DNA of 64,000 nt from Bradyrhizobium sp. ORS 278 (GTDB taxonomy: Bacteria; Pseudomonadota; Alphaproteobacteria; Rhizobiales; Xanthobacteraceae), in assembly GCF_000026145.1 (NCBI RefSeq), contig NC_009445.1, forward strand, positions 248,001 to 312,000, given 5' to 3'. A program made the translations under genes and the position numbers. The notes under the pieces are model-generated. The model did no database searches, had not been told where the DNA came from, and saw only the letters and a list, made by a program, of their open reading frames with translations. This document shows positions 1-64,000 of the stretch, one piece after another. The first letter of the stretch is position 1. Each line of letters begins with the position of its first letter.

Positions 1-332
1 CGAAACCGGCTTAGGCAGGCCCGTAGTTAAGCGGTGAATCAATGCTCTACGATCTGCGTTATTTACTAGTTGTCCGGAGTTCGCTGCAGCAGTGTTGAGG
101 AGTTAGAAGTGAACAGAAATTCGCTGCATGATGGGTTGGTTCGGCTCTGGTATACCACGACGGACATTGATCCTTTTTTCATCGGTCACGTAGTACTGAA
201 TCACTGTTCGGATTCGGGCCATTTGTCCGTTGCAACACCTGTTCCTTCTCCGTAAATAAAGCCCGCCTGCCGATCCCACACGGCCGCAAGCCCCTTCCGT
301 TCACGGCCCACAAGAAATCATCAAAGCAACCA
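1..332. other. sdh upstream region, no gene supported
   Basis: I see no convincing coding sequence here. A short open frame at 70-255 has no recognisable pattern and its composition is unlike the neighbouring genes. The stretch is less GC-rich than what follows and holds two copies of the 9-mer TTCGCTGCA (around 81 and 120). It probably contains the promoter and leader of the sdh operon, but no clear -35/-10 pair or strong Shine-Dalgarno could be assigned. Confidence 0.4.
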
Positions 333-731
333 ATGACAGCCAGGATCGAACGACCGCTTTCGCCGCATCTGCAAACCTACCGCTGGACGCTGACGATGAT
401 CTTGTCGATCGTCCACCGCGCCACGGGTGTTGCACTCTATTTCGGGACGCTGCTGCTGGCCTGGTGGTTGATCGCCGCCGCGTCCGGCCCCAGCGCCTAT
501 TCCTATGTCCAGGGCTTCATGGGCAGCTTCCTCGGCCGCCTGATCGTGTTCGGCTACACCTGGGCGCTGCTGCATCACCTGCTGTCCGGCATTCGTCACT
601 TCGTCTGGGACCTCGGTTACGGCTTCAAGCCCAACGAACGTGAGACTTTGACCTGGGGTGCACTGATCGGCGGCATCTCCTTGACCGTTCTGGTGTGGAT
701 CGTGGCTTACGCCGTTGGAGGTGGCCGATGA
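333..731 (+). CDS. sdhC: succinate dehydrogenase cytochrome b556 subunit
   Basis: This is the first membrane anchor subunit of respiratory complex II, which helps bind haem b and ubiquinone in the inner membrane. The 132-residue protein starts with the family pattern RPLSPHLQTYRW and the conserved SIVHRATG (around residues 26-33). Three hydrophobic helices follow, and the second carries LLHHLLSGIRH, with the histidine expected to ligate haem. Length is normal for the family. Its stop overlaps the sdhD start as ATGA, so the two are probably translationally coupled, and sdhD, sdhA and sdhB follow in order. Confidence 0.97.
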   Translation: MTARIERPLSPHLQTYRWTLTMILSIVHRATGVALYFGTLLLAWWLIAAASGPSAYSYVQGFMGSFLGRLIVFGYTWALLHHLLSGIRHFVWDLGYGFKPNERETLTWGALIGGISLTVLVWIVAYAVGGGR

Positions 732-1126
732 GCGACGCGCGCGCAAAATCGATGCGGACCCCGCTGGGCCGCGTCCGCAACCTCGGTGCGGCTCACTCCG
801 GCACGGGAGACTTCTGGCGTCAGCGCATCACCGCGGTCGCGATGACCCTGCTGATCGTGCCGGTCGTCGTCGTCGTCATCATGCTGCTCGGCCGCAACCA
901 GGCCGGTGCTGCGCAGATCCTCGGCTCGCTGCCGATCGCGCTGATCATGCTGCTGTTCGTGGTCGCCAGCTGCTGGCACATGAAGATCGGCATGCAGGTG
1001 ATCATCGAGGACTACGTGCACACCGAGTCGCTCAAACTCATCGCGATCATGGGCAACAACTTCTTTGCCGTGACCGTGGCGATCGCCTCGATCTACGCCC
1101 TCATCAAACTGTCCACTGGAGTCTAG
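728..1126 (+). CDS. sdhD: succinate dehydrogenase hydrophobic membrane anchor subunit
   Basis: This is the second membrane anchor of complex II. The 132-residue protein has MRTPLGRVRNLGAAHSGTGD near the N terminus, typical of alphaproteobacterial SdhD, then three hydrophobic segments and the conserved HMKIGMQVIIEDYVH stretch around residues 83-97. The ATG at 728 is chosen because it overlaps the sdhC stop by four bases. An upstream in-frame start at 695 would lie deep inside sdhC and adds 11 residues unlike the family. sdhA begins four bases after the stop. Confidence 0.96.
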   Translation: MSDARAKSMRTPLGRVRNLGAAHSGTGDFWRQRITAVAMTLLIVPVVVVVIMLLGRNQAGAAQILGSLPIALIMLLFVVASCWHMKIGMQVIIEDYVHTESLKLIAIMGNNFFAVTVAIASIYALIKLSTGV

Positions 1127-1129
1127 CGA

Positions 1130-2968
1130 ATGGCCGGCGGAGCAAATGGCAGCGCGAACGGCGCGCCCGCGACGAACGGAAAAGCCTATCCGATCGAGGA
1201 CCACACCTACGATGTCGTCGTGGTCGGCGCCGGCGGCGCGGGCTTGCGCGCCGTCGTCGGCTGCAGCGAAGCGGGCCTGCGCACGGCCTGCATCACCAAG
1301 GTGTTCCCGACCCGCTCGCACACCGTGGCGGCGCAGGGCGGCATCTCGGCCTCGCTCGGCAACATGCACCAGGACGACTGGCGCTGGCACATGTACGACA
1401 CCGTCAAGGGCTCCGACTGGCTCGGTGACCAGGACGCCATCGAATACATGGTCCGCAACGCGCCGGACGCCGTCTATGAGCTCGAGCATTGGGGCGTGCC
1501 GTTCTCGCGCACCGAGGACGGCAAGATCTACCAGCGCCCGTTCGGCGGCATGACCATGGACTACGGCAAGGGCCAGGCGCAGCGCACCTGCGCCGCGGCC
1601 GACCGGACCGGTCACGCGATGCTTCACACGATGTATGGCCAGTCGCTGCGCCATGCCGCGGAGTTCTTCATCGAGTTCTTCGCCATCGACCTGATCATGG
1701 ACGACCAGGGCACCTGCCGCGGCGTCATCGCGATCAAGCTCGACGACGGCACCCTGCACCGCTTCCGCGCTCAGACCACCATCCTGGCGACCGGCGGCTA
1801 CGGCCGCGCCTACGCCTCCTGCACCTCGGCGCATACCTGCACCGGCGACGGCGGCGGTATGGCGCTGCGCGCCGGCCTGCCGTTGCAGGACATGGAGTTC
1901 GTGCAGTTCCACCCGACCGGCATTTACGGCTCGGGCTGTCTGGTCACCGAAGGCGCGCGCGGCGAAGGCGGCTACCTCGTCAATTCCGAGGGCGAGCGCT
2001 TCATGGAGCGATATGCGCCCTCCGCCAAGGACCTCGCCTCGCGCGACGTCGTCTCGCGCGCGATGACCATCGAGATCCGCGAAGGCCGCGGCGTCGGCAA
2101 GAAGAAGGATCACATCTTCCTGCATCTCGACCATCTCGATCCGAAGGTACTGGCCGAGCGTCTGCCCGGCATTTCCGAATCGGCCAAGATCTTTGCCAAT
2201 GTCGACGTCACTCGCGAGCCGATCCCGATCGTGCCGACGGTGCATTACAACATGGGCGGCATCCCGACGAACTATCACGCCGAGGTGCTGACCAAGAAGG
2301 ACGGCGACGACAACGCGATCGTCCCGGGCTTGATGGCGGTGGGCGAGGCGGCCTGCGTGTCCGTGCACGGCGCCAACCGGCTCGGCTCCAACTCGCTGAT
2401 CGACCTCGTGGTGTTCGGCCGCGCCGCCGCGCTGCGGCTGGCCGAGAAGCTGACGCCGAACGGCAAGCAGCCGGATCTGCCAAAGGACTCGGCCGACAAG
2501 GCCCTCAGCCGGCTCGACCATTATCGCTACGCCTCCGGCGGCACGCCGACCGCGAAGCTGCGCGAGAGCATGCAGCACGTGATGCAGACCAACTGCGCCG
2601 TGTTCCGCACCGGCGAGGTGCTGCAGGAAGGTCATAACCTGATTCACAAGGTGTATGGCGGCATCGGTGACATCGCCGTGTCGGACCGTTCGCTGGTGTG
2701 GAATTCGGACCTGATCGAGACCCTGGAGTTCGACAACCTCATCGCGCAGGCGGTGGTGACGATGGACTCCGCGGTCAATCGCACCGAGAGCCGCGGCGCC
2801 CACGCCCGCGAGGACTTCCCAGATCGCGACGACAAGAACTGGATGAAGCACACGCTGGCGTGGATCGACAACAAGGACGGCAAGACCACGATCGATTACC
2901 GCCCGGTGCACAATTACACCATGACCAACGACGTGCAGTATATTCCGCCGAAGGCACGCGTCTACTGA
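1130..2968 (+). CDS. sdhA: succinate dehydrogenase flavoprotein subunit
   Basis: This catalytic subunit of complex II oxidises succinate to fumarate on the cytoplasmic face and passes electrons to FAD and then SdhB. The 612-residue protein has a Rossmann dinucleotide motif ([12 protein letters not shown], around residues 30-41). It has the covalent FAD histidine at about residue 64 in [10 protein letters not shown], and the active-site region [14 protein letters not shown]. The C-terminal [20 protein letters not shown] stretch is typical. Length is normal for the family. The N terminus has about 20 Gly/Ala/Asn-rich residues before the conserved fold. Confidence 0.98.
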
Positions 2969-3017
2969 TCGCGCGTGTGCCGAGCCCGTCCGTCAAAACC
3001 TGAGAAGGCCTATCGAA

Positions 3018-3800
3018 ATGGCTGAGTTCGCACTTCCGAAGAATTCCCAGATCACCGGCGGCAAGACCTGGCCGAAGCCGGCGGGCGCCACCGAAGTCCG
3101 CGAGTTCAAGGTCTATCGCTGGAATCCGGACGACGGCAAGAATCCGAGCGTCGACACCTATTACGTCGACGTCAATGATTGCGGTCCGATGGTGCTCGAC
3201 GGCCTGATCTGGATCAAGAACCACATTGATCCGTCGCTGACCTTCCGCCGCTCCTGCCGCGAAGGCGTATGCGGCTCCTGCGCGATGAACATCGACGGCC
3301 AGAATACGCTGGCCTGCACGCGCTCGATGCACGACGTGAAGGATGGCGCGGTCAAGATCAACCCGCTGCCGCACCAGCCGGTGGTGAAGGACCTCGTGCC
3401 CGACCTCACGAACTTCTACGCGCAATACGCTTCGATCGAGCCGTGGCTGAAGACCACCACGCCGACGCCGCAGAAGGAATGGAAGCAGACCCACGAGGAT
3501 CGCGAGAAGCTCGACGGCCTCTACGAGTGCATCCTGTGCGCCTGCTGCTCGACCTCGTGCCCGAGCTACTGGTGGAACAGCGAGCGCTATCTCGGACCGG
3601 CAGCGCTTTTGCAGGCGACGCGCTGGGTCAAGGACAGCCGCGACGAGGCGACCGGCGAGCGGCTCGACAATCTCGAGGATCCGTTCCGTCTGTACCGTTG
3701 CCATACGATCATGAACTGCGCCAAGGCCTGCCCGAAGGGGCTCAACCCGGCCGAAGCGATCGCCGAGCTGAAGCTCAAGCTGGTCGAGCGGCAGATCTGA
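3018..3800 (+). CDS. sdhB: succinate dehydrogenase iron-sulfur subunit
   Basis: This subunit carries electrons from the flavin of SdhA to quinone through three iron-sulfur clusters. In the 260-residue protein the N-terminal ferredoxin domain has the [2Fe-2S] ligands in CREGVCGSC plus a later LAC. The C-terminal domain has [12 protein letters not shown] for [4Fe-4S] and [17 protein letters not shown], which supplies the remaining ligands. Length is normal. A 49-base spacer from sdhA contains a GAGAAGG ribosome-binding site. Last gene of the operon, with a hairpin downstream. Confidence 0.97.
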
Positions 3801-3825
3801 CCGAGCAGCAAGGGTAATATATCAT

Positions 3826-3865
3826 TGCGCCCGGGCCCGTCGGAAGTTCCGGGCGCAGCTGATTT
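3826..3865 (+). terminator. probable terminator after sdhB
   Basis: Nine-base inverted repeat TGCGCCCGG (3826-3834) / CCGGGCGCA (3849-3857) followed by a short T-containing run (GATTTTG). It sits 26 bases after the sdhB stop and before the next gene. The T tract is weak, so termination efficiency is uncertain. Confidence 0.5.
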
Positions 3866-3918
3866 TGTAGCTGACGCCGATTGCGATAAGCTCTCAGCCT
3901 TCTGGGGCCGGAGCGACC

Positions 3919-6069
3919 GTGCAGACCGCACAACGCAAATCGCTGACGATGCTGCGCTGGATGATGGTCGCGTCGCTGGCGCTGCCGATCGCGTTGTTCC
4001 TGGTCGCTGCCTACGTCTCCTACGGTGCGACCACCGACGAAGCCGACCGCGAGATCCGCCGCTCGCTCGACGTCGTCCACGAGCATGCGCTCAAGGTGTT
4101 CGAGACTATCGAACGTAGCCTGTCCGAGATCGACGAGATCGTCCGCGATCTCTCGGACTCCGATATCAAGACCCGCGAGCAGGCGCTGCATGTCCGGCTC
4201 CGGCAATTGTCCGACTCGCTGCCGCAGATGAAGTCGGCCTGGGTGTTCGACGCCAACGGCCGGCCGCTGGTTAACAGCCTGATCTACCCGGCGCCGGAGG
4301 TGTCGTTCCTGGACCGCGACTACTTCAGCGCCCACGTCAAGGACAGCATCGGCACCTTCATCGGCGCGCCGTTGACGCCGCGCTCGCCCTATCCCGGCGC
4401 GGCCTTCTTCAGCGTCAGCCGCCGCCGCCAATCCGACGACGGCAGCTTCACCGGCATCATCCAGGCGTCGGTGCTGCCGGACTATTTCGAGCACTTCTAT
4501 GCCCGCATCGGCCGCGCCCCCGGCAGCTACTTCGCCCTGAAGCGGTTCGACGGGCTGACGCTGGCGCGTTTTCCGGCCGCCGAGCGCAGCGCGGGTCCGG
4601 CCCCGAACGATATACCGGCGGGCGCGGCGGATACCGAGCAGCTGGTCACCGAGACATCGCGGCGGGATGGCATCGAGCGGCGGGTCGGCTATCAGCGGCT
4701 CCCGGGCTACCCGGTCTATGTGGCCGCCGGCCTGGAGACCGCGACCATCCGAAACCGCTGGCTCGGGACAATGAGCCGTCACCTCATCTTCGGCATCCCG
4801 GCGACCGCGCTGCTGGTGGTGTTTCTGACCCTCGCGCGCCGGCGCACCGAGCGCTTCTACATCGAAGCCGCCCGCCGCCTCGAAGCCGAGGACGCGCTCA
4901 AGCACGGCCAGCGCATGGAGGCACTCGGTCAGCTGACCGGCGGCGTGGCTCACGATTTCAACAACCTGCTGACGGTGATCCGCGCCTCGGCCGATCTGCT
5001 GCGCCGGCCGAATTTGCCGGACGAGCGTCGGCAGCGCTACATCGACGCCATCTCCGATACCGTGGCGCGTGCGTCCAAGCTGACGTCGCAGCTCCTGGCC
5101 TTCGCGCGAAGGCAGACCCTGAAACCCGAAGTGTTCGACATCGGCCGCAGCGTCGTCACCCTGCGCGACATGACCAAGACGCTGGTCGGCTCGCGGATCG
5201 AGATCGTCACCTCGGTCCCGGACGAGCCGTGCTATGTCAACGCCGATGCCGGCCAGTTCGAGACTGCGCTGATCAACATGGCCGTCAATGCGCGCGACGC
5301 GATGGCCGGCCAGGGCCTGCTCAGCATCACCGTGGTGCCCGCACCGGATCTCCCGACGCCGGTGGCGCCGCATGACCGTCCGCCGCTCGGCTATGTCGCC
5401 ATCGCCGTCCAGGACACCGGTGTCGGCATTCCGCAGGAGCAGGTCGGGCGCATCTTCGAGCCGTTCTTCACCACCAAGACAATCGGGCAGGGCACCGGCC
5501 TCGGCCTGTCGCAGGTGTTCGGTTTCGCCAAGCAGTCCGGCGGCGAGATCGGCGTCGTCAGCGAGGTCGGCCGAGGCGCCACCTTCACTCTGTATTTGCC
5601 GCGTGTCGCTCCGATGCAGGATCAGCATCACGCGGCTCCCGGCCACGCGGTGCCGATCACCGGCCGCGGCATGTCGGTGCTGGTCGTCGAGGACAACATC
5701 GACGTCGGCCGGTCCGCCACCGAAGCGCTCGCCGAGCTCGGCTACCTGACCACTCTGGTCGACAATGCCAAGGACGCGCTGGAGGAACTGATCGACGGCG
5801 CCAGCCGGTTCGATGTCGTGTTTACCGACGTGGTGATGCCGGGGATGACGGGCCTCGAGCTCGCCGAGGAGATCCGCCGGCTCGAGCTCAACATCCCCGT
5901 CGTGCTCGCCAGCGGCTACAGCCATGTGCTGGCTCAGCAGGGCACCAATGGATTCGAGCTGCTGCGCAAGCCGTACTCGATCGAGGAATTGTCGCGCGTG
6001 CTTCACAAGGTCGTGCCGGTGCCGCTGTATGGCGCCCCGCCGGTGGCGCCGAACTCGGAGGTCCGCTGA
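3919..6069 (+). CDS. hybrid sensor histidine kinase with Cache-like sensor and C-terminal receiver
   Basis: A membrane sensor kinase of 716 residues. A first transmembrane segment lies at about 13-33. An extracytoplasmic region of about 250 residues with the layout of a Cache/PAS-type sensor follows, and a second transmembrane segment lies near 285-303. The dimerisation domain has GGVAHDFNN with phospho-accepting His345. The ATPase domain shows DTGVGIP, a GTGLGLS lid and an F-box-like EPFFTTK. A receiver domain (VLVVEDN, Asp637 in [11 protein letters not shown], conserved Lys in RKPYS) ends the protein. The start is the GTG at 3919; an in-frame ATG at 3949 would shorten it by ten residues. 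No partner regulator is adjacent. The ligand is unknown. Confidence 0.9.
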
Positions 6070-6129
6070 GCGCGGCGGCCAGCGGAACCCGGATGCGGAA
6101 CCTTCTATGTGGGTTCCGGTTATCGCGAC

Positions 6130-8085
6130 ATGGGACAGATCCAGGACATCGAGCGGCCCGTCACGTCGGAGCCTGTGAAGGGGCCGATCATCGAGATCGC
6201 CGCTGAAAACGGTGATCAGGTTGAACCGCCGCCGCCCGAGGTGGTCGAGCCCGACCCGGAGTTGTCGCCAGAGGAGGCCGAGCAGGTCCGCAAGCGCTAT
6301 CTGCTCACGCGTTTCTGGATCAGCGCGCGGGGCTATTGGGGCCGGGCCGGCGATCGTCTCGCCTGGCCGTTCACGATCGGCCTCCTGATGCTCATCGTCG
6401 GCACTGTCGCCTTTCAATACGGCATCAACGTCTGGAATCGATCGATCTTCGATGCGATCGAGAAGCGCGACGCCGCAACGGTGTTTCACCTCACCGCGAT
6501 CTTCTTCCCGCTGGCGATCGGCAGCGTCATTCTCGCCGTCGCCCAGGTCTACGCGCGGATGGCGATCCAGCGACGGTGGCGCGCCTGGCTGACCAACAGC
6601 GTGATCACGCGATGGCTGACGAGCGGGCGCTACTACCAACTCAATTTGGTCAGCGGCGATCACAAGAACCCGGAATATCGTATCGCCGAGGATCTGCGCA
6701 TCGCCACCGATTCACCCGTCGACTTCGTCGCCGGAGTAACGTCGGCGCTGCTGTCCGCCGCCACCTTCATCGTCGTGTTGTGGACGATCGGCGGCGCGCT
6801 CACGCTGCGTCTCGGCGGCAGCGAGCTCACCATTCCCGGCTTCCTGGTGATCGCTGCCGTCGTTTATGCCGTGATCGCCTCAGGCTCGATCATGGCGATC
6901 GGCCGCCGCTTCGTGCAGACCTCGGAGGACAAGAACCAGGCCGAGGCCGACTTCCGCTACACGCTGACGCGCGTGCGCGAGAACGGCGAAAGCATAGCGC
7001 TGCTCGGCGGCGAGACCGAGGAGCGCGCCGGGATCGACCGGACGTTCGGCAACGTGCTGCAGCAATGGGCCCGGCTCGCCGGCCAGCACATGCGCACGAC
7101 GCTGGTGTCGCAGGGTTCGAGCCTGATCGCCCCCGTCGTGCCGCTGCTGCTGTGCGCGCCGAAATTCCTCGACGGCAGCATGACGCTCGGCCAGGTGATG
7201 CAGGCAGCCAGCGCGTTCACGATCGTGCAGACCGCGTTCGGCTGGCTGGTCGACAACTATCCGCGTCTCGCCGACTGGAACGCCTGCGCGCGGCGCATCG
7301 CCTCGCTGATGATGTCGCTCGATGCGCTGGAGCGTGCCGAGCGCGGCGACGGTGTCGGCCGCATCAAGCGCGGCGAGACCACGGGGGAGGCGATGCTCAG
7401 CCTGAACGATCTCTCGGTCACGCTCGACGACGGCAAGGCCGTGGTCGGCGAGACCGAGGTCGTGGTCGATCCCGGCGAGCGGCTGCTGGTCGCCGGCGAA
7501 TCGGGAACGGGCAAGAGCACGCTGGTGCGCGCGATCGCCGGCCTGTGGCCGTGGGGCGGCGGCAGCATCAACTTCCATCCTGACCGCCGCCTCTTCATGT
7601 TGCCGCAACGGCCCTATGTGCCCTCGGGCAGCCTGCGCCGGGCGGTGGCCTATCCCGGCGCCGCCGAGGACTGGAGCGTCGAGCAGGTTGGCGAAGCCTT
7701 GCACAAGGTCGGCCTCGACCACCTCAAGGACCGCATCGAGGAGGAGGCGCCGTGGGACCAGACCCTGTCCGGTGGCGAGAAGCAGCGCCTGGCCTTCGCG
7801 CGGCTGCTGCTGCATGGCCCTGACATCGTCGTGCTCGACGAGGCGACCTCGGCGCTCGACGAGAAGAGCCAGGACAAGATGATGCAGATGGTCACGAACG
7901 AGCTGCCGAAGGCCACAATCGTCAGCGTCGCGCATCGGGCCGAGCTCGAGGCCTTTCATAGCCGCAAGATCGTACTGGAGCGGCGCAAGGGCGGCGCCAG
8001 GCTTGTCAGCGACATCGATCTCATTCCGCGCAAGGGCAAGCGTCGCCTGATCGGCCGCTTCCTGCGCCAGCGCAAGGCGGTCTGA
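6130..8085 (+). CDS. SbmA/YddA-type ABC transporter, fused permease and ATPase
   Basis: A half-transporter in which membrane and nucleotide-binding domains are fused (651 residues from the ATG at 6130; a GTG at 6109 is also possible). After an acidic, proline-rich N-terminal 60 residues there are about six hydrophobic helices with the pattern of the ABC_membrane_2 family (for example [10 protein letters not shown]...YYQLNLV). The ATPase domain has Walker [10 protein letters not shown] near residue 456, signature LSGGEKQR near 546 and Walker [12 protein letters not shown]. Relatives include SbmA/BacA peptide importers and the uncharacterised YddA; the substrate cannot be told from sequence. 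It lies 60 bases after the sensor kinase on the same strand. Confidence 0.88.
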
Positions 8086-8181
8086 TCGGCCCCGGTGAGA
8101 CCACAAAGTGGCCACGCCGGCTGCATTGGACTGGGCAGCAAAACCGGCTATCACTCGGCGCCCTCATTCCAGGACGCGACC

Positions 8182-9009
8182 TTGACGCCCGACAACGATC
8201 CCTCGCCGCCGCCCTTCGGGGCTTTCGCTCCGAATGCCGCGCAGGCGCTGGTGATCCGGCTCGCGCACGGATCCGGATTGAAGCGGGGTGCTTTCCGGCC
8301 GATGCTGACGCGCGCTGTCAACCTGCTGCGCGCCGGTCCCGTCGACGTCAGCTATCAGGGCGCCAATTTCCGCTTCTATCATCAGCTCAGCGCCACCGAG
8401 CGCGGCGCGCTGTTCAATCCAGACTACAATCGCGAGGAGCTGGATTTTCTGCGCAGCCACGTGCCGCCCGCCGGCACGGCCGTCGATGTCGGCGCCAATG
8501 TGGGAACGTTCGCGCTGCCGCTGGCGCGCCACGTCGGGCCTGCGGGCCGCGTGATCGCGGTCGAACCGCATCCGGTCACGCATGCGCGGTTGAGCTTCAA
8601 TCGCGACGCATCGGCGCTGTCGCAGGTCAGGCTGGTCGCGGCCGCGGCGGGAGACAGCGACGGCGAGGTCATGATCGAGACTGACGGCGACAATCTCGGC
8701 GCCAGCCACATCGTGGTCGGCACGGCGGGTGCCGAGGCGTTCAAGGTCCCATCGCTGCGCTTGCAGGCCATTCTCGAACAGGCCGGCGCGACCAAGGTCG
8801 ATGCATTGAAGATCGACGTCGAGGGCTTCGAGGACCGCGTGCTGACCTGCTTCTTCCGCGACGCACCGCAGACGCTGTGGCCGCGTGCGGTCGTCATCGA
8901 GCATCTGTCGCGCGACGAATGGCAGAACGACTGTCTCGCCGACATGATCCGCCGCGGCTATCGCGAGGTCGGCCGGACCCGCAGCAACACGCTGCTGCTG
9001 CGCGGCTGA
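8182..9009 (+). CDS. FkbM-family SAM-dependent methyltransferase
   Basis: Probably transfers a methyl group from S-adenosylmethionine to a sugar or other hydroxyl group. The Rossmann-type site is visible as AVDVGANVGTFALPLARHVG, then VIAVEPHP, and the later FkbM hallmark VDALKIDVEGFEDRVL. I favour the TTG at 8182, which has AGGA eight bases upstream. A GTG at 8095 in the same frame would add 29 residues with no ribosome-binding site visible. The gene lies just after the ABC transporter on the same strand, so a shared role in surface-glycan modification is possible but not shown. Confidence 0.8.
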   Translation: MTPDNDPSPPPFGAFAPNAAQALVIRLAHGSGLKRGAFRPMLTRAVNLLRAGPVDVSYQGANFRFYHQLSATERGALFNPDYNREELDFLRSHVPPAGTAVDVGANVGTFALPLARHVGPAGRVIAVEPHPVTHARLSFNRDASALSQVRLVAAAAGDSDGEVMIETDGDNLGASHIVVGTAGAEAFKVPSLRLQAILEQAGATKVDALKIDVEGFEDRVLTCFFRDAPQTLWPRAVVIEHLSRDEWQNDCLADMIRRGYREVGRTRSNTLLLRG

Positions 9010-9097
9010 TCCGCGCACGCCGTCGGGTTCCTGCGTCGAGACCGGAACATCGCGGCCCGACGCGACGTTATCGCCCCTGACATCCAGGGAGCGAACC

Positions 9098-9583
9098 ATG
9101 AGCAACGACGACACGCGCGATCAGGATCGCGTCTGGGAGCTGATGAAGAAGATCGGCTTCGCCATGCTGGTCACGAAGGACGGTGACAAACTGCGCGCGC
9201 GGCCGATGAGCGCCTACCTCGCCCGCGACGAAGGCCTGATCTATTTCCTCACCGACGCCCGTCACCACAAGGACGAGGAGATCGCCCGCGCACCGCAGGT
9301 GAACCTGTCCTTCGCCGATGCCGGCAGCCAGAAATACGTTTCGTTGACGGGGACCGCGACGATTTCGAACGATCGCGCCAAGATCCGTGATCTGTTCACG
9401 ACGACGGCGAAGGCATGGTGGGACAGCGCCGAGGATCCCAACATTCGCTTGTTGAAGATCACGCCTGATGATGCCGAGTTCTGGGATTCGCCGGGCACCG
9501 TGATCAGCTACGTCAAGATGGCCGCCGCCGCGGTCACCAACACGCGCCCCGATGTCGGCGACAACCGCAAGGTCGCGATGTGA
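9098..9583 (+). CDS. pyridoxamine 5'-phosphate oxidase-fold protein (general stress protein 26-like)
   Basis: A 161-residue member of the split-barrel flavin-binding superfamily. Features are RDQDRVWELMKKIGFAMLVT, RARPMSAYL and IYFLTDARHHKDEEI, as in GsiB/YdaG-like general stress proteins. These bind FMN or F420-like cofactors and have poorly defined reactions. A good ribosome-binding site (GGGAGCG) lies seven bases before the ATG. The stop TGA overlaps the ATG of the next small gene. Confidence 0.85.
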   Translation: MSNDDTRDQDRVWELMKKIGFAMLVTKDGDKLRARPMSAYLARDEGLIYFLTDARHHKDEEIARAPQVNLSFADAGSQKYVSLTGTATISNDRAKIRDLFTTTAKAWWDSAEDPNIRLLKITPDDAEFWDSPGTVISYVKMAAAAVTNTRPDVGDNRKVAM

Positions 9584-9819
9584 TGCCGATCGAACCTCCC
9601 GAGATTCCGCCGGCGACGCCGGGTCATCCCGTCGAGCCGCCGCCGGAGGATCCGGTCGGACACCCGAGTCCCGAAGTGCCGCCGCCGGTGCACGAGCCGG
9701 ACACACCGGCGCCGCCGCGCGAGCTCCCGGGCCAGACGCCGGACGAAGTGCCGGGGCGCGGGCCGCTTGGTCCAACCACGCCAAGTCCGGTCACGGATGA
9801 AGGTCCGGTCACGGATTGA
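9583..9819 (+). CDS. small proline-rich protein
   Basis: A 78-residue protein, about one third proline and rich in Glu, made of repeating units of the form EPPPE-P/EVPPPV-EP. It starts at an ATG that overlaps the previous stop (TGATG), which suggests translational coupling. No signal peptide or membrane segment is visible. I recall similar Pro/Glu-rich peptides in Bradyrhizobium genomes but know of no function. Low sequence complexity means it could be a spurious frame, but the coupled start and frame preservation favour a real gene. Confidence 0.6.
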   Translation: MPIEPPEIPPATPGHPVEPPPEDPVGHPSPEVPPPVHEPDTPAPPRELPGQTPDEVPGRGPLGPTTPSPVTDEGPVTD

Positions 9820-9855
9820 CCGCGATTGATCCTTGATCATGATGGACAGAAGGAG

Positions 9856-9877
9856 AGCCGGCGCACGCCGGCTTTCG
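9856..9877 (+). terminator. hairpin terminator-like site
   Basis: Inverted repeat AGCCGGC (9856-9862) / GCCGGCT (9867-9873) followed by TTTC, 37 bases after the proline-rich gene. The T tract is short. Confidence 0.45.
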
Positions 9878-10062
9878 GCGCGTCGCGTTCTGCCAAGCCT
9901 TTGAAATTCAAGACTGAATGATACATGAATGGCGGCAGGCAAGCGGCTGTTTCGCGTCGAAATAAATCCCGCCGCGGATTTGAACTGCGCCACAATCCAG
10001 CCTAACGCATAAACGTTGATCACGCCGTGCTTCAAAAAGAACGTTTCGGGACACCAACACAG

Positions 10063-12196
10063 ATGAGCAAACTTCGCGTTCTGCTGCTTGCGACGACCGC
10101 CCTGTCGGCGATGCAGCTGACGATCACCGCATCCCACGCGCAGAGCGCGCCCATGGTCATCGCGCAAGGTCCGGGCGGGCCGGGTGGTGAGGTCGGTCCC
10201 GACGGTCGACCGAAGCAGCCGCCGCACGGCCAGCCCCCGCAGGGCCAGCCGCAACGCCCAGGTCCTGGCGCTGCGCCGCCGGCCGCGCCGCCGCATCAGG
10301 CCGCGCCGCCCCCGCCGCCACCGCCTGCAGCCGCACCGCGCCCGGCACCTCCGCCGCCTGCGCCGCCGCCTCCGCGCGCCGAGCCGCCACGTCCGGCTCC
10401 GCCGCCTCCCCCGCCGCCGCGGGCCGAACCGCCGCGCCCGGCCGCTCCGCCGCCGCGCGCCGAGCCGCCCGCTGCAGCACCGCCGCGTCCGACGCCGCCA
10501 GCACCTCCGCCGCCTCCCGCCGCGGCTCCGCCTGCGCATTCGCCGACGCCACCCCCTGTGGTTCCGCGGGAGCCCGCGCGTCCGACACCACCACCGCCGC
10601 CGCCTCCCGTTGCCGCGCCGCCGCCGCCGCGTGAACCGGCGCGTCCGACCACACCGCCTCCGCCGCCAGCGGCGACGCAGGCGCCGCCTCCCGGCGCCGC
10701 TCCAGGTCCGAGGCCTGGCTCGCCCCCGCCGCCGCCTGCGGCTGGTGGGGCCACGCCACCGCATTCGCCGCCGCCGGGCGCTACGCCCTTGCCGCCTCCG
10801 GCGCCGGGCCAGACCCCGCCGTCGCCTGGCGCCGAGCAGCGCCCAGGCCGGCCTGGGGGCCGGCGGACCGCCTCCTGGCGCTCCGCAGGGCGCACCGCCG
10901 CCGCGCGGTGCGCCGACGCCTCCGGCTGGCACGGTGACGCCCGCGCCGGGCACGCCGCCGGCCGCGCAAACTCCAGCGCCCGGCACGCCTCCGGTTGCGG
11001 GAAATCCGCCCCAGGGTGGACGCCCCGGCACGCCTCCGGGCGGGGCAGGTGGACCACCGCCCGTGGCCGGGCCTGGCCCCGGACCTGGTGGTCCGCCCGC
11101 CGGCCCCGGCGCGCCGCAAGCCGGGCCCGGAGCGGTCCCGCAGGCCGGTCCTCCGGCCATGTCGAACCGGCCGCCGCCGCAGGTGGCCGCGCCGATCCCG
11201 GCTCCGCCGCCACCCACGCCTCAGCAGCTCACGCCGATCGCTCCTGGCGCCGCGCTGCCTGGTCCGCAGCGCCTCGACGACTTCCGCGGCCAGCGCCGCG
11301 AGGTCCAGGAGGGTGGCCGCACGGTGATCTACGAGCCCGGCCGCGTCATTGTCCGCGACCCGAGCGGACAGGAGTTCGTGCGCCACGATGAGCTCGAGCG
11401 CTTCAGATTCGGTGCCCGCGACATCCGCGTGGAGCGGGAGGATCGCGGCGAGACGCGCACGGTCGTGTTCCGCCCCGACGGCAGCCAGATCGTCACGATC
11501 ACCGCGCCTGACGGACGGCTCTTGCGCCGTATCCGCCGTGACATCGGTGGTCGCGAGATCATCATCATCGACAACACCTACCGCGATCCGCAGGCGGTCG
11601 GCGGCTTCTATGTCGAGCTGCCGCCGCCGGAGATCCGCATCCCCTACAACCGCTACATTGTCGACGCTGAGGAGGCGCCGCCGGATGTCATCTACGACAC
11701 GCTGATCGCGCCGCCGGTGGAGCGCGTGCAGCGGCGCTACTCGCTCGACGAAGTCCGCTACTCGCCCTCGGTGCGCCAGCTGATGCCGTCAATCGATCTC
11801 AACACGATCACCTTCGACACGGGATCGTGGGAGATCGCGCCTGATCAGGTAGCGAAGCTACAGGTCATCGCCGACGGCCTCAACCAGGCGATCCAGCGCA
11901 ATCCGCGCGAGGTCTACCTGATCGAGGGCCACACCGACGCGGTCGGCAACGAGACCGACAACCTGTCGCTCTCGGACCGTCGCGCCGAATCGGTTGCGAC
12001 CCTGCTGACGCAGCAATTCGGTGTCCCCGCCGAGAACCTGACGTCGCAGGGCTATGGCGAGCAGTACCTGAAGGAGCAGACCCAGGGACCGAGCCGCATC
12101 AACCGCCGCGTCACGGTCCGCCGCATCACCCCGCTGCTCAACGGCGGCCAGGCCGCCCTGCCGCCGCCGCCCCCGGGCGTCGCGCCGCCGCGATAA
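10063..12196 (+). pseudogene. OmpA-family outer membrane protein with long proline-rich region, broken by a frameshift
   Basis: The N-terminal part (ATG at 10063) encodes a signal peptide ending near TASHAQ and then about 250 residues of Pro/Ala-rich linker, staying in that frame until about 10855. The sense of the protein then continues in the next frame up to the stop at 12196. It ends in a peptidoglycan-binding OmpA domain (ITFDTGSWEIAP, EGHTDAVGNETDNLSLSDRRA, SQGYGE) and a proline tail. Dropping one G from the GGGGG run at 10855-10859 joins the two frames into one protein of about 710 residues. The other signal-less frame starting at 10184 should not be taken as a native start. This is either a real one-base insertion or an assembly error in GC-rich sequence. 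Intact, the product would tether the outer membrane to peptidoglycan. Confidence 0.8.
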
Positions 12197-12218
12197 GGCG
12201 CGGAGACGAACCGAAATG

Positions 12219-12250
12219 AAAATGGCCGGGAGAAATCCCGGCCATTTTTG
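12219..12250 (+). terminator. intrinsic terminator after the OmpA-family gene
   Basis: A 12-base arm AAAATGGCCGGG pairs with CCCGGCCATTTT across a six-base loop, ending in a T run at 12245-12249. It lies 22 bases after the stop codon. Confidence 0.85.
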
Positions 12251-12271
12251 CTGATGCAAACGCCAAATTCA

Positions 12272-12708
12272 GTGTCGTCCCGGCCTCGAGCCGGGACCCA
12301 TACCCACCGAGTCAAGTTTTGCGATGGCTGGACCGATAGCGGGGTCAACACATCCGCCGGTGTTTATGGGTCCCGGCGTTCGCCGGGACGACGGCGGTGG
12401 TGAGGCGCGATCTCGGCCGAGAACCCCGGTGTCGTCCCGGCCTTGAGCCGGGACCCATAACCACCGAGTCAAGTTTTGCGATGGCTGGAGCGATAGCCGG
12501 GTTAACACATCCGCCGGCGATTATGGGTCCCGGCGTTCGCCGGGACGACGGCGGGGGTGAGGCGCGATCTCGGCCAAGAACTTCGGTGTCGTCCCGGCCT
12601 TGAGCCGGGACCCATACCCACCGGGTTCAGTTTTGCGATGGCTGTAGCAACAGCCAGCCTTCACCATTGCAAGTGGTGGTTATGGGTCCCGGCTTTCGCC
12701 GGGGCGAC
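12272..12708. repeat. three tandem 157-bp repeats with large palindromes
   Basis: The unit starts at 12272, 12429 and 12586, exactly 157 bases apart, and the third copy is shorter and more diverged. Each unit holds an extragenic palindrome of about 119 bp (12274-12392, 12431-12549, 12588-12708). The arm GTCGTCCCGGC...GCCGGGACCCATA is answered by TATGGGTCCCGGC...GCCGGGACGAC, and each arm can fold into its own small hairpin. The inner part of copies 1 and 2 is nearly identical (around CAAGTTTTGCGATGGCTG). No coding sense. It separates the OmpA-family gene from argG, which converge on it. Confidence 0.9.
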
Positions 12709-12749
12709 GCCGGAGAACGTGGTGCGCGTCTCGCTGCGAAACGCTCCGC

Positions 12750-14126
<1,377 letters not shown>

Positions 14127-14195
14127 TCAGAAATTCGGGCGCGGATAGCAGATTTCGCCCGTCTCGGCACGCGATTAATCCCGCAGGGGGCCTGT

Positions 14196-14978
14196 TCAGG
14201 CAGCGGGGCTGCTATCGGCCGGGCGGCGGCGGCCGAACAGCCGGCGCATCAGCCGGAAACCCGGCATGGCGAAGCGGGTCAGCGCGGTATCGACACCGGC
14301 ATCGGTCAGCCGCGTGGACGGCCAGCGGTAGATATAGCCGTGCAGCAGCCAGATCACGAGAAAGGTGACGAGCCCGGCGGCGGTGATGTCGGTGAAGAAA
14401 TGGCCGCCGAACGCCATCCGCAGCACCGAGGTGGCGAGGCCGAACAGGACGGCCGCGGCATAGGCGACCGGACGGATGGCCGGCGGCGTCAGCGCGGCCG
14501 GGGCCAAGGTCCAGAACGCGGTGGCGCCCTCGCCGGAGAAGAACGAGCAGTTGCGGCCACAGCCGCCGCGCGGATCCCACCACGGCACAAACTGCATGTC
14601 GCCGCCGAACTCGGTGACGACGACCGGGCGCGGCCGGCCCCAATAGGATTTGAAGGTGAGGTTGGTGATCACGATCGCCGAGAGCGACAAGGTGAGCAGC
14701 AGGAACGCGATGGTACGGCCCTTGATCAGCAGCGGCCGGTCGGGCCGGATCAGCTTCACCACCAGCGCGATGATCGAGGGGAGAGCGAGGCCCCAGGAGA
14801 TCCACATCGCCGCGTCGCGCGCGAACGCGGCATAGCCGTCCAGCTTGACGGGAAAGCTGCGGGTATGCGGATCGTAGAACAGCGCGGCGAGCTTGAGGTC
14901 GAGCTCGGGATAGACGCCGAACAGCACGCCGATGACGAGCGCGAGCGACAATGCGATGAAGAGGCCGGTCCGGTTCAT
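14196..14978 (-). CDS. PAP2-family membrane phosphatase
   Basis: A 260-residue inner-membrane protein with about six hydrophobic helices. The three phosphatase signature blocks are KSYWGRPRP, SFFSGEGAT and SVLRMAFGGHFFTD. The first and third match the consensus, but the second has SGE where most members have SGH. That variant suggests a lipid A or lipid-phosphate phosphatase of the LpxE-like branch, although substrate assignment is inference. The C terminus is basic (LMRRLFGRRRP). It could also be an undecaprenyl-diphosphate phosphatase. Confidence 0.83.
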   Translation of the reverse strand: MNRTGLFIALSLALVIGVLFGVYPELDLKLAALFYDPHTRSFPVKLDGYAAFARDAAMWISWGLALPSIIALVVKLIRPDRPLLIKGRTIAFLLLTLSLSAIVITNLTFKSYWGRPRPVVVTEFGGDMQFVPWWDPRGGCGRNCSFFSGEGATAFWTLAPAALTPPAIRPVAYAAAVLFGLATSVLRMAFGGHFFTDITAAGLVTFLVIWLLHGYIYRWPSTRLTDAGVDTALTRFAMPGFRLMRRLFGRRRPADSSPAA

Positions 14979-15017
14979 GGCGCGCGGTTTAGCGAAAGCG
15001 GATGGCGATGGAAAGGC

Positions 15018-15500
15018 TCAGCGCGGGGCCCCCGGTGGGAGAGGCGGCGGAGGCAATTGCGGCGGTGGTTCGCGCCAGCGGCCGGCATTGCGGCCGGCGA
15101 TCAGCCAATAGATGAGTCCGCCAAGGATCCCCGCGCCGGTCAGAATCTCGAGCTGGCGGCGGACGATGCCCTCGAAATGCAGGGTCTCGGGATCGAACGG
15201 GATCAGGCCGAGATAGCAGGCTGCGCCGACCACGCCGCCACCGATGGCATAGGCGAGCACGCTGCGGATCGAGAACGCCTCGGTGATGAGTGCGATCAGC
15301 AGTGCCGGAATCAGCGCGAAGCCGGACACGAAGATGAAGCCGAAGCCAATGATGATCTGGAACGCGCTCTGGTCGATCGGGCCAATGCCGATATCGGAGA
15401 ATTCCGGGATCAGGATCGCAGTCACCACGACCAGCCCCGCGACGAAGCATGCGAGCAGAAAAGCGAACGCGATCACGATCAGGCGGCCGATCAGCGCCAT
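15018..15500 (-). CDS. four-helix membrane protein of unknown function
   Basis: A 160-residue protein from the ATG at 15500 (MALIGRLI). The upstream in-frame extension to 15575 reads through a palindromic repeat and is rejected. It has four to five hydrophobic segments and ends in a proline-rich tail (PPPQLPPPPLPPG). I do not recognise a named family. It lies 39 bases before the PAP2 gene on the same strand, so the two may be co-transcribed. Confidence 0.75.
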   Translation of the reverse strand: MALIGRLIVIAFAFLLACFVAGLVVVTAILIPEFSDIGIGPIDQSAFQIIIGFGFIFVSGFALIPALLIALITEAFSIRSVLAYAIGGGVVGAACYLGLIPFDPETLHFEGIVRRQLEILTGAGILGGLIYWLIAGRNAGRWREPPPQLPPPPLPPGAPR

Positions 15501-15545
15501 GGATTTAGACCCGTGTTGCACAAGGTAGGCACCGCTCTCTCCAAC

Positions 15546-15600
15546 CGTCATGGCCGGGCTCGACCCGGCCATCAATCACTGAAGACTTTTTGCGGATAGG
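15546..15600. repeat. partial extragenic palindrome
   Basis: CCGTCATGGCCGGGCTCGAC...CGGCCATC forms one arm, with its own hairpin, of the palindrome type seen elsewhere in the window. The opposite arm is degenerate (GAGCCCTGGCATGACG near 15610-15625). It lies between the minus-strand membrane protein and rlmN. Confidence 0.55.
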
Positions 15601-15653
15601 AATGGATGAGCCCTGGCATGACGACGTTGCTTGGAATTGCTGACGATCAAGAA

Positions 15654-16865
15654 TCAATCCGTCATCGCCATCGCGCGCAGCGCCTGGCGTTCTCTGGCGG
15701 AGAGCTTCTCCGTTTCCGACTTCAGCTGGCCGCAGGCGGCGAGGATGTCGCGGCCGCGGGGGGTGCGCACCGGGGAGGAGTAGCCGGCATTGAAGACATA
15801 TTCGGAGAACTTCTCGATCTGCTCCCAGTCCGAGCATTCGTAGGCCGAGCCCGGCCAAGGATTGAACGGGATCAAATTGATCTTGGCCGGAATGCCCTTG
15901 AGCAGCTTGACCAGCAGTCTGGCGTCGTCGAGCGAATCGTTGACGCCCTTGAGCATCACATATTCGAAGGTGATGCGGCGGGCATTTGACGCGCCCGGAT
16001 AGTCGCGGCAGGCCTGCAGCAGCTCGGCGATCGGATACTTCCGGTTGAGCGGCACCAGCTCGTTGCGCAGCTCGTCGCGGACCGCATGCAGCGAGATCGC
16101 CAGCATCACGCCGATCTCCTCGCCGGCGCGCTTGATGTTCGGCACGACGCCCGACGTCGACAGCGTGATGCGGCGGCGGGAGATGCCGATGCCCTCGTTG
16201 TCGGAGACGATCAGCAGCGCGTCGCGCACCGCTTCGAAATTGTACAGCGGCTCGCCCATGCCCATCATCACGATGTTGGTGATGAGGCGATTGCCGTGCG
16301 GCGTTTCGCGATCGGCCCAGTCATTGAGGCGATCGCGGGCGACCATGATCTGGCCGACGATCTCGCCCGCGGTGAGATTGCGCACCAGACGCTGCGTACC
16401 GGTGTGGCAGAACGCGCAGTTCAGCGTGCAGCCGACCTGGGAAGAGACGCACAGGGTGCCGCGGTCGGTCTCCGGAATGTAGACGCATTCGACCTCGTGC
16501 GCCTTCTGCAGGTCGTCGCCGCTCGGCAGCCGTAGCAGCCATTTGCGGGTGCCGTCATTGGAGATCTGCTCGGCCACGACCTCGGGACGGTCGACGGTGA
16601 AGCGCTCGGCCAGGCCGTTGCGCGTGTCCTTCGACACCGAGGTCATCTCGTCGAACGATCGGGCGCCGCGGAAGTAGAGCCAATGCCACAGCTGCTGCAC
16701 CCGCATCTTCTGCTGCCGCTCCGGCACGCCGATGTCGCCGAGCCTGGCCGCCAGCTCCGCGCGCGACAGACCGATCAGCGACGGCTTGGCCGGCGGCACG
16801 TAGGTTTCGAGCGGAATCTTTTCGAGGGGCGCGGCGGCGTCGCGCAGCCCGGCAGTCGTTGCCAT
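15654..16865 (-). CDS. rlmN: 23S rRNA/tRNA adenine C2-methyltransferase RlmN
   Basis: A radical SAM enzyme that methylates C2 of A2503 in 23S rRNA and A37 of some tRNAs. In the 403-residue protein the cluster-binding CTLNCAFC is followed by [19 protein letters not shown]. The N-terminal helical domain has [26 protein letters not shown] and the C-terminal [15 protein letters not shown], with the methyl-carrying cysteine, are present. Length is normal. No neighbour suggests an operon except the IalB-like gene 115 bases upstream on the same strand. Confidence 0.96.
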
Positions 16866-16980
16866 GTCCAGGGGCCCAAAATGCTGCCCGGCCGCTGCGG
16901 CCTGAGGCTTTCAACGGGTCTATATAGCAATTCGGCCGCCAAAAGCGACCCGCAAGACCAGCGGCGGTATCGGCGGGCCG

Positions 16981-17604
16981 CTAGCGGCGGCAGTCCTGGG
17001 CAATCCGGTCAAGCGCCTGCGCGAGGCCCTTCAGCGAGAACACGTCCGTCGTCTCCGTGCCCTTGGCCGAGACGCCCTTGACCACGGCCTCGGGCGCCTT
17101 GCGCATGGCCTCGACCATGCGTTCCTCCTCCGCCGCGTTCTTGATCCAGAGCCCGTCGCCCTGGGCGTACATCGCGTAGGACGCACCGCCGACGTCAAGC
17201 GAGCCGTCCGCACCGGGCTTGAGCGCGTAGCCGATCATGATCGACACCTCGTTGAACACCTTCTCGGACGGCCGGGTCGAGACGAAGGCATAGGCGGGGT
17301 CGCGCGGGCGATTGGCCGGATTGGTCTTGGAGGAGGTCGGCTTGGCCAGCGCGAAGCAGACCTTCTTACCAGCCGGCATCGCCGTATAGGCGCCCCATCC
17401 ACCGTACTGGCCGATCAAGGTCGGTTCCGCGCCACCGATGCTCGGTACCGCCGGCTTTGCGTCGGCCTTGGGTGCGGCCTTCGGCTGCGGAGCGGGCGCA
17501 GCCTTCGGTGGCGCCTTGGGCGAAGCCGTCTGGGCGTGCGCCAAGCTCGATGCTCCGAGCACAAGTGCGCCAGCCAGCGCTGTCGGCAATCGCAAAAACA
17601 ACAT
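16981..17604 (-). CDS. invasion-associated locus B (IalB)-like exported protein
   Basis: A 207-residue protein from the ATG at 17604, with a signal peptide (LRLPTALAGALVLGASSLAHAQ) and then a Lys/Pro/Ala-rich linker of about 40 residues. The C-terminal domain (GGWGAYTAMPAGKKVCFAL, YAFVSTRPSEKVFNEVSIMIGY) matches the IalB family of periplasmic proteins common in Rhizobiales. The molecular function is unknown. Two cysteines in the domain (KKVCFA and the C-terminal QDCRR) could form a disulfide. The frame is open upstream to 17754 but that part has no signal-like sequence. Confidence 0.8.
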   Translation of the reverse strand: MLFLRLPTALAGALVLGASSLAHAQTASPKAPPKAAPAPQPKAAPKADAKPAVPSIGGAEPTLIGQYGGWGAYTAMPAGKKVCFALAKPTSSKTNPANRPRDPAYAFVSTRPSEKVFNEVSIMIGYALKPGADGSLDVGGASYAMYAQGDGLWIKNAAEEERMVEAMRKAPEAVVKGVSAKGTETTDVFSLKGLAQALDRIAQDCRR

Positions 17605-17946
17605 GATTAAGCTGAGCCCCCGCGATCTCGTCCACCAACATTGTGACTGGAAAATGGCCCGGATTCGCAGACGGCCCTTGGGCGAGGGATAGCGGCTCAG
17701 CCTCCACTTGCAAAGACTCTGGTGAACCCACCTGGTCCGTTCGCTCGACACCACCGTGACGATACCGGGGTTCCCACCTCGCAGACGGCTGGCTCACCCG
17801 ATGATCGTCGTGATGTTCCGACAGGCGGGATTTGCCGGCGGCCACGCGACGCATTGCGCGCGTTGCCGATTGTCGCGGGAACGCAAATCCGGCATGACGT
17901 TGCAAAAGCCGGGCACGATCCGGACAACACCCCAAGGAGCGCGCCC

Positions 17947-18921
17947 GTGAAAGCCATTCTCTGCTCGCAATTCTGTCAGCCCGACGATCTCGTTCTTGCC
18001 GAGGTGCCCGATCCGGTGGCCGGACCCGGCGAGGCCGTGATTGCGATCAAAGCGGCGGCGCTGAACTTCTTCGACATCCTGATGATCCAGGGCAAGTACC
18101 AGATCAAGCCGCCGTTCCCGTTCTCGCCGGGTGCGGAGGTCGCGGGAATCATCGAGAGCGTTGGCGACGGCGTGACGGATCTCAAGGTCGGCGATCGCGT
18201 CGTCGCGTCCTGCGGTCATAACGGCGCGCGCGAGAAGATCGCGCTGCCGGCTGCCGCGATCGTCAAGATTCCCGATCATCTCGACTTTGATCGAGCCGCC
18301 GGCATCATCATCATCTACGGCACGGCGCTACATGCGCTCGAGGACCGCGCCAGCCCCAAGCCCGGCGAGACGCTGGCCGTGCTCGGTGCGGCCGGCGGCA
18401 CCGGCCTCGCGGCCTGCGAGCTCGGCCAGCTGATGGGGCTGAAGGTGATCGCCTGCGCCTCCTCGGACGAGAAGCTTGCATTCGCGAAGCAACACGGTGC
18501 GACGCTGACCTTGAACTACGCGAAAGACGATCTGAAGGAAGGCCTGCGCCGGCTGACCGACGGCAAGGGCGCCGACATCATCTTCGATCCCGTCGGCGGC
18601 ACCTATGCCGAGGCCGCGTTGCGCTCGATCGCATGGGAGGGCCGCTTCCTGGTGATCGGCTTTGCCGCGGGCGATATTCCGAAGATGCCGCTCAACCTGG
18701 CGCTGCTGAAGGGCTGTGACATCCGCGGCGTGTTCTGGGGCGCCTGGACCCGGCTCAACCCGGCCAAGAACCGCGCCAATCTCGAGAAGCTCGTGCAGTG
18801 GACCGCCGACGGCAAGCTGTCGTCGCATGTCGACCGCACCTTCCCGCTCGCGCAGACCGCCGATGCGCTCAAGGTGCTGGCCGGCCGGCAGGCCATGGGC
18901 AAGGTGATCCTGCACCCTTGA
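17947..18921 (+). CDS. NADPH:quinone oxidoreductase, zinc-independent MDR family
   Basis: A medium-chain dehydrogenase/reductase of 324 residues from the GTG at 17947 (AAGGAGCG ends just upstream). The GroES-like domain has GPGEAVIAIKAAALNFFDILMIQG and SPGAEVAGIIESVGDGV. The Rossmann motif is VLGAAGGTGLAACELGQLMG near residue 145. Zinc-ligand cysteines of alcohol dehydrogenases are absent, as in quinone reductases. It probably reduces quinones or enones with NADPH. The longer frame back to 17722 is not supported. Confidence 0.9.
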   Translation: MKAILCSQFCQPDDLVLAEVPDPVAGPGEAVIAIKAAALNFFDILMIQGKYQIKPPFPFSPGAEVAGIIESVGDGVTDLKVGDRVVASCGHNGAREKIALPAAAIVKIPDHLDFDRAAGIIIIYGTALHALEDRASPKPGETLAVLGAAGGTGLAACELGQLMGLKVIACASSDEKLAFAKQHGATLTLNYAKDDLKEGLRRLTDGKGADIIFDPVGGTYAEAALRSIAWEGRFLVIGFAAGDIPKMPLNLALLKGCDIRGVFWGAWTRLNPAKNRANLEKLVQWTADGKLSSHVDRTFPLAQTADALKVLAGRQAMGKVILHP

Positions 18922-19421
18922 CGGTCCCTCCGAAGACGACTTGAGCCGGAGTCCGGCGAGGTGTTCATCTCGCCGGCGGAACTGATCCGGTCGATGGAAC
19001 GGTAACGCCCTCTGCCCTGAGTGAATGGTCGTCACACGCCAGCAATGGTTGCGTCGGTGTTGCGAGAAAGTCGCGTCTTCGCTCGAATCTCACCGGGCTG
19101 GCCGCCGGATGACTGCAACCTCTGGCAGAAAATCCGAAAACGAGCTTTTTTTGGTTAACGCAACTCAACCACATTGTGGCAGGGTTAATTAAGCACCTTG
19201 GTCGTTGTTATATCGAGGCTTCCTATGCTGCTGCGCTGCTATCTCGCAAGTGCGTCGCCACAATCAGATCAAAAAATTTCCAGAATCATGCCGGGTCTCG
19301 TCCACTTTTAGTCGGATTCAATTAGTCAATTCGTTGTCGGCAGTGGGGTGCCTCCAGCAATCGTGACGTGTCTCGGGCTTCTGACGGGCTCGGGACGTCG
19401 AAGTATGTTGCGTGAAGTGAG
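18922..19421. other. 500-bp intergenic region, comparatively AT-rich
   Basis: No coding frame is convincing. The central part (about 19130-19300) is markedly AT-richer than its surroundings, with GAGCTTTTTTGGTTAACG and GGTTAATTAAGC. It likely carries the promoter of the Sel1-like gene downstream. I cannot assign a specific promoter or an RNA gene. Confidence 0.4.
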
Positions 19422-20447
19422 ATGGGGATGAAGGCCATGGCTGAACGGACGACACGTGGACGGTTCGACGACCGATCATCAACCGGTCCTGAGTTCAGGC
19501 CGTTTCCTGATGATCCGCCGCAGGATCGCCCGCAGACCTATCGGTTCGGCCGGTCCGCCCAGGATCATTATCCCAACGACGAATCGATGCCGATGTTCCT
19601 GTCCGAATACGAGGCCGGGCATCAGATCGAGAGCACCGAGTTCGACGACCAATGGCCCGTGCGGGCGCGGCGGACCTCGGTCTCCTCCCGAATTCTTCTC
19701 GCCGTCGTCGCGGCCGCCGGTGTGGCCGTACTGTTCGCGCTGGTCACGTCCGACGCGACGCGCGACCTGATCGCCAGCGCCAAGGCATCCATGGTCGGCT
19801 CCGCGCCGGACCCGACCGCTCCGCCGCAGCCCAGCGCCACCCAGCTGACCGCGCGCGACATGCAGTTGAACGAGCCCGCGCGCGTCACGCCGGAGCCGCA
19901 GCCGATGGCCGCGCCCGCTGCAGCAGCAGCGGCGGCACCCGTGCAGATGGCGGCCGTCACGCCGAGCCGCGATGATATCGCCAACGCCTACCAGACGGCG
20001 CTGCAGAACCGCGTTCCGACGCCGCCGGCGCCGCCCGCTCCAAGCGTAGCCACGGCGCCCCCGGCGATGACGCCGCCGTCCATGACCTCTCCGGGCGCTG
20101 GCGCCGCAATCGTGGCGCCAGGTCTGGGGTCCGTCACCGCCGCGCCGCCGCCCGCGCAAGCCCGCCGCCTGGATCCGGATGAGCTGGCTGGCATCATGAA
20201 GCGCGCCAAGGGACTGCTGGCAGCGGGTGACATTCCCTCCGCCCGCCTCCTGCTCGAGCGAGCCGCCGAGGCGCAGGAGCCGGCCGCGGCGCTGATGTTG
20301 GCGCAGACTTACGATCCCCACGTGCTGGGCACCAAGGACATCCGCAACATCAACGCCGATCCGGCCGCGGCGCGCAACTGGTATCGCCGCGCGGCGCAAC
20401 TCGGCTCCGCGGAAGCGCAGCGCCGGCTCGATCAGCTGCAGAATTGA
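19422..20447 (+). CDS. membrane-anchored protein with C-terminal Sel1-like region
   Basis: A 341-residue protein with a hydrophilic N-terminal 85 residues, one transmembrane helix at about 88-108 (ILLAVVAAAGVAVLFALV) and a long Pro/Ala linker. The C-terminal region MKRAKGLLAAGDIPSARLLLERAAE...AAALMLAQTYDP...ARNWYRRAAQLGSAEAQRRL resembles Sel1/TPR helical repeats. Topology suggests a cytoplasmic N terminus and a periplasmic repeat domain. ATGs at 19422, 19428 and 19437 are all possible starts. No specific role can be assigned. Confidence 0.75.
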   Translation: MGMKAMAERTTRGRFDDRSSTGPEFRPFPDDPPQDRPQTYRFGRSAQDHYPNDESMPMFLSEYEAGHQIESTEFDDQWPVRARRTSVSSRILLAVVAAAGVAVLFALVTSDATRDLIASAKASMVGSAPDPTAPPQPSATQLTARDMQLNEPARVTPEPQPMAAPAAAAAAAPVQMAAVTPSRDDIANAYQTALQNRVPTPPAPPAPSVATAPPAMTPPSMTSPGAGAAIVAPGLGSVTAAPPPAQARRLDPDELAGIMKRAKGLLAAGDIPSARLLLERAAEAQEPAAALMLAQTYDPHVLGTKDIRNINADPAAARNWYRRAAQLGSAEAQRRLDQLQN

Positions 20448-20593
20448 ACCCACGTGACGGCAGCGATGCCGCCACGTTTGATTTTTTTGTTTCACGCATG
20501 ATTTTCGAGTCGGTCATGGGCAACGCCGGGGATGATCTGGCGTTGCGCCCGTTTCGGCCCGCGATCATGTGCCGGCTCAATCGAGGGTGACAC

Positions 20594-21769
20594 ATGCGAC
20601 GTCTGATTGGAGCGGCCGTGGCCGCAGTGCTGATTGCGTGCGGCTTTGCTGCCCACGCCGAGGAGAGCGAGTTCGATCCGGCCAAGGTCAGCGACAGCCT
20701 GAAGGCGATCTTCCAGTTCGGCTCGGTGCAGACCAAGCAGGCGCTCAACGCCAACACGGTCACCCTGATCACCGGCACCATTGGCGGGACCTATGTGCAG
20801 TTCGGCGCCGACCTCGCCTCGCTGCTCGATGACGGCAACAGCCTGCGCGTGCTGCCGATCGTCGGCCGCGGCTCGGTGCAGAGCGTCGCAGACATCCTGT
20901 TCCTGCAGGGCGTCGATCTCGGCGTCGTGCGCGCCGACACGCTGGACTATCTGGAGCGCAAGGGCTTCGCCAAGGACATCAAGAAGCAGTTCACCTACGT
21001 CACCAAGCTCTACAATGAGGAGATGCAGGTCATCGCGCCGCGCGCCGTGCGCAATCTGCGCGACCTCGAAGGCCGCCGCGTCAGCGTCGACCTGCCGAAC
21101 GGCGGCACCTTCGTGACGGCGCTGACGGTGTTCGAGCGGCTCGGCCTGCGCGCCAACTTCCTCTACATCGAGCAGCGCATCGCGATGGAGAAGCTGAAGC
21201 GGGGCGAACTCGATGCCGTGATCGTGGTCGGCGGCAAGCCCTACAAGTCGGTCTCGAACTTCGTGAACGACGGCCGCTTCCATCTCGTCAATGTCGACTA
21301 TGACCGTCCGCTGCAGAATGACTATCTGCCGGCGACGCTGACGGCGAAGGACTATCCGAACCTGATCGCCGAGGGCGAGAAGGTCGACACGATCGCGGTG
21401 CCGGCGGTGCTCGCGGCGTACAACTGGGCGCCGAACACCGACCGCTATCGCAAGCTCGCGACCTTCGTCGACGCCTTCTTCACCAAGTTCCCGGCGTTCC
21501 AGAACCCGCCCTTCCACCCGAAGTGGAAGGAAGTCTCGCTGTCAGCGCCGCTCGCCGGCTGGCAGCGGCTGCCGGCCGCCAGCAAATGGCTGGAGACGCA
21601 TGCGATGGAAGGTGCGCAGCGCGACCGCTTCGACGACTTCCTGAAGCAGAGCAGCGCCGGCAAGGCGCTGCCGACCGAGGCCGACCGCGAAGCGCTGTTC
21701 AAGCAGTACCAGGCGTGGGAAGCCGAGAAGACCGGCAGCGCCCGTGCCCAGGCACGTCCGCAGCGCTGA
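20594..21769 (+). CDS. TAXI-family TRAP transporter substrate-binding protein
   Basis: A 391-residue exported protein with a signal peptide (LIGAAVAAVLIACGFAAHAEE). TLITGTIGGTYVQFGADLASLLDD and RVLPIVGRGSVQSVADILFLQGVDLGVV are characteristic of the TAXI solute-binding family, which feeds TRAP-type importers. No TRAP permease gene is nearby, so it is an orphan binding protein or acts in sensing. A strong GAGGGTG ribosome-binding site precedes the ATG. A bidirectional terminator follows. Confidence 0.85.
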   Translation: MRRLIGAAVAAVLIACGFAAHAEESEFDPAKVSDSLKAIFQFGSVQTKQALNANTVTLITGTIGGTYVQFGADLASLLDDGNSLRVLPIVGRGSVQSVADILFLQGVDLGVVRADTLDYLERKGFAKDIKKQFTYVTKLYNEEMQVIAPRAVRNLRDLEGRRVSVDLPNGGTFVTALTVFERLGLRANFLYIEQRIAMEKLKRGELDAVIVVGGKPYKSVSNFVNDGRFHLVNVDYDRPLQNDYLPATLTAKDYPNLIAEGEKVDTIAVPAVLAAYNWAPNTDRYRKLATFVDAFFTKFPAFQNPPFHPKWKEVSLSAPLAGWQRLPAASKWLETHAMEGAQRDRFDDFLKQSSAGKALPTEADREALFKQYQAWEAEKTGSARAQARPQR

Positions 21770-21806
21770 GCTGACAGATCGCGCCGGCGCGATCGATGTC
21801 AGAAAG

Positions 21807-21839
21807 AAAAGCCCTGCGTACGCAGGGCTTTTTGTTTTT
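21807..21839. terminator. bidirectional intrinsic terminator
   Basis: Perfect palindrome whose arms are AAAAGCCCTGCG and CGCAGGGCTTTT with a two-base loop (21807-21832), followed by a T-rich run. It sits between the plus-strand TAXI gene and the minus-strand YkvA gene and could serve both. Confidence 0.9.
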
Positions 21840-21895
21840 CGATGGCGTCGCAATGCGAGCCACCGCCATGGGGAGTAAGGGTCGTAGTCGTGACG

Positions 21896-22312
21896 TCAGC
21901 CTGCCTGCTCGCCGTTGTTGTCGAGATCGGCGTCCGCGTCGTCCTGCAGCCGCGCCAGCGCGGCCTTGGCTGCCGCATGATGATCGGGCGTGATGTGCGA
22001 GGCCACCATCCGGATCGCGGTGGCCAGCACCGCGGCATCGTCGGTGAAGCCGAGGACCGGCATCACGTCGGGCAGAAAGTCGAACGGCAGGATGAAATAA
22101 GCGAGGGCGCCGAGCAGGGCGACCTGCACATGCCGCGGCGTCTCCTTGTCGAACGCGCAGTAATAGGCGGCGAGCAGGTCCTCGGCAAACGGGATCCGCG
22201 CGACGACCTGCTTGAACTTGATCCAGAACCGGCGCCGCACACTGTCACGATCCCGCGCCAAGCGATCGGCCGGCTCGAAGCCAACGCTGTAATCGGTCGT
22301 ATCGGACGCCAT
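21896..22312 (-). CDS. YkvA-family (DUF1232) membrane protein
   Basis: A 138-residue protein from the ATG at 22312. It has the DUF1232 core ALLGALAYFILPFDFLPD followed by GFTDDAAVL. This is a small membrane-associated family of unknown biochemical function. A 26-residue upstream extension in the same frame (to 22390) is not family-like. The C terminus is Asp-rich. Confidence 0.85.
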   Translation of the reverse strand: MASDTTDYSVGFEPADRLARDRDSVRRRFWIKFKQVVARIPFAEDLLAAYYCAFDKETPRHVQVALLGALAYFILPFDFLPDVMPVLGFTDDAAVLATAIRMVASHITPDHHAAAKAALARLQDDADADLDNNGEQAG

Positions 22313-22441
22313 GTGTGATCTCCCAGCGAAGCGGATGCCGGCAGCGCGGTCATCCCGCGGTTCATGTGGGGCGGCCATCCTCTGCCGCAAGGCGCCACGA
22401 GCGTCGCAGGGCCGTGCAGGACAGGACGCAGCTGGACGATG

Positions 22442-22744
22442 TCAGCCGCTGATCGCAGCCGCAATCGCGTCCATCGCGCGCGCCAGCTCGATGTCGAGCA
22501 TGGTCACGCCGCCGGCATCGTGGGTGGCGAGCACCACCTCGACGGTGCGGTAGACGTTCCGCCACTCCGGATGATGATCGCGCTTCTCGGCGATGAGCGC
22601 GACCCGTGTCATGAAGCCGAAGGCTTCGTTGAAATCCCGGAAGGTGAACGTCCGGCTGATCGCCTCGCGGCCGTCGAGCTCGGCCCAGCCCGAAAGATCC
22701 CGCAGGGCGCTCGCGCGCGCCTCGGCCGACAGTCGCTCCACCAT
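22442..22744 (-). CDS. phhB: 4a-hydroxytetrahydrobiopterin dehydratase
   Basis: A pterin-4a-carbinolamine dehydratase of 100 residues. It recycles the pterin cofactor of aromatic amino acid hydroxylases or acts in related pterin metabolism. The active-site motif is EKRDHHPEW, followed by [34 protein letters not shown] is typical. Length is normal. No phenylalanine hydroxylase gene is in the window. Confidence 0.93.
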
Positions 22745-23014
22745 TGCAATCCTCCGATTCCATCCACCGTCGTCTCGCCGGCCGACCGGACGAGCCGAAA
22801 CTTACCGGTCAGTTCACGGCCCCCGACCACGCGCTGGCCGCCAGGTTAGCAGAAAACTGATCCAGATCAGAGCCTTGAGGCGATGGCCGAGTGGCTGGTC
22901 ACGGTCCGGCCTCGTTCATCGCGCACACTCGGCCCCCGGTAACCATGACGCAGATGTCACTCCGGGTGGACAAGAAATTTGCTACAGTTTCGGCTTAGCG
23001 AAGGACAAGGCCGG

Positions 23015-24466
23015 ATGGAGCCGCACGTGGCGCCGCTCCCGGGCGATCGGATCACCGGAGGATCGGACCTGGCAGACCCGCAGACCACGCCAGCGCAGCG
23101 CTCACAGATGCGCCCTGCCGTGTTCATCGTCATCGCCGGGATCCTCGCGATCATCGGCGCGCTGGCGGGTGCGTATTATTTTGCCATGCGTCCGGTGGTG
23201 CTGAAGATCGCGGTCGGTCCGCCCAACAGTGACGACCTCAAGGTCGTCCAGGCCCTGACTCAGGCGTTCTCGCAGAATCATGCCTATGTCCGGCTCCGCC
23301 CGGTGCCCTCCGAGGGAGCCGCCGAGAGTGGGCAGGCGCTGGCCGCGGGCAAGGTCGATCTCGCGATTATCCGCGGTGATCTCGAGGTGCCAAAGAACGC
23401 GCAGGCCGTCGCGACGCTGCGCAAGAACGTCGCCGTGCTGTGGGTGCCCTCGGCTGGCAAGGGCAAGGGCCGCAAGGGCGCCGCCAAGATTACCAAGATC
23501 TCGCAGCTGGCGGGCCACAAGGTCGGCATCATCGGCCGGACGCCGGCGAACGCCAATCTGCTGAAGGTGGTGCTGCACCAATATGGCGTCGACCCCGCCA
23601 AGGTCGAGATGGTGCAGTTTCCGGCCTCCGAAGCCGCGGAGGCGGTCCGCAGCCAGAAGGCCGACGTCTGGCTCGCCGCCGGTCCGGTCAACAGCAAGAT
23701 CACGGCGGATGCCATCGCCGCCGCCACCAAGGATGGCGGCGTGCCGACCTTCCTGGCCATCGATTCCGCCGAGGCGATCGCGCAGAACCATCCCGAATAC
23801 GAAGCGGCGGAGATCCCGGCTGGCGCGTTCGGCGGCTCGCCCGACCGTCCCGAGGACGAGATCAAGACGATCAGCTTCAACCACCATATCGTCGCGCGCA
23901 AAGGCCTCGCCGACTCCACCGTCTCGGCGTTCACGCACCAGCTGTTCTCGGTGCGCCAGCAATTGCTGTCGGAATTCCCGCTGGCGGCCAAGATCGAGAC
24001 GCCCGACACCGACAAGGACGCCGCCATTCCCGCCCATCCCGGCGCAGCGGCCTTCGTCGACGGCGAGGAGAAGACCTTCCTCGACCGCTACAGCGACTAC
24101 ATTTGGTGGGGCCTGATGGCGCTGTCGGCGATGGGCTCCGCCGGCGCCTGGTTTGCCGGCTACCTCAAGCGAGACGAACGCACCATCAACACCTCGCTGC
24201 GCGACCGCCTGCTGGAGATGATCTCGATCGCCCGCAAGAGCGACTCGACCGATGAGCTCGATCAGCTCCAGGCCGAGGCCGACGAGATCCTGCGCAACAC
24301 GCTCACCTGCTTCGAGGACGGCGCCATCGAGCATGCCGCCCTGACCGCCTTCAACATCGCGCTCGAGCAGTTCCATAATGCGGTCGCCGATCGCAAGCTC
24401 ATCCTGATGAGCATGCCGGCCCATCTGCAGCGCACCGGCGCCCAATTGCGGGCGGCCGGCACCTGA
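23015..24466 (+). CDS. TAXI-family substrate-binding protein with two membrane segments
   Basis: A 483-residue protein from the ATG at 23015; a TTG at 22979 is also in frame. The N-terminal 30 residues are followed by a transmembrane helix (VFIVIAGILAIIGALAGAYYF). A periplasmic-binding-type domain comes next (KIAVGPPNSDDLKVVQALTQAF, GKVDLAIIRGDLEVP, KVGIIGRTPANANLLKVVLHQYGV). A second helix at about residues 361-382 (WGLMALSAMGSAGAWFAGYL) leads to a cytoplasmic helical tail of about 100 residues. The tail is unlike a simple binding protein and suggests signalling or a scaffold role. No permease is adjacent. Confidence 0.78.
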   Translation: MEPHVAPLPGDRITGGSDLADPQTTPAQRSQMRPAVFIVIAGILAIIGALAGAYYFAMRPVVLKIAVGPPNSDDLKVVQALTQAFSQNHAYVRLRPVPSEGAAESGQALAAGKVDLAIIRGDLEVPKNAQAVATLRKNVAVLWVPSAGKGKGRKGAAKITKISQLAGHKVGIIGRTPANANLLKVVLHQYGVDPAKVEMVQFPASEAAEAVRSQKADVWLAAGPVNSKITADAIAAATKDGGVPTFLAIDSAEAIAQNHPEYEAAEIPAGAFGGSPDRPEDEIKTISFNHHIVARKGLADSTVSAFTHQLFSVRQQLLSEFPLAAKIETPDTDKDAAIPAHPGAAAFVDGEEKTFLDRYSDYIWWGLMALSAMGSAGAWFAGYLKRDERTINTSLRDRLLEMISIARKSDSTDELDQLQAEADEILRNTLTCFEDGAIEHAALTAFNIALEQFHNAVADRKLILMSMPAHLQRTGAQLRAAGT

Positions 24467-24470
24467 GCCC

Positions 24471-24489
24471 GTGCAGGCGGGACCTGCAC
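24471..24489 (+). terminator. hairpin after TAXI-like gene
   Basis: Inverted repeat GTGCAGG / CCTGCAC with a five-base loop, starting four bases after the stop codon. No T tract, so a rho-independent terminator is uncertain. Confidence 0.35.
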
Positions 24490-24588
24490 GCTGGCGCGCC
24501 CGCTTGTAATTTCAGCGTCATCAATCTTTTCTACGTCTCCTTCGTCTGGCCAGCGCGGGCTCCGCGCGCCATCGACCTGGAGATTCCC

Positions 24589-26160
24589 ATGACCGTTCAC
24601 ATTCCTCGCCCGAACCTCAAACTGTCCCGCCGCCGCTTCCTGTCGACCGCCGCCGGCGCCGGCATCGCGACGCTGTCGATGCCCTATCTGAGCCGCGCCG
24701 CCGACCGGCCGCAGATCACGCATGGCGTGCAGTCCGGCGATGTCAGCATGGATGGTGGCGTGGTCTGGGCGCGCGCCGACCGGCCGTCGCAGATGCTGGT
24801 CGAGGTCGCCACCACCGAATCGTTCAAGGACGCGCGGAGCTTGCCGCCGATCGCGGCGCTGCCCGAGAGCGACTTCACCGCCAAGATGCTGGTCGACAAT
24901 CTGCCGAGCGGCCAGGACATCTTCTACCGCGTCAAATTCCGCGATCTCGCGCACGTGTCCGTCGAGAGCGAGCCGGTGGTCGGCCGCTTCCGCACCGCGC
25001 CGGGCAACAAGCGCGACGTGTCGTTCGTGTGGGGCGGCGACGTCGCCGGTCAGGGCTGGGGCATCAATCCCGACGATGGCGGCATGTTCACCTTCTCGAC
25101 GATGAAGAAGCATCGTCCGGACTTCTTCCTGCACTCCGGCGACACCATCTACGCCGACGGTCCGATCAAGTCGGAGGTCAAGCTGCCGGACAACAAGGTC
25201 TGGAAGAACCTCACGGTCGAGGAGAAGGCCAAGGTCGCCGAGACGCTCGACGAATTCCGCGCCGCTCACAAGTACAATTTCCTCGACGAGAACGTCCGCG
25301 GCTTCAATGCCGAGGTGCCGATCTTCGTGCAGTGGGACGATCACGAGGTGACCAACAACTGGTCGGCCTCGAAGGACCTGCCGGCGGCCTACAAGGAGCG
25401 CAACATCCAGCTGCTCGCCGCCCGCGCGGCGCGCGCCTTCCACGAGATGTATCCGATGCGCGAGAGCATCGTCGAGCCGGGCCGGGTGTATCGCACCATC
25501 AATTACGGCCCGCATCTCGACGTGTTCGTGCTCGACGAGCGCAGCTATCGCGGCGCCAACGGTGCGAACCTCGAGGACAAATACGGTCCGGCGTCGTACT
25601 TCATCGGGCCGGAGCAGATGCGCTGGCTGAAGCAGGCGCTCTTGAACTCACGCGCGACCTGGAAGGTGATCGCTTCCGACATGCCGCTCAGCCTGATCGT
25701 CTATGATGACGCCGCCAACAGACGCGGCTCCGAGGCGATCGCCCAGGGCGATGGTCCGGCGCGCGGCCGTGAGCTCGAGATCGCCGAGATCCTGCGCTTC
25801 ATCAAGACGGCGCCGATCCAGAACACGGTGTGGCTGACCGCCGACGTGCACTACGCCGCGGCGCATTACTACGATCCGAACAAGGCGCAATTCCAGGACT
25901 TCGAACCGTTCTGGGAGTTCGTCTCCGGCCCGCTGCATGCCGGCACGTTCGGTCCGAACGAGCTCGACAACACGTTCGGCCCCGAGGTGCGCTTCATCAA
26001 GGCGCCCGGCCTCGACAAGCAGAACCTGCCGCCGTCGGCCGGCATGCAGTTCTTCGGTCACGTCAAGATCGACGGCGCCAGCGGCCAGATGACCGTGACC
26101 TTGCGCGATCGCGCCGACGTCGCGCTGTGGTCGACCACGCTCGATCCGAAGCTCGCCTGA
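24589..26160 (+). CDS. PhoD-like alkaline phosphatase, Tat-exported
   Basis: A 523-residue metallophosphoesterase. The N terminus has a twin-arginine signal (SRRRFLSTAAGAG), so the protein is exported folded. The PhoD N-terminal domain (HGVQSGDVSMDGGVVWARAD) precedes metal-site motifs WGGDVAGQG, HSGDTIYADG, VQWDDHEVTNNW and TADVHYAAAHYYDP. PhoD enzymes cleave phosphomonoesters or diesters using Fe/Ca. A GGAGA ribosome-binding site precedes the ATG. No Pho box was identified. Confidence 0.92.
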   Translation: MTVHIPRPNLKLSRRRFLSTAAGAGIATLSMPYLSRAADRPQITHGVQSGDVSMDGGVVWARADRPSQMLVEVATTESFKDARSLPPIAALPESDFTAKMLVDNLPSGQDIFYRVKFRDLAHVSVESEPVVGRFRTAPGNKRDVSFVWGGDVAGQGWGINPDDGGMFTFSTMKKHRPDFFLHSGDTIYADGPIKSEVKLPDNKVWKNLTVEEKAKVAETLDEFRAAHKYNFLDENVRGFNAEVPIFVQWDDHEVTNNWSASKDLPAAYKERNIQLLAARAARAFHEMYPMRESIVEPGRVYRTINYGPHLDVFVLDERSYRGANGANLEDKYGPASYFIGPEQMRWLKQALLNSRATWKVIASDMPLSLIVYDDAANRRGSEAIAQGDGPARGRELEIAEILRFIKTAPIQNTVWLTADVHYAAAHYYDPNKAQFQDFEPFWEFVSGPLHAGTFGPNELDNTFGPEVRFIKAPGLDKQNLPPSAGMQFFGHVKIDGASGQMTVTLRDRADVALWSTTLDPKLA

Positions 26161-26181
26161 GGGGGCCTCGCTGCGGCGGCG

Positions 26182-26556
26182 CTAATCGCGGCGCCGCAGC
26201 ACCACCTCCAGGGCCTCGGTCGGGCAGGGCTTCGGCAGGCGCGGGCGATCGGAAAACGCCGAGGGCACGCCGTCGGCGCCATAGCCGGTGGAGAATGCGA
26301 AGGGAATGCCGAGCGTGTTCAGCCGCTCGGCGATCGCAAAACTCTTCTCGCGCACCAGGCCGACATCGAGCAGCGCGAATTGCGGTGCGCGCTCCTCGAT
26401 CATGGCAAGCGCTGTGGCGACGTTCGCAGCGACCCTGACGTCGGCCACGCCAAGATCGGTGATGGTATCCTCCAAGCCAAGCGCAATGATCGGGTCGTCC
26501 TCGACGACCAGCACATGCTGATAGAGCTCGGGCACGCGGGATTGCGAGCTGGTCAT
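26182..26556 (-). CDS. single-domain response regulator
   Basis: A CheY-like receiver of 124 residues with acidic pocket VLVVEDDP, phospho-acceptor in FALLDVGL (about residue 61), STGYG and the conserved Lys in RLPKP. No output domain. It converges on the PhoD gene and diverges from the Crp/Fnr gene. Rhizobial regulators of this type are often partners of HWE kinases, but none is seen here. Confidence 0.85.
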   Translation of the reverse strand: MTSSQSRVPELYQHVLVVEDDPIIALGLEDTITDLGVADVRVAANVATALAMIEERAPQFALLDVGLVREKSFAIAERLNTLGIPFAFSTGYGADGVPSAFSDRPRLPKPCPTEALEVVLRRRD

Positions 26557-26723
26557 GTGATCTGCGGGGGTTCCAAGGTGAACAGGGCTCCCGCAGCCGG
26601 CGCCTCATCGCAAGCACGCTGGCGGGTCCTGGAACCGAAGCCATCATATCGGAGTTCCTGTGTCGGTGCACTTGTGAACACAAGGAGCACGGATCACGCA
26701 CATGCGTAGCGCGGGGGATCACG

Positions 26724-27485
26724 ATGCTGAGCCAAGGTGTGACGACACTTGCGCGGGAGCGGCCTTACAACAACCTGCTGCGGCGACTGAGCCCGCCCGA
26801 CTACGCGCTGATCGCGCCGTATCTCGTCGAGGATCAGGCTGCGCCGAACGAGCTGTTGTACCGCCCCGGCGACGACGTGCAGATCGTGCATTTCCCCTGC
26901 GGACCGGCGCTGACGTCCTATCTCGTCCCCAATGAGGACGGCCGCGACGTCGAGACGATCCTGGTCGGGCGCGAAGGCGCGGTGGGCGGCATCGTCAGCG
27001 AGGGCTTCCTGCCGGCCTATACCCGCATCGTCGTGAAGTTCGGCGGTCCGTTCGCGCGGTTGCCATTGTCGCGACTCGCCGCTGCCAAGCTGCAGTCGAA
27101 GACGCTGCGCAACGTGTTCGCGCGCTACGCCGATTGCATGCTGGCGCAGATGTTTCAGTCCACCGCCTGCAACGCCATCCATTCGATCGAGCAGCGCACG
27201 GCGAAATGGATCGTCGCGGCGATGGATCGCACCGATGGCGAGCCGATCGTGCCGCTGACGCATGAGCAGCTCGCGACACTGCTCGGCGTTGGCCGCTCCT
27301 ATGTCAGCCGCGTCGTCCAGACCTTCAGGGCGGAAGGCATCCTCGATACCCGCCGCGGCGCCTTCATGGTGCGCGACTTCGCGGCCTTGAAGCAGCGCTC
27401 GTGCCTCTGCAACGAGGCGGTGAAGACCCATTTCGAGGAGGTCCTGCGCGGCGTCTATCCGACTGAGCAGGCCGCTGCGGGCTGA
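26724..27485 (+). CDS. Crp/Fnr-family transcriptional regulator
   Basis: A 253-residue regulator with an N-terminal cyclic-nucleotide-binding fold (LSPPDYALIAPYL...NELLYRPGDDVQIVHFPCG). The C-terminal winged helix has LTHEQLATLLGVGRSYVSRVVQTFRAEGIL. It lacks the N-terminal Fnr cysteine cluster. Two cysteines near the C terminus (RSCLCNEA) are unusual and might respond to redox state, which is speculation. It may control the adjoining Lgt-like/radical SAM cluster, which begins 81 bases downstream on the same strand. Confidence 0.88.
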   Translation: MLSQGVTTLARERPYNNLLRRLSPPDYALIAPYLVEDQAAPNELLYRPGDDVQIVHFPCGPALTSYLVPNEDGRDVETILVGREGAVGGIVSEGFLPAYTRIVVKFGGPFARLPLSRLAAAKLQSKTLRNVFARYADCMLAQMFQSTACNAIHSIEQRTAKWIVAAMDRTDGEPIVPLTHEQLATLLGVGRSYVSRVVQTFRAEGILDTRRGAFMVRDFAALKQRSCLCNEAVKTHFEEVLRGVYPTEQAAAG

Positions 27486-27566
27486 TACGAACACGTCATT
27501 GCCTTCGGCCTCGGGACCTTGCCATAGTCCGGTTCGCAACCGGGCTGGGAAGGATCTTAAGACGTC

Positions 27567-28286
27567 ATGGACGGCGCCGCTCTCCACGCGATGTTCGATC
27601 TCGCCGCATGGCTGAGCGCCGGCGCCGCCGGCTGGTGGCTCACACGCATCGCGGGCGTCAGCTTTCCGAAACAGTCCACGGAATGGCCCTATGTCGCCGC
27701 GCTCGTCTTCGGTGCGGGCGTTGGTGCTTATCTCTTCGGCACGCTGAATCTCTGGCTCTCGGGGATGAGCGGCTTGGCGCGCTCCGTCGAGGGCGCACTC
27801 ACCGGCGGCATCGTTGCCGTCGAGCTGTACAAATGGCGACACGGCATCGCGCTGCGCACCGGCGCCCGCTTTGCGCTGCCGCTGGCTGTCGGCGTCGCCG
27901 TCGGCCGCATCGGCTGCTATGCGGCGGGGCTCGACGATTTCACCTATGGCACACCGACGGCGTTGCCCTGGGGGCATGATTTCGGCGACGGCATCTCGCG
28001 TCATCCGGTGCAGCTCTACGAGAGTCTGGCGATGGCCGCCTTTGCCGTCGTCTACGTTGCGGCGGTGCTGAGGCGCAGCGAGCCGGTCATCGCCAACGGC
28101 TTCTATCTCGCGCTGCTCGTCTACGGGCTGCAGCGATTCGTCTGGGAATTTCTGAAGCCCTACGGGCCCGTGGTCGGCCCGCTCACCCTGTTTCATCTGC
28201 TGTCGTTGGCGATCGCGGCCTATGCCGCGGCCATGCTGGCGACGGCGCCGCAACCGAAGGCCCTGCATGAACGCGCCGCTGCGTAA
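27567..28286 (+). CDS. Lgt-like integral membrane protein
   Basis: A 239-residue protein with about seven hydrophobic helices. The blocks GRIGCYAAGLDDFTYGTP and SRHPVQLYES correspond to the GR-GNF-N-E and RHPSQLYE motifs of prolipoprotein diacylglyceryl transferase. The usual glutamate after the GR motif is replaced by Asp-Asp, and the Lgt N-terminal half is less clear, so this may be a paralogue with a changed substrate and not the housekeeping Lgt. Its stop lies 20 bases inside the following radical SAM gene, so the two are co-expressed. A GGAAGGA site is upstream. Confidence 0.75.
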   Translation: MDGAALHAMFDLAAWLSAGAAGWWLTRIAGVSFPKQSTEWPYVAALVFGAGVGAYLFGTLNLWLSGMSGLARSVEGALTGGIVAVELYKWRHGIALRTGARFALPLAVGVAVGRIGCYAAGLDDFTYGTPTALPWGHDFGDGISRHPVQLYESLAMAAFAVVYVAAVLRRSEPVIANGFYLALLVYGLQRFVWEFLKPYGPVVGPLTLFHLLSLAIAAYAAAMLATAPQPKALHERAAA

Positions 28287-29679
28287 GTCACGTCCCTATG
28301 TGTTCTGGGGGCAGACCCAGTCCCTCTGCGAGACCTGCCTCGAGCTGGTGCCGACCAAGATCCAGATCGTCGACAACGAGGTCTGGTACGAGAAGCGCTG
28401 CAGGCAGCACGGCGTGCAGACGACGCTGATCTCCGACGATGCCGCCTATTGGCGGCGCTGCAAATCGTTCATCAAGCCGGGCGACACGCCGCTGAGCTTC
28501 CAGCGCCGCACGGAATATGGCTGTCCCTATGATTGCGGGCTGTGTCCGGATCATGAGCAGCACTCCTGCCTGGCGCTGATCGAGATCACCGATCACTGCA
28601 ACCTGACCTGCCCGGTGTGCTTCGCCGAGTCCTCGCCGCAGCGCGCGCATTTCAGTCCGCTCGCGACCGTCGAGCGGATGCTCGATGCGCTGGTGCAGAG
28701 CGAGGGCGAGCCGGACCTGGTGCAGATCTCCGGCGGCGAGCCGACGCTGCATCCCGAGTTCTTCGACATCCTGGCCGCAGTGCGTGCGCGCCCGATCCGC
28801 CATGTCATGATCAATACCAACGGCCTGCGCATCGCGCGCGAGCCGGACTTCGTCTCCAGACTGGCGGAGACCAAGCGCGGGCTGGAGGTCTATCTGCAGT
28901 TCGATTCCCTGTCGCGCGCCGGCCTCACCAATATTCGCGGCGCCGATTTGCGCCGTATCCGGCAGCAGGCGCTCGAGAATTTGGAGCGCGCGGGCATCTC
29001 GACCACGCTGGTCGCGACCATCAAGCGCGGCGTCAATGACGACGAGATCGGCGACATCGTCCGCCACGCGCTGCAATGGTCCTGCGTGCGCGGCGTGACC
29101 TTGCAGCCGGTGCAGGACGCCGGCCGCAACGCCGATTTCAACAAGGAGACCGATCGCATCATGCTGTCGGAGATCCGCCGCCGCGTGATCGAGACCGGCG
29201 TGTTCGGCGACCAGGACATGATCCCGCTGCCGTGCAATCCCGAGAGCATCTCGATCGGCTATGGCCTGCGCAACGGCACGACCGTGTTGCCGCTGACCTC
29301 GATGGTACCGCAGGAGGAATTGCTGTCGGTGATGCCGAACACGATCAGTCCGGAAAAATATCCGGTACTGCGCGAAAAATTCGTCGAGCTGTTCTCGCTG
29401 TCGTCGGGTCCGCTGAACACCGGCGAGCGCGTCGCCGAATTCCTCTGCTGCCTGCCGTCCGTCCAGGTGCCGGACAATCTCGGCTATGAGCACGTCTTCC
29501 GCGTCACCATCGTGCAGTTTCTCGATCGCTTCAATTTCTGCGTCGGCAACGTCAAGCGCTCCTGCATCCATTTCGTCACCGAGCGCGGCGAGATCATCCC
29601 GTTCGACACCTACAATCTGTTCTACCGCAACGGCGCCATCGACGGCATCCGTGCGCGACTGGCGGAGGGGCAGACATGA
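28267..29679 (+). CDS. radical SAM enzyme of the MJ0619/Tes-like type
   Basis: A 470-residue radical SAM protein. The cluster motif CNLTCPVC (about residues 115-122) is preceded by a cysteine-rich N-terminal domain (LCETCLEL near 20, then GCPYDCGLCPDHEQHSC near 90-106) that could bind metal. This arrangement matches my recollection of archaeal MJ0619-type proteins, one of which was shown to be tetraether lipid synthase. Later blocks are QISGGEPTLHPEFFDI and NTNGLRIA. Further cysteines follow (FLCCLP, FCVGNVKRSC). It overlaps the Lgt-like gene by 20 bases and the next small gene by four. Lipid or lipoprotein modification is an attractive inference, not proven. Confidence 0.85.
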   Translation: MNAPLRKSRPYVFWGQTQSLCETCLELVPTKIQIVDNEVWYEKRCRQHGVQTTLISDDAAYWRRCKSFIKPGDTPLSFQRRTEYGCPYDCGLCPDHEQHSCLALIEITDHCNLTCPVCFAESSPQRAHFSPLATVERMLDALVQSEGEPDLVQISGGEPTLHPEFFDILAAVRARPIRHVMINTNGLRIAREPDFVSRLAETKRGLEVYLQFDSLSRAGLTNIRGADLRRIRQQALENLERAGISTTLVATIKRGVNDDEIGDIVRHALQWSCVRGVTLQPVQDAGRNADFNKETDRIMLSEIRRRVIETGVFGDQDMIPLPCNPESISIGYGLRNGTTVLPLTSMVPQEELLSVMPNTISPEKYPVLREKFVELFSLSSGPLNTGERVAEFLCCLPSVQVPDNLGYEHVFRVTIVQFLDRFNFCVGNVKRSCIHFVTERGEIIPFDTYNLFYRNGAIDGIRARLAEGQT

Positions 29680-29909
29680 GCGATAAGCCTCCCAGCCTGC
29701 CGCCGCGGGCCAAGCGTCATGGCTGCCTGTCGGTACTCATGGTCGTGGGCGGTGTCGTCCTGCTATTGCCCGGGCTATGCGCCGGGCAACTCGCCGTCGG
29801 TGCCCTGATCCGTCTGAGCTGGCCTTGGGAGATCACTCCGCTGATCGCGTTTGGGCTGTTGTGCGGCGCAGCCGGTCTCTGGCTGCTTGTCAAGGTTTCT
29901 CGGGGGTAA
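29676..29909 (+). CDS. small membrane protein with GCL/LLLPGLC motif
   Basis: A 77-residue protein whose start overlaps the radical SAM stop as ATGA, indicating translational coupling. A short hydrophilic, proline-containing N terminus leads to HGCLSVLMVVGGVVLLLPGLC at about residues 15-35, then a second hydrophobic helix. The Gly-Cys-Leu plus Leu-Pro-Gly-x-Cys pattern recurs in other proteins of this cluster (30131-30367 and 30637-31413). No known family recognised. Confidence 0.75.
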   Translation: MSDKPPSLPPRAKRHGCLSVLMVVGGVVLLLPGLCAGQLAVGALIRLSWPWEITPLIAFGLLCGAAGLWLLVKVSRG

Positions 29910-29919
29910 TGGGCAGGGC

Positions 29920-30134
29920 ATGAATTTGATCCCGTCGCCCCCGCGGATTCGGGATCAGTCGGACCAGCGGCGTCGTGTTCGACGCGATACTTTCTCGGCT
30001 CGCGTGATGTCTTTCCCAATCAGATCACGCGCAGGGACCTCGTCGACCCGATCGGACTGCTGTTCATCGGGGCGGCCGTTGCCGGCGTGGTGCTGATCGT
30101 CGCCGCGATCAGGCATGGGCGGAGCCGCTCTTGA
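29920..30134 (+). pseudogene. possible broken small membrane-protein gene
   Basis: An ATG at 29920 opens a frame reading MNLIPSPPRIRDQSDQRRRV. After about 29975 a different frame becomes protein-like (RYFLGSRDVFPNQITRRDLV, then a hydrophobic helix ending in IRHGRSRS) and stops at 30132-30134. That stop overlaps the next gene's TTG as TTGA, the usual coupling arrangement. The second frame has no start codon of its own. A one-base loss between about 29970 and 29985 would explain both parts. This is an inference from composition; no homologue was compared. Confidence 0.4.
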
Positions 30135-30367
30135 CGCTGCCGGAGCAGCCTGCACAGCCCGCACCGTGGGGCTGCCTGAGAGTCATCGTGTCGATCCTGC
30201 TCCTGCTCATCGGGCTGGTGCTGCTCGCGCCGGGGTTGCTATGCTTGGTCAGCGTACGGAATACACCCGGCCTGTTTGCCGTGTTCGCGCTCGGAGCCAT
30301 TGTGCTCGGCTTGTTTCTAGTCCTCGCCGCGATCCGCTTAATGAGGCCGTGCCGCCATGGACGATGA
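30131..30367 (+). CDS. small membrane protein with GCL/LAPG motif
   Basis: A 78-residue protein starting at a TTG that overlaps the end of the preceding frame (TTGA). Two hydrophobic helices. The segment WGCLRVIVSILLLLIGLVLL followed by APGLLC parallels the GCL...LLLPGLC segment of the protein at 29676. It ends 11 bases inside the next gene. Function unknown. Confidence 0.65.
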   Translation: MTLPEQPAQPAPWGCLRVIVSILLLLIGLVLLAPGLLCLVSVRNTPGLFAVFALGAIVLGLFLVLAAIRLMRPCRHGR

Positions 30368-30626
30368 TCCGTTCAACCGCCGCCCGCCGTTGTCGCCGTT
30401 CCTGGAGGAGGTGCGGCGCGCCCGAGCGCCCGCCGGCCTGACGGCGACCATCGGCGCGATCCTCGGCGGCCTGGCCTTGATGTTTCCGTTCGGCTGCGTG
30501 ATGGCCCTGATGCGCCGCGAGTGGAACGAGTTCGGCGGCCTGTTCGGGCCCGGAGCGATCCTGGCCGGCATGGCCGTCGCGGGACTCGTGATGATCGTGC
30601 TGGCGGTCCGCCGCCGTTGGGGCTGA
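30357..30626 (+). CDS. small membrane protein of unknown function
   Basis: An 89-residue protein with a charged N terminus (DDDPFNRRPP) and two hydrophobic helices separated by a short RREWNEFGG loop, ending in RRRWG. It overlaps the previous gene by 11 bases and is followed after 10 bases by the next. The position in the cluster suggests a shared function with the neighbouring small membrane proteins, though it lacks a clear GCL motif. Confidence 0.65.
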   Translation: MDDDPFNRRPPLSPFLEEVRRARAPAGLTATIGAILGGLALMFPFGCVMALMRREWNEFGGLFGPGAILAGMAVAGLVMIVLAVRRRWG

Positions 30627-30636
30627 GTCAGGTCAC

Positions 30637-31413
30637 ATGTCGTCGCCCGAACGTCCTGGCCCGGATGCAGCCCGTGGCACGCCGCCGCTGCCGAAGGAGC
30701 GCTGGAAGGGCCCGCCCGGGGGCATTCCGGACGAGGAGGGGCCGCGCGGCAAAGGCTGTCTCAACCCGCTGATCATGGCCGGCAGCCTGGCGCTGATCGC
30801 GTGGGGGCTGTTTGCTGCGATCTACTTCGCTGTCTTCGTTCGCTGGCACATGGGCGGTTACTTCGGCTTCTTTCTCGAGGGCCTGACCGCGTCGGTCGTC
30901 GGCGCCGTGGTGATGCTGTCGGCCCGTCACCGCTTGCGCGCCCCCACCCTCGGCCGTCCGGAAGCCGGAACGGCGGCCGCGAGCGGCTGTCTGCCGAGCT
31001 TCATGCTGGTTGCCGGCTGCGCGCTGCTGTTGCCGGGCGCCTGTTCGCTGCTGTTCGGACTGAGCGCCATGGGATCGGTCGAGCATATCGGCGATCCCAG
31101 TCTGCTGCTCGCGGTCTTCACCCTGGGTGCTGTCGGCATTGCCTCGCTCTGGTGGGTCAGCGCAAGGCCCGCCGGCGTCGCCGGCCCGCTCATGGCCGCC
31201 GGGATCGTATTTATGATTCCCGGCCTCTTTCTCGCCGTCTACGGCTTCAGCCGGCTGTACTGGATCAACCAGATGCCGTCCGTGCTGCTGCCGATCGGGC
31301 TGCCCGCCGGGGTGATCGGGATCGTCTGCTTCTGGATGGCCTGGCAACGATGGCTGGCGGACGCGTCAGCGGATCCGCTGGCCGTGCCGCCCGGACCCGC
31401 TCCTGATTCCTGA
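30637..31413 (+). CDS. multi-helix membrane protein with repeated GCL motifs
   Basis: A 258-residue protein with a proline-rich hydrophilic N terminus and about six to seven helices. It contains two Gly-Cys-Leu sites at helix starts (KGCLNPLIMAGSLAL and SGCLPSFMLVAGCALLLPGAC). The second closely matches the small protein at 29676, so this looks like a longer, partly duplicated relative. Last member of the cluster, before typA. No known family recognised. Confidence 0.68.
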   Translation: MSSPERPGPDAARGTPPLPKERWKGPPGGIPDEEGPRGKGCLNPLIMAGSLALIAWGLFAAIYFAVFVRWHMGGYFGFFLEGLTASVVGAVVMLSARHRLRAPTLGRPEAGTAAASGCLPSFMLVAGCALLLPGACSLLFGLSAMGSVEHIGDPSLLLAVFTLGAVGIASLWWVSARPAGVAGPLMAAGIVFMIPGLFLAVYGFSRLYWINQMPSVLLPIGLPAGVIGIVCFWMAWQRWLADASADPLAVPPGPAPDS

Positions 31414-31638
31414 AAGCAGTCATTGTTTTTTGGTGTTTTTTGCCTATATTGCGCCGCAACGCGCGAGGTCTGCCCGGTCGATTGGCCGGGCTTCCTATTT
31501 GGGGCTGCCGGCCCCTTCCGCCGAACGAGTTTCGCGAGCGCGCGTCGCAAAGCTAACAGCTTGATTTGACTATCATAAAGCGCGCGCCCCGCCGGGGACT
31601 GAGCACGGGCTCTTGAGAAAGCTTAGAAGACACCGACC

Positions 31639-33465
<1,827 letters not shown>

Positions 33466-33563
33466 GCCCGCCGCAGCTTTCGCACTTCGCGGACTGTGAG
33501 AGGCATCGCGCCTCCATACTTCGCTGTAGCCTGCTTGAGGGGCGCAGTGCCTCGACACCCTCC

Positions 33564-33668
33564 GCCGTCATGCCCCGCGCAGGCGGGGCATCCAGTACGC
33601 CGCGGCCCCTCGGGGTCACACGCCCGTCTCGGCGTACTGGATCACCCGCCTTCGCGGGTGATGACGGC
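33564..33668. repeat. 105-bp extragenic palindrome
   Basis: The 39-base arms at 33564-33602 and 33630-33668 are near-perfect reverse complements. Each arm contains its own hairpin (CCCCGC..GCGGGG; CACCCGC..GCGGGTG). The arm tips read GCCGTCAT outward and CAGTACGCCG inward. The architecture is the same as that of the tandem repeats at 12272-12708, but the sequence differs. It lies between typA and the amine oxidase gene. Confidence 0.88.
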
Positions 33669-33717
33669 AGTGGTGAGGTGACAGCCGGGCCTCCATTGTA
33701 GGAGCCGCAGCCGCCTC

Positions 33718-34965
33718 ATGAGCAGCCTCCCATCCTCCGTAGACATCGCCATCATCGGCGCCGGTGCCGCCGGCCTCGGCGCCGCGCATGCGCTGAAGAA
33801 TGCGGGCGTCTCGTTCGTTGTGCTCGAGGGCCGCGACCGCATCGGCGGCCGTGCCCACACCATCATGGCCTCGCCAGAGGTCACCTTCGACCTCGGCTGC
33901 GGCTGGCTGCATTCCGCGGACCGCAACTCCTTCGTCGGCATCGCCGAGCAGCTCGCCTTCACCATCGAAAAATCCCGCCCGCCGTGGCGCGACCGCGCCT
34001 ATGAAGCCGCTTTTTCCCGCGCCGAGCGCGACGATTTCCTCCGCGCGCTGGAGGCCTTCTTCACCCGCACCGCCGCGACCGCGGCGAGCGGCCACGATGC
34101 GCCGGCGAGCGTCTGTCTGGAGCCCGGCAATCGCTGGAACGGCATGATCGATGCGATCTGCACCTATCTCAATGGCTGCGAGCTCGACCAGATGTCGCTG
34201 CTCGATTTCGAGGCCTATGAGGACACCGAATTGAACTGGCGCATCCGCCGCGGCTATGGCGCGCTGGTGTCGGCTTATGGCGCCGGCCTGCCGATCGCGC
34301 TGAACTGCAACGTCACGCTGATCGATCACAGCGACAAGCGCATCCGGCTCACGACGTCACAGGGCACGCTGACCGCCGACAAGGTCATCGTCACCGTCCC
34401 GACCAACCTGATCGCCGACGAAGCGCTCCGCTTCACGCCGGCCTTGCCCGACAAGCTCGCCGCCGCTGCCGGCCTGCCGCTCGGCCTCGACAACAAGGTG
34501 ACGCTGGCGCTCGATGGCTGGGACCACCTGCCGAAGGATTCCGGCCTGCGCGGCCGCAGCAGTACCGCGCGGGTCGGCAGCCTCCAGCTGCGCCCGTTCG
34601 GCCAGCCCTGCATCGAAGGATTCTACGGCGGCAGCTTCGCCCGCGAGATCGAGGCGGCCGGCGAGGGCGCCCTCGCGGCGCAGGCGATCGACGACGTCGC
34701 GGCGCTGCTCGGCAACGACATCCGCAGGAGCCTCAAGCCGCTCGCCGAGTCCCGCTGGGGCGCCGACCCGTTCGCCCGCGGCGCCTATTCGCACGCGCTT
34801 CCCGGCCATGCCGACAAGCGCGCGTTGCTCGCCGCGCCGGTCGATGATCGGCTCTCCTTCGCCGGCGAGGCGACGCCCCCGGATTTCTTCTCGACCGCCC
34901 ATGGTGCGCGCGACAGCGGAGAGCGCGCGGCAAGAGAAGCACTCGCTTGGCTAGGCAAGCGATAG
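33718..34965 (+). CDS. FAD-dependent amine oxidase-like oxidoreductase
   Basis: A 415-residue flavoprotein. The N-terminal dinucleotide motif IAIIGAGAAGLGAAHALKNAG is followed by VVLEGRDRIGGRAHT, the GG-motif of monoamine-oxidase-type enzymes. The C-terminal flavin-contact segment is RLSFAGEATPPDFFSTAHGA. It probably oxidises an amine or polyamine, but the substrate is not evident. It is somewhat short compared with monoamine oxidases (about 450 or more). Confidence 0.88.
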   Translation: MSSLPSSVDIAIIGAGAAGLGAAHALKNAGVSFVVLEGRDRIGGRAHTIMASPEVTFDLGCGWLHSADRNSFVGIAEQLAFTIEKSRPPWRDRAYEAAFSRAERDDFLRALEAFFTRTAATAASGHDAPASVCLEPGNRWNGMIDAICTYLNGCELDQMSLLDFEAYEDTELNWRIRRGYGALVSAYGAGLPIALNCNVTLIDHSDKRIRLTTSQGTLTADKVIVTVPTNLIADEALRFTPALPDKLAAAAGLPLGLDNKVTLALDGWDHLPKDSGLRGRSSTARVGSLQLRPFGQPCIEGFYGGSFAREIEAAGEGALAAQAIDDVAALLGNDIRRSLKPLAESRWGADPFARGAYSHALPGHADKRALLAAPVDDRLSFAGEATPPDFFSTAHGARDSGERAAREALAWLGKR

Positions 34966-34974
34966 TCTATCTAT

Positions 34975-35063
34975 CGTCATTGCAAGCGCCGAGCGCCGCG
35001 AAGCAATCCAGAGTCACGCAAGCGGTCAGAGTCCTGGATCGCTTCGCTGCGCTCGCGATGACG
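34975..35063. repeat. extragenic palindrome, second sequence class
   Basis: CGTCATTGCAAGCGCCGAGC...CGAAGCAATCCAG at the left is mirrored by CTGGATCGCTTCGC...GCTCGCGATGACG at the right. It lies just after the amine oxidase stop. The CGTCAT ends are shared with the 33564 palindrome but the arm sequence is different. Confidence 0.82.
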
Positions 35064-35114
35064 GAGTGCGTTGATGCACGCGGATCACTCTCCGCGCCGT
35101 CGCCGCCAAGGGCC

Positions 35115-36002
35115 TCAAGCAAACGTCTCCCCCACCATCCGTAGAAACTCCCGCACGGCCTGGGTCTGATGATGCTCCTTGTGTCGGAGGCTGTAGAAAG
35201 GCCGCTTCGCCAGCTCGAGATTGGCGACCGCCAGCAGCCCCGCTTTGACCCCCCGCATCACAACCAGCCTTGACAGCACCGTTATGCCCGCGCCCGCCTC
35301 GACAGCGCTGCGGACGGCCTCGTTGGACGGCAGCTCGAACGCCACATCGAGCTCACCGGTACGGAGGCCGAACCGGCCGAGCGCCGCTTCGAGGACGGCG
35401 CGCGTGCCGGAGCCCTGCTCGCGCAGCACCCAGCGCGCGGCTTTCAGATTGGCGGCCGACACCGAAGCTCCCCGGCACAACGGATGATCGGCCGGGCCCA
35501 CCAGCACCATCTCGTCTTCCGCGACCGGCTGCGCCGCGAGCAGGGGATCATCGATATCGCCCTCGACGAAGCCGAGATCGGCTGCGCCCTCGCGGACCCG
35601 GTCCGCGACCTGCTCGGTATTACCGATCGACAGCTGCAGCCTGATCGCGGGATGCGCGGCGTTGAAGCGGTGAATGAACGCCGGCAGCCAGTAGCCGGCG
35701 ATGGTCTGGCTCGCCGCCAGCGCGAGCTGCCCGCGCTTCAGTCCGGCGAGATCGTCGAGCACGGTCTCGGCCGCGGCGGTACGCGCGAGCACCGCCTTGG
35801 CTTCGACCAGAAACGCTTTGCCGGCCGCCGTGAGCACGATGCGGCGGCCGACGCGATCGAACAGTCTGGTCTGGTAGCGCGCTTCGAGCGCCGCGACAGC
35901 TGCCGATGTCGCCGACTGCGTCAGGTTGAGCTCGCGCGCCGCCTGGGTGACGTGCTCGCGCGTGGCGACCGCAACGAAGATCCGCAACTGCTCGAGCGTC
36001 AC
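35115..36002 (-). CDS. LysR-family transcriptional regulator
   Basis: A 295-residue regulator from the GTG at 36002. The helix-turn-helix region is VTQAARELNLTQSATSAAVAALE, followed by TRLFDRVGRRIVLTAAG. The substrate-binding domain has GQLALAASQTIAGYWLP. It begins eight bases after the stop of the YeiH-type gene on the same strand. CbbR/YeiE-like regulators are common partners of this exporter family, usually divergent; here regulator and target seem co-transcribed. An ATG-started longer frame (to 36299) reads into the exporter gene and is rejected. Confidence 0.9.
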   Translation of the reverse strand: MTLEQLRIFVAVATREHVTQAARELNLTQSATSAAVAALEARYQTRLFDRVGRRIVLTAAGKAFLVEAKAVLARTAAAETVLDDLAGLKRGQLALAASQTIAGYWLPAFIHRFNAAHPAIRLQLSIGNTEQVADRVREGAADLGFVEGDIDDPLLAAQPVAEDEMVLVGPADHPLCRGASVSAANLKAARWVLREQGSGTRAVLEAALGRFGLRTGELDVAFELPSNEAVRSAVEAGAGITVLSRLVVMRGVKAGLLAVANLELAKRPFYSLRHKEHHQTQAVREFLRMVGETFA

Positions 36003-36010
36003 ATCGTCTC

Positions 36011-37081
36011 CTAGGTCGTCAGCTTCACCAAAGCGAGGCTGAAGCTCGCGATGAACAGGAAGGCCGCGAAACCCAGCGCCGCCGGCCGCAGCCCCTTGGC
36101 CTTGAGCTTGGCAAAATCCGTCTCCAGTCCCATCGCGGCGAGCGCCGTCGACAGCAGGAAGGTCGTCGCGGTCACGATGATCGTCTTGGCCTCCGCAGGC
36201 ACCGTGATGACGCTGTTGACGCCGACCAGCGCGACGAAGCCGAGCACGAACCAGGGTAGCGGCGGCTGCGCGCTGCTCTGGCCGCGCCTGCCATGGCACG
36301 CCCGTCGCGTCGCCAGCAGGCCGAGCGTCAGGACAACCGGCGCCAGTAACATCACCCGCGCCAGCTTGGCGATGGTGCCGAACTCGCCGGCCTGCTGCCC
36401 CTGCTGAAAGGCCGCCGCGACCACCTGAGCGATCTCATGGATCGAGGCGCCGCTCCACAGCCCGAAGGCGTGGGCGTCCAGATGCAGCAAGGCGGGGAGC
36501 AGCGGATAGACCACCATCGCAAGCGAGCCGAACACCGTCACGCAGGCGACCGCATAGGCGACGTCCTCATCATGCGCGCGCGTCACCGTGTTGGTCGCGA
36601 TCACCGCGGACGCGCCGCAGATCGAGGTGCCGGCGGCAATCAGTTCGGTGAGCTTGCGGTCGACGCCGAGCAGCCGGCCCATCCACACCGTGAACAGGAA
36701 AGTGCCGGTCAGGCTGAGTGCGATCACGGCGAGCCCGCGCGCGCCGACCTCCACGATGTCAGCCGCCGTCAGTTGCAGGCCTAACAGGATGATCGCGACC
36801 CGCAGCACGCGCCGCATCGCGAAGGTGACGCCCGGTCTGGCCTGCGCCGGCGTGCCGACGACATTGTGCAGCGCCATGCCTGCCACGATCGCCAGGATCA
36901 TCGGGCTGAACATCCCGAGCCCCGGCAGCTGACGCAGCCCGAAGGCGCCCGCTGCGATCGCGGCCGAGAGCGCCAGCCCAGGCAACAGACCGGAGGCACG
37001 GAGCGTTGCCGTCGCGCGAGCATGTCCAGAATGAGCAGCGACGGACGCATCGGCAGTCAGATCGTGCGAGGGGGCAGCCAT
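36011..37081 (-). CDS. YeiH/UPF0324-family putative sulfate exporter
   Basis: A 356-residue inner-membrane protein with about ten helices. Family blocks are [43 protein letters not shown] and [17 protein letters not shown]. Members are proposed to export sulfate or sulfite during sulfonate or thiosulfate metabolism. No sulfur genes are adjacent here. The gene precedes and is coupled to the LysR regulator. Confidence 0.9.
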
Positions 37082-37187
37082 GGAAAACTCTCCTAAACCA
37101 GCGGTTAGGAGGAGAATCTCATGCTCTAATCAATCGATCCAACGAATTATACCGTATAATACATTCGTTTCAATCGATCGATCTGGC

Positions 37188-37610
37188 CTATTGCTCCAGC
37201 ACGCGTCGACGCAGCTCCGCGTCCGGGACGAAGCAGGATTCGAACTTGCCGAAGATACGGTAGCGATTGCGCGCGATCACGCTGTAGACGGCGTCGCGCA
37301 GCGGCTTCGGCACCGCGAACAACGCGCGGGTCCAGCCCCAGCCCTCGAGGTTGGAGAGCACGGTCAGCGCCGCATCGGATTTCAGATGCACCTTGCCGCC
37401 ATGCACGACGGCGTTGGTGTCCGGCTCCCCGGGATCGATGCCGAACGCTCGTGCGAGGCGGATGCCGTAGGGCGACTGGATCGGCGTGAAGCGGAAGCGC
37501 CTGGCGCTGTCGCGCGCGATCACGAACTGCACCCAGCGCGAGCAGAACACGCAGACGCCGTCATAGAGAATCACATCGTCGTCGGGCCAGCTCGTCATGT
37601 GCGTCGTCAT
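37188..37610 (-). CDS. DCC-family thiol-disulfide oxidoreductase-like protein (DUF393)
   Basis: A 140-residue protein with the naming motif of the family, ILYDGVCVFCSRWVQFV (D-x-x-C-x-x-C), followed by RRFRFTPIQSPYG. Activity as a disulfide oxidoreductase is predicted from the CxxC only. The start at 37610 overlaps the stop of the upstream SDR-DoxX gene by one base (TGATG). A second ATG at 37598 is possible. It is the last gene of a three-gene operon. Confidence 0.87.
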   Translation of the reverse strand: MTTHMTSWPDDDVILYDGVCVFCSRWVQFVIARDSARRFRFTPIQSPYGIRLARAFGIDPGEPDTNAVVHGGKVHLKSDAALTVLSNLEGWGWTRALFAVPKPLRDAVYSVIARNRYRIFGKFESCFVPDAELRRRVLEQ

Positions 37611-38938
37611 CAGCGATTGTCCATCATCAAGAGCGCGACCAGCATCAGCACGATCGCAGGTCCCGTCTTCACCAGGGCGCCGAGCGGCTCGAGCCAGAGG
37701 TCGGGCGTCAGCACCGCGCATCCCAGCATGTAGCCGAGCGAGACGAAGATGCCCGCAGCGAGGCCGAAAGCCGCCGTTTTGCGGAACGCGATCAACACGC
37801 CGACCGAGATGTCCATCATGCTGGTGACCGCTGCGAACGGGACCGCAAATCCCTCCGGCCAGCCGCGCGTGGTCAGGATCGCGGTCGTCGCCGGGAATGA
37901 GATGAACAGCGCGATGCCGCCGGAGGCGATCCAGAACAGCACCAGGCTCGCGATCATCAGCGCCTTGACCAGGAACAGCCGCGCGAACCATTTGTCCTGA
38001 ATGGTCGCGCCGTGCGCGCCGACCGCTTCGCTCAGCGTGGTTGGCGCGATGCCGGTCGCGGCCATCCACGGCGCCGGATCGCCGCGCACGCCGCGGCGCA
38101 GCTCGGCGATCGCCGTGGTCCGCATCGGCGGCATCCAGCCGAGCCGGCTGGCGAGGTCCCCGGCGACAGCGCCGAAATCGACCAGCGGCGCCGGCACGGG
38201 GAGGCGCGGCCCATCTGTTGTTCCGAAGCTGCGTCGGAACGCGGCGATGACGCCGCCCAGCGTGACGGGCTCCGGCTGCATCAGATCCCAGTTCACCGCG
38301 CGCGTGGCGTCCTCATCGAGCGGCCTCGCGGCGAGCCAGGCGACGGTCGCGGCGATGTCCGCCACTGCCACGGGCTGGAACGGTGTCGCCGCGTCCTTGC
38401 CCGGCAGGTCGATCGGAAGCGCCGCCAGCGCGCGCAGCATCGCGCTGCCGCCATAGGCCGATGGTGCGATCACGAAGCCCGGACGCAGGATCGCATGCGG
38501 AAGGCCTGAAGCCGCGATCAGCCGCTCCGCCTCGCGTTTGGTGGTGGCGAAGGCGGTGCGGTCCTCCTCCGCCGTGCCTGGAATGGAGATGTGAAGGAGG
38601 CGCACGCCGCGTCCGCTCGACGGGATCGCGGCGAGCAGCCGCGCCACGAACTGATGATGCACGGCATCCGTGTCGCTGCCCGGACCATCCTGCAGCACGC
38701 CGAGGCAGTTGACGATGACATCGATCTCACGCGCGCGGATCAGTCCGGCCAATGCGGCGGCATCGAACGTCATGATCGGCAGCTCGACATCGAGCGATGA
38801 CACGCGCTGTGACGCAGAGAACGCGCGCGCCACGCCGATCGTCGCAAATCCGCGCCGGCGCAGGTCGTCGGTGACGAAGCGGCCGATCAGCCCCGAGGCG
38901 CCGAGCACGAGGATGCGCGAGGTGGCAGACGCGATCAT
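37610..38938 (-). CDS. NAD(P)-binding SDR domain fused to DoxX-like membrane domain
   Basis: A 442-residue fusion. The N-terminal half is an atypical short-chain dehydrogenase or epimerase (ILVLGASGLIGRFVTDDL at about residues 9-26, then FATTKREAERLI and LRPGFVIAPSAYGG). The C-terminal about 130 residues form four transmembrane helices of the DoxX-like type. The fused protein may link NAD(P)H sensing or reduction to a membrane redox process. It is translationally coupled to the DCC protein and lies 10 bases after the DUF2269 gene. Confidence 0.85.
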   Translation of the reverse strand: MIASATSRILVLGASGLIGRFVTDDLRRRGFATIGVARAFSASQRVSSLDVELPIMTFDAAALAGLIRAREIDVIVNCLGVLQDGPGSDTDAVHHQFVARLLAAIPSSGRGVRLLHISIPGTAEEDRTAFATTKREAERLIAASGLPHAILRPGFVIAPSAYGGSAMLRALAALPIDLPGKDAATPFQPVAVADIAATVAWLAARPLDEDATRAVNWDLMQPEPVTLGGVIAAFRRSFGTTDGPRLPVPAPLVDFGAVAGDLASRLGWMPPMRTTAIAELRRGVRGDPAPWMAATGIAPTTLSEAVGAHGATIQDKWFARLFLVKALMIASLVLFWIASGGIALFISFPATTAILTTRGWPEGFAVPFAAVTSMMDISVGVLIAFRKTAAFGLAAGIFVSLGYMLGCAVLTPDLWLEPLGALVKTGPAIVLMLVALLMMDNR

Positions 38939-38948
38939 GCAAATTCCT

Positions 38949-39419
38949 TTAGAACGGCTTCGCGATCATCAGCCAGAGAATGGCCATGACCGAGCCGAAG
39001 CCGGGGATGCCGCACAGGAACCAGCGGCGGAAAACGGTGAAATAGCGCGGTGTCAGCTTCTCGGTCCTGCTATCGGCAGCGCGCGCGAGATCGCGCAGCT
39101 CGATCTGCATGAAGACCACGGCCACCCAGAACAGGCCGGCGACGACATACAGCACGAGCGAGGTGAGCAGCCAGCCATCGGTAACGGCTGCGGACGACAG
39201 CCACATCAAGGCGCCGCCGGTCACGGGCTGCAGCAACACCGCCGACAGCGTGAACAGCATGTCCGCGATCACCACGACGCCAGCCGTCCGCGCGATGAAC
39301 GCGGCCTCGCCGCTGAGATGCGCCATCAGCATGAAGAACGCGATCCCCGTGCCGGTGCCGAGAATGACGATGGCGCCGAGCACGTGCAGATATTTGACCA
39401 GGAAATACACCGTCATCAT
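38949..39419 (-). CDS. DUF2269-family membrane protein
   Basis: A 156-residue, four-helix protein (YFLVKYLHVLGAIVILGTGTG at the N terminus, HxxG pattern). The family is uncharacterised but is known to occur next to DoxX-like SDR genes. The start is the ATG at 39419, with another ATG directly after it. Upstream frame extension to 39551 is not hydrophobic and is rejected. First gene of the operon ending at 37188. Confidence 0.83.
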   Translation of the reverse strand: MMTVYFLVKYLHVLGAIVILGTGTGIAFFMLMAHLSGEAAFIARTAGVVVIADMLFTLSAVLLQPVTGGALMWLSSAAVTDGWLLTSLVLYVVAGLFWVAVVFMQIELRDLARAADSRTEKLTPRYFTVFRRWFLCGIPGFGSVMAILWLMIAKPF

Positions 39420-39994
39420 GGTCCTGTTAGTTCGCTGGCCTCGCGCCGCCCGATCGCTGCAACGGTGGATCCGCGAGCGCACGGGGCAGGGCGTCCGAAG
39501 CCGTCGCGACGTCGGTGTCCTGTTCGGGCAGCCAATGGCCCTCAGTGCCAAAAGCAGGCCGCCCTTGGAAGGTCGTATCGTCGCCGGCCGCTCTGAATTC
39601 TTTGGTGAGCGGTTGCGACACCGTTGGCGGAAAGGAGCTGTCGCTGCCGCGCGGCTTCACGCCCGACGGAGACTCGGCCAAACGGCTGCGCCGACGCGTC
39701 CGACCGTGTCAGAAAGAGCGGAATCAACCACGAGACGCTGCGACGCAGCACCATTCAGTCGCACGGGAAGATGTTGAGCCAGCGCCACACTAGCCGGCGC
39801 CGCCGCGACTCAGTTGCAGTTTTTCGTTCGACCTGTGAACGCGCGGTGACATGGCACCGCCAGCCCTCGACATTGTTGCGAATTTGTACCTTTTCGGCAC
39901 AGGTTTCCGCCGCTGTGATGCCGAAAGTCCACAGGTTAACCGATCTTTAACGTGGCACCTTGAAGGCGGACCGCCGACTTGCTTTGATCCGCTC
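39420..39994. other. 575-bp intergenic region between divergent genes
   Basis: No open frame here has the composition or pattern of a real gene. The segment just before 39995 (TTAACCGATCTTTAACGTGGC) is AT-richer and may hold the promoter for the GNAT gene. The left end should hold the promoter of the minus-strand DUF2269 operon. No repeat or RNA gene was recognised. Confidence 0.35.
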
Positions 39995-40504
39995 ATGAGC
40001 ACAACCCTGATCGAAGTCCGTCCGGCCAAGGCTGCAGATGCGGCTGCGGTGGCGTCAGCCCATGACGAAGCTTGGCGTTCCGCCTACCAGGGTATCATCC
40101 CTGGCGCAGAGCTGGAGAAGCTGATCAACCGGCGCGGCCCCCAATGGTGGGACAGCGCGATCCGCAAAGGCAGCCGCGTCAGCGTGCTGGTGTTCAACGA
40201 CAAGGTCGCAGGCTATGCGAATTACGGCCGCAACCGCGCCCGCAGCCTGCACTTCGACGGCGAAGTCTACGAGCTTTATCTGCGACCGGAATTTCAGGGG
40301 CTGGGGTTCGGTCGCCGGCTCTTCCAGGCGGCCAAGCGCGATCTCGCGCAGAGCGGCCTGAAGAGCATGGTGGTGTGGGCGTTGTCCGACAATGACCCTG
40401 CCACCGAGTTTTACCGCGCATTGGGCGGCCGCATGGTCGCGCGGTCGTCGGAGCGCTTCGGGCCGAAGTCGCTCGACAAGGTCGCCTTCGCCTGGACCAA
40501 TTGA
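39995..40504 (+). CDS. GNAT-family N-acetyltransferase
   Basis: A 169-residue acetyltransferase from the ATG at 39995 (MSTTLIEVRPAKAADAA). The acetyl-CoA-binding motif is LYLRPEFQGLGFGRRLFQAAKR, and the C-terminal region has ALSDNDPATEFYRALGG. HDEAWRSAYQGIIP at the N terminus is common in this branch. Substrate is unknown. An upstream extension to 39851 is not family-like. Confidence 0.9.
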   Translation: MSTTLIEVRPAKAADAAAVASAHDEAWRSAYQGIIPGAELEKLINRRGPQWWDSAIRKGSRVSVLVFNDKVAGYANYGRNRARSLHFDGEVYELYLRPEFQGLGFGRRLFQAAKRDLAQSGLKSMVVWALSDNDPATEFYRALGGRMVARSSERFGPKSLDKVAFAWTN

Positions 40505-40707
40505 CATCCGGCGGATCAAAGCTCTGGACGCGTTAAGCGTTAACGCGTCAGCGAATTGAACTGAAGGTTTCAGCATGAGCTAGCAGTTGCGCGGCCGCGA
40601 TTTTTTTGCGACTGCGAATGCAAGCGCTCATCTCGCGAGCGTCTGACCCGCAAGGGTCAAATCCTCAAGGGCCAAATCCTCAAACGTTCAAGTTCCACGG
40701 AGCATCC

Positions 40708-41244
40708 ATGCGCATCGACGCCATTCCGATCGGGAAAGATCCGCCGCGCGAGGTCAATGTCGTCATCGAGGTCCCGGTCGGCGGCGAGCCGATCAAGTAC
40801 GAGCTCGACAAGGAAGCTGGCACGCTGTTCGTCGACCGCTTCCTCTATACGGCGATGCGCTACCCCGGCAATTACGGCTTCATTCCGCACACGCTGTCGA
40901 ACGACGGCGACCCCTGCGACGTGCTGGTGGCCAACACCCGCGCGATCGTGCCCGGCGCGGTTATGAGCGTGCGCCCGGTCGGCGTGCTGCTGATGGAGGA
41001 CGAGGCCGGCGGCGATGAGAAGATCATCGCGGTGCCGTCCTCCAAGCTGACCCAGCGCTATGACAAGGTTCGCACCTATTCGGACCTGCCGGACATCACG
41101 CTGCAGCAGATCCAGCACTTCTACGAGCACTACAAGGATCTCGAGCCCGGCAAATGGGTGAAGGTGCTGCGCTGGGGCAATGCCGACGACGCCCATCAGC
41201 TGATCGCCGAAGGCATCGCCCGCGCCAAGGCGGCGAAGAAGTAG
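40708..41244 (+). CDS. ppa: inorganic pyrophosphatase
   Basis: A cytoplasmic, Mg-dependent family I enzyme that hydrolyses pyrophosphate. In the 178-residue protein, [29 protein letters not shown] and the metal-binding DGDPCDVLV are all present. The start at 40708 is supported by family length; an upstream frame to 40606 reads low-complexity sequence. The leader contains a short direct repeat (CAAATCCTCAA around 40659 and 40674). Confidence 0.96.
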
Positions 41245-41363
41245 GGGTCGTTCGCGCGCCGCGCCTCGCGGTTCGCGGCGATGGAGTTTCGATCCCGCCC
41301 CGATGCGGTTTCACGGCGCCGTAGGTCTGATCTGCGGCGCCGTCTTGTTTGGGAGCTTCTGCG

Positions 41364-42851
41364 ATGCGCCGGCTGCTCAGGATCGTTCGAGCCGTTGTCC
41401 TTCTCATCCTCGCGGTGGGCGCGGCGCTGCTTGCGGTCGTGCTCGTCAACACGTTTCGCCAGGGATCCCGGCAGCTCGAGGTGGCAGCGCTGCCGAAGGC
41501 CAGCGTCGATCAAGCGGCCGCCGCGCAGCGGCTCGCGGAGGCGGTTCGTTTTCGCACGGTCTCGAGCCCCGATGATCCCGAGCTGAACGCCGAGGCTTTC
41601 GCGGCGCTCAGAGCGCATATCGAAGCAAGCTTTCCGGCCTTCCATACGGCCGCGGCTCAGGAGGTCGTGGCCGGGCACAGCCTGCTGTACACGTGGCGAG
41701 GCAGCGACACGTCGGCGAAGCCGATCGCACTTCTCGCCCATCAGGACGTGGTGCCGATCGCGCCAGGCACCGAGCCCGATTGGGCCGTGCCGCCCTTTGC
41801 CGGTGTCATCAAGGAGGGCTTCGTCTGGGGCCGCGGCGCCTGGGACGACAAGGGCAATCTGTATGCGATGCTCGAGGCGGCCGAAGCGCTGATCAAGGCC
41901 GGCTTCAAGCCGAGGCGCACGATCTATTTCGCCTTCGGCCACGACGAGGAGGTCGGCGGCGTCAGAGGCGCCAAGGCCATGTCGGCTATCCTCGCGGCTC
42001 GCAACGTTCGACTGGACTTCGTCATCGATGAGGGCCTCCTGATCTCGGAGGGCGGCATCAAGGGCCTCGACAAGCCTGCCGCGCTGGTCGGTGTCGCCGA
42101 GAAGGGCTATGCGAGCCTGGTGCTGACCGCCAAGGCCACCCCCGGCCATTCCTCGATGCCGCCGCGGGACACGGCGATCGGCATGATGAGCGCGGCACTG
42201 GCCAAGCTCGAGGCCAACCGGCTGCCGATGCGAATCGACGGCACGGTCGGCGAGATGTTCGCCGCGCTGGCGCCGGAAATGAGCGGTATCAACCGCGCCG
42301 TGCTGTCCAATCTCTGGCTGACCAAGCCGCTGCTGTTCAGCGAGTTCGCCAAGAGCGGACCGGCCGAGGCGATGGTGCGCACGACGACCGCGCTGACCAT
42401 CTTCAACGCCGGCGACAAGGACAATGTGCTCCCGGGCAACGCCTCAGCCACCGTGAATTTCCGACTGCTGCCAGGTGACACCGAGGCTGGGATCATCGAT
42501 CACATCAGGCAGACCGTGGCCAACGACCGCATCTCGATCTCAGCCTTGCGCGGCAACCGCGAGCCGCCGCTGGTCACCTCGACCGCCAGCCCGGCCTATC
42601 AGCTCGTCAACCGCACCATTCGCGAGATCTTCAATGATGCGGTGGTGGCGCCCGGCCTGATGATCGCCGGCACCGATTCGAGCCACTATGCGGGCATCGC
42701 CGACAGCATCTTCCGCTTCTCGCCGCTGCGCGCGACGACGGAGGATCTCAAGCGCTTTCACGGCACCAATGAGCGGCTGTCGGTCGAAGGCTATGGCGAC
42801 ATGATCCGCTTCTATCGGCGGCTGCTGGAGACAGCCGCTGGTCCGGCCTAG
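41364..42851 (+). CDS. M20-family metallopeptidase, membrane-anchored
   Basis: A 495-residue zinc peptidase of the carboxypeptidase S/PM20D1 branch. An N-terminal hydrophobic helix ([22 protein letters not shown]) serves as signal or anchor. Metal and catalytic motifs are [35 protein letters not shown] and the late SSHYAG. It probably removes amino acids or acyl groups from N-acyl amino acids or peptides in the periplasm. The start is ATG 41364; the TTG at 41349 is less likely. The 3' end overlaps that of folD by four bases (convergent). Confidence 0.9.
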
Positions 42852-43732
42852 ACCGAAGGCTTCGGCAACCCGGCGATGGCGCAGGCCGCGCGCAGCGTGT
42901 TCACCAGCAGGCAGGCCACCGTCATCTGGCCGACGCCGCCCGGCACCGGCGTGATCGCGCCGGCGACTTCAGCGACCTCGGCATAGGCGACATCCCCGAC
43001 CAGCCTGGTCTTGCCCTCAGGCGTCGGAATGCGGTTGATGCCGACGTCGATCACGGTCGCGCCCGGCTTGATCCAGTCGCGCTTCACCATCTCCGGACGG
43101 CCGACCGCCGCATAGACGAGATCGGCGCGCGCAGTCAGCGCCGGCAGATCGCGCGAGCGCGAATGGGCGATCGTGACAGTGGCGTTCTCGTTCAGAAGCA
43201 GCTGCACCAGGGGGCGGCCGACCAGGTTGGAGCGGCCGATGACGATCGCATTCATGCCCTCCAGCGAGGCATGCACGGTCTTGCTGAGGATGATGCAGCC
43301 GAGCGGCGTGCACGGCGCCAGCGCCGGCTGGCCGCCGGCGAGCCGGCCGGCATTGTGCGGATGTAGGCCGTCGACATCCTTGGCCGGGTCGATGGCATTG
43401 ATCACGGCCTCGGTGTCCAACCCTTTCGGCAGCGGCAGCTGCACCAGGATGCCATGCACCGAGGGGTCCTGATTGAGCTTCGAGATCAGCGCCAGCAGCT
43501 CAGCCTGAGCGACGTCGGCCGGCAGCTTGTGCTCGAACGAAGCCATGCCAGCGGCCTGGGTCTGGGTGTGCTTGCTGCGGACGTAAACCTCGGAGGCCGG
43601 GTCGTTGCCGACCAGCACCACCGCAAGCCCCGGCGTCAGGCCAAGGTCGTGCTTGACCCGCTCCACCTCCCGCGCGACCTGCGCGCGCAGGTCGGCCGCG
43701 ATGATCTTCCCGTCGATGATGCGTGCGGTCAT
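42848..43732 (-). CDS. folD: bifunctional methylenetetrahydrofolate dehydrogenase/cyclohydrolase
   Basis: Interconverts 5,10-methylene- and 10-formyl-tetrahydrofolate using NADP. In the 294-residue protein the catalytic Lys is in YVRSKHTQ (about residue 54). [13 protein letters not shown] and the Rossmann motif [17 protein letters not shown] are typical, as is [15 protein letters not shown] near the end. Length is normal. Confidence 0.96.
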
Positions 43733-43855
43733 GCGTGGTCCCCTCGTCGCAGCGCCTATTCAGTTCGTCGACAGCAAGATCGCTGCCGCAGGCTCCCGCC
43801 TCTCCAGGGGAGGGTGTGGACCACGGCTGGCAAGACGGCAAGCTTCGGGCTGTCG

Positions 43856-44185
43856 CTATGTCCGGGTCGGCTTATGGACTGCGATGAGGTCGCGCAAGGC
43901 CAGATCGAGCGCCAACGCGTCGCCGTCGATCGCCACCTGCTTCAGCCGCGACGTCGTGCCGGAGGTGATTCGCACCGCCTTCTTGGTCACGCCGATCGCC
44001 TTGGCCAGAAGTTCGGTCACGGCGCGATTCGCCTCGCCGCCATCGGCGATCGCGCGCACGCGGACCTTCAGGACGCTGCGGCCGTCGGACAGCGTCTCGA
44101 TGCCGTCAATTGCGTCGCGGCCGCCGCGCGGGGTCACGCGCAGGGCGACGGTCAGCCCGCCCGTCGCTGCGCGCCAGGGCTCCAT
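43856..44185 (-). CDS. DUF167/YggU-family protein
   Basis: A 109-residue member of the YggU family (LRVTPRGGRDAIDG, KVRVRAIADGGEANRAVTELLAKAIG). Function is unknown; the fold is an alpha/beta two-layer type. The start at 44185 is 11 bases after the YggT stop, and the YggT-YggU pairing is conserved in many proteobacteria. Confidence 0.88.
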   Translation of the reverse strand: MEPWRAATGGLTVALRVTPRGGRDAIDGIETLSDGRSVLKVRVRAIADGGEANRAVTELLAKAIGVTKKAVRITSGTTSRLKQVAIDGDALALDLALRDLIAVHKPTRT

Positions 44186-44196
44186 CGCGAGCGCGA

Positions 44197-44487
44197 TCAG
44201 AAGACGTTGGGATAGATGTAGTAGGTGATCACGCGCTGGATCAGCATGATGATCAGGATCAGGATGATCGGCGAGATGTCGAGGCCGCCGAGGTTCGGCA
44301 GCATGCGCCGGATCGGCGCCAGCACCGGCTCGGTGATTCGGTACAGAAACTCGGCGACCGCCGACACGAACTGATTGCGTGTGTTGACGACATTGAAGGC
44401 GATCAGCCAGGACAAGATCGCCGAGGCGATCAGCAGCCAGACATAGAGGTCGAGAACGATCAGAACGATGTCGAGAACGGCACGCAT
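44197..44487 (-). CDS. YggT-family membrane protein
   Basis: A 96-residue protein with two YggT helices (VLIVLDLYVWLLIASAILSWL and SPIILILIIMLIQRVITYYIY) and the motif YRITEPVLAPIRRMLP. YggT proteins are associated with cell-division-site membrane organisation and osmotic stress in other bacteria; the role is not settled. It is followed by the YggU-like gene. Confidence 0.9.
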   Translation of the reverse strand: MRAVLDIVLIVLDLYVWLLIASAILSWLIAFNVVNTRNQFVSAVAEFLYRITEPVLAPIRRMLPNLGGLDISPIILILIIMLIQRVITYYIYPNVF

Positions 44488-44711
44488 GCGGGTCCACTCG
44501 GGGGCGAGGTCGCGGATTCGACCTGGATTGTGGGGTAGATATCGGTTCCCCCCCGTCCAAACAAGGGAAGCTCCCCGTCAAGGCTAATGGCCGATGTGAG
44601 CGTTCTTGACTTGACCGGTTCACCGCCTGTAAATGGCGCCCATTCTGGCGGCCGCCTTCCCAATTCATGCGGCCGCATGACCAAGCCGTCGGACTGTCAA
44701 GGTCGTGACTT

Positions 44712-44787
44712 GGGGCCATAGCTCAGCTGGGAGAGCGCATCGTTCGCAATGATGAGGTCGGCGGTTCGATCCCGCCTGGCTCCACCA
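44712..44787 (+). tRNA. tRNA-Ala, anticodon CGC
   Basis: A full 76-base cloverleaf. The acceptor arms GGGGCCA/TGGCTCC pair with one G-T, the D-arm is GCTC/GAGC, the anticodon arm CATCG/TGATG encloses TTCGCAA (anticodon CGC), and the T-arm GGCGG/CCGCC encloses TTCGATC. The terminal CCA is encoded. A structured repeat begins directly at the 3' end. Confidence 0.97.
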
Positions 44788-44879
44788 CGCTTCGCGCTCC
44801 GGGCTGCGCGTGGCGCAGCTACGCAACAGCCCCAAGGGCGAGGCGTGGTGCCCGGCGTAGCCACTTGGCGAAGCCGGGC
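44785..44879 (+). repeat. tRNA-3'-flanking structured repeat, copy 1
   Basis: Directly after the tRNA-Ala CCA comes a ~95-base element containing CACGCTTCGCGCTCCGGGC, GGGCGAGGCGTGGTG and GCCCGGCGTAGCC..GGCGAAGCCGGGC, the last two forming a hairpin. It is related to the element that follows the tRNA-Thr gene at the other end of the window, when both are read downstream of the tRNA. No coding sense. Confidence 0.75.
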
Positions 44880-44931
44880 TGACACAGAGTTATCGAGTTA
44901 ACCACCCACCGACTGTCCGAAGACGCGACTT

Positions 44932-45744
44932 TTACTCCGCTGCCTCGGCCATCGCCGCGACCGGCTGCCGGGCCAGCCATCCATCCAGGAAATGCTTCAG
45001 CCAAACCCGTTCCGCAGCATCATGCACGGCGCGGCCTTCAAAATGATGGTGGCGCGGGCAGGCGCCCGGCGTGTCCAGCCGCGCATGACCGCGCGTGGTC
45101 CAGCGGCACATCATCGCGTAGGTCACATCAGGGTGGAACTGCAGCCCGGTGGCGTTGCCGTATTGATAGGCCTGGACCGGGAAGTCGACGCCCTCGGCGA
45201 GCAGGTCGGCGCCGGAAGGCAGGTCGAAACCTTCGCGGTGCCAGTGATAGACATTGTCGGGCCAATGCGGGCAGAGCCTCTTGCCGGCGCGCGTCGGGCG
45301 GATCGGGTAGTAGCCGATCTCGGCACGCCCTTGCGGATGCGGTGCGACCTTGGCGCCGAGCTGGATCGCCAGCATCTGCGCCCCCAGGCAGATCCCGAGG
45401 AACGGCCGCTGCTCGCGCAACGGCACCTCGATCCAGTCGATCTCGCGCCGGACGAAATCGTCGGGATCGTTGGCGCTCATCGGCCCGCCGAAGATCACGG
45501 CGCCCGAATGCTCGGCCAGCGTCTTCGGCAGCGGATCGCCGAAGCGTGGCCGGCGGATGTCCAGCCGGTAGCCCCGCGCGCGCAGCGCGTTGCCGATCCG
45601 CCCGGGGCTCGAGGTTTCCTGGTGCAGGATGATGAGCACGGGCCGCCGCGGCGCAGCTGCCGCAGCCGGCGTGGACAACAGGGGCCGAACGTCCGCCTTG
45701 GCGGTCCCGTTCGAGTCGAGCGAAGGGTCTGGCCTGAGCATCAC
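44932..45744 (-). CDS. class I glutamine amidotransferase-like protein
   Basis: A 270-residue protein of the GMP-synthase-like amidotransferase group. The nucleophile motif is FLGICLGAQMLA, with the histidine in GLQFHPDVTY and an expected glutamate further on. An N-terminal 35-residue Pro/Ala-rich tail precedes the domain. Stand-alone members of this family act as gamma-glutamyl hydrolases or amidotransferases of unknown partner. No partner gene is adjacent. Confidence 0.85.
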   Translation of the reverse strand: MMLRPDPSLDSNGTAKADVRPLLSTPAAAAAPRRPVLIILHQETSSPGRIGNALRARGYRLDIRRPRFGDPLPKTLAEHSGAVIFGGPMSANDPDDFVRREIDWIEVPLREQRPFLGICLGAQMLAIQLGAKVAPHPQGRAEIGYYPIRPTRAGKRLCPHWPDNVYHWHREGFDLPSGADLLAEGVDFPVQAYQYGNATGLQFHPDVTYAMMCRWTTRGHARLDTPGACPRHHHFEGRAVHDAAERVWLKHFLDGWLARQPVAAMAEAAE

Positions 45745-46000
45745 CTGGCGATCATAGCTAAACGAAGGTTAACGGGGGGTGAGCAAGTCCACATCGTGAA
45801 AGCAAGCACCGGGCCAGCAAGCCCAATTTGCTCCGCGCAAGGAATACGCTGCGCGCCGTTTCGTGACAGCCGAAGGTTATCGGCCGCGGCGCAAACGCAG
45901 CACGAAGAATCTCGTATCGTTTCGGGCCTGTGCGATGCGCCGCAGACAAAGCCGACATCTGGGACCGTCATGTCGCGACCGCGACGCGCGACGCCGGACG

Positions 46001-46780
46001 TCAGCTGCGCTTGAGCTGCAGCCGGCCGACCGCGTCCAGGATGAAGCCCCGGGGAAACCAGCGCAGCAGGAACGGCACGATCTTGATGCCGATTCCGGGC
46101 AGCACGACGCGCTTGTCGGCCATCAGGCCACGATAGCCGGCCTCGGCGACCGCCTTCGGCGGCACGTTGAGGATCACCGAATCGACGCCGGGCTTGAAGC
46201 CGGCGCGGTCCTGAAACTCCGATGGCACCGGCCCCGGGCACAGCACCGTGACGCGAACGCCATGCGGCGCGAGCTCCTTGCGCAGCGCCTCGGTGAAGGA
46301 GATCACATAGGCCTTGGAGGCGTAATAGACCGCCATGCCCGGTCCCGGCAGGAAGCCGGCCACCGAGCCGAGATTGAGGATGCCGCCCTTGTTGCGGATC
46401 AGCTGGTCGGAGAAGCGCAGCGACAGCTCGGTGAGCGCGCGCACATTGACCGCGATCATGTCGAGCTGCTCGGTGCGGTCGAGCTGCACCGCCTTGCCGA
46501 ACAGGCCGAAGCCGGCATTGTTGACGAGATATTCCAGCTCGACTCCAGCCGCCGACAGCGCCGCCTCGATGGTCGCGCCAGCGTTGGGCGAGGTCAGATC
46601 GCAGGGGATCACGAGCGGCGCCGGGGCTCCTTTGGCGCTGATCTCGGCGGCGAGCGCAGCCAGGCGGTCCTCGCGGCGCGCCGTGAGCGCCAAACGGTGC
46701 CCATTGGCGGCGAACACGCGGGCCAGCTCGGTCCCGATACCCGACGACGCACCTGTTACGAGCGTGACACCTTCACCCAC
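46001..46780 (-). CDS. short-chain dehydrogenase/reductase
   Basis: A classical SDR of 259 residues. The nucleotide motif is TLVTGASSGIGTELAR, with NNAGFG and the catalytic YYASKAYV (Tyr-x-x-x-Lys) near residue 155. Length is normal. NADP preference is suggested by the basic ARREDR after the second strand. The substrate is unknown. Confidence 0.9.
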   Translation of the reverse strand: MGEGVTLVTGASSGIGTELARVFAANGHRLALTARREDRLAALAAEISAKGAPAPLVIPCDLTSPNAGATIEAALSAAGVELEYLVNNAGFGLFGKAVQLDRTEQLDMIAVNVRALTELSLRFSDQLIRNKGGILNLGSVAGFLPGPGMAVYYASKAYVISFTEALRKELAPHGVRVTVLCPGPVPSEFQDRAGFKPGVDSVILNVPPKAVAEAGYRGLMADKRVVLPGIGIKIVPFLLRWFPRGFILDAVGRLQLKRS

Positions 46781-46997
46781 GATCCCGGCTCTTTGATCAC
46801 ATTCTGAACATTATCCGATCGCGGCGGACGAGAGCATAGGCAGACAGGAACATGCAAGCTGCCGCAGAATGCAGCCTGTCGTTGGATTAACTGGATAGGC
46901 CTAGGATTCACATAGGTTTAGGTGAACGGAGGATGCCAGAAACAAAATTAAAGTTTGTTCATCTCGGCACTTTTGCCGGTTCCATGATGCCGCCGGC

Positions 46998-47465
46998 TCA
47001 GGCCGGGTTGTCCGGCCGGCGCGCCGCCACCCGGTGCTTCAGGTCGATCCGGTCGCGGGTCGGGATGCCGAGCAGCTCCGAGGCGCGCCAAACCACATTG
47101 TCCTCGAACTCGGTCACCTTGCCGTCGGCATAGACCAGCTCCCACATCATCTCGACGATGCGCAGGCGCCCGGCCTCATTGACCTCGCGCATGATCACGC
47201 TGGTGAAGCGGTAGAGATCCACCGCTTCGCCCTCGGCCAGCATGGCCTGCGCGATCAGCCGGTCGGCGCTGCCGTGGTCCAGCCCGAAGCGCAGCTCGAT
47301 CAGGCCGTGCAGCTTGCGGCGCTCGGCCTCGCTCGGCTCGCCGTCCAGCGAGATGACATGGATCAGCAGCGCGGTGGCCGCCAGCTGGTAGCCATTGTCG
47401 TCGAACGCCGGCGTCTCCTGCGGAGAAACAACGTCGGCGATGAATTGGCGCAATCCTTCGAGCAT
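46998..47465 (-). CDS. TerB-family protein
   Basis: A 155-residue protein with the TerB-like metal-binding helical pattern ATALLIHVISLDGEPSEAER at about residues 30-49 and VEMMWELVYADGKVTEFED near 105-123, both with the D-G/E pairs. The family is linked to tellurite resistance in ter operons, but stand-alone copies like this one are common and of unknown role. Confidence 0.87.
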   Translation of the reverse strand: MLEGLRQFIADVVSPQETPAFDDNGYQLAATALLIHVISLDGEPSEAERRKLHGLIELRFGLDHGSADRLIAQAMLAEGEAVDLYRFTSVIMREVNEAGRLRIVEMMWELVYADGKVTEFEDNVVWRASELLGIPTRDRIDLKHRVAARRPDNPA

Positions 47466-47603
47466 GGCGTCCTTCGCGCTGCTGCCTCGGGTCCTCAGCC
47501 GGCCCGCTTCTTCTATATGCGAACCAGTGTCGGATCCGGCAATCCGCCGGATCGCGCGGAGCGCATGACATTTCGGTAAATTGGGTCGGCCAGCATCCGC
47601 CGC

Positions 47604-48980
47604 TCAGCGCGGCGTGATCCTGAACAGTGGTGAACGGTCGGGCTGCGTCGTCACCACGCCGACCGGCATGACCGGCGCGGGATCGACCAGCTCGATCCGG
47701 AAGGCGGCAACCAGGCGCGCCAGCGCCAGCACCGCTTCGACGAGCGCGAAATGAGCCCCGATGCAGACGCGGGCGCCGGCGCCGAACGGCAGATAGGCGA
47801 ACCGCTCCGGTGGCGGCGCGCCCGGCAGGAATCGCTCGGGCATGAAGGCGTTGGGCGACCGCCACAGCCGCTCGTGCCGGTGCAGGAGCCAGGGCGAGAT
47901 CAGGACCACGTCGCCGCGCTTGACCTCGAATGCGGCGATCTGGTCAGGGCCGCTGGCCGCGCGCGCGATCAGGAAGGCCGGCGGATACAGCCGCACCGTC
48001 TCGTCCATCACGGCGCGGGTGAACGGCAGCAGATCCGGATTGCTGAGATCGGTCGCGGCCTGCGCCTCCTGCGCCAGCTTCTCCTGGTTGGCCGGGTCGA
48101 GCGCGATCAGATACAGCGCCCAGAACAGCGCGGTGGCCGTGGTCTCGTGGCCGGCGAGGATCATGGTCGCGACCTCGTCGGCGAGCTGCGCGTCGGTGAA
48201 CGCCGCGCCGGTTTCCGGATCGCGCGCCGCGCCCATCAAATCGAACAGGTCGCGCGGCGGCGCGTCCTCGCGCTTGCCGGCGGCGCGGCGCTCGGCCATC
48301 AACATGCCGACGAAGTCGGTCCAGCGCTTGCGGAAGCGACGTCGCGCAAAATCGCGCGGCGTCGGCCAGGACAGCGGCAGCACGATGTCGAGCAGATGCG
48401 GACTTGCCAGCCGCTCGCCATATTCGAACACGAAATCGCGCAAGGTCGCGCCATGGCGGCCCATCTCGAACGAGAACATCGTTCGGCCCGCGATGTCGAG
48501 CGTCATCCGCTGCATGATCTCGCGCAGATCGAGCGGCTGGCCGCATTGCTGCTGCAGCCGGGCGACGGTCTCCTCGGTCACCGCGACCATGTGCGGAATC
48601 AGGCCCGAGACCGCGCGCGGCGTGAACGCCGGCGCCAGGGTGCGGCGCTGGTGCTTCCATGCCTTGCCCTCGGCGATCAGCAGGCCTTCGCCGAGCACCG
48701 GCCGCAGCACGCGGATGGCGCCGACGGTACGGGCATAGTTCTCCCAATTGTCGACCAGCACATGCTTGATGGTCTCGGGCGTGTTCAGGATGTAGCTCGA
48801 GCTGCCGAAGAAGCGGCCGTGGACGATCTCGTCCTCGTAGGCGCGCTGGCTCCAGGTCGAGATCGCATTCTCGCCCATCATCAGCACGCGGCGCAGCGCG
48901 CCCATGCTGTCCGGCGCGCGTGGCGGCATCGGCGGAACCAGGGGCGATCGGGGCAGATAGTGGACGTCGGCGGTGCTCAT
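47604..48980 (-). CDS. cytochrome P450
   Basis: A 458-residue monooxygenase. The I-helix motif is MILAGHETTATALFW, the E-x-x-R is DETVRLYPP, and the haem cysteine is in LPFGAGARVCIGAHFALVE. It resembles CYP102/CYP4-type class enzymes by its N-terminal pattern. It needs a separate ferredoxin and reductase, which are not nearby. Substrate is unknown. Confidence 0.92.
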   Translation of the reverse strand: MSTADVHYLPRSPLVPPMPPRAPDSMGALRRVLMMGENAISTWSQRAYEDEIVHGRFFGSSSYILNTPETIKHVLVDNWENYARTVGAIRVLRPVLGEGLLIAEGKAWKHQRRTLAPAFTPRAVSGLIPHMVAVTEETVARLQQQCGQPLDLREIMQRMTLDIAGRTMFSFEMGRHGATLRDFVFEYGERLASPHLLDIVLPLSWPTPRDFARRRFRKRWTDFVGMLMAERRAAGKREDAPPRDLFDLMGAARDPETGAAFTDAQLADEVATMILAGHETTATALFWALYLIALDPANQEKLAQEAQAATDLSNPDLLPFTRAVMDETVRLYPPAFLIARAASGPDQIAAFEVKRGDVVLISPWLLHRHERLWRSPNAFMPERFLPGAPPPERFAYLPFGAGARVCIGAHFALVEAVLALARLVAAFRIELVDPAPVMPVGVVTTQPDRSPLFRITPR

Positions 48981-49201
48981 TCGCGGCCTCTTGATCCCAG
49001 TTCGTGCAGCCGATGACCGAACAGCGATCTCGAGGCAGCGTTCGCAAACGCGCCGACGCAGCGTGAGACGGATCGCGACGGACCGTTGGCACGTGTCCGT
49101 CGCCTGATCTCGTAGCTCGCGGAAGGATCTTCCGTCTCGCTGACAGGAGAGAGCGCAGTTGCGCGCTCTCCGGGATCGTTACGTACCATCATACTCCACA
49201 A

Positions 49202-50569
49202 CTAATTAGTCAGTTCGATCATCGTGATTCTACTTTCCGATGCAGGCCAAAGACGGGCAGTGATGCGTTCCTCATTGAACAGTCCGGTGACGCTGCGTCC
49301 GACTTCGCCCGCCGGCAGCCGCAATGTCGTTGCTGCATCCGTCGGTACTCCCTTCTGTACGTCCGCCGGTTCTCTGCCGTCGAGCAACACGATGTCGCGG
49401 GGCAGCCCGAAATAGCCGCGGGGCCTTGCCATGATGACGATCGCGCCCGCGCCGGCATCGGCCTGGCCCAGCGGCCGCGCTGCGCGCAGATGCACGACAT
49501 CGGACGAGCGCGGGAACGGCGAGCGGTAGAAATGAGTGATCGGTGCACCCGGCGACGTCAGCACGATCTCGATATAGGAAGCCGGATCGATCTCCGCAGG
49601 GCCCCAGCGTCCATCGGAGCCGGTCTGGCCGCGATAGACCGGCTCGCCGTTGCGGGCGCCGGTCTCGCCGGAGACCCTATAGACTTCCACCGTAGCCCCG
49701 GCGACCGGGCGATTGGTGGGCGCGCCACCCGGCGTTCCCGTCACCAGACCGCTGATGCGCACCTCGCGTTCCGGCTGGATCGCAATGAACGACGGCTCGC
49801 GGCCTGCGATGAATTTGTAGATCTCGCGGAACGCCCGCGGATGGAACGCGACCTCGCGATGATCGAGCGCGCCGATCACCAGATTGGTCGCGCCCTTCAG
49901 CGCCGGTCCCTCCGTTGTGATCCCGGTGGGCACGCCGGGCTTGCCGACCAGCCGGCCATCGGCCTGCGCATATTTGTCGAGTCCGTCGCTGCGCAGGGTC
50001 AGGAACGCCGTGCCGTCGGTCACCTCGCTGTCGCCCGAGTTCAGCCCGCGCAGGAACGGGCCGCGGCCGTTGAACTCGCTGCCGGGGCTGTCGTCCCAAT
50101 CGAACACGCCGTGATTGGGCGTGCCGCACAGCACGGCATGGCTGACATCGCCGCCGCCGCCGTTCTTGACCACGTTGCGGATCGCGTTGCCGCCGCGCGA
50201 GCTGCCGACCAGCGCCACGCGCGCCGCGCCGGTGCGCTCCTTCAGCGCCTTGATCGCCTCGGTGAGCTCGCGGCGCTGGTCGTCCGTCGACGAGCGGTTC
50301 GGCTGCGCCACGGCGTCGTCGTTGCGGGCGAGCGGATCGGTGAAGTTCAGCGCGGCGAGGCGCGCGCGCGGCACGCCATTGGACTCCATCCGCCACAGCG
50401 ATGTGATCCACAGCGCCGCATGATCGCCGTTGCCGTGCACGAACAGCACCGGCGGCATGTCGCTCGCTGGCGCTGCGGCCGTCTGGGCCAGGGCCGGGAG
50501 GGTCAGACCGCTCGTCAGCAGCGGCAGGGTTCCCATGCTCTGCAAAATGGTGCGGCGCGTCAGCTTCAT
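49202..50569 (-). CDS. Tat-exported alpha/beta hydrolase with C-terminal beta domain
   Basis: A 455-residue protein from ATG 50569 with a signal resembling a twin-arginine one (KLTRRTILQSMGTLPLLTSG). The hydrolase domain has PPVLFVHGNGDHAALW and a nucleophile elbow of VALVGSSRGGNAIR (G-S-S-R-G). After about residue 270 a carboxypeptidase-regulatory-like beta domain follows (REVRISGLVTG, AGATVEVYR, GSDGRWG). This layout fits extracytoplasmic lipases or polyhydroxyalkanoate depolymerase-like enzymes; the substrate is not clear. Confidence 0.83.
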   Translation of the reverse strand: MKLTRRTILQSMGTLPLLTSGLTLPALAQTAAAPASDMPPVLFVHGNGDHAALWITSLWRMESNGVPRARLAALNFTDPLARNDDAVAQPNRSSTDDQRRELTEAIKALKERTGAARVALVGSSRGGNAIRNVVKNGGGGDVSHAVLCGTPNHGVFDWDDSPGSEFNGRGPFLRGLNSGDSEVTDGTAFLTLRSDGLDKYAQADGRLVGKPGVPTGITTEGPALKGATNLVIGALDHREVAFHPRAFREIYKFIAGREPSFIAIQPEREVRISGLVTGTPGGAPTNRPVAGATVEVYRVSGETGARNGEPVYRGQTGSDGRWGPAEIDPASYIEIVLTSPGAPITHFYRSPFPRSSDVVHLRAARPLGQADAGAGAIVIMARPRGYFGLPRDIVLLDGREPADVQKGVPTDAATTLRLPAGEVGRSVTGLFNEERITARLWPASESRITMIELTN

Positions 50570-50723
50570 CGGCGGTCCTCCGTCTCGTTCATTTTGTGTT
50601 CGTTGACCGTCGTCCAAGATCGGGATCGAGCACTGGACAGCGGCAGACATTCGCAGGCATCACATACGTCCCGCCGGAATCAAGCGATAGTTCAATGCAA
50701 GCGGGCGACGCGGACGGACCTGC

Positions 50724-52406
50724 ATGACTGCGCCACAGAAACGAGAGCTGTTCGCCGCCGAAAGCATCGCCGCGCCGCTGAAGCACACCGTGTTCCGCCG
50801 GATCTGGCTGGCGAGCCTGCTGTCGAATCTGGGCCTGTTGATCCAGGCTGTCGGCTCAGCCTGGGCGATGACGCAGATGACTGCGTCGGCCGACAAGGTG
50901 GCGCTCGTGCAAACCGCCTTGATGCTGCCGGTGATGTTCATCTCGATGCCGGCAGGCGCCGTCGCCGACATGTACGACCGTCGCATCGTGGCGCTGGTCT
51001 CGCTCGCGGTCGCGCTGGGCGGCGCCACGACCTTGACCGTGCTGGCGTGGCTCGGCCTGGTCACGCCCGAGCGTCTCTTGGCGCTGTGCTTCGTCATCGG
51101 CAGCGGCATGGCGCTGATGGGACCGGCCTGGCAGTCCTCGGTCAGCGAGCAGGTGCCGCCGGAGACGCTGCCCGCGGCGGTCGCGCTCAACGGCATCAGC
51201 TACAATATCGCGCGCAGCTTCGGCCCGGCCATCGGCGGCGTGGTCGTCGCGGCGGCCGGTGCGGTGGCCGCCTTCGCCGCAAACGCGCTGCTGTATCTGC
51301 CGCTGCTGGCCGCGCTGTTCCTGTGGCGGCGCGTGGTCGAGCCGAGCCGGTTGCCGCGCGAGCCGCTCAACCGCGCCATCGTCTCCGGCGTCCGCTACAT
51401 CATCCATTCGCCGTCGATCCGCATCGTGCTGATCCGCACGCTGGTGACGGGCCTCATCGGCGGCTCGATCTCGGCTTTGATGCCGCTGGTCGCGCGCGAC
51501 CTCCTGCACGGCGGCGCGCAGACCTATGGCATCATGCTCGGCGCGTTCGGCATGGGCGCCGTGGTCGGCGCCCTCAACATCGGCGAGATCCGCAAGCGGC
51601 TGTCCGGCGAGGCCGCGATTCGCACCTGCGCGCTGACGCTCGGTGCAGCGACGGCCGCTGTCGCGCTCAGCACCGAGCCGGTGCTGACGGCGGCTGCTCT
51701 CGTCGTCGCCGGCGCGGTGTGGATGCTGGCGGTCGCGCTGTTCAACATCGGCGTGCAGCTGTCGGCGCCGCGCTGGGTCGCTGGCCGCGCGCTGGCCGCG
51801 TTCCAGGCCGCGATCTCCGGCGGCATCGCGATCGGCAGCTGGGGCTGGGGCCGTCTCACCGATGCCGCCGGCGTCGAGGTGGCGCTGCTGGTCTCGGCTG
51901 CGCTGATGGTCGTGTCGCCGCTGCTCGGCCTGTGGCTGCGCATGCCGCCGGTCGGTGCCCGCAACGAGGACGGCGAGACGCTGGCCGATCCCGAGGTGCA
52001 GCTCGAGCTGACGCCGCGCTCCGGCCCGCTGGTGGTCGAGATCGAGTACCGTGTGGCCCAGGACGATGCCCGCGCCTTCCATGATCTGATGCAGGACGTG
52101 CAGCTCAGCCGGCAGCGCAACGGCGCCTATGGCTGGTCGATCGCGCGCGACATCGCCGATCCCGAATTGTGGACCGAGCGCTATCACTGCCCGACCTGGA
52201 TCGACTATCTGCGCCAGCGCAACCGCGCGACTCGTGCCGAGCGCGAGCTGCACAAGCGCGCGATCGACTTCCACATCGGTGCCGATCCGGTCCGCATCCG
52301 CCGCATGCTGGAGCGTCCGTTCGGCTCGGTGCGCAGCCGCGACGACATCGACCGCACCGCGGAGCAGGCGCCAGCCGTGGCGAGCGCCGCGCGCAGCGGG
52401 CCGTAG
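50724..52406 (+). CDS. MFS exporter (EntS-like/MFS_3) with C-terminal antibiotic-monooxygenase-like domain
   Basis: A 560-residue protein. The first about 410 residues form 12 hydrophobic helices of the MFS_3 (DUF894) type (FRRIWLASLLSNLGLLIQAVG at the N terminus and MYDRRIVALVSLAVALG). The last about 120 residues (PLVVEIEYRV, FHDLMQDVQLSRQRNGAYGW, DPELWTERYHCPTWIDYLRQ) look like a dimeric alpha/beta-barrel domain. It probably exports a small compound. Divergent from the Tat hydrolase with a 154-base gap. Confidence 0.88.
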   Translation: MTAPQKRELFAAESIAAPLKHTVFRRIWLASLLSNLGLLIQAVGSAWAMTQMTASADKVALVQTALMLPVMFISMPAGAVADMYDRRIVALVSLAVALGGATTLTVLAWLGLVTPERLLALCFVIGSGMALMGPAWQSSVSEQVPPETLPAAVALNGISYNIARSFGPAIGGVVVAAAGAVAAFAANALLYLPLLAALFLWRRVVEPSRLPREPLNRAIVSGVRYIIHSPSIRIVLIRTLVTGLIGGSISALMPLVARDLLHGGAQTYGIMLGAFGMGAVVGALNIGEIRKRLSGEAAIRTCALTLGAATAAVALSTEPVLTAAALVVAGAVWMLAVALFNIGVQLSAPRWVAGRALAAFQAAISGGIAIGSWGWGRLTDAAGVEVALLVSAALMVVSPLLGLWLRMPPVGARNEDGETLADPEVQLELTPRSGPLVVEIEYRVAQDDARAFHDLMQDVQLSRQRNGAYGWSIARDIADPELWTERYHCPTWIDYLRQRNRATRAERELHKRAIDFHIGADPVRIRRMLERPFGSVRSRDDIDRTAEQAPAVASAARSGP

Positions 52407-52519
52407 TTCGGCCCGTCAACGCTCGCGGCCTCGCCCCGGAATGACGGTTGAGAGGCGCAATATCCGGACCCTATGGGCTTACAAGCTTGAAAACCCGCGG
52501 CACCCTTTGAGGCCGCCGC

Positions 52520-52735
52520 TCACTGCCCGTGGTCCGTGAGGACCTTTTCGCAGGCCTTTGACAGCTTGGCGCGGTGCTCCTTGAGGCACGCCAGCACCGC
52601 CTGATCGCCGGCGTTCATGACGGCGCGGCAATGCCGCGAGACGTCGCGGGCGCACGCATCTTGATCGGGCTGCTGCTGGGCCGAGGCGACCGACGCCATC
52701 ACGACCAGCGGAATGACCAAGAGAAATCTGCTCAT
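52520..52735 (-). CDS. small exported four-cysteine protein
   Basis: A 71-residue protein with a signal peptide (RFLLVIPLVVMASVASAQ). The mature part has four Cys in the pattern C-x6-C-x13-C-x11-C (ACARDVSRHCRAVMNAGDQAVLAC...KACEKVL), close to that of the next gene. Probably a periplasmic disulfide-bonded protein. This family is frequent in Bradyrhizobium by recollection; function unknown. Confidence 0.75.
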   Translation of the reverse strand: MSRFLLVIPLVVMASVASAQQQPDQDACARDVSRHCRAVMNAGDQAVLACLKEHRAKLSKACEKVLTDHGQ

Positions 52736-52854
52736 GACGGACGCCTCGCTCCCGGCGAATGAAGGTTGGCGGCGCTTTTAGTGATCGCAACCGGGCCTCG
52801 CAAGCGCCTCGGTCGCAGCCGAGGCGCGTGGTGCGGGGCTGGGAGCCGCCGACA

Positions 52855-53142
52855 TCAATTGGCGTCAGCCGCCTCGGCGACCTTGCCGCCGCGCTTGAGG
52901 ACCTCCTTGTCCAGCACCGTGCGGCAGCCGGACGAGAGCGAGGAGCGGTTCTTGATCATGCAGGCGGTGATCGCGGGGATGTTCGGGATCTCGCTGCTGC
53001 AGAGGCGGAAGGCGTCGCCGGTGCACATCTGCTGCGCCTCGGCGCTGAAGGCAAAGCTCGCGCTCGACGCGACGGTCGAGAGGGCGGCGGCGGCGACGGC
53101 CGTCAGAGCCGCGGTGCGCAGGAAAGCGAAGGTCTTGGTCAT
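52855..53142 (-). CDS. small exported four-cysteine protein, paralogue of the preceding
   Basis: A 95-residue protein with a signal peptide (FLRTAALTAVAAAALSTVA...SFA). The mature region MCTGDAFRLCSSEIPNIPAITACMIKNRSSLSSGCRTVL repeats the four-cysteine layout of the gene at 52520. The start at 53142 is preferred over a longer frame to 53298. Function unknown. Confidence 0.77.
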   Translation of the reverse strand: MTKTFAFLRTAALTAVAAAALSTVASSASFAFSAEAQQMCTGDAFRLCSSEIPNIPAITACMIKNRSSLSSGCRTVLDKEVLKRGGKVAEAADAN

Positions 53143-53470
53143 GGCTGGCTCCCATTGGTCCGCAGCAGCGCGGGCCCGTTGTTCAATGGGCCCATCATGG
53201 TCGGATCGCTCTCTAGCAACAGTGATGCGGGTCACGCCAGATCGGGCCGCTTCAACCCTGGTCCCTGCCGGTCGCACGGCCCGTCGCCGCGGCGACATGT
53301 CGCTCGGCTGAGCGGCCGATCGGGCACGCGCATGCTGTTGGAAATGTTTGCCGATCCCGGCGGTGTTGGGACCCCGTTAACGTTTCGTTGGCACTAATGG
53401 AAGCTGATTGAGGGGCCGGACACCGCCGTGTCCGTGCATCTCGTGTCTCGTGTTTTCGGGAAGAGTAACC
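53143..53470. other. intergenic region between divergent genes
   Basis: 328 bases with no coding frame of credible composition. It should contain promoters for the minus-strand four-cysteine gene and the plus-strand deacetylase. A TTG at 53408 in frame with the deacetylase reads through a non-hydrophobic leader and is not taken as the start. Confidence 0.35.
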
Positions 53471-54511
53471 ATGCGTAATGCGTTAGGCTTGCTGCTGGCC
53501 ACCGTCGTTGCGGCGCTGGCGATCACCGGCGTCTGGTACTGGGTTTCAAAGCCGAACGCCGCCAAGGCTGCCGCGCAGACCGCTGCGGCGCAGCCGTCCG
53601 AGCCTGCACCCGCACCGGCGAAACTGGCCGCCAAGGGGGCCAAGGACGATGTCGACTCTACCGGCACCGTGCCGGCCAAGTCCGCATCGACTGCCGCGCC
53701 GCCCATGCCGCCGAAGTCCAATTGCGCCAATCCGGATGCGCTCGGCATCTCCCGCACCGTCGTGGTCGACACCACCGGCGGCCCTGGTTTCGGCCTGGAC
53801 CATTTCAAGCAGTTCGACTTCCTTGCCGACCGCGAGGTCGTGCTGACCTTCGATGACGGCCCGTGGCCGGGCAACACGCCGGCGGTGCTGAAGGCGCTGG
53901 CCGACGAGTGCACCACCGGCATATTCTTCTCCATCGGCAAGCACGCGACCTATCATCCGGAGATCCTGCGCCAGGTGCTGGCGGCTGGTCACGTGGTCGG
54001 CGTGCACACCTGGTCGCACGCCAATCTCAACGGCAAGAAGATGACCGACGAGATGGCCAAGGAAGAGCTCGAGAAGGGCTTCAGCGCGGTCAAGTTCGCG
54101 CTCGGCACCAACCCCGCGCCATTCTTTCGCTTCCCGCAGCTGCAGCACCGGCCGTCGGCGGTGGCCTATCTCGGCAGCCGCAACGTCGCGATGTTCTCCT
54201 GCGACGTCGACAGCTTCGACTTCCGCTCCAAGGATGCCGACCAGGTCGTGAACACTGTCATGACCGGGCTCGAGAAGAAGGGCAAGGGCATCATCCTGAT
54301 GCACGATTTCCAGAAGAACACCGCGCTGGCGCTGCCGACCCTGCTGCGGCGGCTGAAGGCCGGCGGCTACAAGGTCGTCGCGATGAAGCCGAAGGGCACG
54401 CTCGACACGATGCCCGAATATGACGCGATGATCGGCCAGGATCCGAAGCTGCCGACCACCATGACCAATGCGCGGCCGATCTCCAGCGTGATCCAGACCG
54501 TTCAGCAGTGA
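53471..54511 (+). CDS. polysaccharide deacetylase (NodB-homology domain)
   Basis: A 346-residue protein with an N-terminal signal-anchor (LGLLLATVVAALAITGVWYWV) and a Lys/Ala/Pro linker to about residue 85. The NodB domain has VVLTFDDGPWPGNTP, the metal site VHTWSHANL, and FFRFPQ. These enzymes remove acetyl groups from GlcNAc polymers in the cell envelope. A late motif MHDFQKNTA carries the catalytic His. It is far from nodulation genes and probably acts on envelope glycans. Confidence 0.9.
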   Translation: MRNALGLLLATVVAALAITGVWYWVSKPNAAKAAAQTAAAQPSEPAPAPAKLAAKGAKDDVDSTGTVPAKSASTAAPPMPPKSNCANPDALGISRTVVVDTTGGPGFGLDHFKQFDFLADREVVLTFDDGPWPGNTPAVLKALADECTTGIFFSIGKHATYHPEILRQVLAAGHVVGVHTWSHANLNGKKMTDEMAKEELEKGFSAVKFALGTNPAPFFRFPQLQHRPSAVAYLGSRNVAMFSCDVDSFDFRSKDADQVVNTVMTGLEKKGKGIILMHDFQKNTALALPTLLRRLKAGGYKVVAMKPKGTLDTMPEYDAMIGQDPKLPTTMTNARPISSVIQTVQQ

Positions 54512-54551
54512 CGCCGCCAACCGTTTGGCCGCCGACGGCTTGCAAAACGCG

Positions 54552-54576
54552 AAGGCCGGGCAGCAGCCCGGCCTTT
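54552..54576. terminator. intrinsic terminator, probably bidirectional
   Basis: Arms AAGGCCGGG (54552-54560) and CCCGGCCTT (54567-54575) with a six-base loop, then TTCTC. It lies 40 bases after the deacetylase stop and downstream of the convergent gene at 54603. Confidence 0.8.
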
Positions 54577-54602
54577 CTCGTCTCTCGGCTGCGTCCAGCA
54601 GC

Positions 54603-55013
54603 TCACCAATAGATGCCGTGGCGGTGCAGCTCGCGCACGATGCGGGCTTCGGTCCAGCCCTTCGCACGGGGCTTCGACGCCCCTGCCGATCGCGAACGCC
54701 GCGATGATGTCTGCGCGGCGGGGGTGGGCTGCGGGGCAGCTGCCGGCGCCGCGGCGGGCTGCGCTGCGGCCGGAGCGGCTGACGCGGTGGCCGGCGCGGC
54801 CGGTTGCGCGGCGGTCTGAGCCGGGGCTGCGGCGGCCGGCACCGGAGCGGGCGTGACGGTGACATCGCCGGCCTGCTGGAGGTAGACCGGGCGCTGCGGC
54901 GCCGGCGCTGCGGCGGTGTCGCTCGACGACAGCGACAGGCTGCGTGTTCCGTCGGCATTGGCGGCGGTGATGGCTGCGAGCATCATGGCTCCGGCCAGGA
55001 TCATCTTGCGCAT
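54603..55013 (-). CDS. small exported Ala/Pro-rich protein with conserved C-terminal tail
   Basis: A 136-residue protein with a signal peptide (MILAGAMMLAAITAANA). The middle is a long Ala/Pro/Gln-rich low-complexity stretch. The C-terminal 17 residues (GWTEARIVRELHRHGIYW) are non-repetitive and look like the functional part. I recall similar tails in rhizobial hypothetical proteins. Function unknown. Confidence 0.65.
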   Translation of the reverse strand: MRKMILAGAMMLAAITAANADGTRSLSLSSSDTAAAPAPQRPVYLQQAGDVTVTPAPVPAAAAPAQTAAQPAAPATASAAPAAAQPAAAPAAAPQPTPAAQTSSRRSRSAGASKPRAKGWTEARIVRELHRHGIYW

Positions 55014-55446
55014 GGTGAAAGCTCCCCTCGTTGACTGCGGAGAGGTTTAACGGGAGCTGCGAGAGCCGGATGTGATCCTGGTCACGCTGTCAGCTGCGAG
55101 CCTGAGTTGAGCCGAGGCCTGCGGCACGCCGCTGCGGCACGGGACACCATTTTTTTCAGAACCTTTTCGCGGCCGCGGCGACTTCCGTTCAGGGCCACCA
55201 GGGGCGCCGGGACGCGCCTGCCGGGACTTCCGGACAACGATCGTTGCAGCACCTGCGCGGTGGAGCGCATGGGCATCGCGTTCACCTGAGTTTGCTACCA
55301 CAATACCGTCACGTCGAAGTGTTCCAAAGGCCCGCAGCGATCGAAGGCCCAGGTATGATCGTATGCATACGTACTGTTCGTTGGTGCTGTTCTGAAAGTT
55401 CGCTGAATCCGATAGAGCACTTCGATTCGCGGGAAGGGATGGGCGC
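55014..55446. other. 433-bp intergenic region
   Basis: No open frame here looks like a gene. It lies between divergent genes and must hold their promoters. Around 55340-55400 the sequence is AT-richer (CGTATGCATACGTA, a near-palindrome at 55362-55375), possibly an operator. Confidence 0.35.
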
Positions 55447-56025
55447 ATGCGCCGGATGATGATTGCGGTTGTGGTGGCGGCGCTCGGGGGGCTCGCCGTC
55501 ATCGGGCCGGGACGCGCCCAGGGTGGCGAGAACGAGGTCGAGGAGATCTATGTCGGCCGCACCGTGCGCCACGGCCGTGTGGTGCCGTCGGACTTCTGCG
55601 CCCCGACCAAGACCGGCTTTGCGCCGGCGCTGGAGGACCAGCTCTCGATCCACGCCGTCAACGTGCAGGCGAGCGACGGCCGGATGACCGGCACCAGCGA
55701 CAAGAGCATCGGCGAGATGCGCGTCTGCATCGGCCAGGCGATGGATCCGACCCTGCTCGGCATCTACACCGAGGCCCAGCTCAACGGCATCTCCTTCAGC
55801 GGGCTCGGCGATTGCCGGCTGGTGCGCGGCAACCTGCCGGAGGAGGGCATCCTGACCCACCGCTGCTTCCTGGCGCTGTCGGGACTTCCGGACCCCTATG
55901 TCGGCGGTTTCCTGATCTCGAGTTCGCTGTATTCGAAGACGCCGTTCGGGCCCGAGAGCTCGCCGCCGGGCTACGCCCAGGCGGGCATCTTCATCGTCCG
56001 CCTGTGGCGCAAGCGGCTGCCCTGA
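55447..56025 (+). CDS. exported protein of unknown function
   Basis: A 192-residue protein with a signal peptide (MMIAVVVAALGGLAVIGPGRAQ). The mature domain has conserved-looking blocks VRHGRVVPSDFCAPTKTGF and IGEMRVCIGQ, and four cysteines (one in FCAPT, one in RVCIG, and CRLV and RCFL) that could form two disulfides. It ends with a basic tail (RLWRKRLP). No family recognised. Confidence 0.72.
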   Translation: MRRMMIAVVVAALGGLAVIGPGRAQGGENEVEEIYVGRTVRHGRVVPSDFCAPTKTGFAPALEDQLSIHAVNVQASDGRMTGTSDKSIGEMRVCIGQAMDPTLLGIYTEAQLNGISFSGLGDCRLVRGNLPEEGILTHRCFLALSGLPDPYVGGFLISSSLYSKTPFGPESSPPGYAQAGIFIVRLWRKRLP

Positions 56026-56047
56026 GGCAGCCCTCGGCCTGCACGGC

Positions 56048-57457
56048 TCAGGCCGGCGAGAACGTCTGCACGAAGGCGCGCACGGTCGCCGACACCTTGT
56101 CCTCCGAGACATGCCAGGCGGCACCGTCGTCGGCCGCGAAGAAGCTCGAGGCGTTGGAGCCGCCCCAGCGGAACACCTCGAAGGACGGCCAGTACCAGAT
56201 GTCCTCGAGACCGGAATTGTTGACGATTTCGTGCGCCACCAGCCGCATCGTGCTCTTCGACAGGCAGTCGGCCTGCACCACCGATTCATATTCGAACGAG
56301 GTCAACAACGGCACCGGCGACACCGTGACGATCACCTTGATCCCCGGCCGGATGCTGCGGACGAAGTCGATCAGATAGCGGACGTTGTCGACATTCTCCT
56401 GCACGCTGGCGGTGCGGAACTTGTACTTCTCGGCCAGCGCCCGCGAGTTCAGCGCGGTCGGCCTCGGCAGCACGAAGGCGCCGGTCTCGCGGTCGAAGAA
56501 CGCCGCGGCAACGCCGAGCGTGAGGATGAAGACGTCGGCCTGCTTGATGACGGCCAGCGTATTCTCCTGGCTCGATCCCTGCGGCAGCAGCTCGACGATG
56601 CGCTCGCGGATCTCCGGATCGATCTTGGCGCCGCGCAGCCAGTCGACGAACACGCGGTTGGCGAAGGTCGTGTTGATGTATTCCGAGATCTCCATGTGGT
56701 GGCTGTTGTAGCCGCTGTCATTGAGGCTCTTGGAGAGGTTGCGCGCGAAGCACGAGCCCATGGTGAAGAAGCGGGTGCTCTTGTCGAGGAATTTGGGCGC
56801 GCTGGCGAGGTTCACCGCGATATGGCTGGTGATCAGCGTCTGCAGGTCGCCGAGGAAGTCCTTGGTCTCCGGATAGCGCCCGACCTTGGCGCGGCCCGCC
56901 TTGGCATCCCTGGCCTTGCCCTTCTTGGCGTTCGACCGTGCCAGATCCAGCGTCTCGCGGTTGACCGGAATGTCATAGGCCGGGTTGAGCTTGATGGCCT
57001 TTTCGAGCGCCGCCACCGCCTCCTCGAACTCGTTGTTCTGGGTCAGGATCTCGCTTAGCGAGAAATAGTCGGCCGCCTCGTTGGAGGCCTTGGCGAGCTT
57101 GCGGAACAGCTCCATCGAGCGCGTGAACGGGCCGACATGGCTGCAACGCACCGCGGCGCTGCGGATCAGGTGCAGATTGCCCTCGGTGGCCTGCTCGAAG
57201 ATCTCAGGGTTCTCGTCGAGGATCGCGAGCATCATGTCGCGCGCCTCGGCCCGCTTCTTGTGCGAGCCGTCGTCGATCAGCTGCGCATAGATGAAGCGCG
57301 CGTTGATGTCCTTGGGGTCGAGCTCGAGCAGCTTCTGGAACGCGAGCTGCGCGCTGACGAAATCCTTGTCCTCGATATATTTGTAGGCGAGCGTCCGGAT
57401 CTGACCGACGATGGACTGAAACTGCGTGTGGTTGTCGAGGGCCGTGGTGGTGCTCAT
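56048..57457 (-). CDS. TPR-GSCFA domain protein
   Basis: A 469-residue protein. The N-terminal about 175 residues hold TPR-like repeats (AYKYIEDKDFVSAQLAFQKL, ADYFSLSEILTQNNEFEEAV). The C-terminal GSCFA domain carries the signature FFTMGSCFARNL near residue 235 and VTVSPVPLL near 375, as in SGNH/GDSL-like esterases. GSCFA proteins are proposed to act on surface polysaccharides or capsule. No neighbouring glycan genes are present. Length is normal for the TPR-GSCFA type. Confidence 0.88.
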   Translation of the reverse strand: MSTTTALDNHTQFQSIVGQIRTLAYKYIEDKDFVSAQLAFQKLLELDPKDINARFIYAQLIDDGSHKKRAEARDMMLAILDENPEIFEQATEGNLHLIRSAAVRCSHVGPFTRSMELFRKLAKASNEAADYFSLSEILTQNNEFEEAVAALEKAIKLNPAYDIPVNRETLDLARSNAKKGKARDAKAGRAKVGRYPETKDFLGDLQTLITSHIAVNLASAPKFLDKSTRFFTMGSCFARNLSKSLNDSGYNSHHMEISEYINTTFANRVFVDWLRGAKIDPEIRERIVELLPQGSSQENTLAVIKQADVFILTLGVAAAFFDRETGAFVLPRPTALNSRALAEKYKFRTASVQENVDNVRYLIDFVRSIRPGIKVIVTVSPVPLLTSFEYESVVQADCLSKSTMRLVAHEIVNNSGLEDIWYWPSFEVFRWGGSNASSFFAADDGAAWHVSEDKVSATVRAFVQTFSPA

Positions 57458-57779
57458 GTCGAGGCTCGCCTTTGTGTCTCGTTGCGTCGCGCGTCATTCC
57501 GGCGTCGGTCCCGCGCGCTGCGGCCATCGGAGCCGCCCATCGCCGGGTCGGGTGGAATCGCCCCGAGCGCGGACACCGCAGCGCCGCGAGAGAAACGTCC
57601 CGACCATGACTTCTGGATACTGATCGCCATCGGCATCGCCGCTGACGTACGCCCGAGCGCAACCGGCACCGGCGACATTCGAACGCGACGGATAGGTCCG
57701 TCCCGATCGCCGCCCACCGCCAGTGCGGGAACACGCCCCGCCGCTCGCGCCAAACGATGGCGCGATTTGGGTTAAGCAA
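57458..57779. other. region between the GSCFA gene and the insertion sequence
   Basis: 322 bases with no convincing gene. It contains the upstream region of the GSCFA gene. Its right end was directly continuous with 60314 before the insertion sequence arrived, as shown by the target duplication. Confidence 0.4.
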
Positions 57780-57787
57780 TTCTTAAC
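57780..57787. repeat. left target-site duplication of the IS66-family element
   Basis: TTCTTAAC directly before the left end; the same eight bases occur directly after the right end at 60306-60313. Eight bases is the length expected for IS66-family insertion. Confidence 0.92.
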
Positions 57788-57865
57788 GTAACCCCCCGGT
57801 GACGGCCGCCTTGCGTCGGCAGTGAGGCTTCGCGAAGCCATAGGATTAGTCCTGGAGCTAGTCCT

Positions 57866-58231
57866 ATGGCCAAGTCGGAAGTGGAAGTGATCACGTCGGA
57901 GCGGCGGCGCCGGCACTGGTCGCGGGCGGACAAGGAGCGCGTCGTGGCTGCAGCGTTGCAGCCAGGCGCGACGATCCTGGGCGTGGCGCGAGCGTTCGGT
58001 GTGCATTCCAGTCAGGTGTTCCGCTGGCGTCAGCAGCTGTGCGGGAAGGAGACGCCGTCGCCCGGCTTTGCCGCGGTGACGATCGCGGCCGATCCGCATG
58101 CGGCGCCAGCCTGCACGCAAGGGCTGATCGAGGTCGAGATCGGGACTGAGACGAAGATCCGGATCAGCGGCCCGGCGGATGCCGCGACGGTGACGGCGGT
58201 GATCGCGGCGCTCCGGGTGGGCTCGCGATGA
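57866..58231 (+). CDS. tnpA: IS66-family accessory protein TnpA
   Basis: A 121-residue protein with a helix-turn-helix motif (RRRHWSRADKERVVAAALQP, GVARAFGVHSSQVFRWRQQL), as in the TnpA/IS3-OrfA-like proteins of IS66 elements. It likely helps bind the ends. The stop overlaps the tnpB start as ATGA. Confidence 0.92.
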   Translation: MAKSEVEVITSERRRRHWSRADKERVVAAALQPGATILGVARAFGVHSSQVFRWRQQLCGKETPSPGFAAVTIAADPHAAPACTQGLIEVEIGTETKIRISGPADAATVTAVIAALRVGSR

Positions 58232-58578
58232 CGATCCCGATCCCCTCCGGCACCCAGGTCTGGCTGGCGACCGGGCACACGGATATGCGCAAGGGCTTCG
58301 ACGGTCTGGCGCTGCTGGTCCAAGAGACGCTGAAGCGCGATCCGCATGGCGGCCATCTGTTCGTGTTCCGCGGCCGCAGCGGCAGCCTGATCAAGGTGCT
58401 GTGGCACGACGGCCAGGGCATGTGCCTGTTCGCTAAGCGGCTGGAGCGTGGCCGCTTCATCTGGCCACAGGCTGTGGACGGAGCGTTGACAATCACGCCG
58501 GCGCAACTCGGCTATCTGCTCGAAGGCATCGATTGGCGGCATCCGCAGCGGACGTGGCGGCCGGAAGCTGTTGGTTGA
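58228..58578 (+). CDS. tnpB: IS66-family accessory protein TnpB
   Basis: A 116-residue protein with the family hallmarks VWLATGHTDMRKGFDGLALLV, LFVFRGRSGSLIKVLWHDGQGMCLFAKRLE and RGRFIWP. It is required for IS66 transposition, although its biochemical role is not established. This is unrelated to the RNA-guided nuclease also called TnpB. Translationally coupled to tnpA. Confidence 0.95.
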   Translation: MTIPIPSGTQVWLATGHTDMRKGFDGLALLVQETLKRDPHGGHLFVFRGRSGSLIKVLWHDGQGMCLFAKRLERGRFIWPQAVDGALTITPAQLGYLLEGIDWRHPQRTWRPEAVG

Positions 58579-58637
58579 GCGCTCGAACGTGACAGCGCTG
58601 ATGCGCGCCGACCGGCGCTGTGATTCCATCTCCCGCG

Positions 58638-60245
58638 ATGATCACAGCCGATTCGCTCCCCGATGATGTCGCGACGCTGAAGGCGCTGGTGCTCGCCGGT
58701 CAGGCGGCGCAGCTCGCGGCGGAAGCCAAGGCACGCAATCTTGAAGCCGAGGTCCGCGCCCGCACGCTCCTGATCGAGCAGATGAAGTTCACGATCGCCA
58801 AGCTCAAGCACGAGCAGTATGGGCCGTCGTCGGAGCGGGCGTCGGTGCTGGAGCAACTCGAGCTCGAACTCGCCGATCTCGAAGAGGATGCGGCCGAGGC
58901 TGAAGCTGCGGCGCAGATGGCCGCCGAGCGGGCCAAGGCCGAGACGATCAATGTCCATCCGTTCGAACGCAGGCGCCCAGCACGGCGGCCGCTGCCCGAG
59001 CACTTGCCGCGCGAGCGCGTCGTACATCCCGCACCGGCCAATTGTCCGTGCTGCGGCGGTGACAGGTTGCGCAAGATCGGCGAGGACGTCACCGAGACGC
59101 TGGAGCTCGTGCCACGGCAGTGGAAGGTGATCCAGCATGTGCGCGAGAAGTTCTCCTGTCGCGGCTGCGAGGCGATCAGCCAGCCGCCGGCGCCGTTCCA
59201 TCCGATCTCGCGCGGACGTGCGGGGCCGCGCCTGCTCGCACACATCCTGTTCGCCAAATACGGGCTGCATCTGCCGCTCAACCGGCAGAGCACGACCTAC
59301 GCGCATGAGGGCGTGGCGCTGGACGTCTCGACGCTGGCCGACTGGGTCGGCGCGGCGGCTGCGACGTTGATGCCGCTGGTCGAGGCGATCAAGGCGCACG
59401 TGCTTGCCGGCGAGCGCATCCACGCCGACGACACCACGGTGCCGGTTTTGGCCAAGGGCAAGACGCGCACGGGGCGCGTCTGGACCTATGTGCGCGACGA
59501 CCGTCCCTTTGCCGGGCACGCGCCGCCGGCTGCCATGTTCTACTACTCGCCCGACCGCGCCGGCGTGCATCCCGAGACGCATCTTGCCGGCTACGCCGGG
59601 CCGATGCAGGCGGACGCCTATGCTGGCTTCAACCGCCTCTACGAGGCCGCGCGCAAGCCGGGCCCGGTCATCGAGGTCGGCTGCTGGGCGCATGCGCGGC
59701 GCAAGTTCTTCGAAATCGCGCGGCTGAAGAAGGCACCGATCGCGATCGAAACGATCGCGAAGATCGACGCGCTGTTTGCGATCGAACGCGAGATCAACGG
59801 TCTACCAGCCCACGAACGCAAAGCCGTGCGCAACGAGCGCAGCCGTCCTCTGGTCGACGAACTCCATGACTTCCTGCGCGAGCGCCGTATCAAGCTGTCC
59901 GGCAAGAGCGAGACCGCCAAGGCAATCGACTACAGCCTCAAGCGCTGGCAGGTGTTCACCCGCTTCATCGACGACGGTCGTCTGTGCATGACCAACAATG
60001 CGGCCGAGCGCGAGCTGCGCGCCGTGGCCCTCGGCCGAAAGAACTGGACCTTCGCCGGCTCCGACGAAGGCGGTCGCCGCGCTGCCGCCATCTACACGCT
60101 GATCCAGACCGCCAAGCTCAATGACGTCGATCCGCAGGCCTGGCTCGCTGACGTCCTCGCCCGGCTGCCCGATCATCCGGCCAGCAAGGTCGCCGATCTG
60201 CTGCCCTGGAGTTGGCTGGCCGCCCAGGCATCGGCCGCCGCCTGA
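58638..60245 (+). CDS. tnpC: IS66-family DDE transposase TnpC
   Basis: A 535-residue transposase from the ATG at 58638. A coiled-coil/leucine-rich N terminus (VATLKALVLAGQAAQLAAEA) and KLKHEQYGPSSERAS lead to a zinc-finger region (CPCCGGDRLRKIGEDVTE, SCRGCE). The catalytic core has ERIHADDTTVPVL (first Asp) and QADAYAGFNRLY (second Asp), with the Glu expected in MTNNAAERELR. Length is normal. A GTG at 58620 is an alternative start. Confidence 0.93.
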   Translation: MITADSLPDDVATLKALVLAGQAAQLAAEAKARNLEAEVRARTLLIEQMKFTIAKLKHEQYGPSSERASVLEQLELELADLEEDAAEAEAAAQMAAERAKAETINVHPFERRRPARRPLPEHLPRERVVHPAPANCPCCGGDRLRKIGEDVTETLELVPRQWKVIQHVREKFSCRGCEAISQPPAPFHPISRGRAGPRLLAHILFAKYGLHLPLNRQSTTYAHEGVALDVSTLADWVGAAAATLMPLVEAIKAHVLAGERIHADDTTVPVLAKGKTRTGRVWTYVRDDRPFAGHAPPAAMFYYSPDRAGVHPETHLAGYAGPMQADAYAGFNRLYEAARKPGPVIEVGCWAHARRKFFEIARLKKAPIAIETIAKIDALFAIEREINGLPAHERKAVRNERSRPLVDELHDFLRERRIKLSGKSETAKAIDYSLKRWQVFTRFIDDGRLCMTNNAAERELRAVALGRKNWTFAGSDEGGRRAAAIYTLIQTAKLNDVDPQAWLADVLARLPDHPASKVADLLPWSWLAAQASAAA

Positions 60246-60305
60246 TCGAACCGTTCAGACCGTCCTGACCGGTTGCTCAGCCTGTGGTCTTCACCGGATG
60301 CGTAC

Positions 60306-60313
60306 TTCTTAAC
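60306..60313. repeat. right target-site duplication of the IS66-family element
   Basis: TTCTTAAC, identical to 57780-57787. See the left copy. Confidence 0.92.
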
Positions 60314-60364
60314 TCGTGAAGGATGGGTGGAACACTGGAGCGGGCGCCAGAGGGCGCCTCACTC

Positions 60365-60586
60365 TACGGTGACAGTGCACTCAACTGGCCCAGCTGCTTA
60401 CGCAATTGAATGCACTGTCACCGTAATTCTCGAGGTTTATGCACAGCTAAGCTCCGTCCGGCGGAATAACCACGAGCTTTCGCGAGTGAGCGGCCGCCTC
60501 TATAGCCCAGCGGTTTCAAACCGAAATTTCCCCGACAATGCCTTTAACTCGGACTCAGCATGATTGAGTGCACTGTCACCGTAATT
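60365..60586. repeat. three copies of a 20-22 bp motif, one inverted
   Basis: Motif TTGAGTGCACTGTCACCGTA occurs at 60564-60583 (plus), as its exact reverse complement at 60365-60384, and with one change at 60406-60425 (plus). Copies 1 and 2 form an inverted pair 21 bases apart; copies 2 and 3 are direct repeats 158 bases apart. Copies 2 and 3 both continue AATT. No gene lies between them. These look like ends of a lost or miniature mobile element; the family is not identified. Confidence 0.75.
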
Positions 60587-60731
60587 CCGGTTACGGATTG
60601 GTCATTCCTTTTTAGAGCGAAGGTAGCAGCTACCTTGGAGCTACGCCGTAGCCGGCAGTAAATAGAATAATGTGATAAGTGCTCTTCGGGACGACACTAC
60701 CAGCAACAGGGGAGGTGGTGGCCAACACACC

Positions 60732-61484
60732 TTAGGCGCCTGAACTGGCAGGAAATTCATCCCACGTGCGGCCATCGAGAACACGGCCAGTCTTCTTTTT
60801 GTTTGCTCCGCCCCATTGCTTAAAATGGAAAGCCACTCCTTCATCGAAACACAGATCCCGGATTTTGCGAATCCAGTCGGCTTCGACGGGCCGGGCGTGA
60901 GGCCCGCTCTCGCCGCCCGCGATCACCCAGTCAATGCCGGTGAGATCGAGATTGTCGAGAGGTCCCAGCAGAGGTTCGAGGCTAAGAAACTTGATCGCTG
61001 CCTGTGTGCGTCGGAGATGGTCTATACGGTATATGTAGTCCTCATTCTCGACGCTCACCCCCATCCAGGCATTGTCGGGCCATACGAGCTTCGGAGATAG
61101 TTCCTCAAGCCGTTCGGCGCGTTTGGTGAGTATTTGATACGTGTGCTGCGGCGTCTTCCGCATGGTCGTGAAGACGCGATTGATAAATACCATTGGCACG
61201 TTTTCGTGAAACAGGTCTGACATGGAGTTCACGAAGATCATCCGTCCGGCTTTCCACTTCGCCGGAAGTTGGAGCGAATCTTCGTCGATTCGCACAACTC
61301 CGTTCCACTTCGGGCGTCCTCCAGATATGCGCGTCGTGCCGGCGTATTTGGGCTGGCCCATCGCTTCAAGCCGCCGCGCCATGCGCATCGCGTAGCAATT
61401 TGCGCAGCCGGGCGAGATGATCGTGCATCCGACGACTGGATTCCACGTGGCTTCCGTCCATTCGATGGAAGAATTATTCGCCAT
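60732..61484 (-). CDS. phage Gp37/Gp68-like DUF5131 protein (three-Cys-motif protein)
   Basis: A 250-residue protein from ATG 61484 (MANNSSIEWTEATWNPVVGC). The three-cysteine motif is C20-x6-C27-x2-C30 (GCTIISPGCANCYAMR), as in radical-SAM-related DUF5131 proteins. Later blocks are RIFVNSMSDLFHENVP-like sequence (IFVNSMSDLFHE) and WVIAGGESGPHARPVEADWIRKIRD. The family occurs in phages and islands, next to TcmP. Its start lies 11 bases inside the end of tcmP. It may perform radical chemistry on nucleic acid or protein; this is inference. A longer frame to 61565 is not needed. Confidence 0.85.
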   Translation of the reverse strand: MANNSSIEWTEATWNPVVGCTIISPGCANCYAMRMARRLEAMGQPKYAGTTRISGGRPKWNGVVRIDEDSLQLPAKWKAGRMIFVNSMSDLFHENVPMVFINRVFTTMRKTPQHTYQILTKRAERLEELSPKLVWPDNAWMGVSVENEDYIYRIDHLRRTQAAIKFLSLEPLLGPLDNLDLTGIDWVIAGGESGPHARPVEADWIRKIRDLCFDEGVAFHFKQWGGANKKKTGRVLDGRTWDEFPASSGA

Positions 61485-62598
61485 CGCCGCCGCCTGGAAA
61501 TTTAACCAGCAGATGATCGGGGAAGGTTCCCCTCCGCCGGGAGCCGCTGAGGCTTCGCACGGCAACCTTCCCCTCGGCCTCCAGCGCCGCCAGAACTTCC
61601 TTGTAGTTCTTCAGGACGTAAGGGGTATCGACGCTGTGGCGTTCGTAGATTTGCGCGACCGACAATTCCTGTCCCTCGAAGTCCTCGAGCAGCGCCGCAC
61701 GAAGCTGGTCGAGCGGCCGTTGCAGAGAGAACAGCAAGGGCATCGACCAATCGGCCGGAGAATATACAAAAGATGGCACGCCCTGATCTTCCGTTGAGCT
61801 TTCCTTCATCATGATGTCTTTCATGATGGCATAGCCTTTGAAGCTTTTGCTGACGAAAATCAGCTTGTGCGACGTGCGCGTGCCTTTGACATTTCTGAAA
61901 GTGAACGGTAGGACGAAGGTTCCGCCCAGGGCTTTGATCTCGGCCGCGAGCTCCTCCAGAATCAAAGCTTCGCGCAGTTCGGGCGAGAGGCCGGGCAGCT
62001 TTGCCCGCAGTGCCTAAGCGCGCGCCTTGCCGAAAAGGGCATCCATGTGATCGGCAACAGCCTGATTGCCGATGCCGGCGTTGATACGATTGTAGTTGAA
62101 GAAGAAGACGCAATCGCAGCCCCAGTCCTTAATCACGCCCTTGATTATCTTGAGTGATAGGCCCTTGTAGCCGAAAGGATCGATGAACGAGAACGATGGA
62201 ACAAGCTTGACCTGATTAAAGTACTTCTCCGCTTCTTCGTCGATCTCGCCGCAGGAAACGACCGGCTTGTGCTTCAGATTGCCAATATTTGGCAAGGTGT
62301 CGATTTCGTTCTGAAGCGTGGACGTCTTGTTCCCATCCGAGTCATTCAGAAGCGTTACCAGCATCGAAGCGAGTTTCGGATCGGCGATGGCGTGCTCCAG
62401 CACCAGCAGTGGCGTCGAAGCGGCCCCGTCCTTGTACCGGCCCGGCCCGGCATATAGGTCAATGTAGGCGATCCGCCCGCCATTCTTCCGGGCGGTCGGC
62501 ATGATGACGTTGGCCCACGCATAGAAGTACTTTTGTACTATGCGCGCTTTAACTTCCGACTGATCTGTTCGTTCATCGAAAAATTTCGCGGTGCTCAT
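61474..62598 (-). pseudogene. tcmP: three-Cys-motif partner protein TcmP, interrupted by an in-frame amber codon
   Basis: Residues 1-194 (ATG at 62598, MSTAKFFDERTDQSEVKARI) include YIDLYAGPGRYKDG, a Rossmann/methyltransferase-like motif, and SFIDPFGYKGLS. A TAG at 62014-62016 (codon 195) follows GKARA. The same frame then continues without shift for another 179 codons (ALRAKLPGLSPELREALILE..., stop at 61474), so the whole matches one TcmP-length protein of about 374 residues. The second half could start again at ATG 61965. This is a nonsense mutation, a sequencing error, or readthrough. It is coupled to the DUF5131 gene. Confidence 0.8.
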
Positions 62599-63169
62599 CG
62601 GCTGCTTACCCCGATTTTCATAATAGAACAAATTATGAACAGGGGCAACTGAGTTGGCGTGACCGCCAGACTAACAATCCGCGGCGACAGCTGCCGCCTC
62701 CTCAACAAGCGCAATCTGATCCGGCCGACCGCCGGTGACGGGGCTCCGGTCGGCTCTGCCTCCCACCGCCCCGTGACCGGCGGAAGATACCTTCAACCAA
62801 GTCCATAAGCCGATGGTAGGGACAGTTTCCGCGACGCAAAGGGGGGCACTTCCGGGTTGACGCCCCAGACTCGAATTCCGAATACCAGAAATTCTGTTGA
62901 CACCACCCCCAAATCAGTGGTTTGATCCCGCGCATCCCGCCCGCACTGAGAGGGGCGTATCGCGATCGTCACGGGACGTTGCGGCGGGGAGCGGTGGCCG
63001 TGGGGCGACGCAGCATCTCATGGGGGTGCGGACGAACGTCGCCAGCGCGGACGGTCAAGCCGTGTGGTCCCGACACCCCGATGCTGGTGTCTTGATTGGC
63101 GACGATGCCGATGACGGGGGCAACAAGCCCGGTCCCCTGGGAGAGCGCGGAGCAGCCGTTCAAACCATT
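62599..63169. other. gene-poor stretch, possibly degenerate
   Basis: No frame is convincing as a gene. Small frames at 62702-62935 (minus) and 62897-63199 (plus) are atypical in composition and show no family pattern. Directly upstream of tcmP the sequence is AT-rich (around 62600-62640: TTTTCATAATAGAACAAATTATGAAC) and likely holds its promoter. Confidence 0.4.
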
Positions 63170-63275
63170 GCGCAGGGAAGGCCGGGTTGTTCCGGCTGAG
63201 CCTGTGGTTCCTGCCCCGTGCATTTTTCTCGCACGGGGGCCATGGGTGCCAGTCGGCACTCGGCCTTCCCTGCGC
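63170..63275. repeat. ~106-bp hairpin element, possible extragenic repeat or structured RNA
   Basis: The ends GCGCAGGGAAGGCCG (63170-63184) and CGGCCTTCCCTGCGC (63261-63275) are exact reverse complements (15 bp), with a further inner hairpin CCCCGTGC (63214-63221) / GCACGGGG (63231-63238). The overall shape is a branched stem. I recall very similar sequence scattered in Bradyrhizobium and Rhodopseudomonas genomes, but this was not checked. No protein is credible in it. Confidence 0.75.
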
Positions 63276-63440
63276 CCTCTCATCTGACGAGGACGCCAAC
63301 TGCAGCAGAACTTGGGGCTATCTGGCCCGCGAGATCGCGGCGGCTTGGGCGTTAGCAAGGCTGCTGATAGCGGAGGGCTGTTTGACAGGGTGGAATGGGA
63401 TCAAAGAGCCGGGCTCAAGCAAGACTTGGGGGGCTCAAAC

Positions 63441-63529
63441 GCCCGGCTTCGCCAAGAGGCTACGCCGGGCACGCTTCGCTCTTCGGGCACCTGCGCGGCT
63501 GCGCCACGCGAAGCCCGAAGGGCGAAGCG
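63441..63529 (-). repeat. tRNA-3'-flanking structured repeat, copy 2
   Basis: Read on the minus strand, it starts immediately after the CCA of tRNA-Thr and follows the same order as the element after tRNA-Ala at 44785: CACGCTTCGCCCTTCGGGC, CGAAGCGTG and GCCCGGCGTAGCC..GGCGAAGCCGGGC. Internal inverted repeats allow a branched fold. Confidence 0.75.
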
Positions 63530-63605
63530 TGGTGCCGCAAGAGGGACTCGAACCCCCGACCCCGTCATTACGAATGACGTGCTCTACCAGCTGAGCTATT
63601 GCGGC
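63530..63605 (-). tRNA. tRNA-Thr, anticodon CGT
   Basis: A 76-base cloverleaf on the minus strand: acceptor GCCGCAA/TTGCGGC, D-arm GCTC/GAGC, anticodon arm CGTCA/TGACG enclosing TTCGTAA (anticodon CGT), T-arm GGGGG/CCCTC enclosing TTCGAGT. Discriminator A and CCA are encoded (63530-63533). Confidence 0.97.
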
Positions 63606-63773
63606 GAACCAAAGCGGTGCGGCCGGCACGGGGCCGGATCGCGCGAACGCGCTCCTGATATCGGGCGGGCGCGCGATTGGCAAGGCCGCGCGCGCCGCTC
63701 GACCACGGAATCGAGCCGGTGTGACCCGCGGCGCCTTACGAGTGGGCGAGGTCGGCCTGCCCGGCGGACGGGC

Positions 63774-64000
63774 TCAGCTGCCGAAGCGCGACCAGAACCC
63801 GCGCCAGCCGCCGGCCTGGGCTTTGGGCGCGATCTGCTCGGCGAACTCGTCGCGCGGCTGGTCGTCATCCTCGACGCCGGGATCGTCCGGCGGGCGCATG
63901 ATCGGCACGATCGCCTGGATCGGGGTCTCCGGCGGCTTGGCCAGATCGCTGCGGTTGCGGAACAGCGGCGTCGGCGCGGCGGCCGCGGTTTCCGCCGGCT
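63774..64000 (-). CDS. C-terminal fragment of an unidentified protein, cut by the window edge
   Basis: The last 74 codons of a minus-strand gene ending at the TGA of 63774-63776. It reads PAETAAAAPTPLFRNRSDLA, then KPPETPIQAIVPIMRPPDDP, and ends GGWRGFWSRFGS. Composition (Pro/Ala-rich linker, then a charged tail) and third-position GC fit the local genes. No family can be named from this piece. Confidence 0.6.
   Translation of the reverse strand, partial: PAETAAAAPTPLFRNRSDLAKPPETPIQAIVPIMRPPDDPGVEDDDQPRDEFAEQIAPKAQAGGWRGFWSRFGS

Follow-up and report, generated by a model that had tools for sequence, protein, structure and literature searches.

Tetraether lipid synthase, Tes, is an archaeal radical SAM (rSAM) enzyme that joins lipid tails by sp3-sp3 coupling. 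Its bacterial homologues are on record in the hundreds, with 456 counted in one study and proposed there as makers of branched tetraethers (PMC8941075); that role was still called unconfirmed in a 2025 study (PMC11868695). The metal sites of MJ0619, the enzyme GDGT-MAS, have been defined as a rubredoxin motif CX2C...CX2H, an N-auxiliary motif CX3CX2C with an added His, and the radical SAM motif CX3CX2C; its M439A variant is reported to keep activity, and density in the crystal was read as a bacterial phospholipid (PMC9433317). A bacterial pathway to membrane-spanning lipids, Mss/Ger, is described as coupling tails through an enzyme likened to Tes (PMC13274423). For Lgt, the prolipoprotein diacylglyceryl transferase, the residues Y26, H103, R143, N146, G154 and R239 are given as essential in E. 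coli, where both N146A and H103A abolish function (PMC13251419); according to a review, the headgroup is surrounded by R143, N146, S198, E202, Y235, R239 and R246 (PMC8689077). Among the papers listed in literature searches, none described an Lgt-like and rSAM gene pair in its title or the beginning of its abstract, and the linked gene set characterized here is apparently undescribed.

We analyzed a stretch of 64,000 nucleotides from Bradyrhizobium sp. ORS 278 (the window; contig NC_009445.1, positions 248,001 to 312,000), in which an Lgt paralogue is followed by a Tes-like rSAM gene and then by four small membrane-protein genes, all on the forward strand (Table 1). On re-reading, the coordinates and gene overlaps of the first-pass annotation held: the Lgt-like and rSAM genes overlap by 20 nt (28267-28286), the rSAM stop shares the ATGA at 29676 with the start of the 77-aa gene, at 30131 a TTGA links the stop of the open stretch 29910-30134 with the TTG from which the 78-aa gene starts, and the 78-aa and 89-aa genes overlap by 11 nt (start 30357). 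Taken together, the gene set suggests that membrane lipids or proteins anchored by lipid are modified in a new manner.

Table 1. Features of the locus, in positions of the window.
Feature	Position	Strand	Basis
Crp/Fnr-type regulator (HTH_Crp_2)	26724..27485	+	PF13545 53.9 bits vs cut-off 27
Lgt-like 7-TM protein, 239 aa	27567..28286	+	
Tes/MJ0619-like rSAM protein, 470 aa	28267..29679	+	ATG start 28267
Small two-helix membrane protein, 77 aa, HGCL...LLLPGLC	29676..29909	+	from sequence
Open stretch that looks like one more small membrane protein reduced to its C-terminal half, GxC half missing	29910..30134	+	translation and comparison with L094
Small membrane protein, 78 aa, TTG start, WGCL...LLAPGLLC	30131..30367	+	sequence; L094 relative E 9e-29
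Small membrane protein, 89 aa, FPFGC	30357..30626	+	sequence; L094 relative E 3e-51
Membrane protein, 258 aa, several hydrophobic segments, RGKGCL... and SGCLP...LLLPGAC	30637..31413	+	sequence

The Lgt paralogue and the Tes-like rSAM protein are inherited as a pair. Among 80 named loci, 77 carry the Lgt-like gene at most 2.7 kb from the rSAM gene and on the same strand, and the remaining three all lie at contig ends; a further 12 context loci, which may repeat species found among the 80, contain the pair in every case (12/12). We also drew 249 Pseudomonadota genomes evenly, the Bradyrhizobium source among them, and scored no more than about 5 to 11 first-look candidates in each. The rSAM protein was found in 8; the same 8 have the Lgt-like protein, the genes are adjacent in 8/8, and Lgt-like matches were absent outside them. 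The co-conservation anticipated from the window was thus borne out, and since the pair is kept in the named loci and in all rSAM-positive genomes of the draw, the arrangement reflects more than chance. The distance matrices of the two proteins were correlated (r = 0.93, 53 pairs, 0/2000 permutations; kinship not controlled for). The module extends across Proteobacteria, Planctomycetota, Acidobacteriota, Bacteroidota, Actinomycetota and Melainabacteria, and 11 Bacillota loci carry it as well. BLAST clustering of genes over 92 loci, a procedure blind to very short proteins, gave no third widely conserved longer gene: after rSAM (92 loci) and Lgt-like (89), the next clusters cover 21, 19 and 19 loci.

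The window rSAM protein carries CNLTCPVC and an N-terminal cysteine-rich GCPYDCGLCPDHEQHSC. Its proposed kinship with MJ0619/Tes was confirmed as whole-length homology to MJ0619/GDGT-MAS (E 1.4e-61 against 7tol; profile comparison E 3.2e-85), and fold comparison gave 7tol/7tom as the best match (TM 0.80/0.79 over 490 columns). All ligands of the rubredoxin site (C21, C24, C45, H48), the N-auxiliary site (C86, C90, C93, H96/H99) and the radical SAM site (C111, C115, C118) are invariant in 60/60 rSAM rows. Four C-terminal cysteines, C323, C394, C395 and C433, are conserved as well, and a C-terminal auxiliary metal site is probable. By a mapping with an inferred 20-residue offset, Met439 of MJ0619 aligns to Val and C470 to Asp in the window protein, and other C-terminal cysteines of MJ0619 have no aligned ligands there.

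Both relevant NCBIfam models scored the window rSAM protein below cut-off, namely the Tes model NF045702 (261.4 bits; cut-off 450) and the best-scoring TrsS model NF045646 (299 bits; cut-off 490). As to rSAM homologues that stand apart from an Lgt-like gene, the pairing holds in the present group, but three distant relatives (L203, L205 and L207, also under the TrsS cut-off of 490 at 335-353 bits) lie beside a methyltransferase gene with no Lgt match nearby. TrsS likewise adjoins a methyltransferase gene, TrsM. The neighbors of the window rSAM gene are the Lgt-like and small genes, and other clusters reach at most 21 of 92 loci by BLAST clustering.

These matches bear on a pathway to brGDGT or iso-diabolic membrane-spanning lipids, in which the rSAM protein would be a bacterial tail coupler like Mss and the Lgt-like protein incidental. 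We regard this as very improbable: the fold match to 7tol/7tom agrees with it, but the Lgt-like gene is linked too tightly (8/8 rSAM-positive genomes in the draw of 249) for an incidental partner. PF09989, a domain assigned to the PlsA/Ger protein, served as a proxy for the ether-forming partner; 1/24 module genomes gave a match, and the other 23, the source genome included, gave none. To our knowledge, there are no reports of branched tetraether-type lipids from Bradyrhizobium, Sphingomonas or Caulobacter. In its favor, a role of this type has been put forward for Tes homologues of Proteobacteria and Acidobacteria (PMC8941075).

The Lgt-like protein of the window contains GRIGCYAAGLDDFTYG and RHPVQLYES. 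Its relationship to Lgt, first read from such motifs, was supported by a profile search over the PF01790 cut-off and by the Lgt fold of its model; a second structure comparison ranked 5azb first, and Foldseek gave no Lgt among the 50 matches listed. The NCBIfam Lgt equivalog cut-offs were missed by the window copy (best 41.8 vs 334 bits; TIGR00544 28 vs 118.9). We aligned 61 rows: the window and 60 others, chosen from the 89 matching loci after removal of near-duplicates and of L092, L123, L138, L145, L160, L170 and L172. Equivalents of R143, G154, E202, Y235 and R239 are kept in 61/61 rows and the R246 position is Lys in 61/61, such that 5/7 headgroup residues are kept (one as Lys) and N146 and S198 are replaced. 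Three of the six residues essential in E. coli are replaced: Y26 by D/E (Tyr in 0/58 rows having a letter there), H103 lost (His in 0/61) and N146 by Cys (61/61), with D11, E75 and C117 as the window equivalents. The 40 canonical Lgts used for comparison, chosen like the 61 paired proteins by context or score and not randomly, have Y in 40, H in 39 and N in 40 at these positions. C117, K89, D124, T126, G140 and D141 are new invariants (61/61), and the divergent L092 copy, outside this count, has Lys at R143 and is without RHP.

Because residues needed by E. coli Lgt are missing, the Lgt-like protein is unlikely to perform ordinary lipoprotein lipidation. Replacement of the normal Lgt was also considered and rejected, with a canonical copy found elsewhere in 24/24 module genomes examined. 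One annotated member bears the name 'prolipoprotein diacylglyceryl transferase family protein', but the function of the subfamily, which a clean residue switch sets apart, is probably different from the one so named. It could be a non-enzymatic phosphatidylglycerol-binding anchor or lipid feeder for the rSAM protein, with the small protein as a further subunit. Headgroup residues mostly kept beside lost catalytic-side residues would fit such a role, as would the differences among small-protein sequences of separate lineages, a variation that accessory subunits may show; the new invariants point the other way, since they look like marks of a specific reaction and not of decay, and we judge the anchor decidedly unlikely.

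Outside Bacillota, the pair usually adjoins a small GxC membrane protein. The motifs noted originally are present in the window (CNLTCPVC, RHPVQLYES and HGCL/WGCL/SGCL), but the wording LLLPGxC was off for the second copy, which ends in PGLLC: the variants are HGCL...LLLPGLC, WGCL...LLAPGLLC and SGCL...LLLPGAC, and the 89-aa protein has FPFGC only, without GCL...PGxC. We counted 77 small GxC proteins in 180 kb near the module and 3 in 1513 kb of control sequence, made up of other stretches together with these loci on the opposite strand, an enrichment of about 200-fold that is post hoc, the rule having been drawn up after seeing examples. The rule misses clear cases (L129, L145), and a few of the 77 hits, such as L147, look unlike the rest. 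The claimed co-occurrence with the module therefore stands outside Bacillota and fails within them, where a GxC protein was found in 1/11 loci; for this reason the small proteins are not an obligatory substrate everywhere. No Pfam or NCBIfam family matched the small proteins over cut-off, and likewise no curated family matched the 258-aa protein, most of whose length is without an aligned counterpart at the same place in L094. The window's 77-aa protein and three others tested do match Phage_holin_3_6 weakly, under the threshold (21.8 bits at best; cut-off 28.4), and a holin-like relation may exist. Ordinary lipoproteins were rejected as an identity: the strict lipobox [LVI][ASTVI][GAS]C occurs in only 1/77 candidates, and the window's four, read by eye, also lack it.

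The small proteins raise the question of peptide or protein maturation, whereby the rSAM protein would modify them, for example at the conserved Cys, and the Lgt-like protein would anchor or lipidate them. At least two small-protein copies, resembling precursor genes, occur in 6/19 Bradyrhizobium-type and 9/50 other non-Bacillota named loci, and the peptide maturases SkfB and SuiB are among the rSAM structural neighbors after MJ0619. However, each of these aligns over only ~210 columns, whereas 7tol/7tom (MJ0619) alone covers the whole rSAM protein among the 50 matches listed; moreover, the Cys is missing in 10/11 Bacillota loci and, where conserved, sits inside a hydrophobic segment. Maturation appears unlikely to us, although a reading to be taken seriously.

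We favor, at a probability of roughly 0.4, a conserved bacterial envelope-lipid system that would modify lipids or lipoproteins. The Lgt-like protein would bind phosphatidylglycerol, as the retention of most reported headgroup residues suggests, and would pass the diacylglyceryl group to an acceptor other than an ordinary lipobox cysteine, a proposal based on the replacement of Y26, H103 and N146 and the Cys at the N146 position. Candidate acceptors are the GxC cysteine of a small protein, Cys117 of the Lgt-like enzyme itself, or a small molecule. The rSAM protein, with SAM and auxiliary clusters, would then act on the acyl tails of this lipid or lipid-protein and abstract hydrogen there; the C-C or C-S bond so formed could yield lipids with cross-linked tails, which perhaps span the membrane, or with tails modified in some other way. 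The small protein would serve as substrate or membrane partner. Phosphatidylglycerol binding is the best-supported part of this scheme, the rSAM and small-protein steps being weaker. Even so, neither binding nor transfer is assured, because N146A and H103A kill E. coli Lgt and N146 and S198 of the headgroup network are replaced here. An rSAM protein is expected in the cytoplasm and Lgt acts from the periplasmic side, so direct hand-over would need a lipid flip or mid-membrane contact. As a long shot, a new proteolipid class may be formed, in which the altered Lgt puts diacylglyceryl on a non-lipobox GxC cysteine (or its own Cys117) and the rSAM protein links the acyl tails to one another or to the protein moiety; if so, ordinary soil and water bacteria would possess a membrane staple.

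The upstream Crp/Fnr gene had been suggested as a regulator of the module. A general role found no support: the gene is present in 24/92 examined loci, all of Bradyrhizobium type, and control by Crp/Fnr was rejected as a general module feature. The regulator probably lies outside the core module as a lineage-specific neighbor. We also dropped an inverted repeat that precedes the Lgt-like gene: by eye, L094 has a similar one, but most other upstream stretches compared do not.

With a constant partner that is kin to a phosphatidylglycerol enzyme, the role of one large group of Tes homologues becomes directly testable in genetically tractable bacteria, and a small membrane-protein group without a curated name is defined alongside an Lgt subfamily. 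Should the product be a cross-linked lipid or proteolipid, radical tail chemistry would reach everyday bacteria.

Compared with Tes/GDGT-MAS (MJ0619, PDB 7tol), the rSAM protein shares full-length homology, fold and the rubredoxin, N-auxiliary and radical SAM metal sites, but it comes from bacteria, its gene lies beside that of an Lgt paralogue, it scores under the Tes cut-off of NCBIfam, and its C-terminal ligands differ by mapping. TrsS (NF045646), a radical SAM (seleno)protein family, is its top NCBIfam model, although the score is under cut-off and the module rSAM gene is linked to an Lgt-like gene, for which no match lies near the three methyltransferase-linked relatives. The Mss/Ger pathway has in common the tail-coupling idea and a Tes-like enzyme, the likeness to Mss being by description (PMC13274423), and differs in that the Ger proxy PF09989 was without a match in 23/24 module genomes. 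With Lgt (PF01790, PDB 5azb), the Lgt-like protein shares a family score over cut-off, R143/G154/E202/Y235/R239 and the fold, whereas Y26 is D/E, H103 is lost, N146 is Cys, and a canonical Lgt coexists with it. MSMEG_5408, the second mycobacterial Lgt homologue, is described as having the same N146C change, but with Y26H in place of the D/E found here (PMC13251419).

The gene for the Tes/MJ0619-like radical SAM protein (rSAM) is accompanied by that of the Lgt-like protein, an Lgt paralogue, in nearly all close relatives. A profile scan of species genomes found at least 564 rSAM relatives, and the best 80 of these at least 564 were used as named loci, drawn from Alpha-, Beta- and Gammaproteobacteria, Planctomycetota, Acidobacteria, Melainabacteria, and Bacillota. 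A same-strand Lgt-like gene starting within approximately 2.7 kb of rSAM was found in 77 of the 80; in the three exceptions (L136, L142, L156), rSAM lies at a contig end with the upstream side out of view. The Lgt-like gene was also present in 12 of 12 further loci with wider context, where some species are perhaps counted twice. Both sets were picked by similarity to the query, and an even draw of genomes offers a less biased test. Among 249 evenly drawn Pseudomonadota genomes, with scoring confined to the top 6 first-look candidates per genome for rSAM and the top 11 for the Lgt-like protein, rSAM reached at least 704 bits in eight, and an Lgt-like match of at least 247 bits occurred in exactly those eight (next best, 90 bits). 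The two matches were adjacent on the same strand every time (8/8; gaps of 19-840 bases). These eight genomes represent six genera and include our own; three (G000, G021, G057) had been met earlier or had supplied rows to the profiles, and five were new. A previous even sample of 289 Alphaproteobacteria genomes contained four with rSAM (E < 1e-50; own genome included), all with an Lgt-like match beside it, which was weak in G260 (E 6.8e-7). Pairwise distances of the two proteins were correlated (r 0.93, 53 pairs, reached by 0/2000 permutations; species relatedness uncorrected). Within the genus, 13 of 36 genomes possess an rSAM orthologue, own included, and rSAM is thus an optional trait in Bradyrhizobium. 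It was also noted that the gene order is reversed in a Planctomycetota contig (L139), with the Lgt-like gene downstream; there the linkage survives rearrangement.

We examined where this linkage stops. Plasmid records contained nine more distant rSAM relatives, six of which were opened. An Lgt-like gene lies just upstream in Persicobacter (Bacteroidota; rSAM 47% identical, Lgt-like match 216 bits), Nonomuraea (35%, 116 bits), and M. branderi (33%, 103 bits). In M. vanbaalenii (39% identical), Halorarius, and Haloarcula (~30%), a methyltransferase gene follows rSAM, and no Lgt-like match was found in the surrounding 11-kb stretch. The gene pairing noted in the first-pass annotation held in the best loci, contig ends aside, and was absent from these three distant relatives. 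In a 66-row tree rooted by midpoint only, 60 rows, Persicobacter included, formed one supported group (99/97) that is Lgt-linked wherever the flank is visible, with the three methyltransferase-linked rows (99/94) outside it. Another Lgt-linked set, made up of G260, Nonomuraea, and M. branderi (98/91), was placed further out on long branches. This lineage (L092, L204, L206) joins one alphaproteobacterium with Actinomycetota, and the tree is uncertain there. The methyltransferase-linked relatives (L203, L205, L207) reside on mycobacterial and haloarchaeal plasmids. Haloarchaea are reported to make archaeol only (PMC8941075); a function different from tetraether synthesis is therefore probable for these enzymes.

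The host genome comprises 7,456,587 bases in one contig, of which the window covers bases 248001-312000. Its rSAM gene shares 96% identity with one of Bradyrhizobium aeschynomenes, which places the host in Bradyrhizobium. Several neighboring genes overlap, as had been read from the sequence at first.

Features at and around the locus, in window positions
Feature	Position	Strand	Remark
PhoD-like phosphatase features (presumed)	24589-26160		twin-arginine-type leader (presumed)
Crp/Fnr-type regulator gene	26724-27485	+	directly upstream of the Lgt-like gene
Lgt-like gene	27567-28286	+	
Radical SAM gene	28267-29679	+	
Small membrane-protein gene	29676-29909	+	
Open stretch	29910-30134		like the C-terminal half of a further small membrane protein, without the GxC half; small gene at the matching place in close relative L094
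Small membrane-protein gene	30131-30367	+	
Small membrane-protein gene	30357-30626	+	
258-aa membrane-protein gene	30637-31413	+	GC-type motifs at two places; ~760 bases without aligned counterpart at that place in L094
Translation factor gene	at 31639		downstream of the small membrane-protein genes; presumably typA/BipA
Membrane protein, presumably like YeiH-type putative exporters	36011-37081	-	overlapped on the same strand by a presumed LysR-type frame

Since the 258-aa gene mostly lacks an aligned counterpart in L094, the small-gene set downstream of rSAM seems to change quickly. The short proteins near rSAM contain a pair of hydrophobic segments, the first of which has a (P/S/G)G(L/G)C motif close to its end. 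Their genes lie directly after rSAM; an Acidobacteria locus and several Beta- and Gammaproteobacteria have them between the paired genes or before them. One fixed rule, written after examples had been seen, overlooks some evident members and perhaps includes a few unrelated proteins; it gave 77 GxC candidates in the 180 kb surrounding the module, compared to one in 578 kb of the same strand farther off and two in 935 kb of the other strand. The first-pass annotation had suggested such proteins as substrates or partners; as companions they were borne out in 60/69 non-Bacillota loci (19/19 Bradyrhizobium-type, one labelled Tepidamorphus, and 41/50 others), with two or more candidates in 15 of the 69, but not in Bacillota (1/11), where several loci encode a three-segment small protein without the motif at that place. 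The M. branderi plasmid encodes two small proteins with GGLCTG and VGVCTG near their ends. A strict lipobox was found in only 1/77 candidates, and the family profile search returned no curated family at its cut-off, with weak phage holin matches recurring.

The assignment of rSAM to the MJ0619/Tes family stood in sequence and fold but not by the family cut-off. MJ0619 (GDGT-MAS) was matched at E 1.4e-61 in a single-sequence search and at E 3.2e-85 by a 7-row rSAM profile covering chain residues 24-501, whereas the NCBIfam scores were 261 for Tes (cut-off 450) and 299 for TrsS (cut-off 490). The AlphaFold2 model (60 rows; pLDDT 87.2, pTM 0.88; weak at 357-363 and 377-392) had the MJ0619 structures 7tol (TM 0.80) and 7tom (TM 0.79) as top Foldseek matches over 490 columns. 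Among the best 50 matches listed, the peptide maturase SkfB ranked next with 213 columns, and the longest other alignment was a MoaA chain (399 columns, TM 0.40); a role of the module in peptide maturation appears unlikely, if the first alternative to weigh. In 60/60 aligned rows, the ligands of the rubredoxin, N-auxiliary, and radical SAM sites were invariant. The C-terminal domain differs, with Val for MJ0619 Met439 and Asp for Cys470 in alignments corrected for an inferred 20-residue offset. As C323 and C433 are kept in 60/60 rows and C394 and C395 in 59/60, a C-terminal cluster with a ligand set unlike that of MJ0619 is likely.

Most, not all, reported headgroup residues are kept in the Lgt-like protein, which suggests phosphatidylglycerol binding. 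The loss of H103, Y26, and N146 (E. coli Lgt numbering) and the presence of newly invariant residues, a Cys along with K89, D124, T126, G140, and D141 (own numbering), speak for another acceptor or reaction. That the protein is instead a non-enzymatic lipid feeder seems a rather improbable reading of these changes. MJ0619, the sole full-length structural relative among the best 50 matches listed, catalyses lipid-tail coupling and can accommodate phospholipids of bacterial origin. Together with the headgroup residues, this suggests that the Lgt-like protein would bind phosphatidylglycerol and then act on a different acceptor or by a different reaction, while rSAM would perform tail chemistry on the derived lipid or lipid-protein; outside Bacillota, the small GxC protein would be a candidate acceptor or partner. 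We hold this tentatively, at a probability of about 0.4, put lower because N146 and S198 of the headgroup network are replaced.

No description of the Lgt-like/rSAM pair was found in the titles and abstract starts listed from open-licence literature, a scope outside which most subscription papers and all preprints fall. We take PF09989 as a proxy for Ger of the bacterial membrane-spanning lipid pathway, and it matched in 1/24 module genomes. A plain brGDGT-type pathway is the least probable of the readings considered here, with only a slim chance in its favor. Bacterial Tes homologues, Proteobacteria among them, were listed in 2022 with branched tetraether synthesis suggested (PMC8941075), and this role is called unconfirmed in a 2025 study (PMC11868695). 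Recent work on Mss and Ger deals with Bacillota (PMC13274423).
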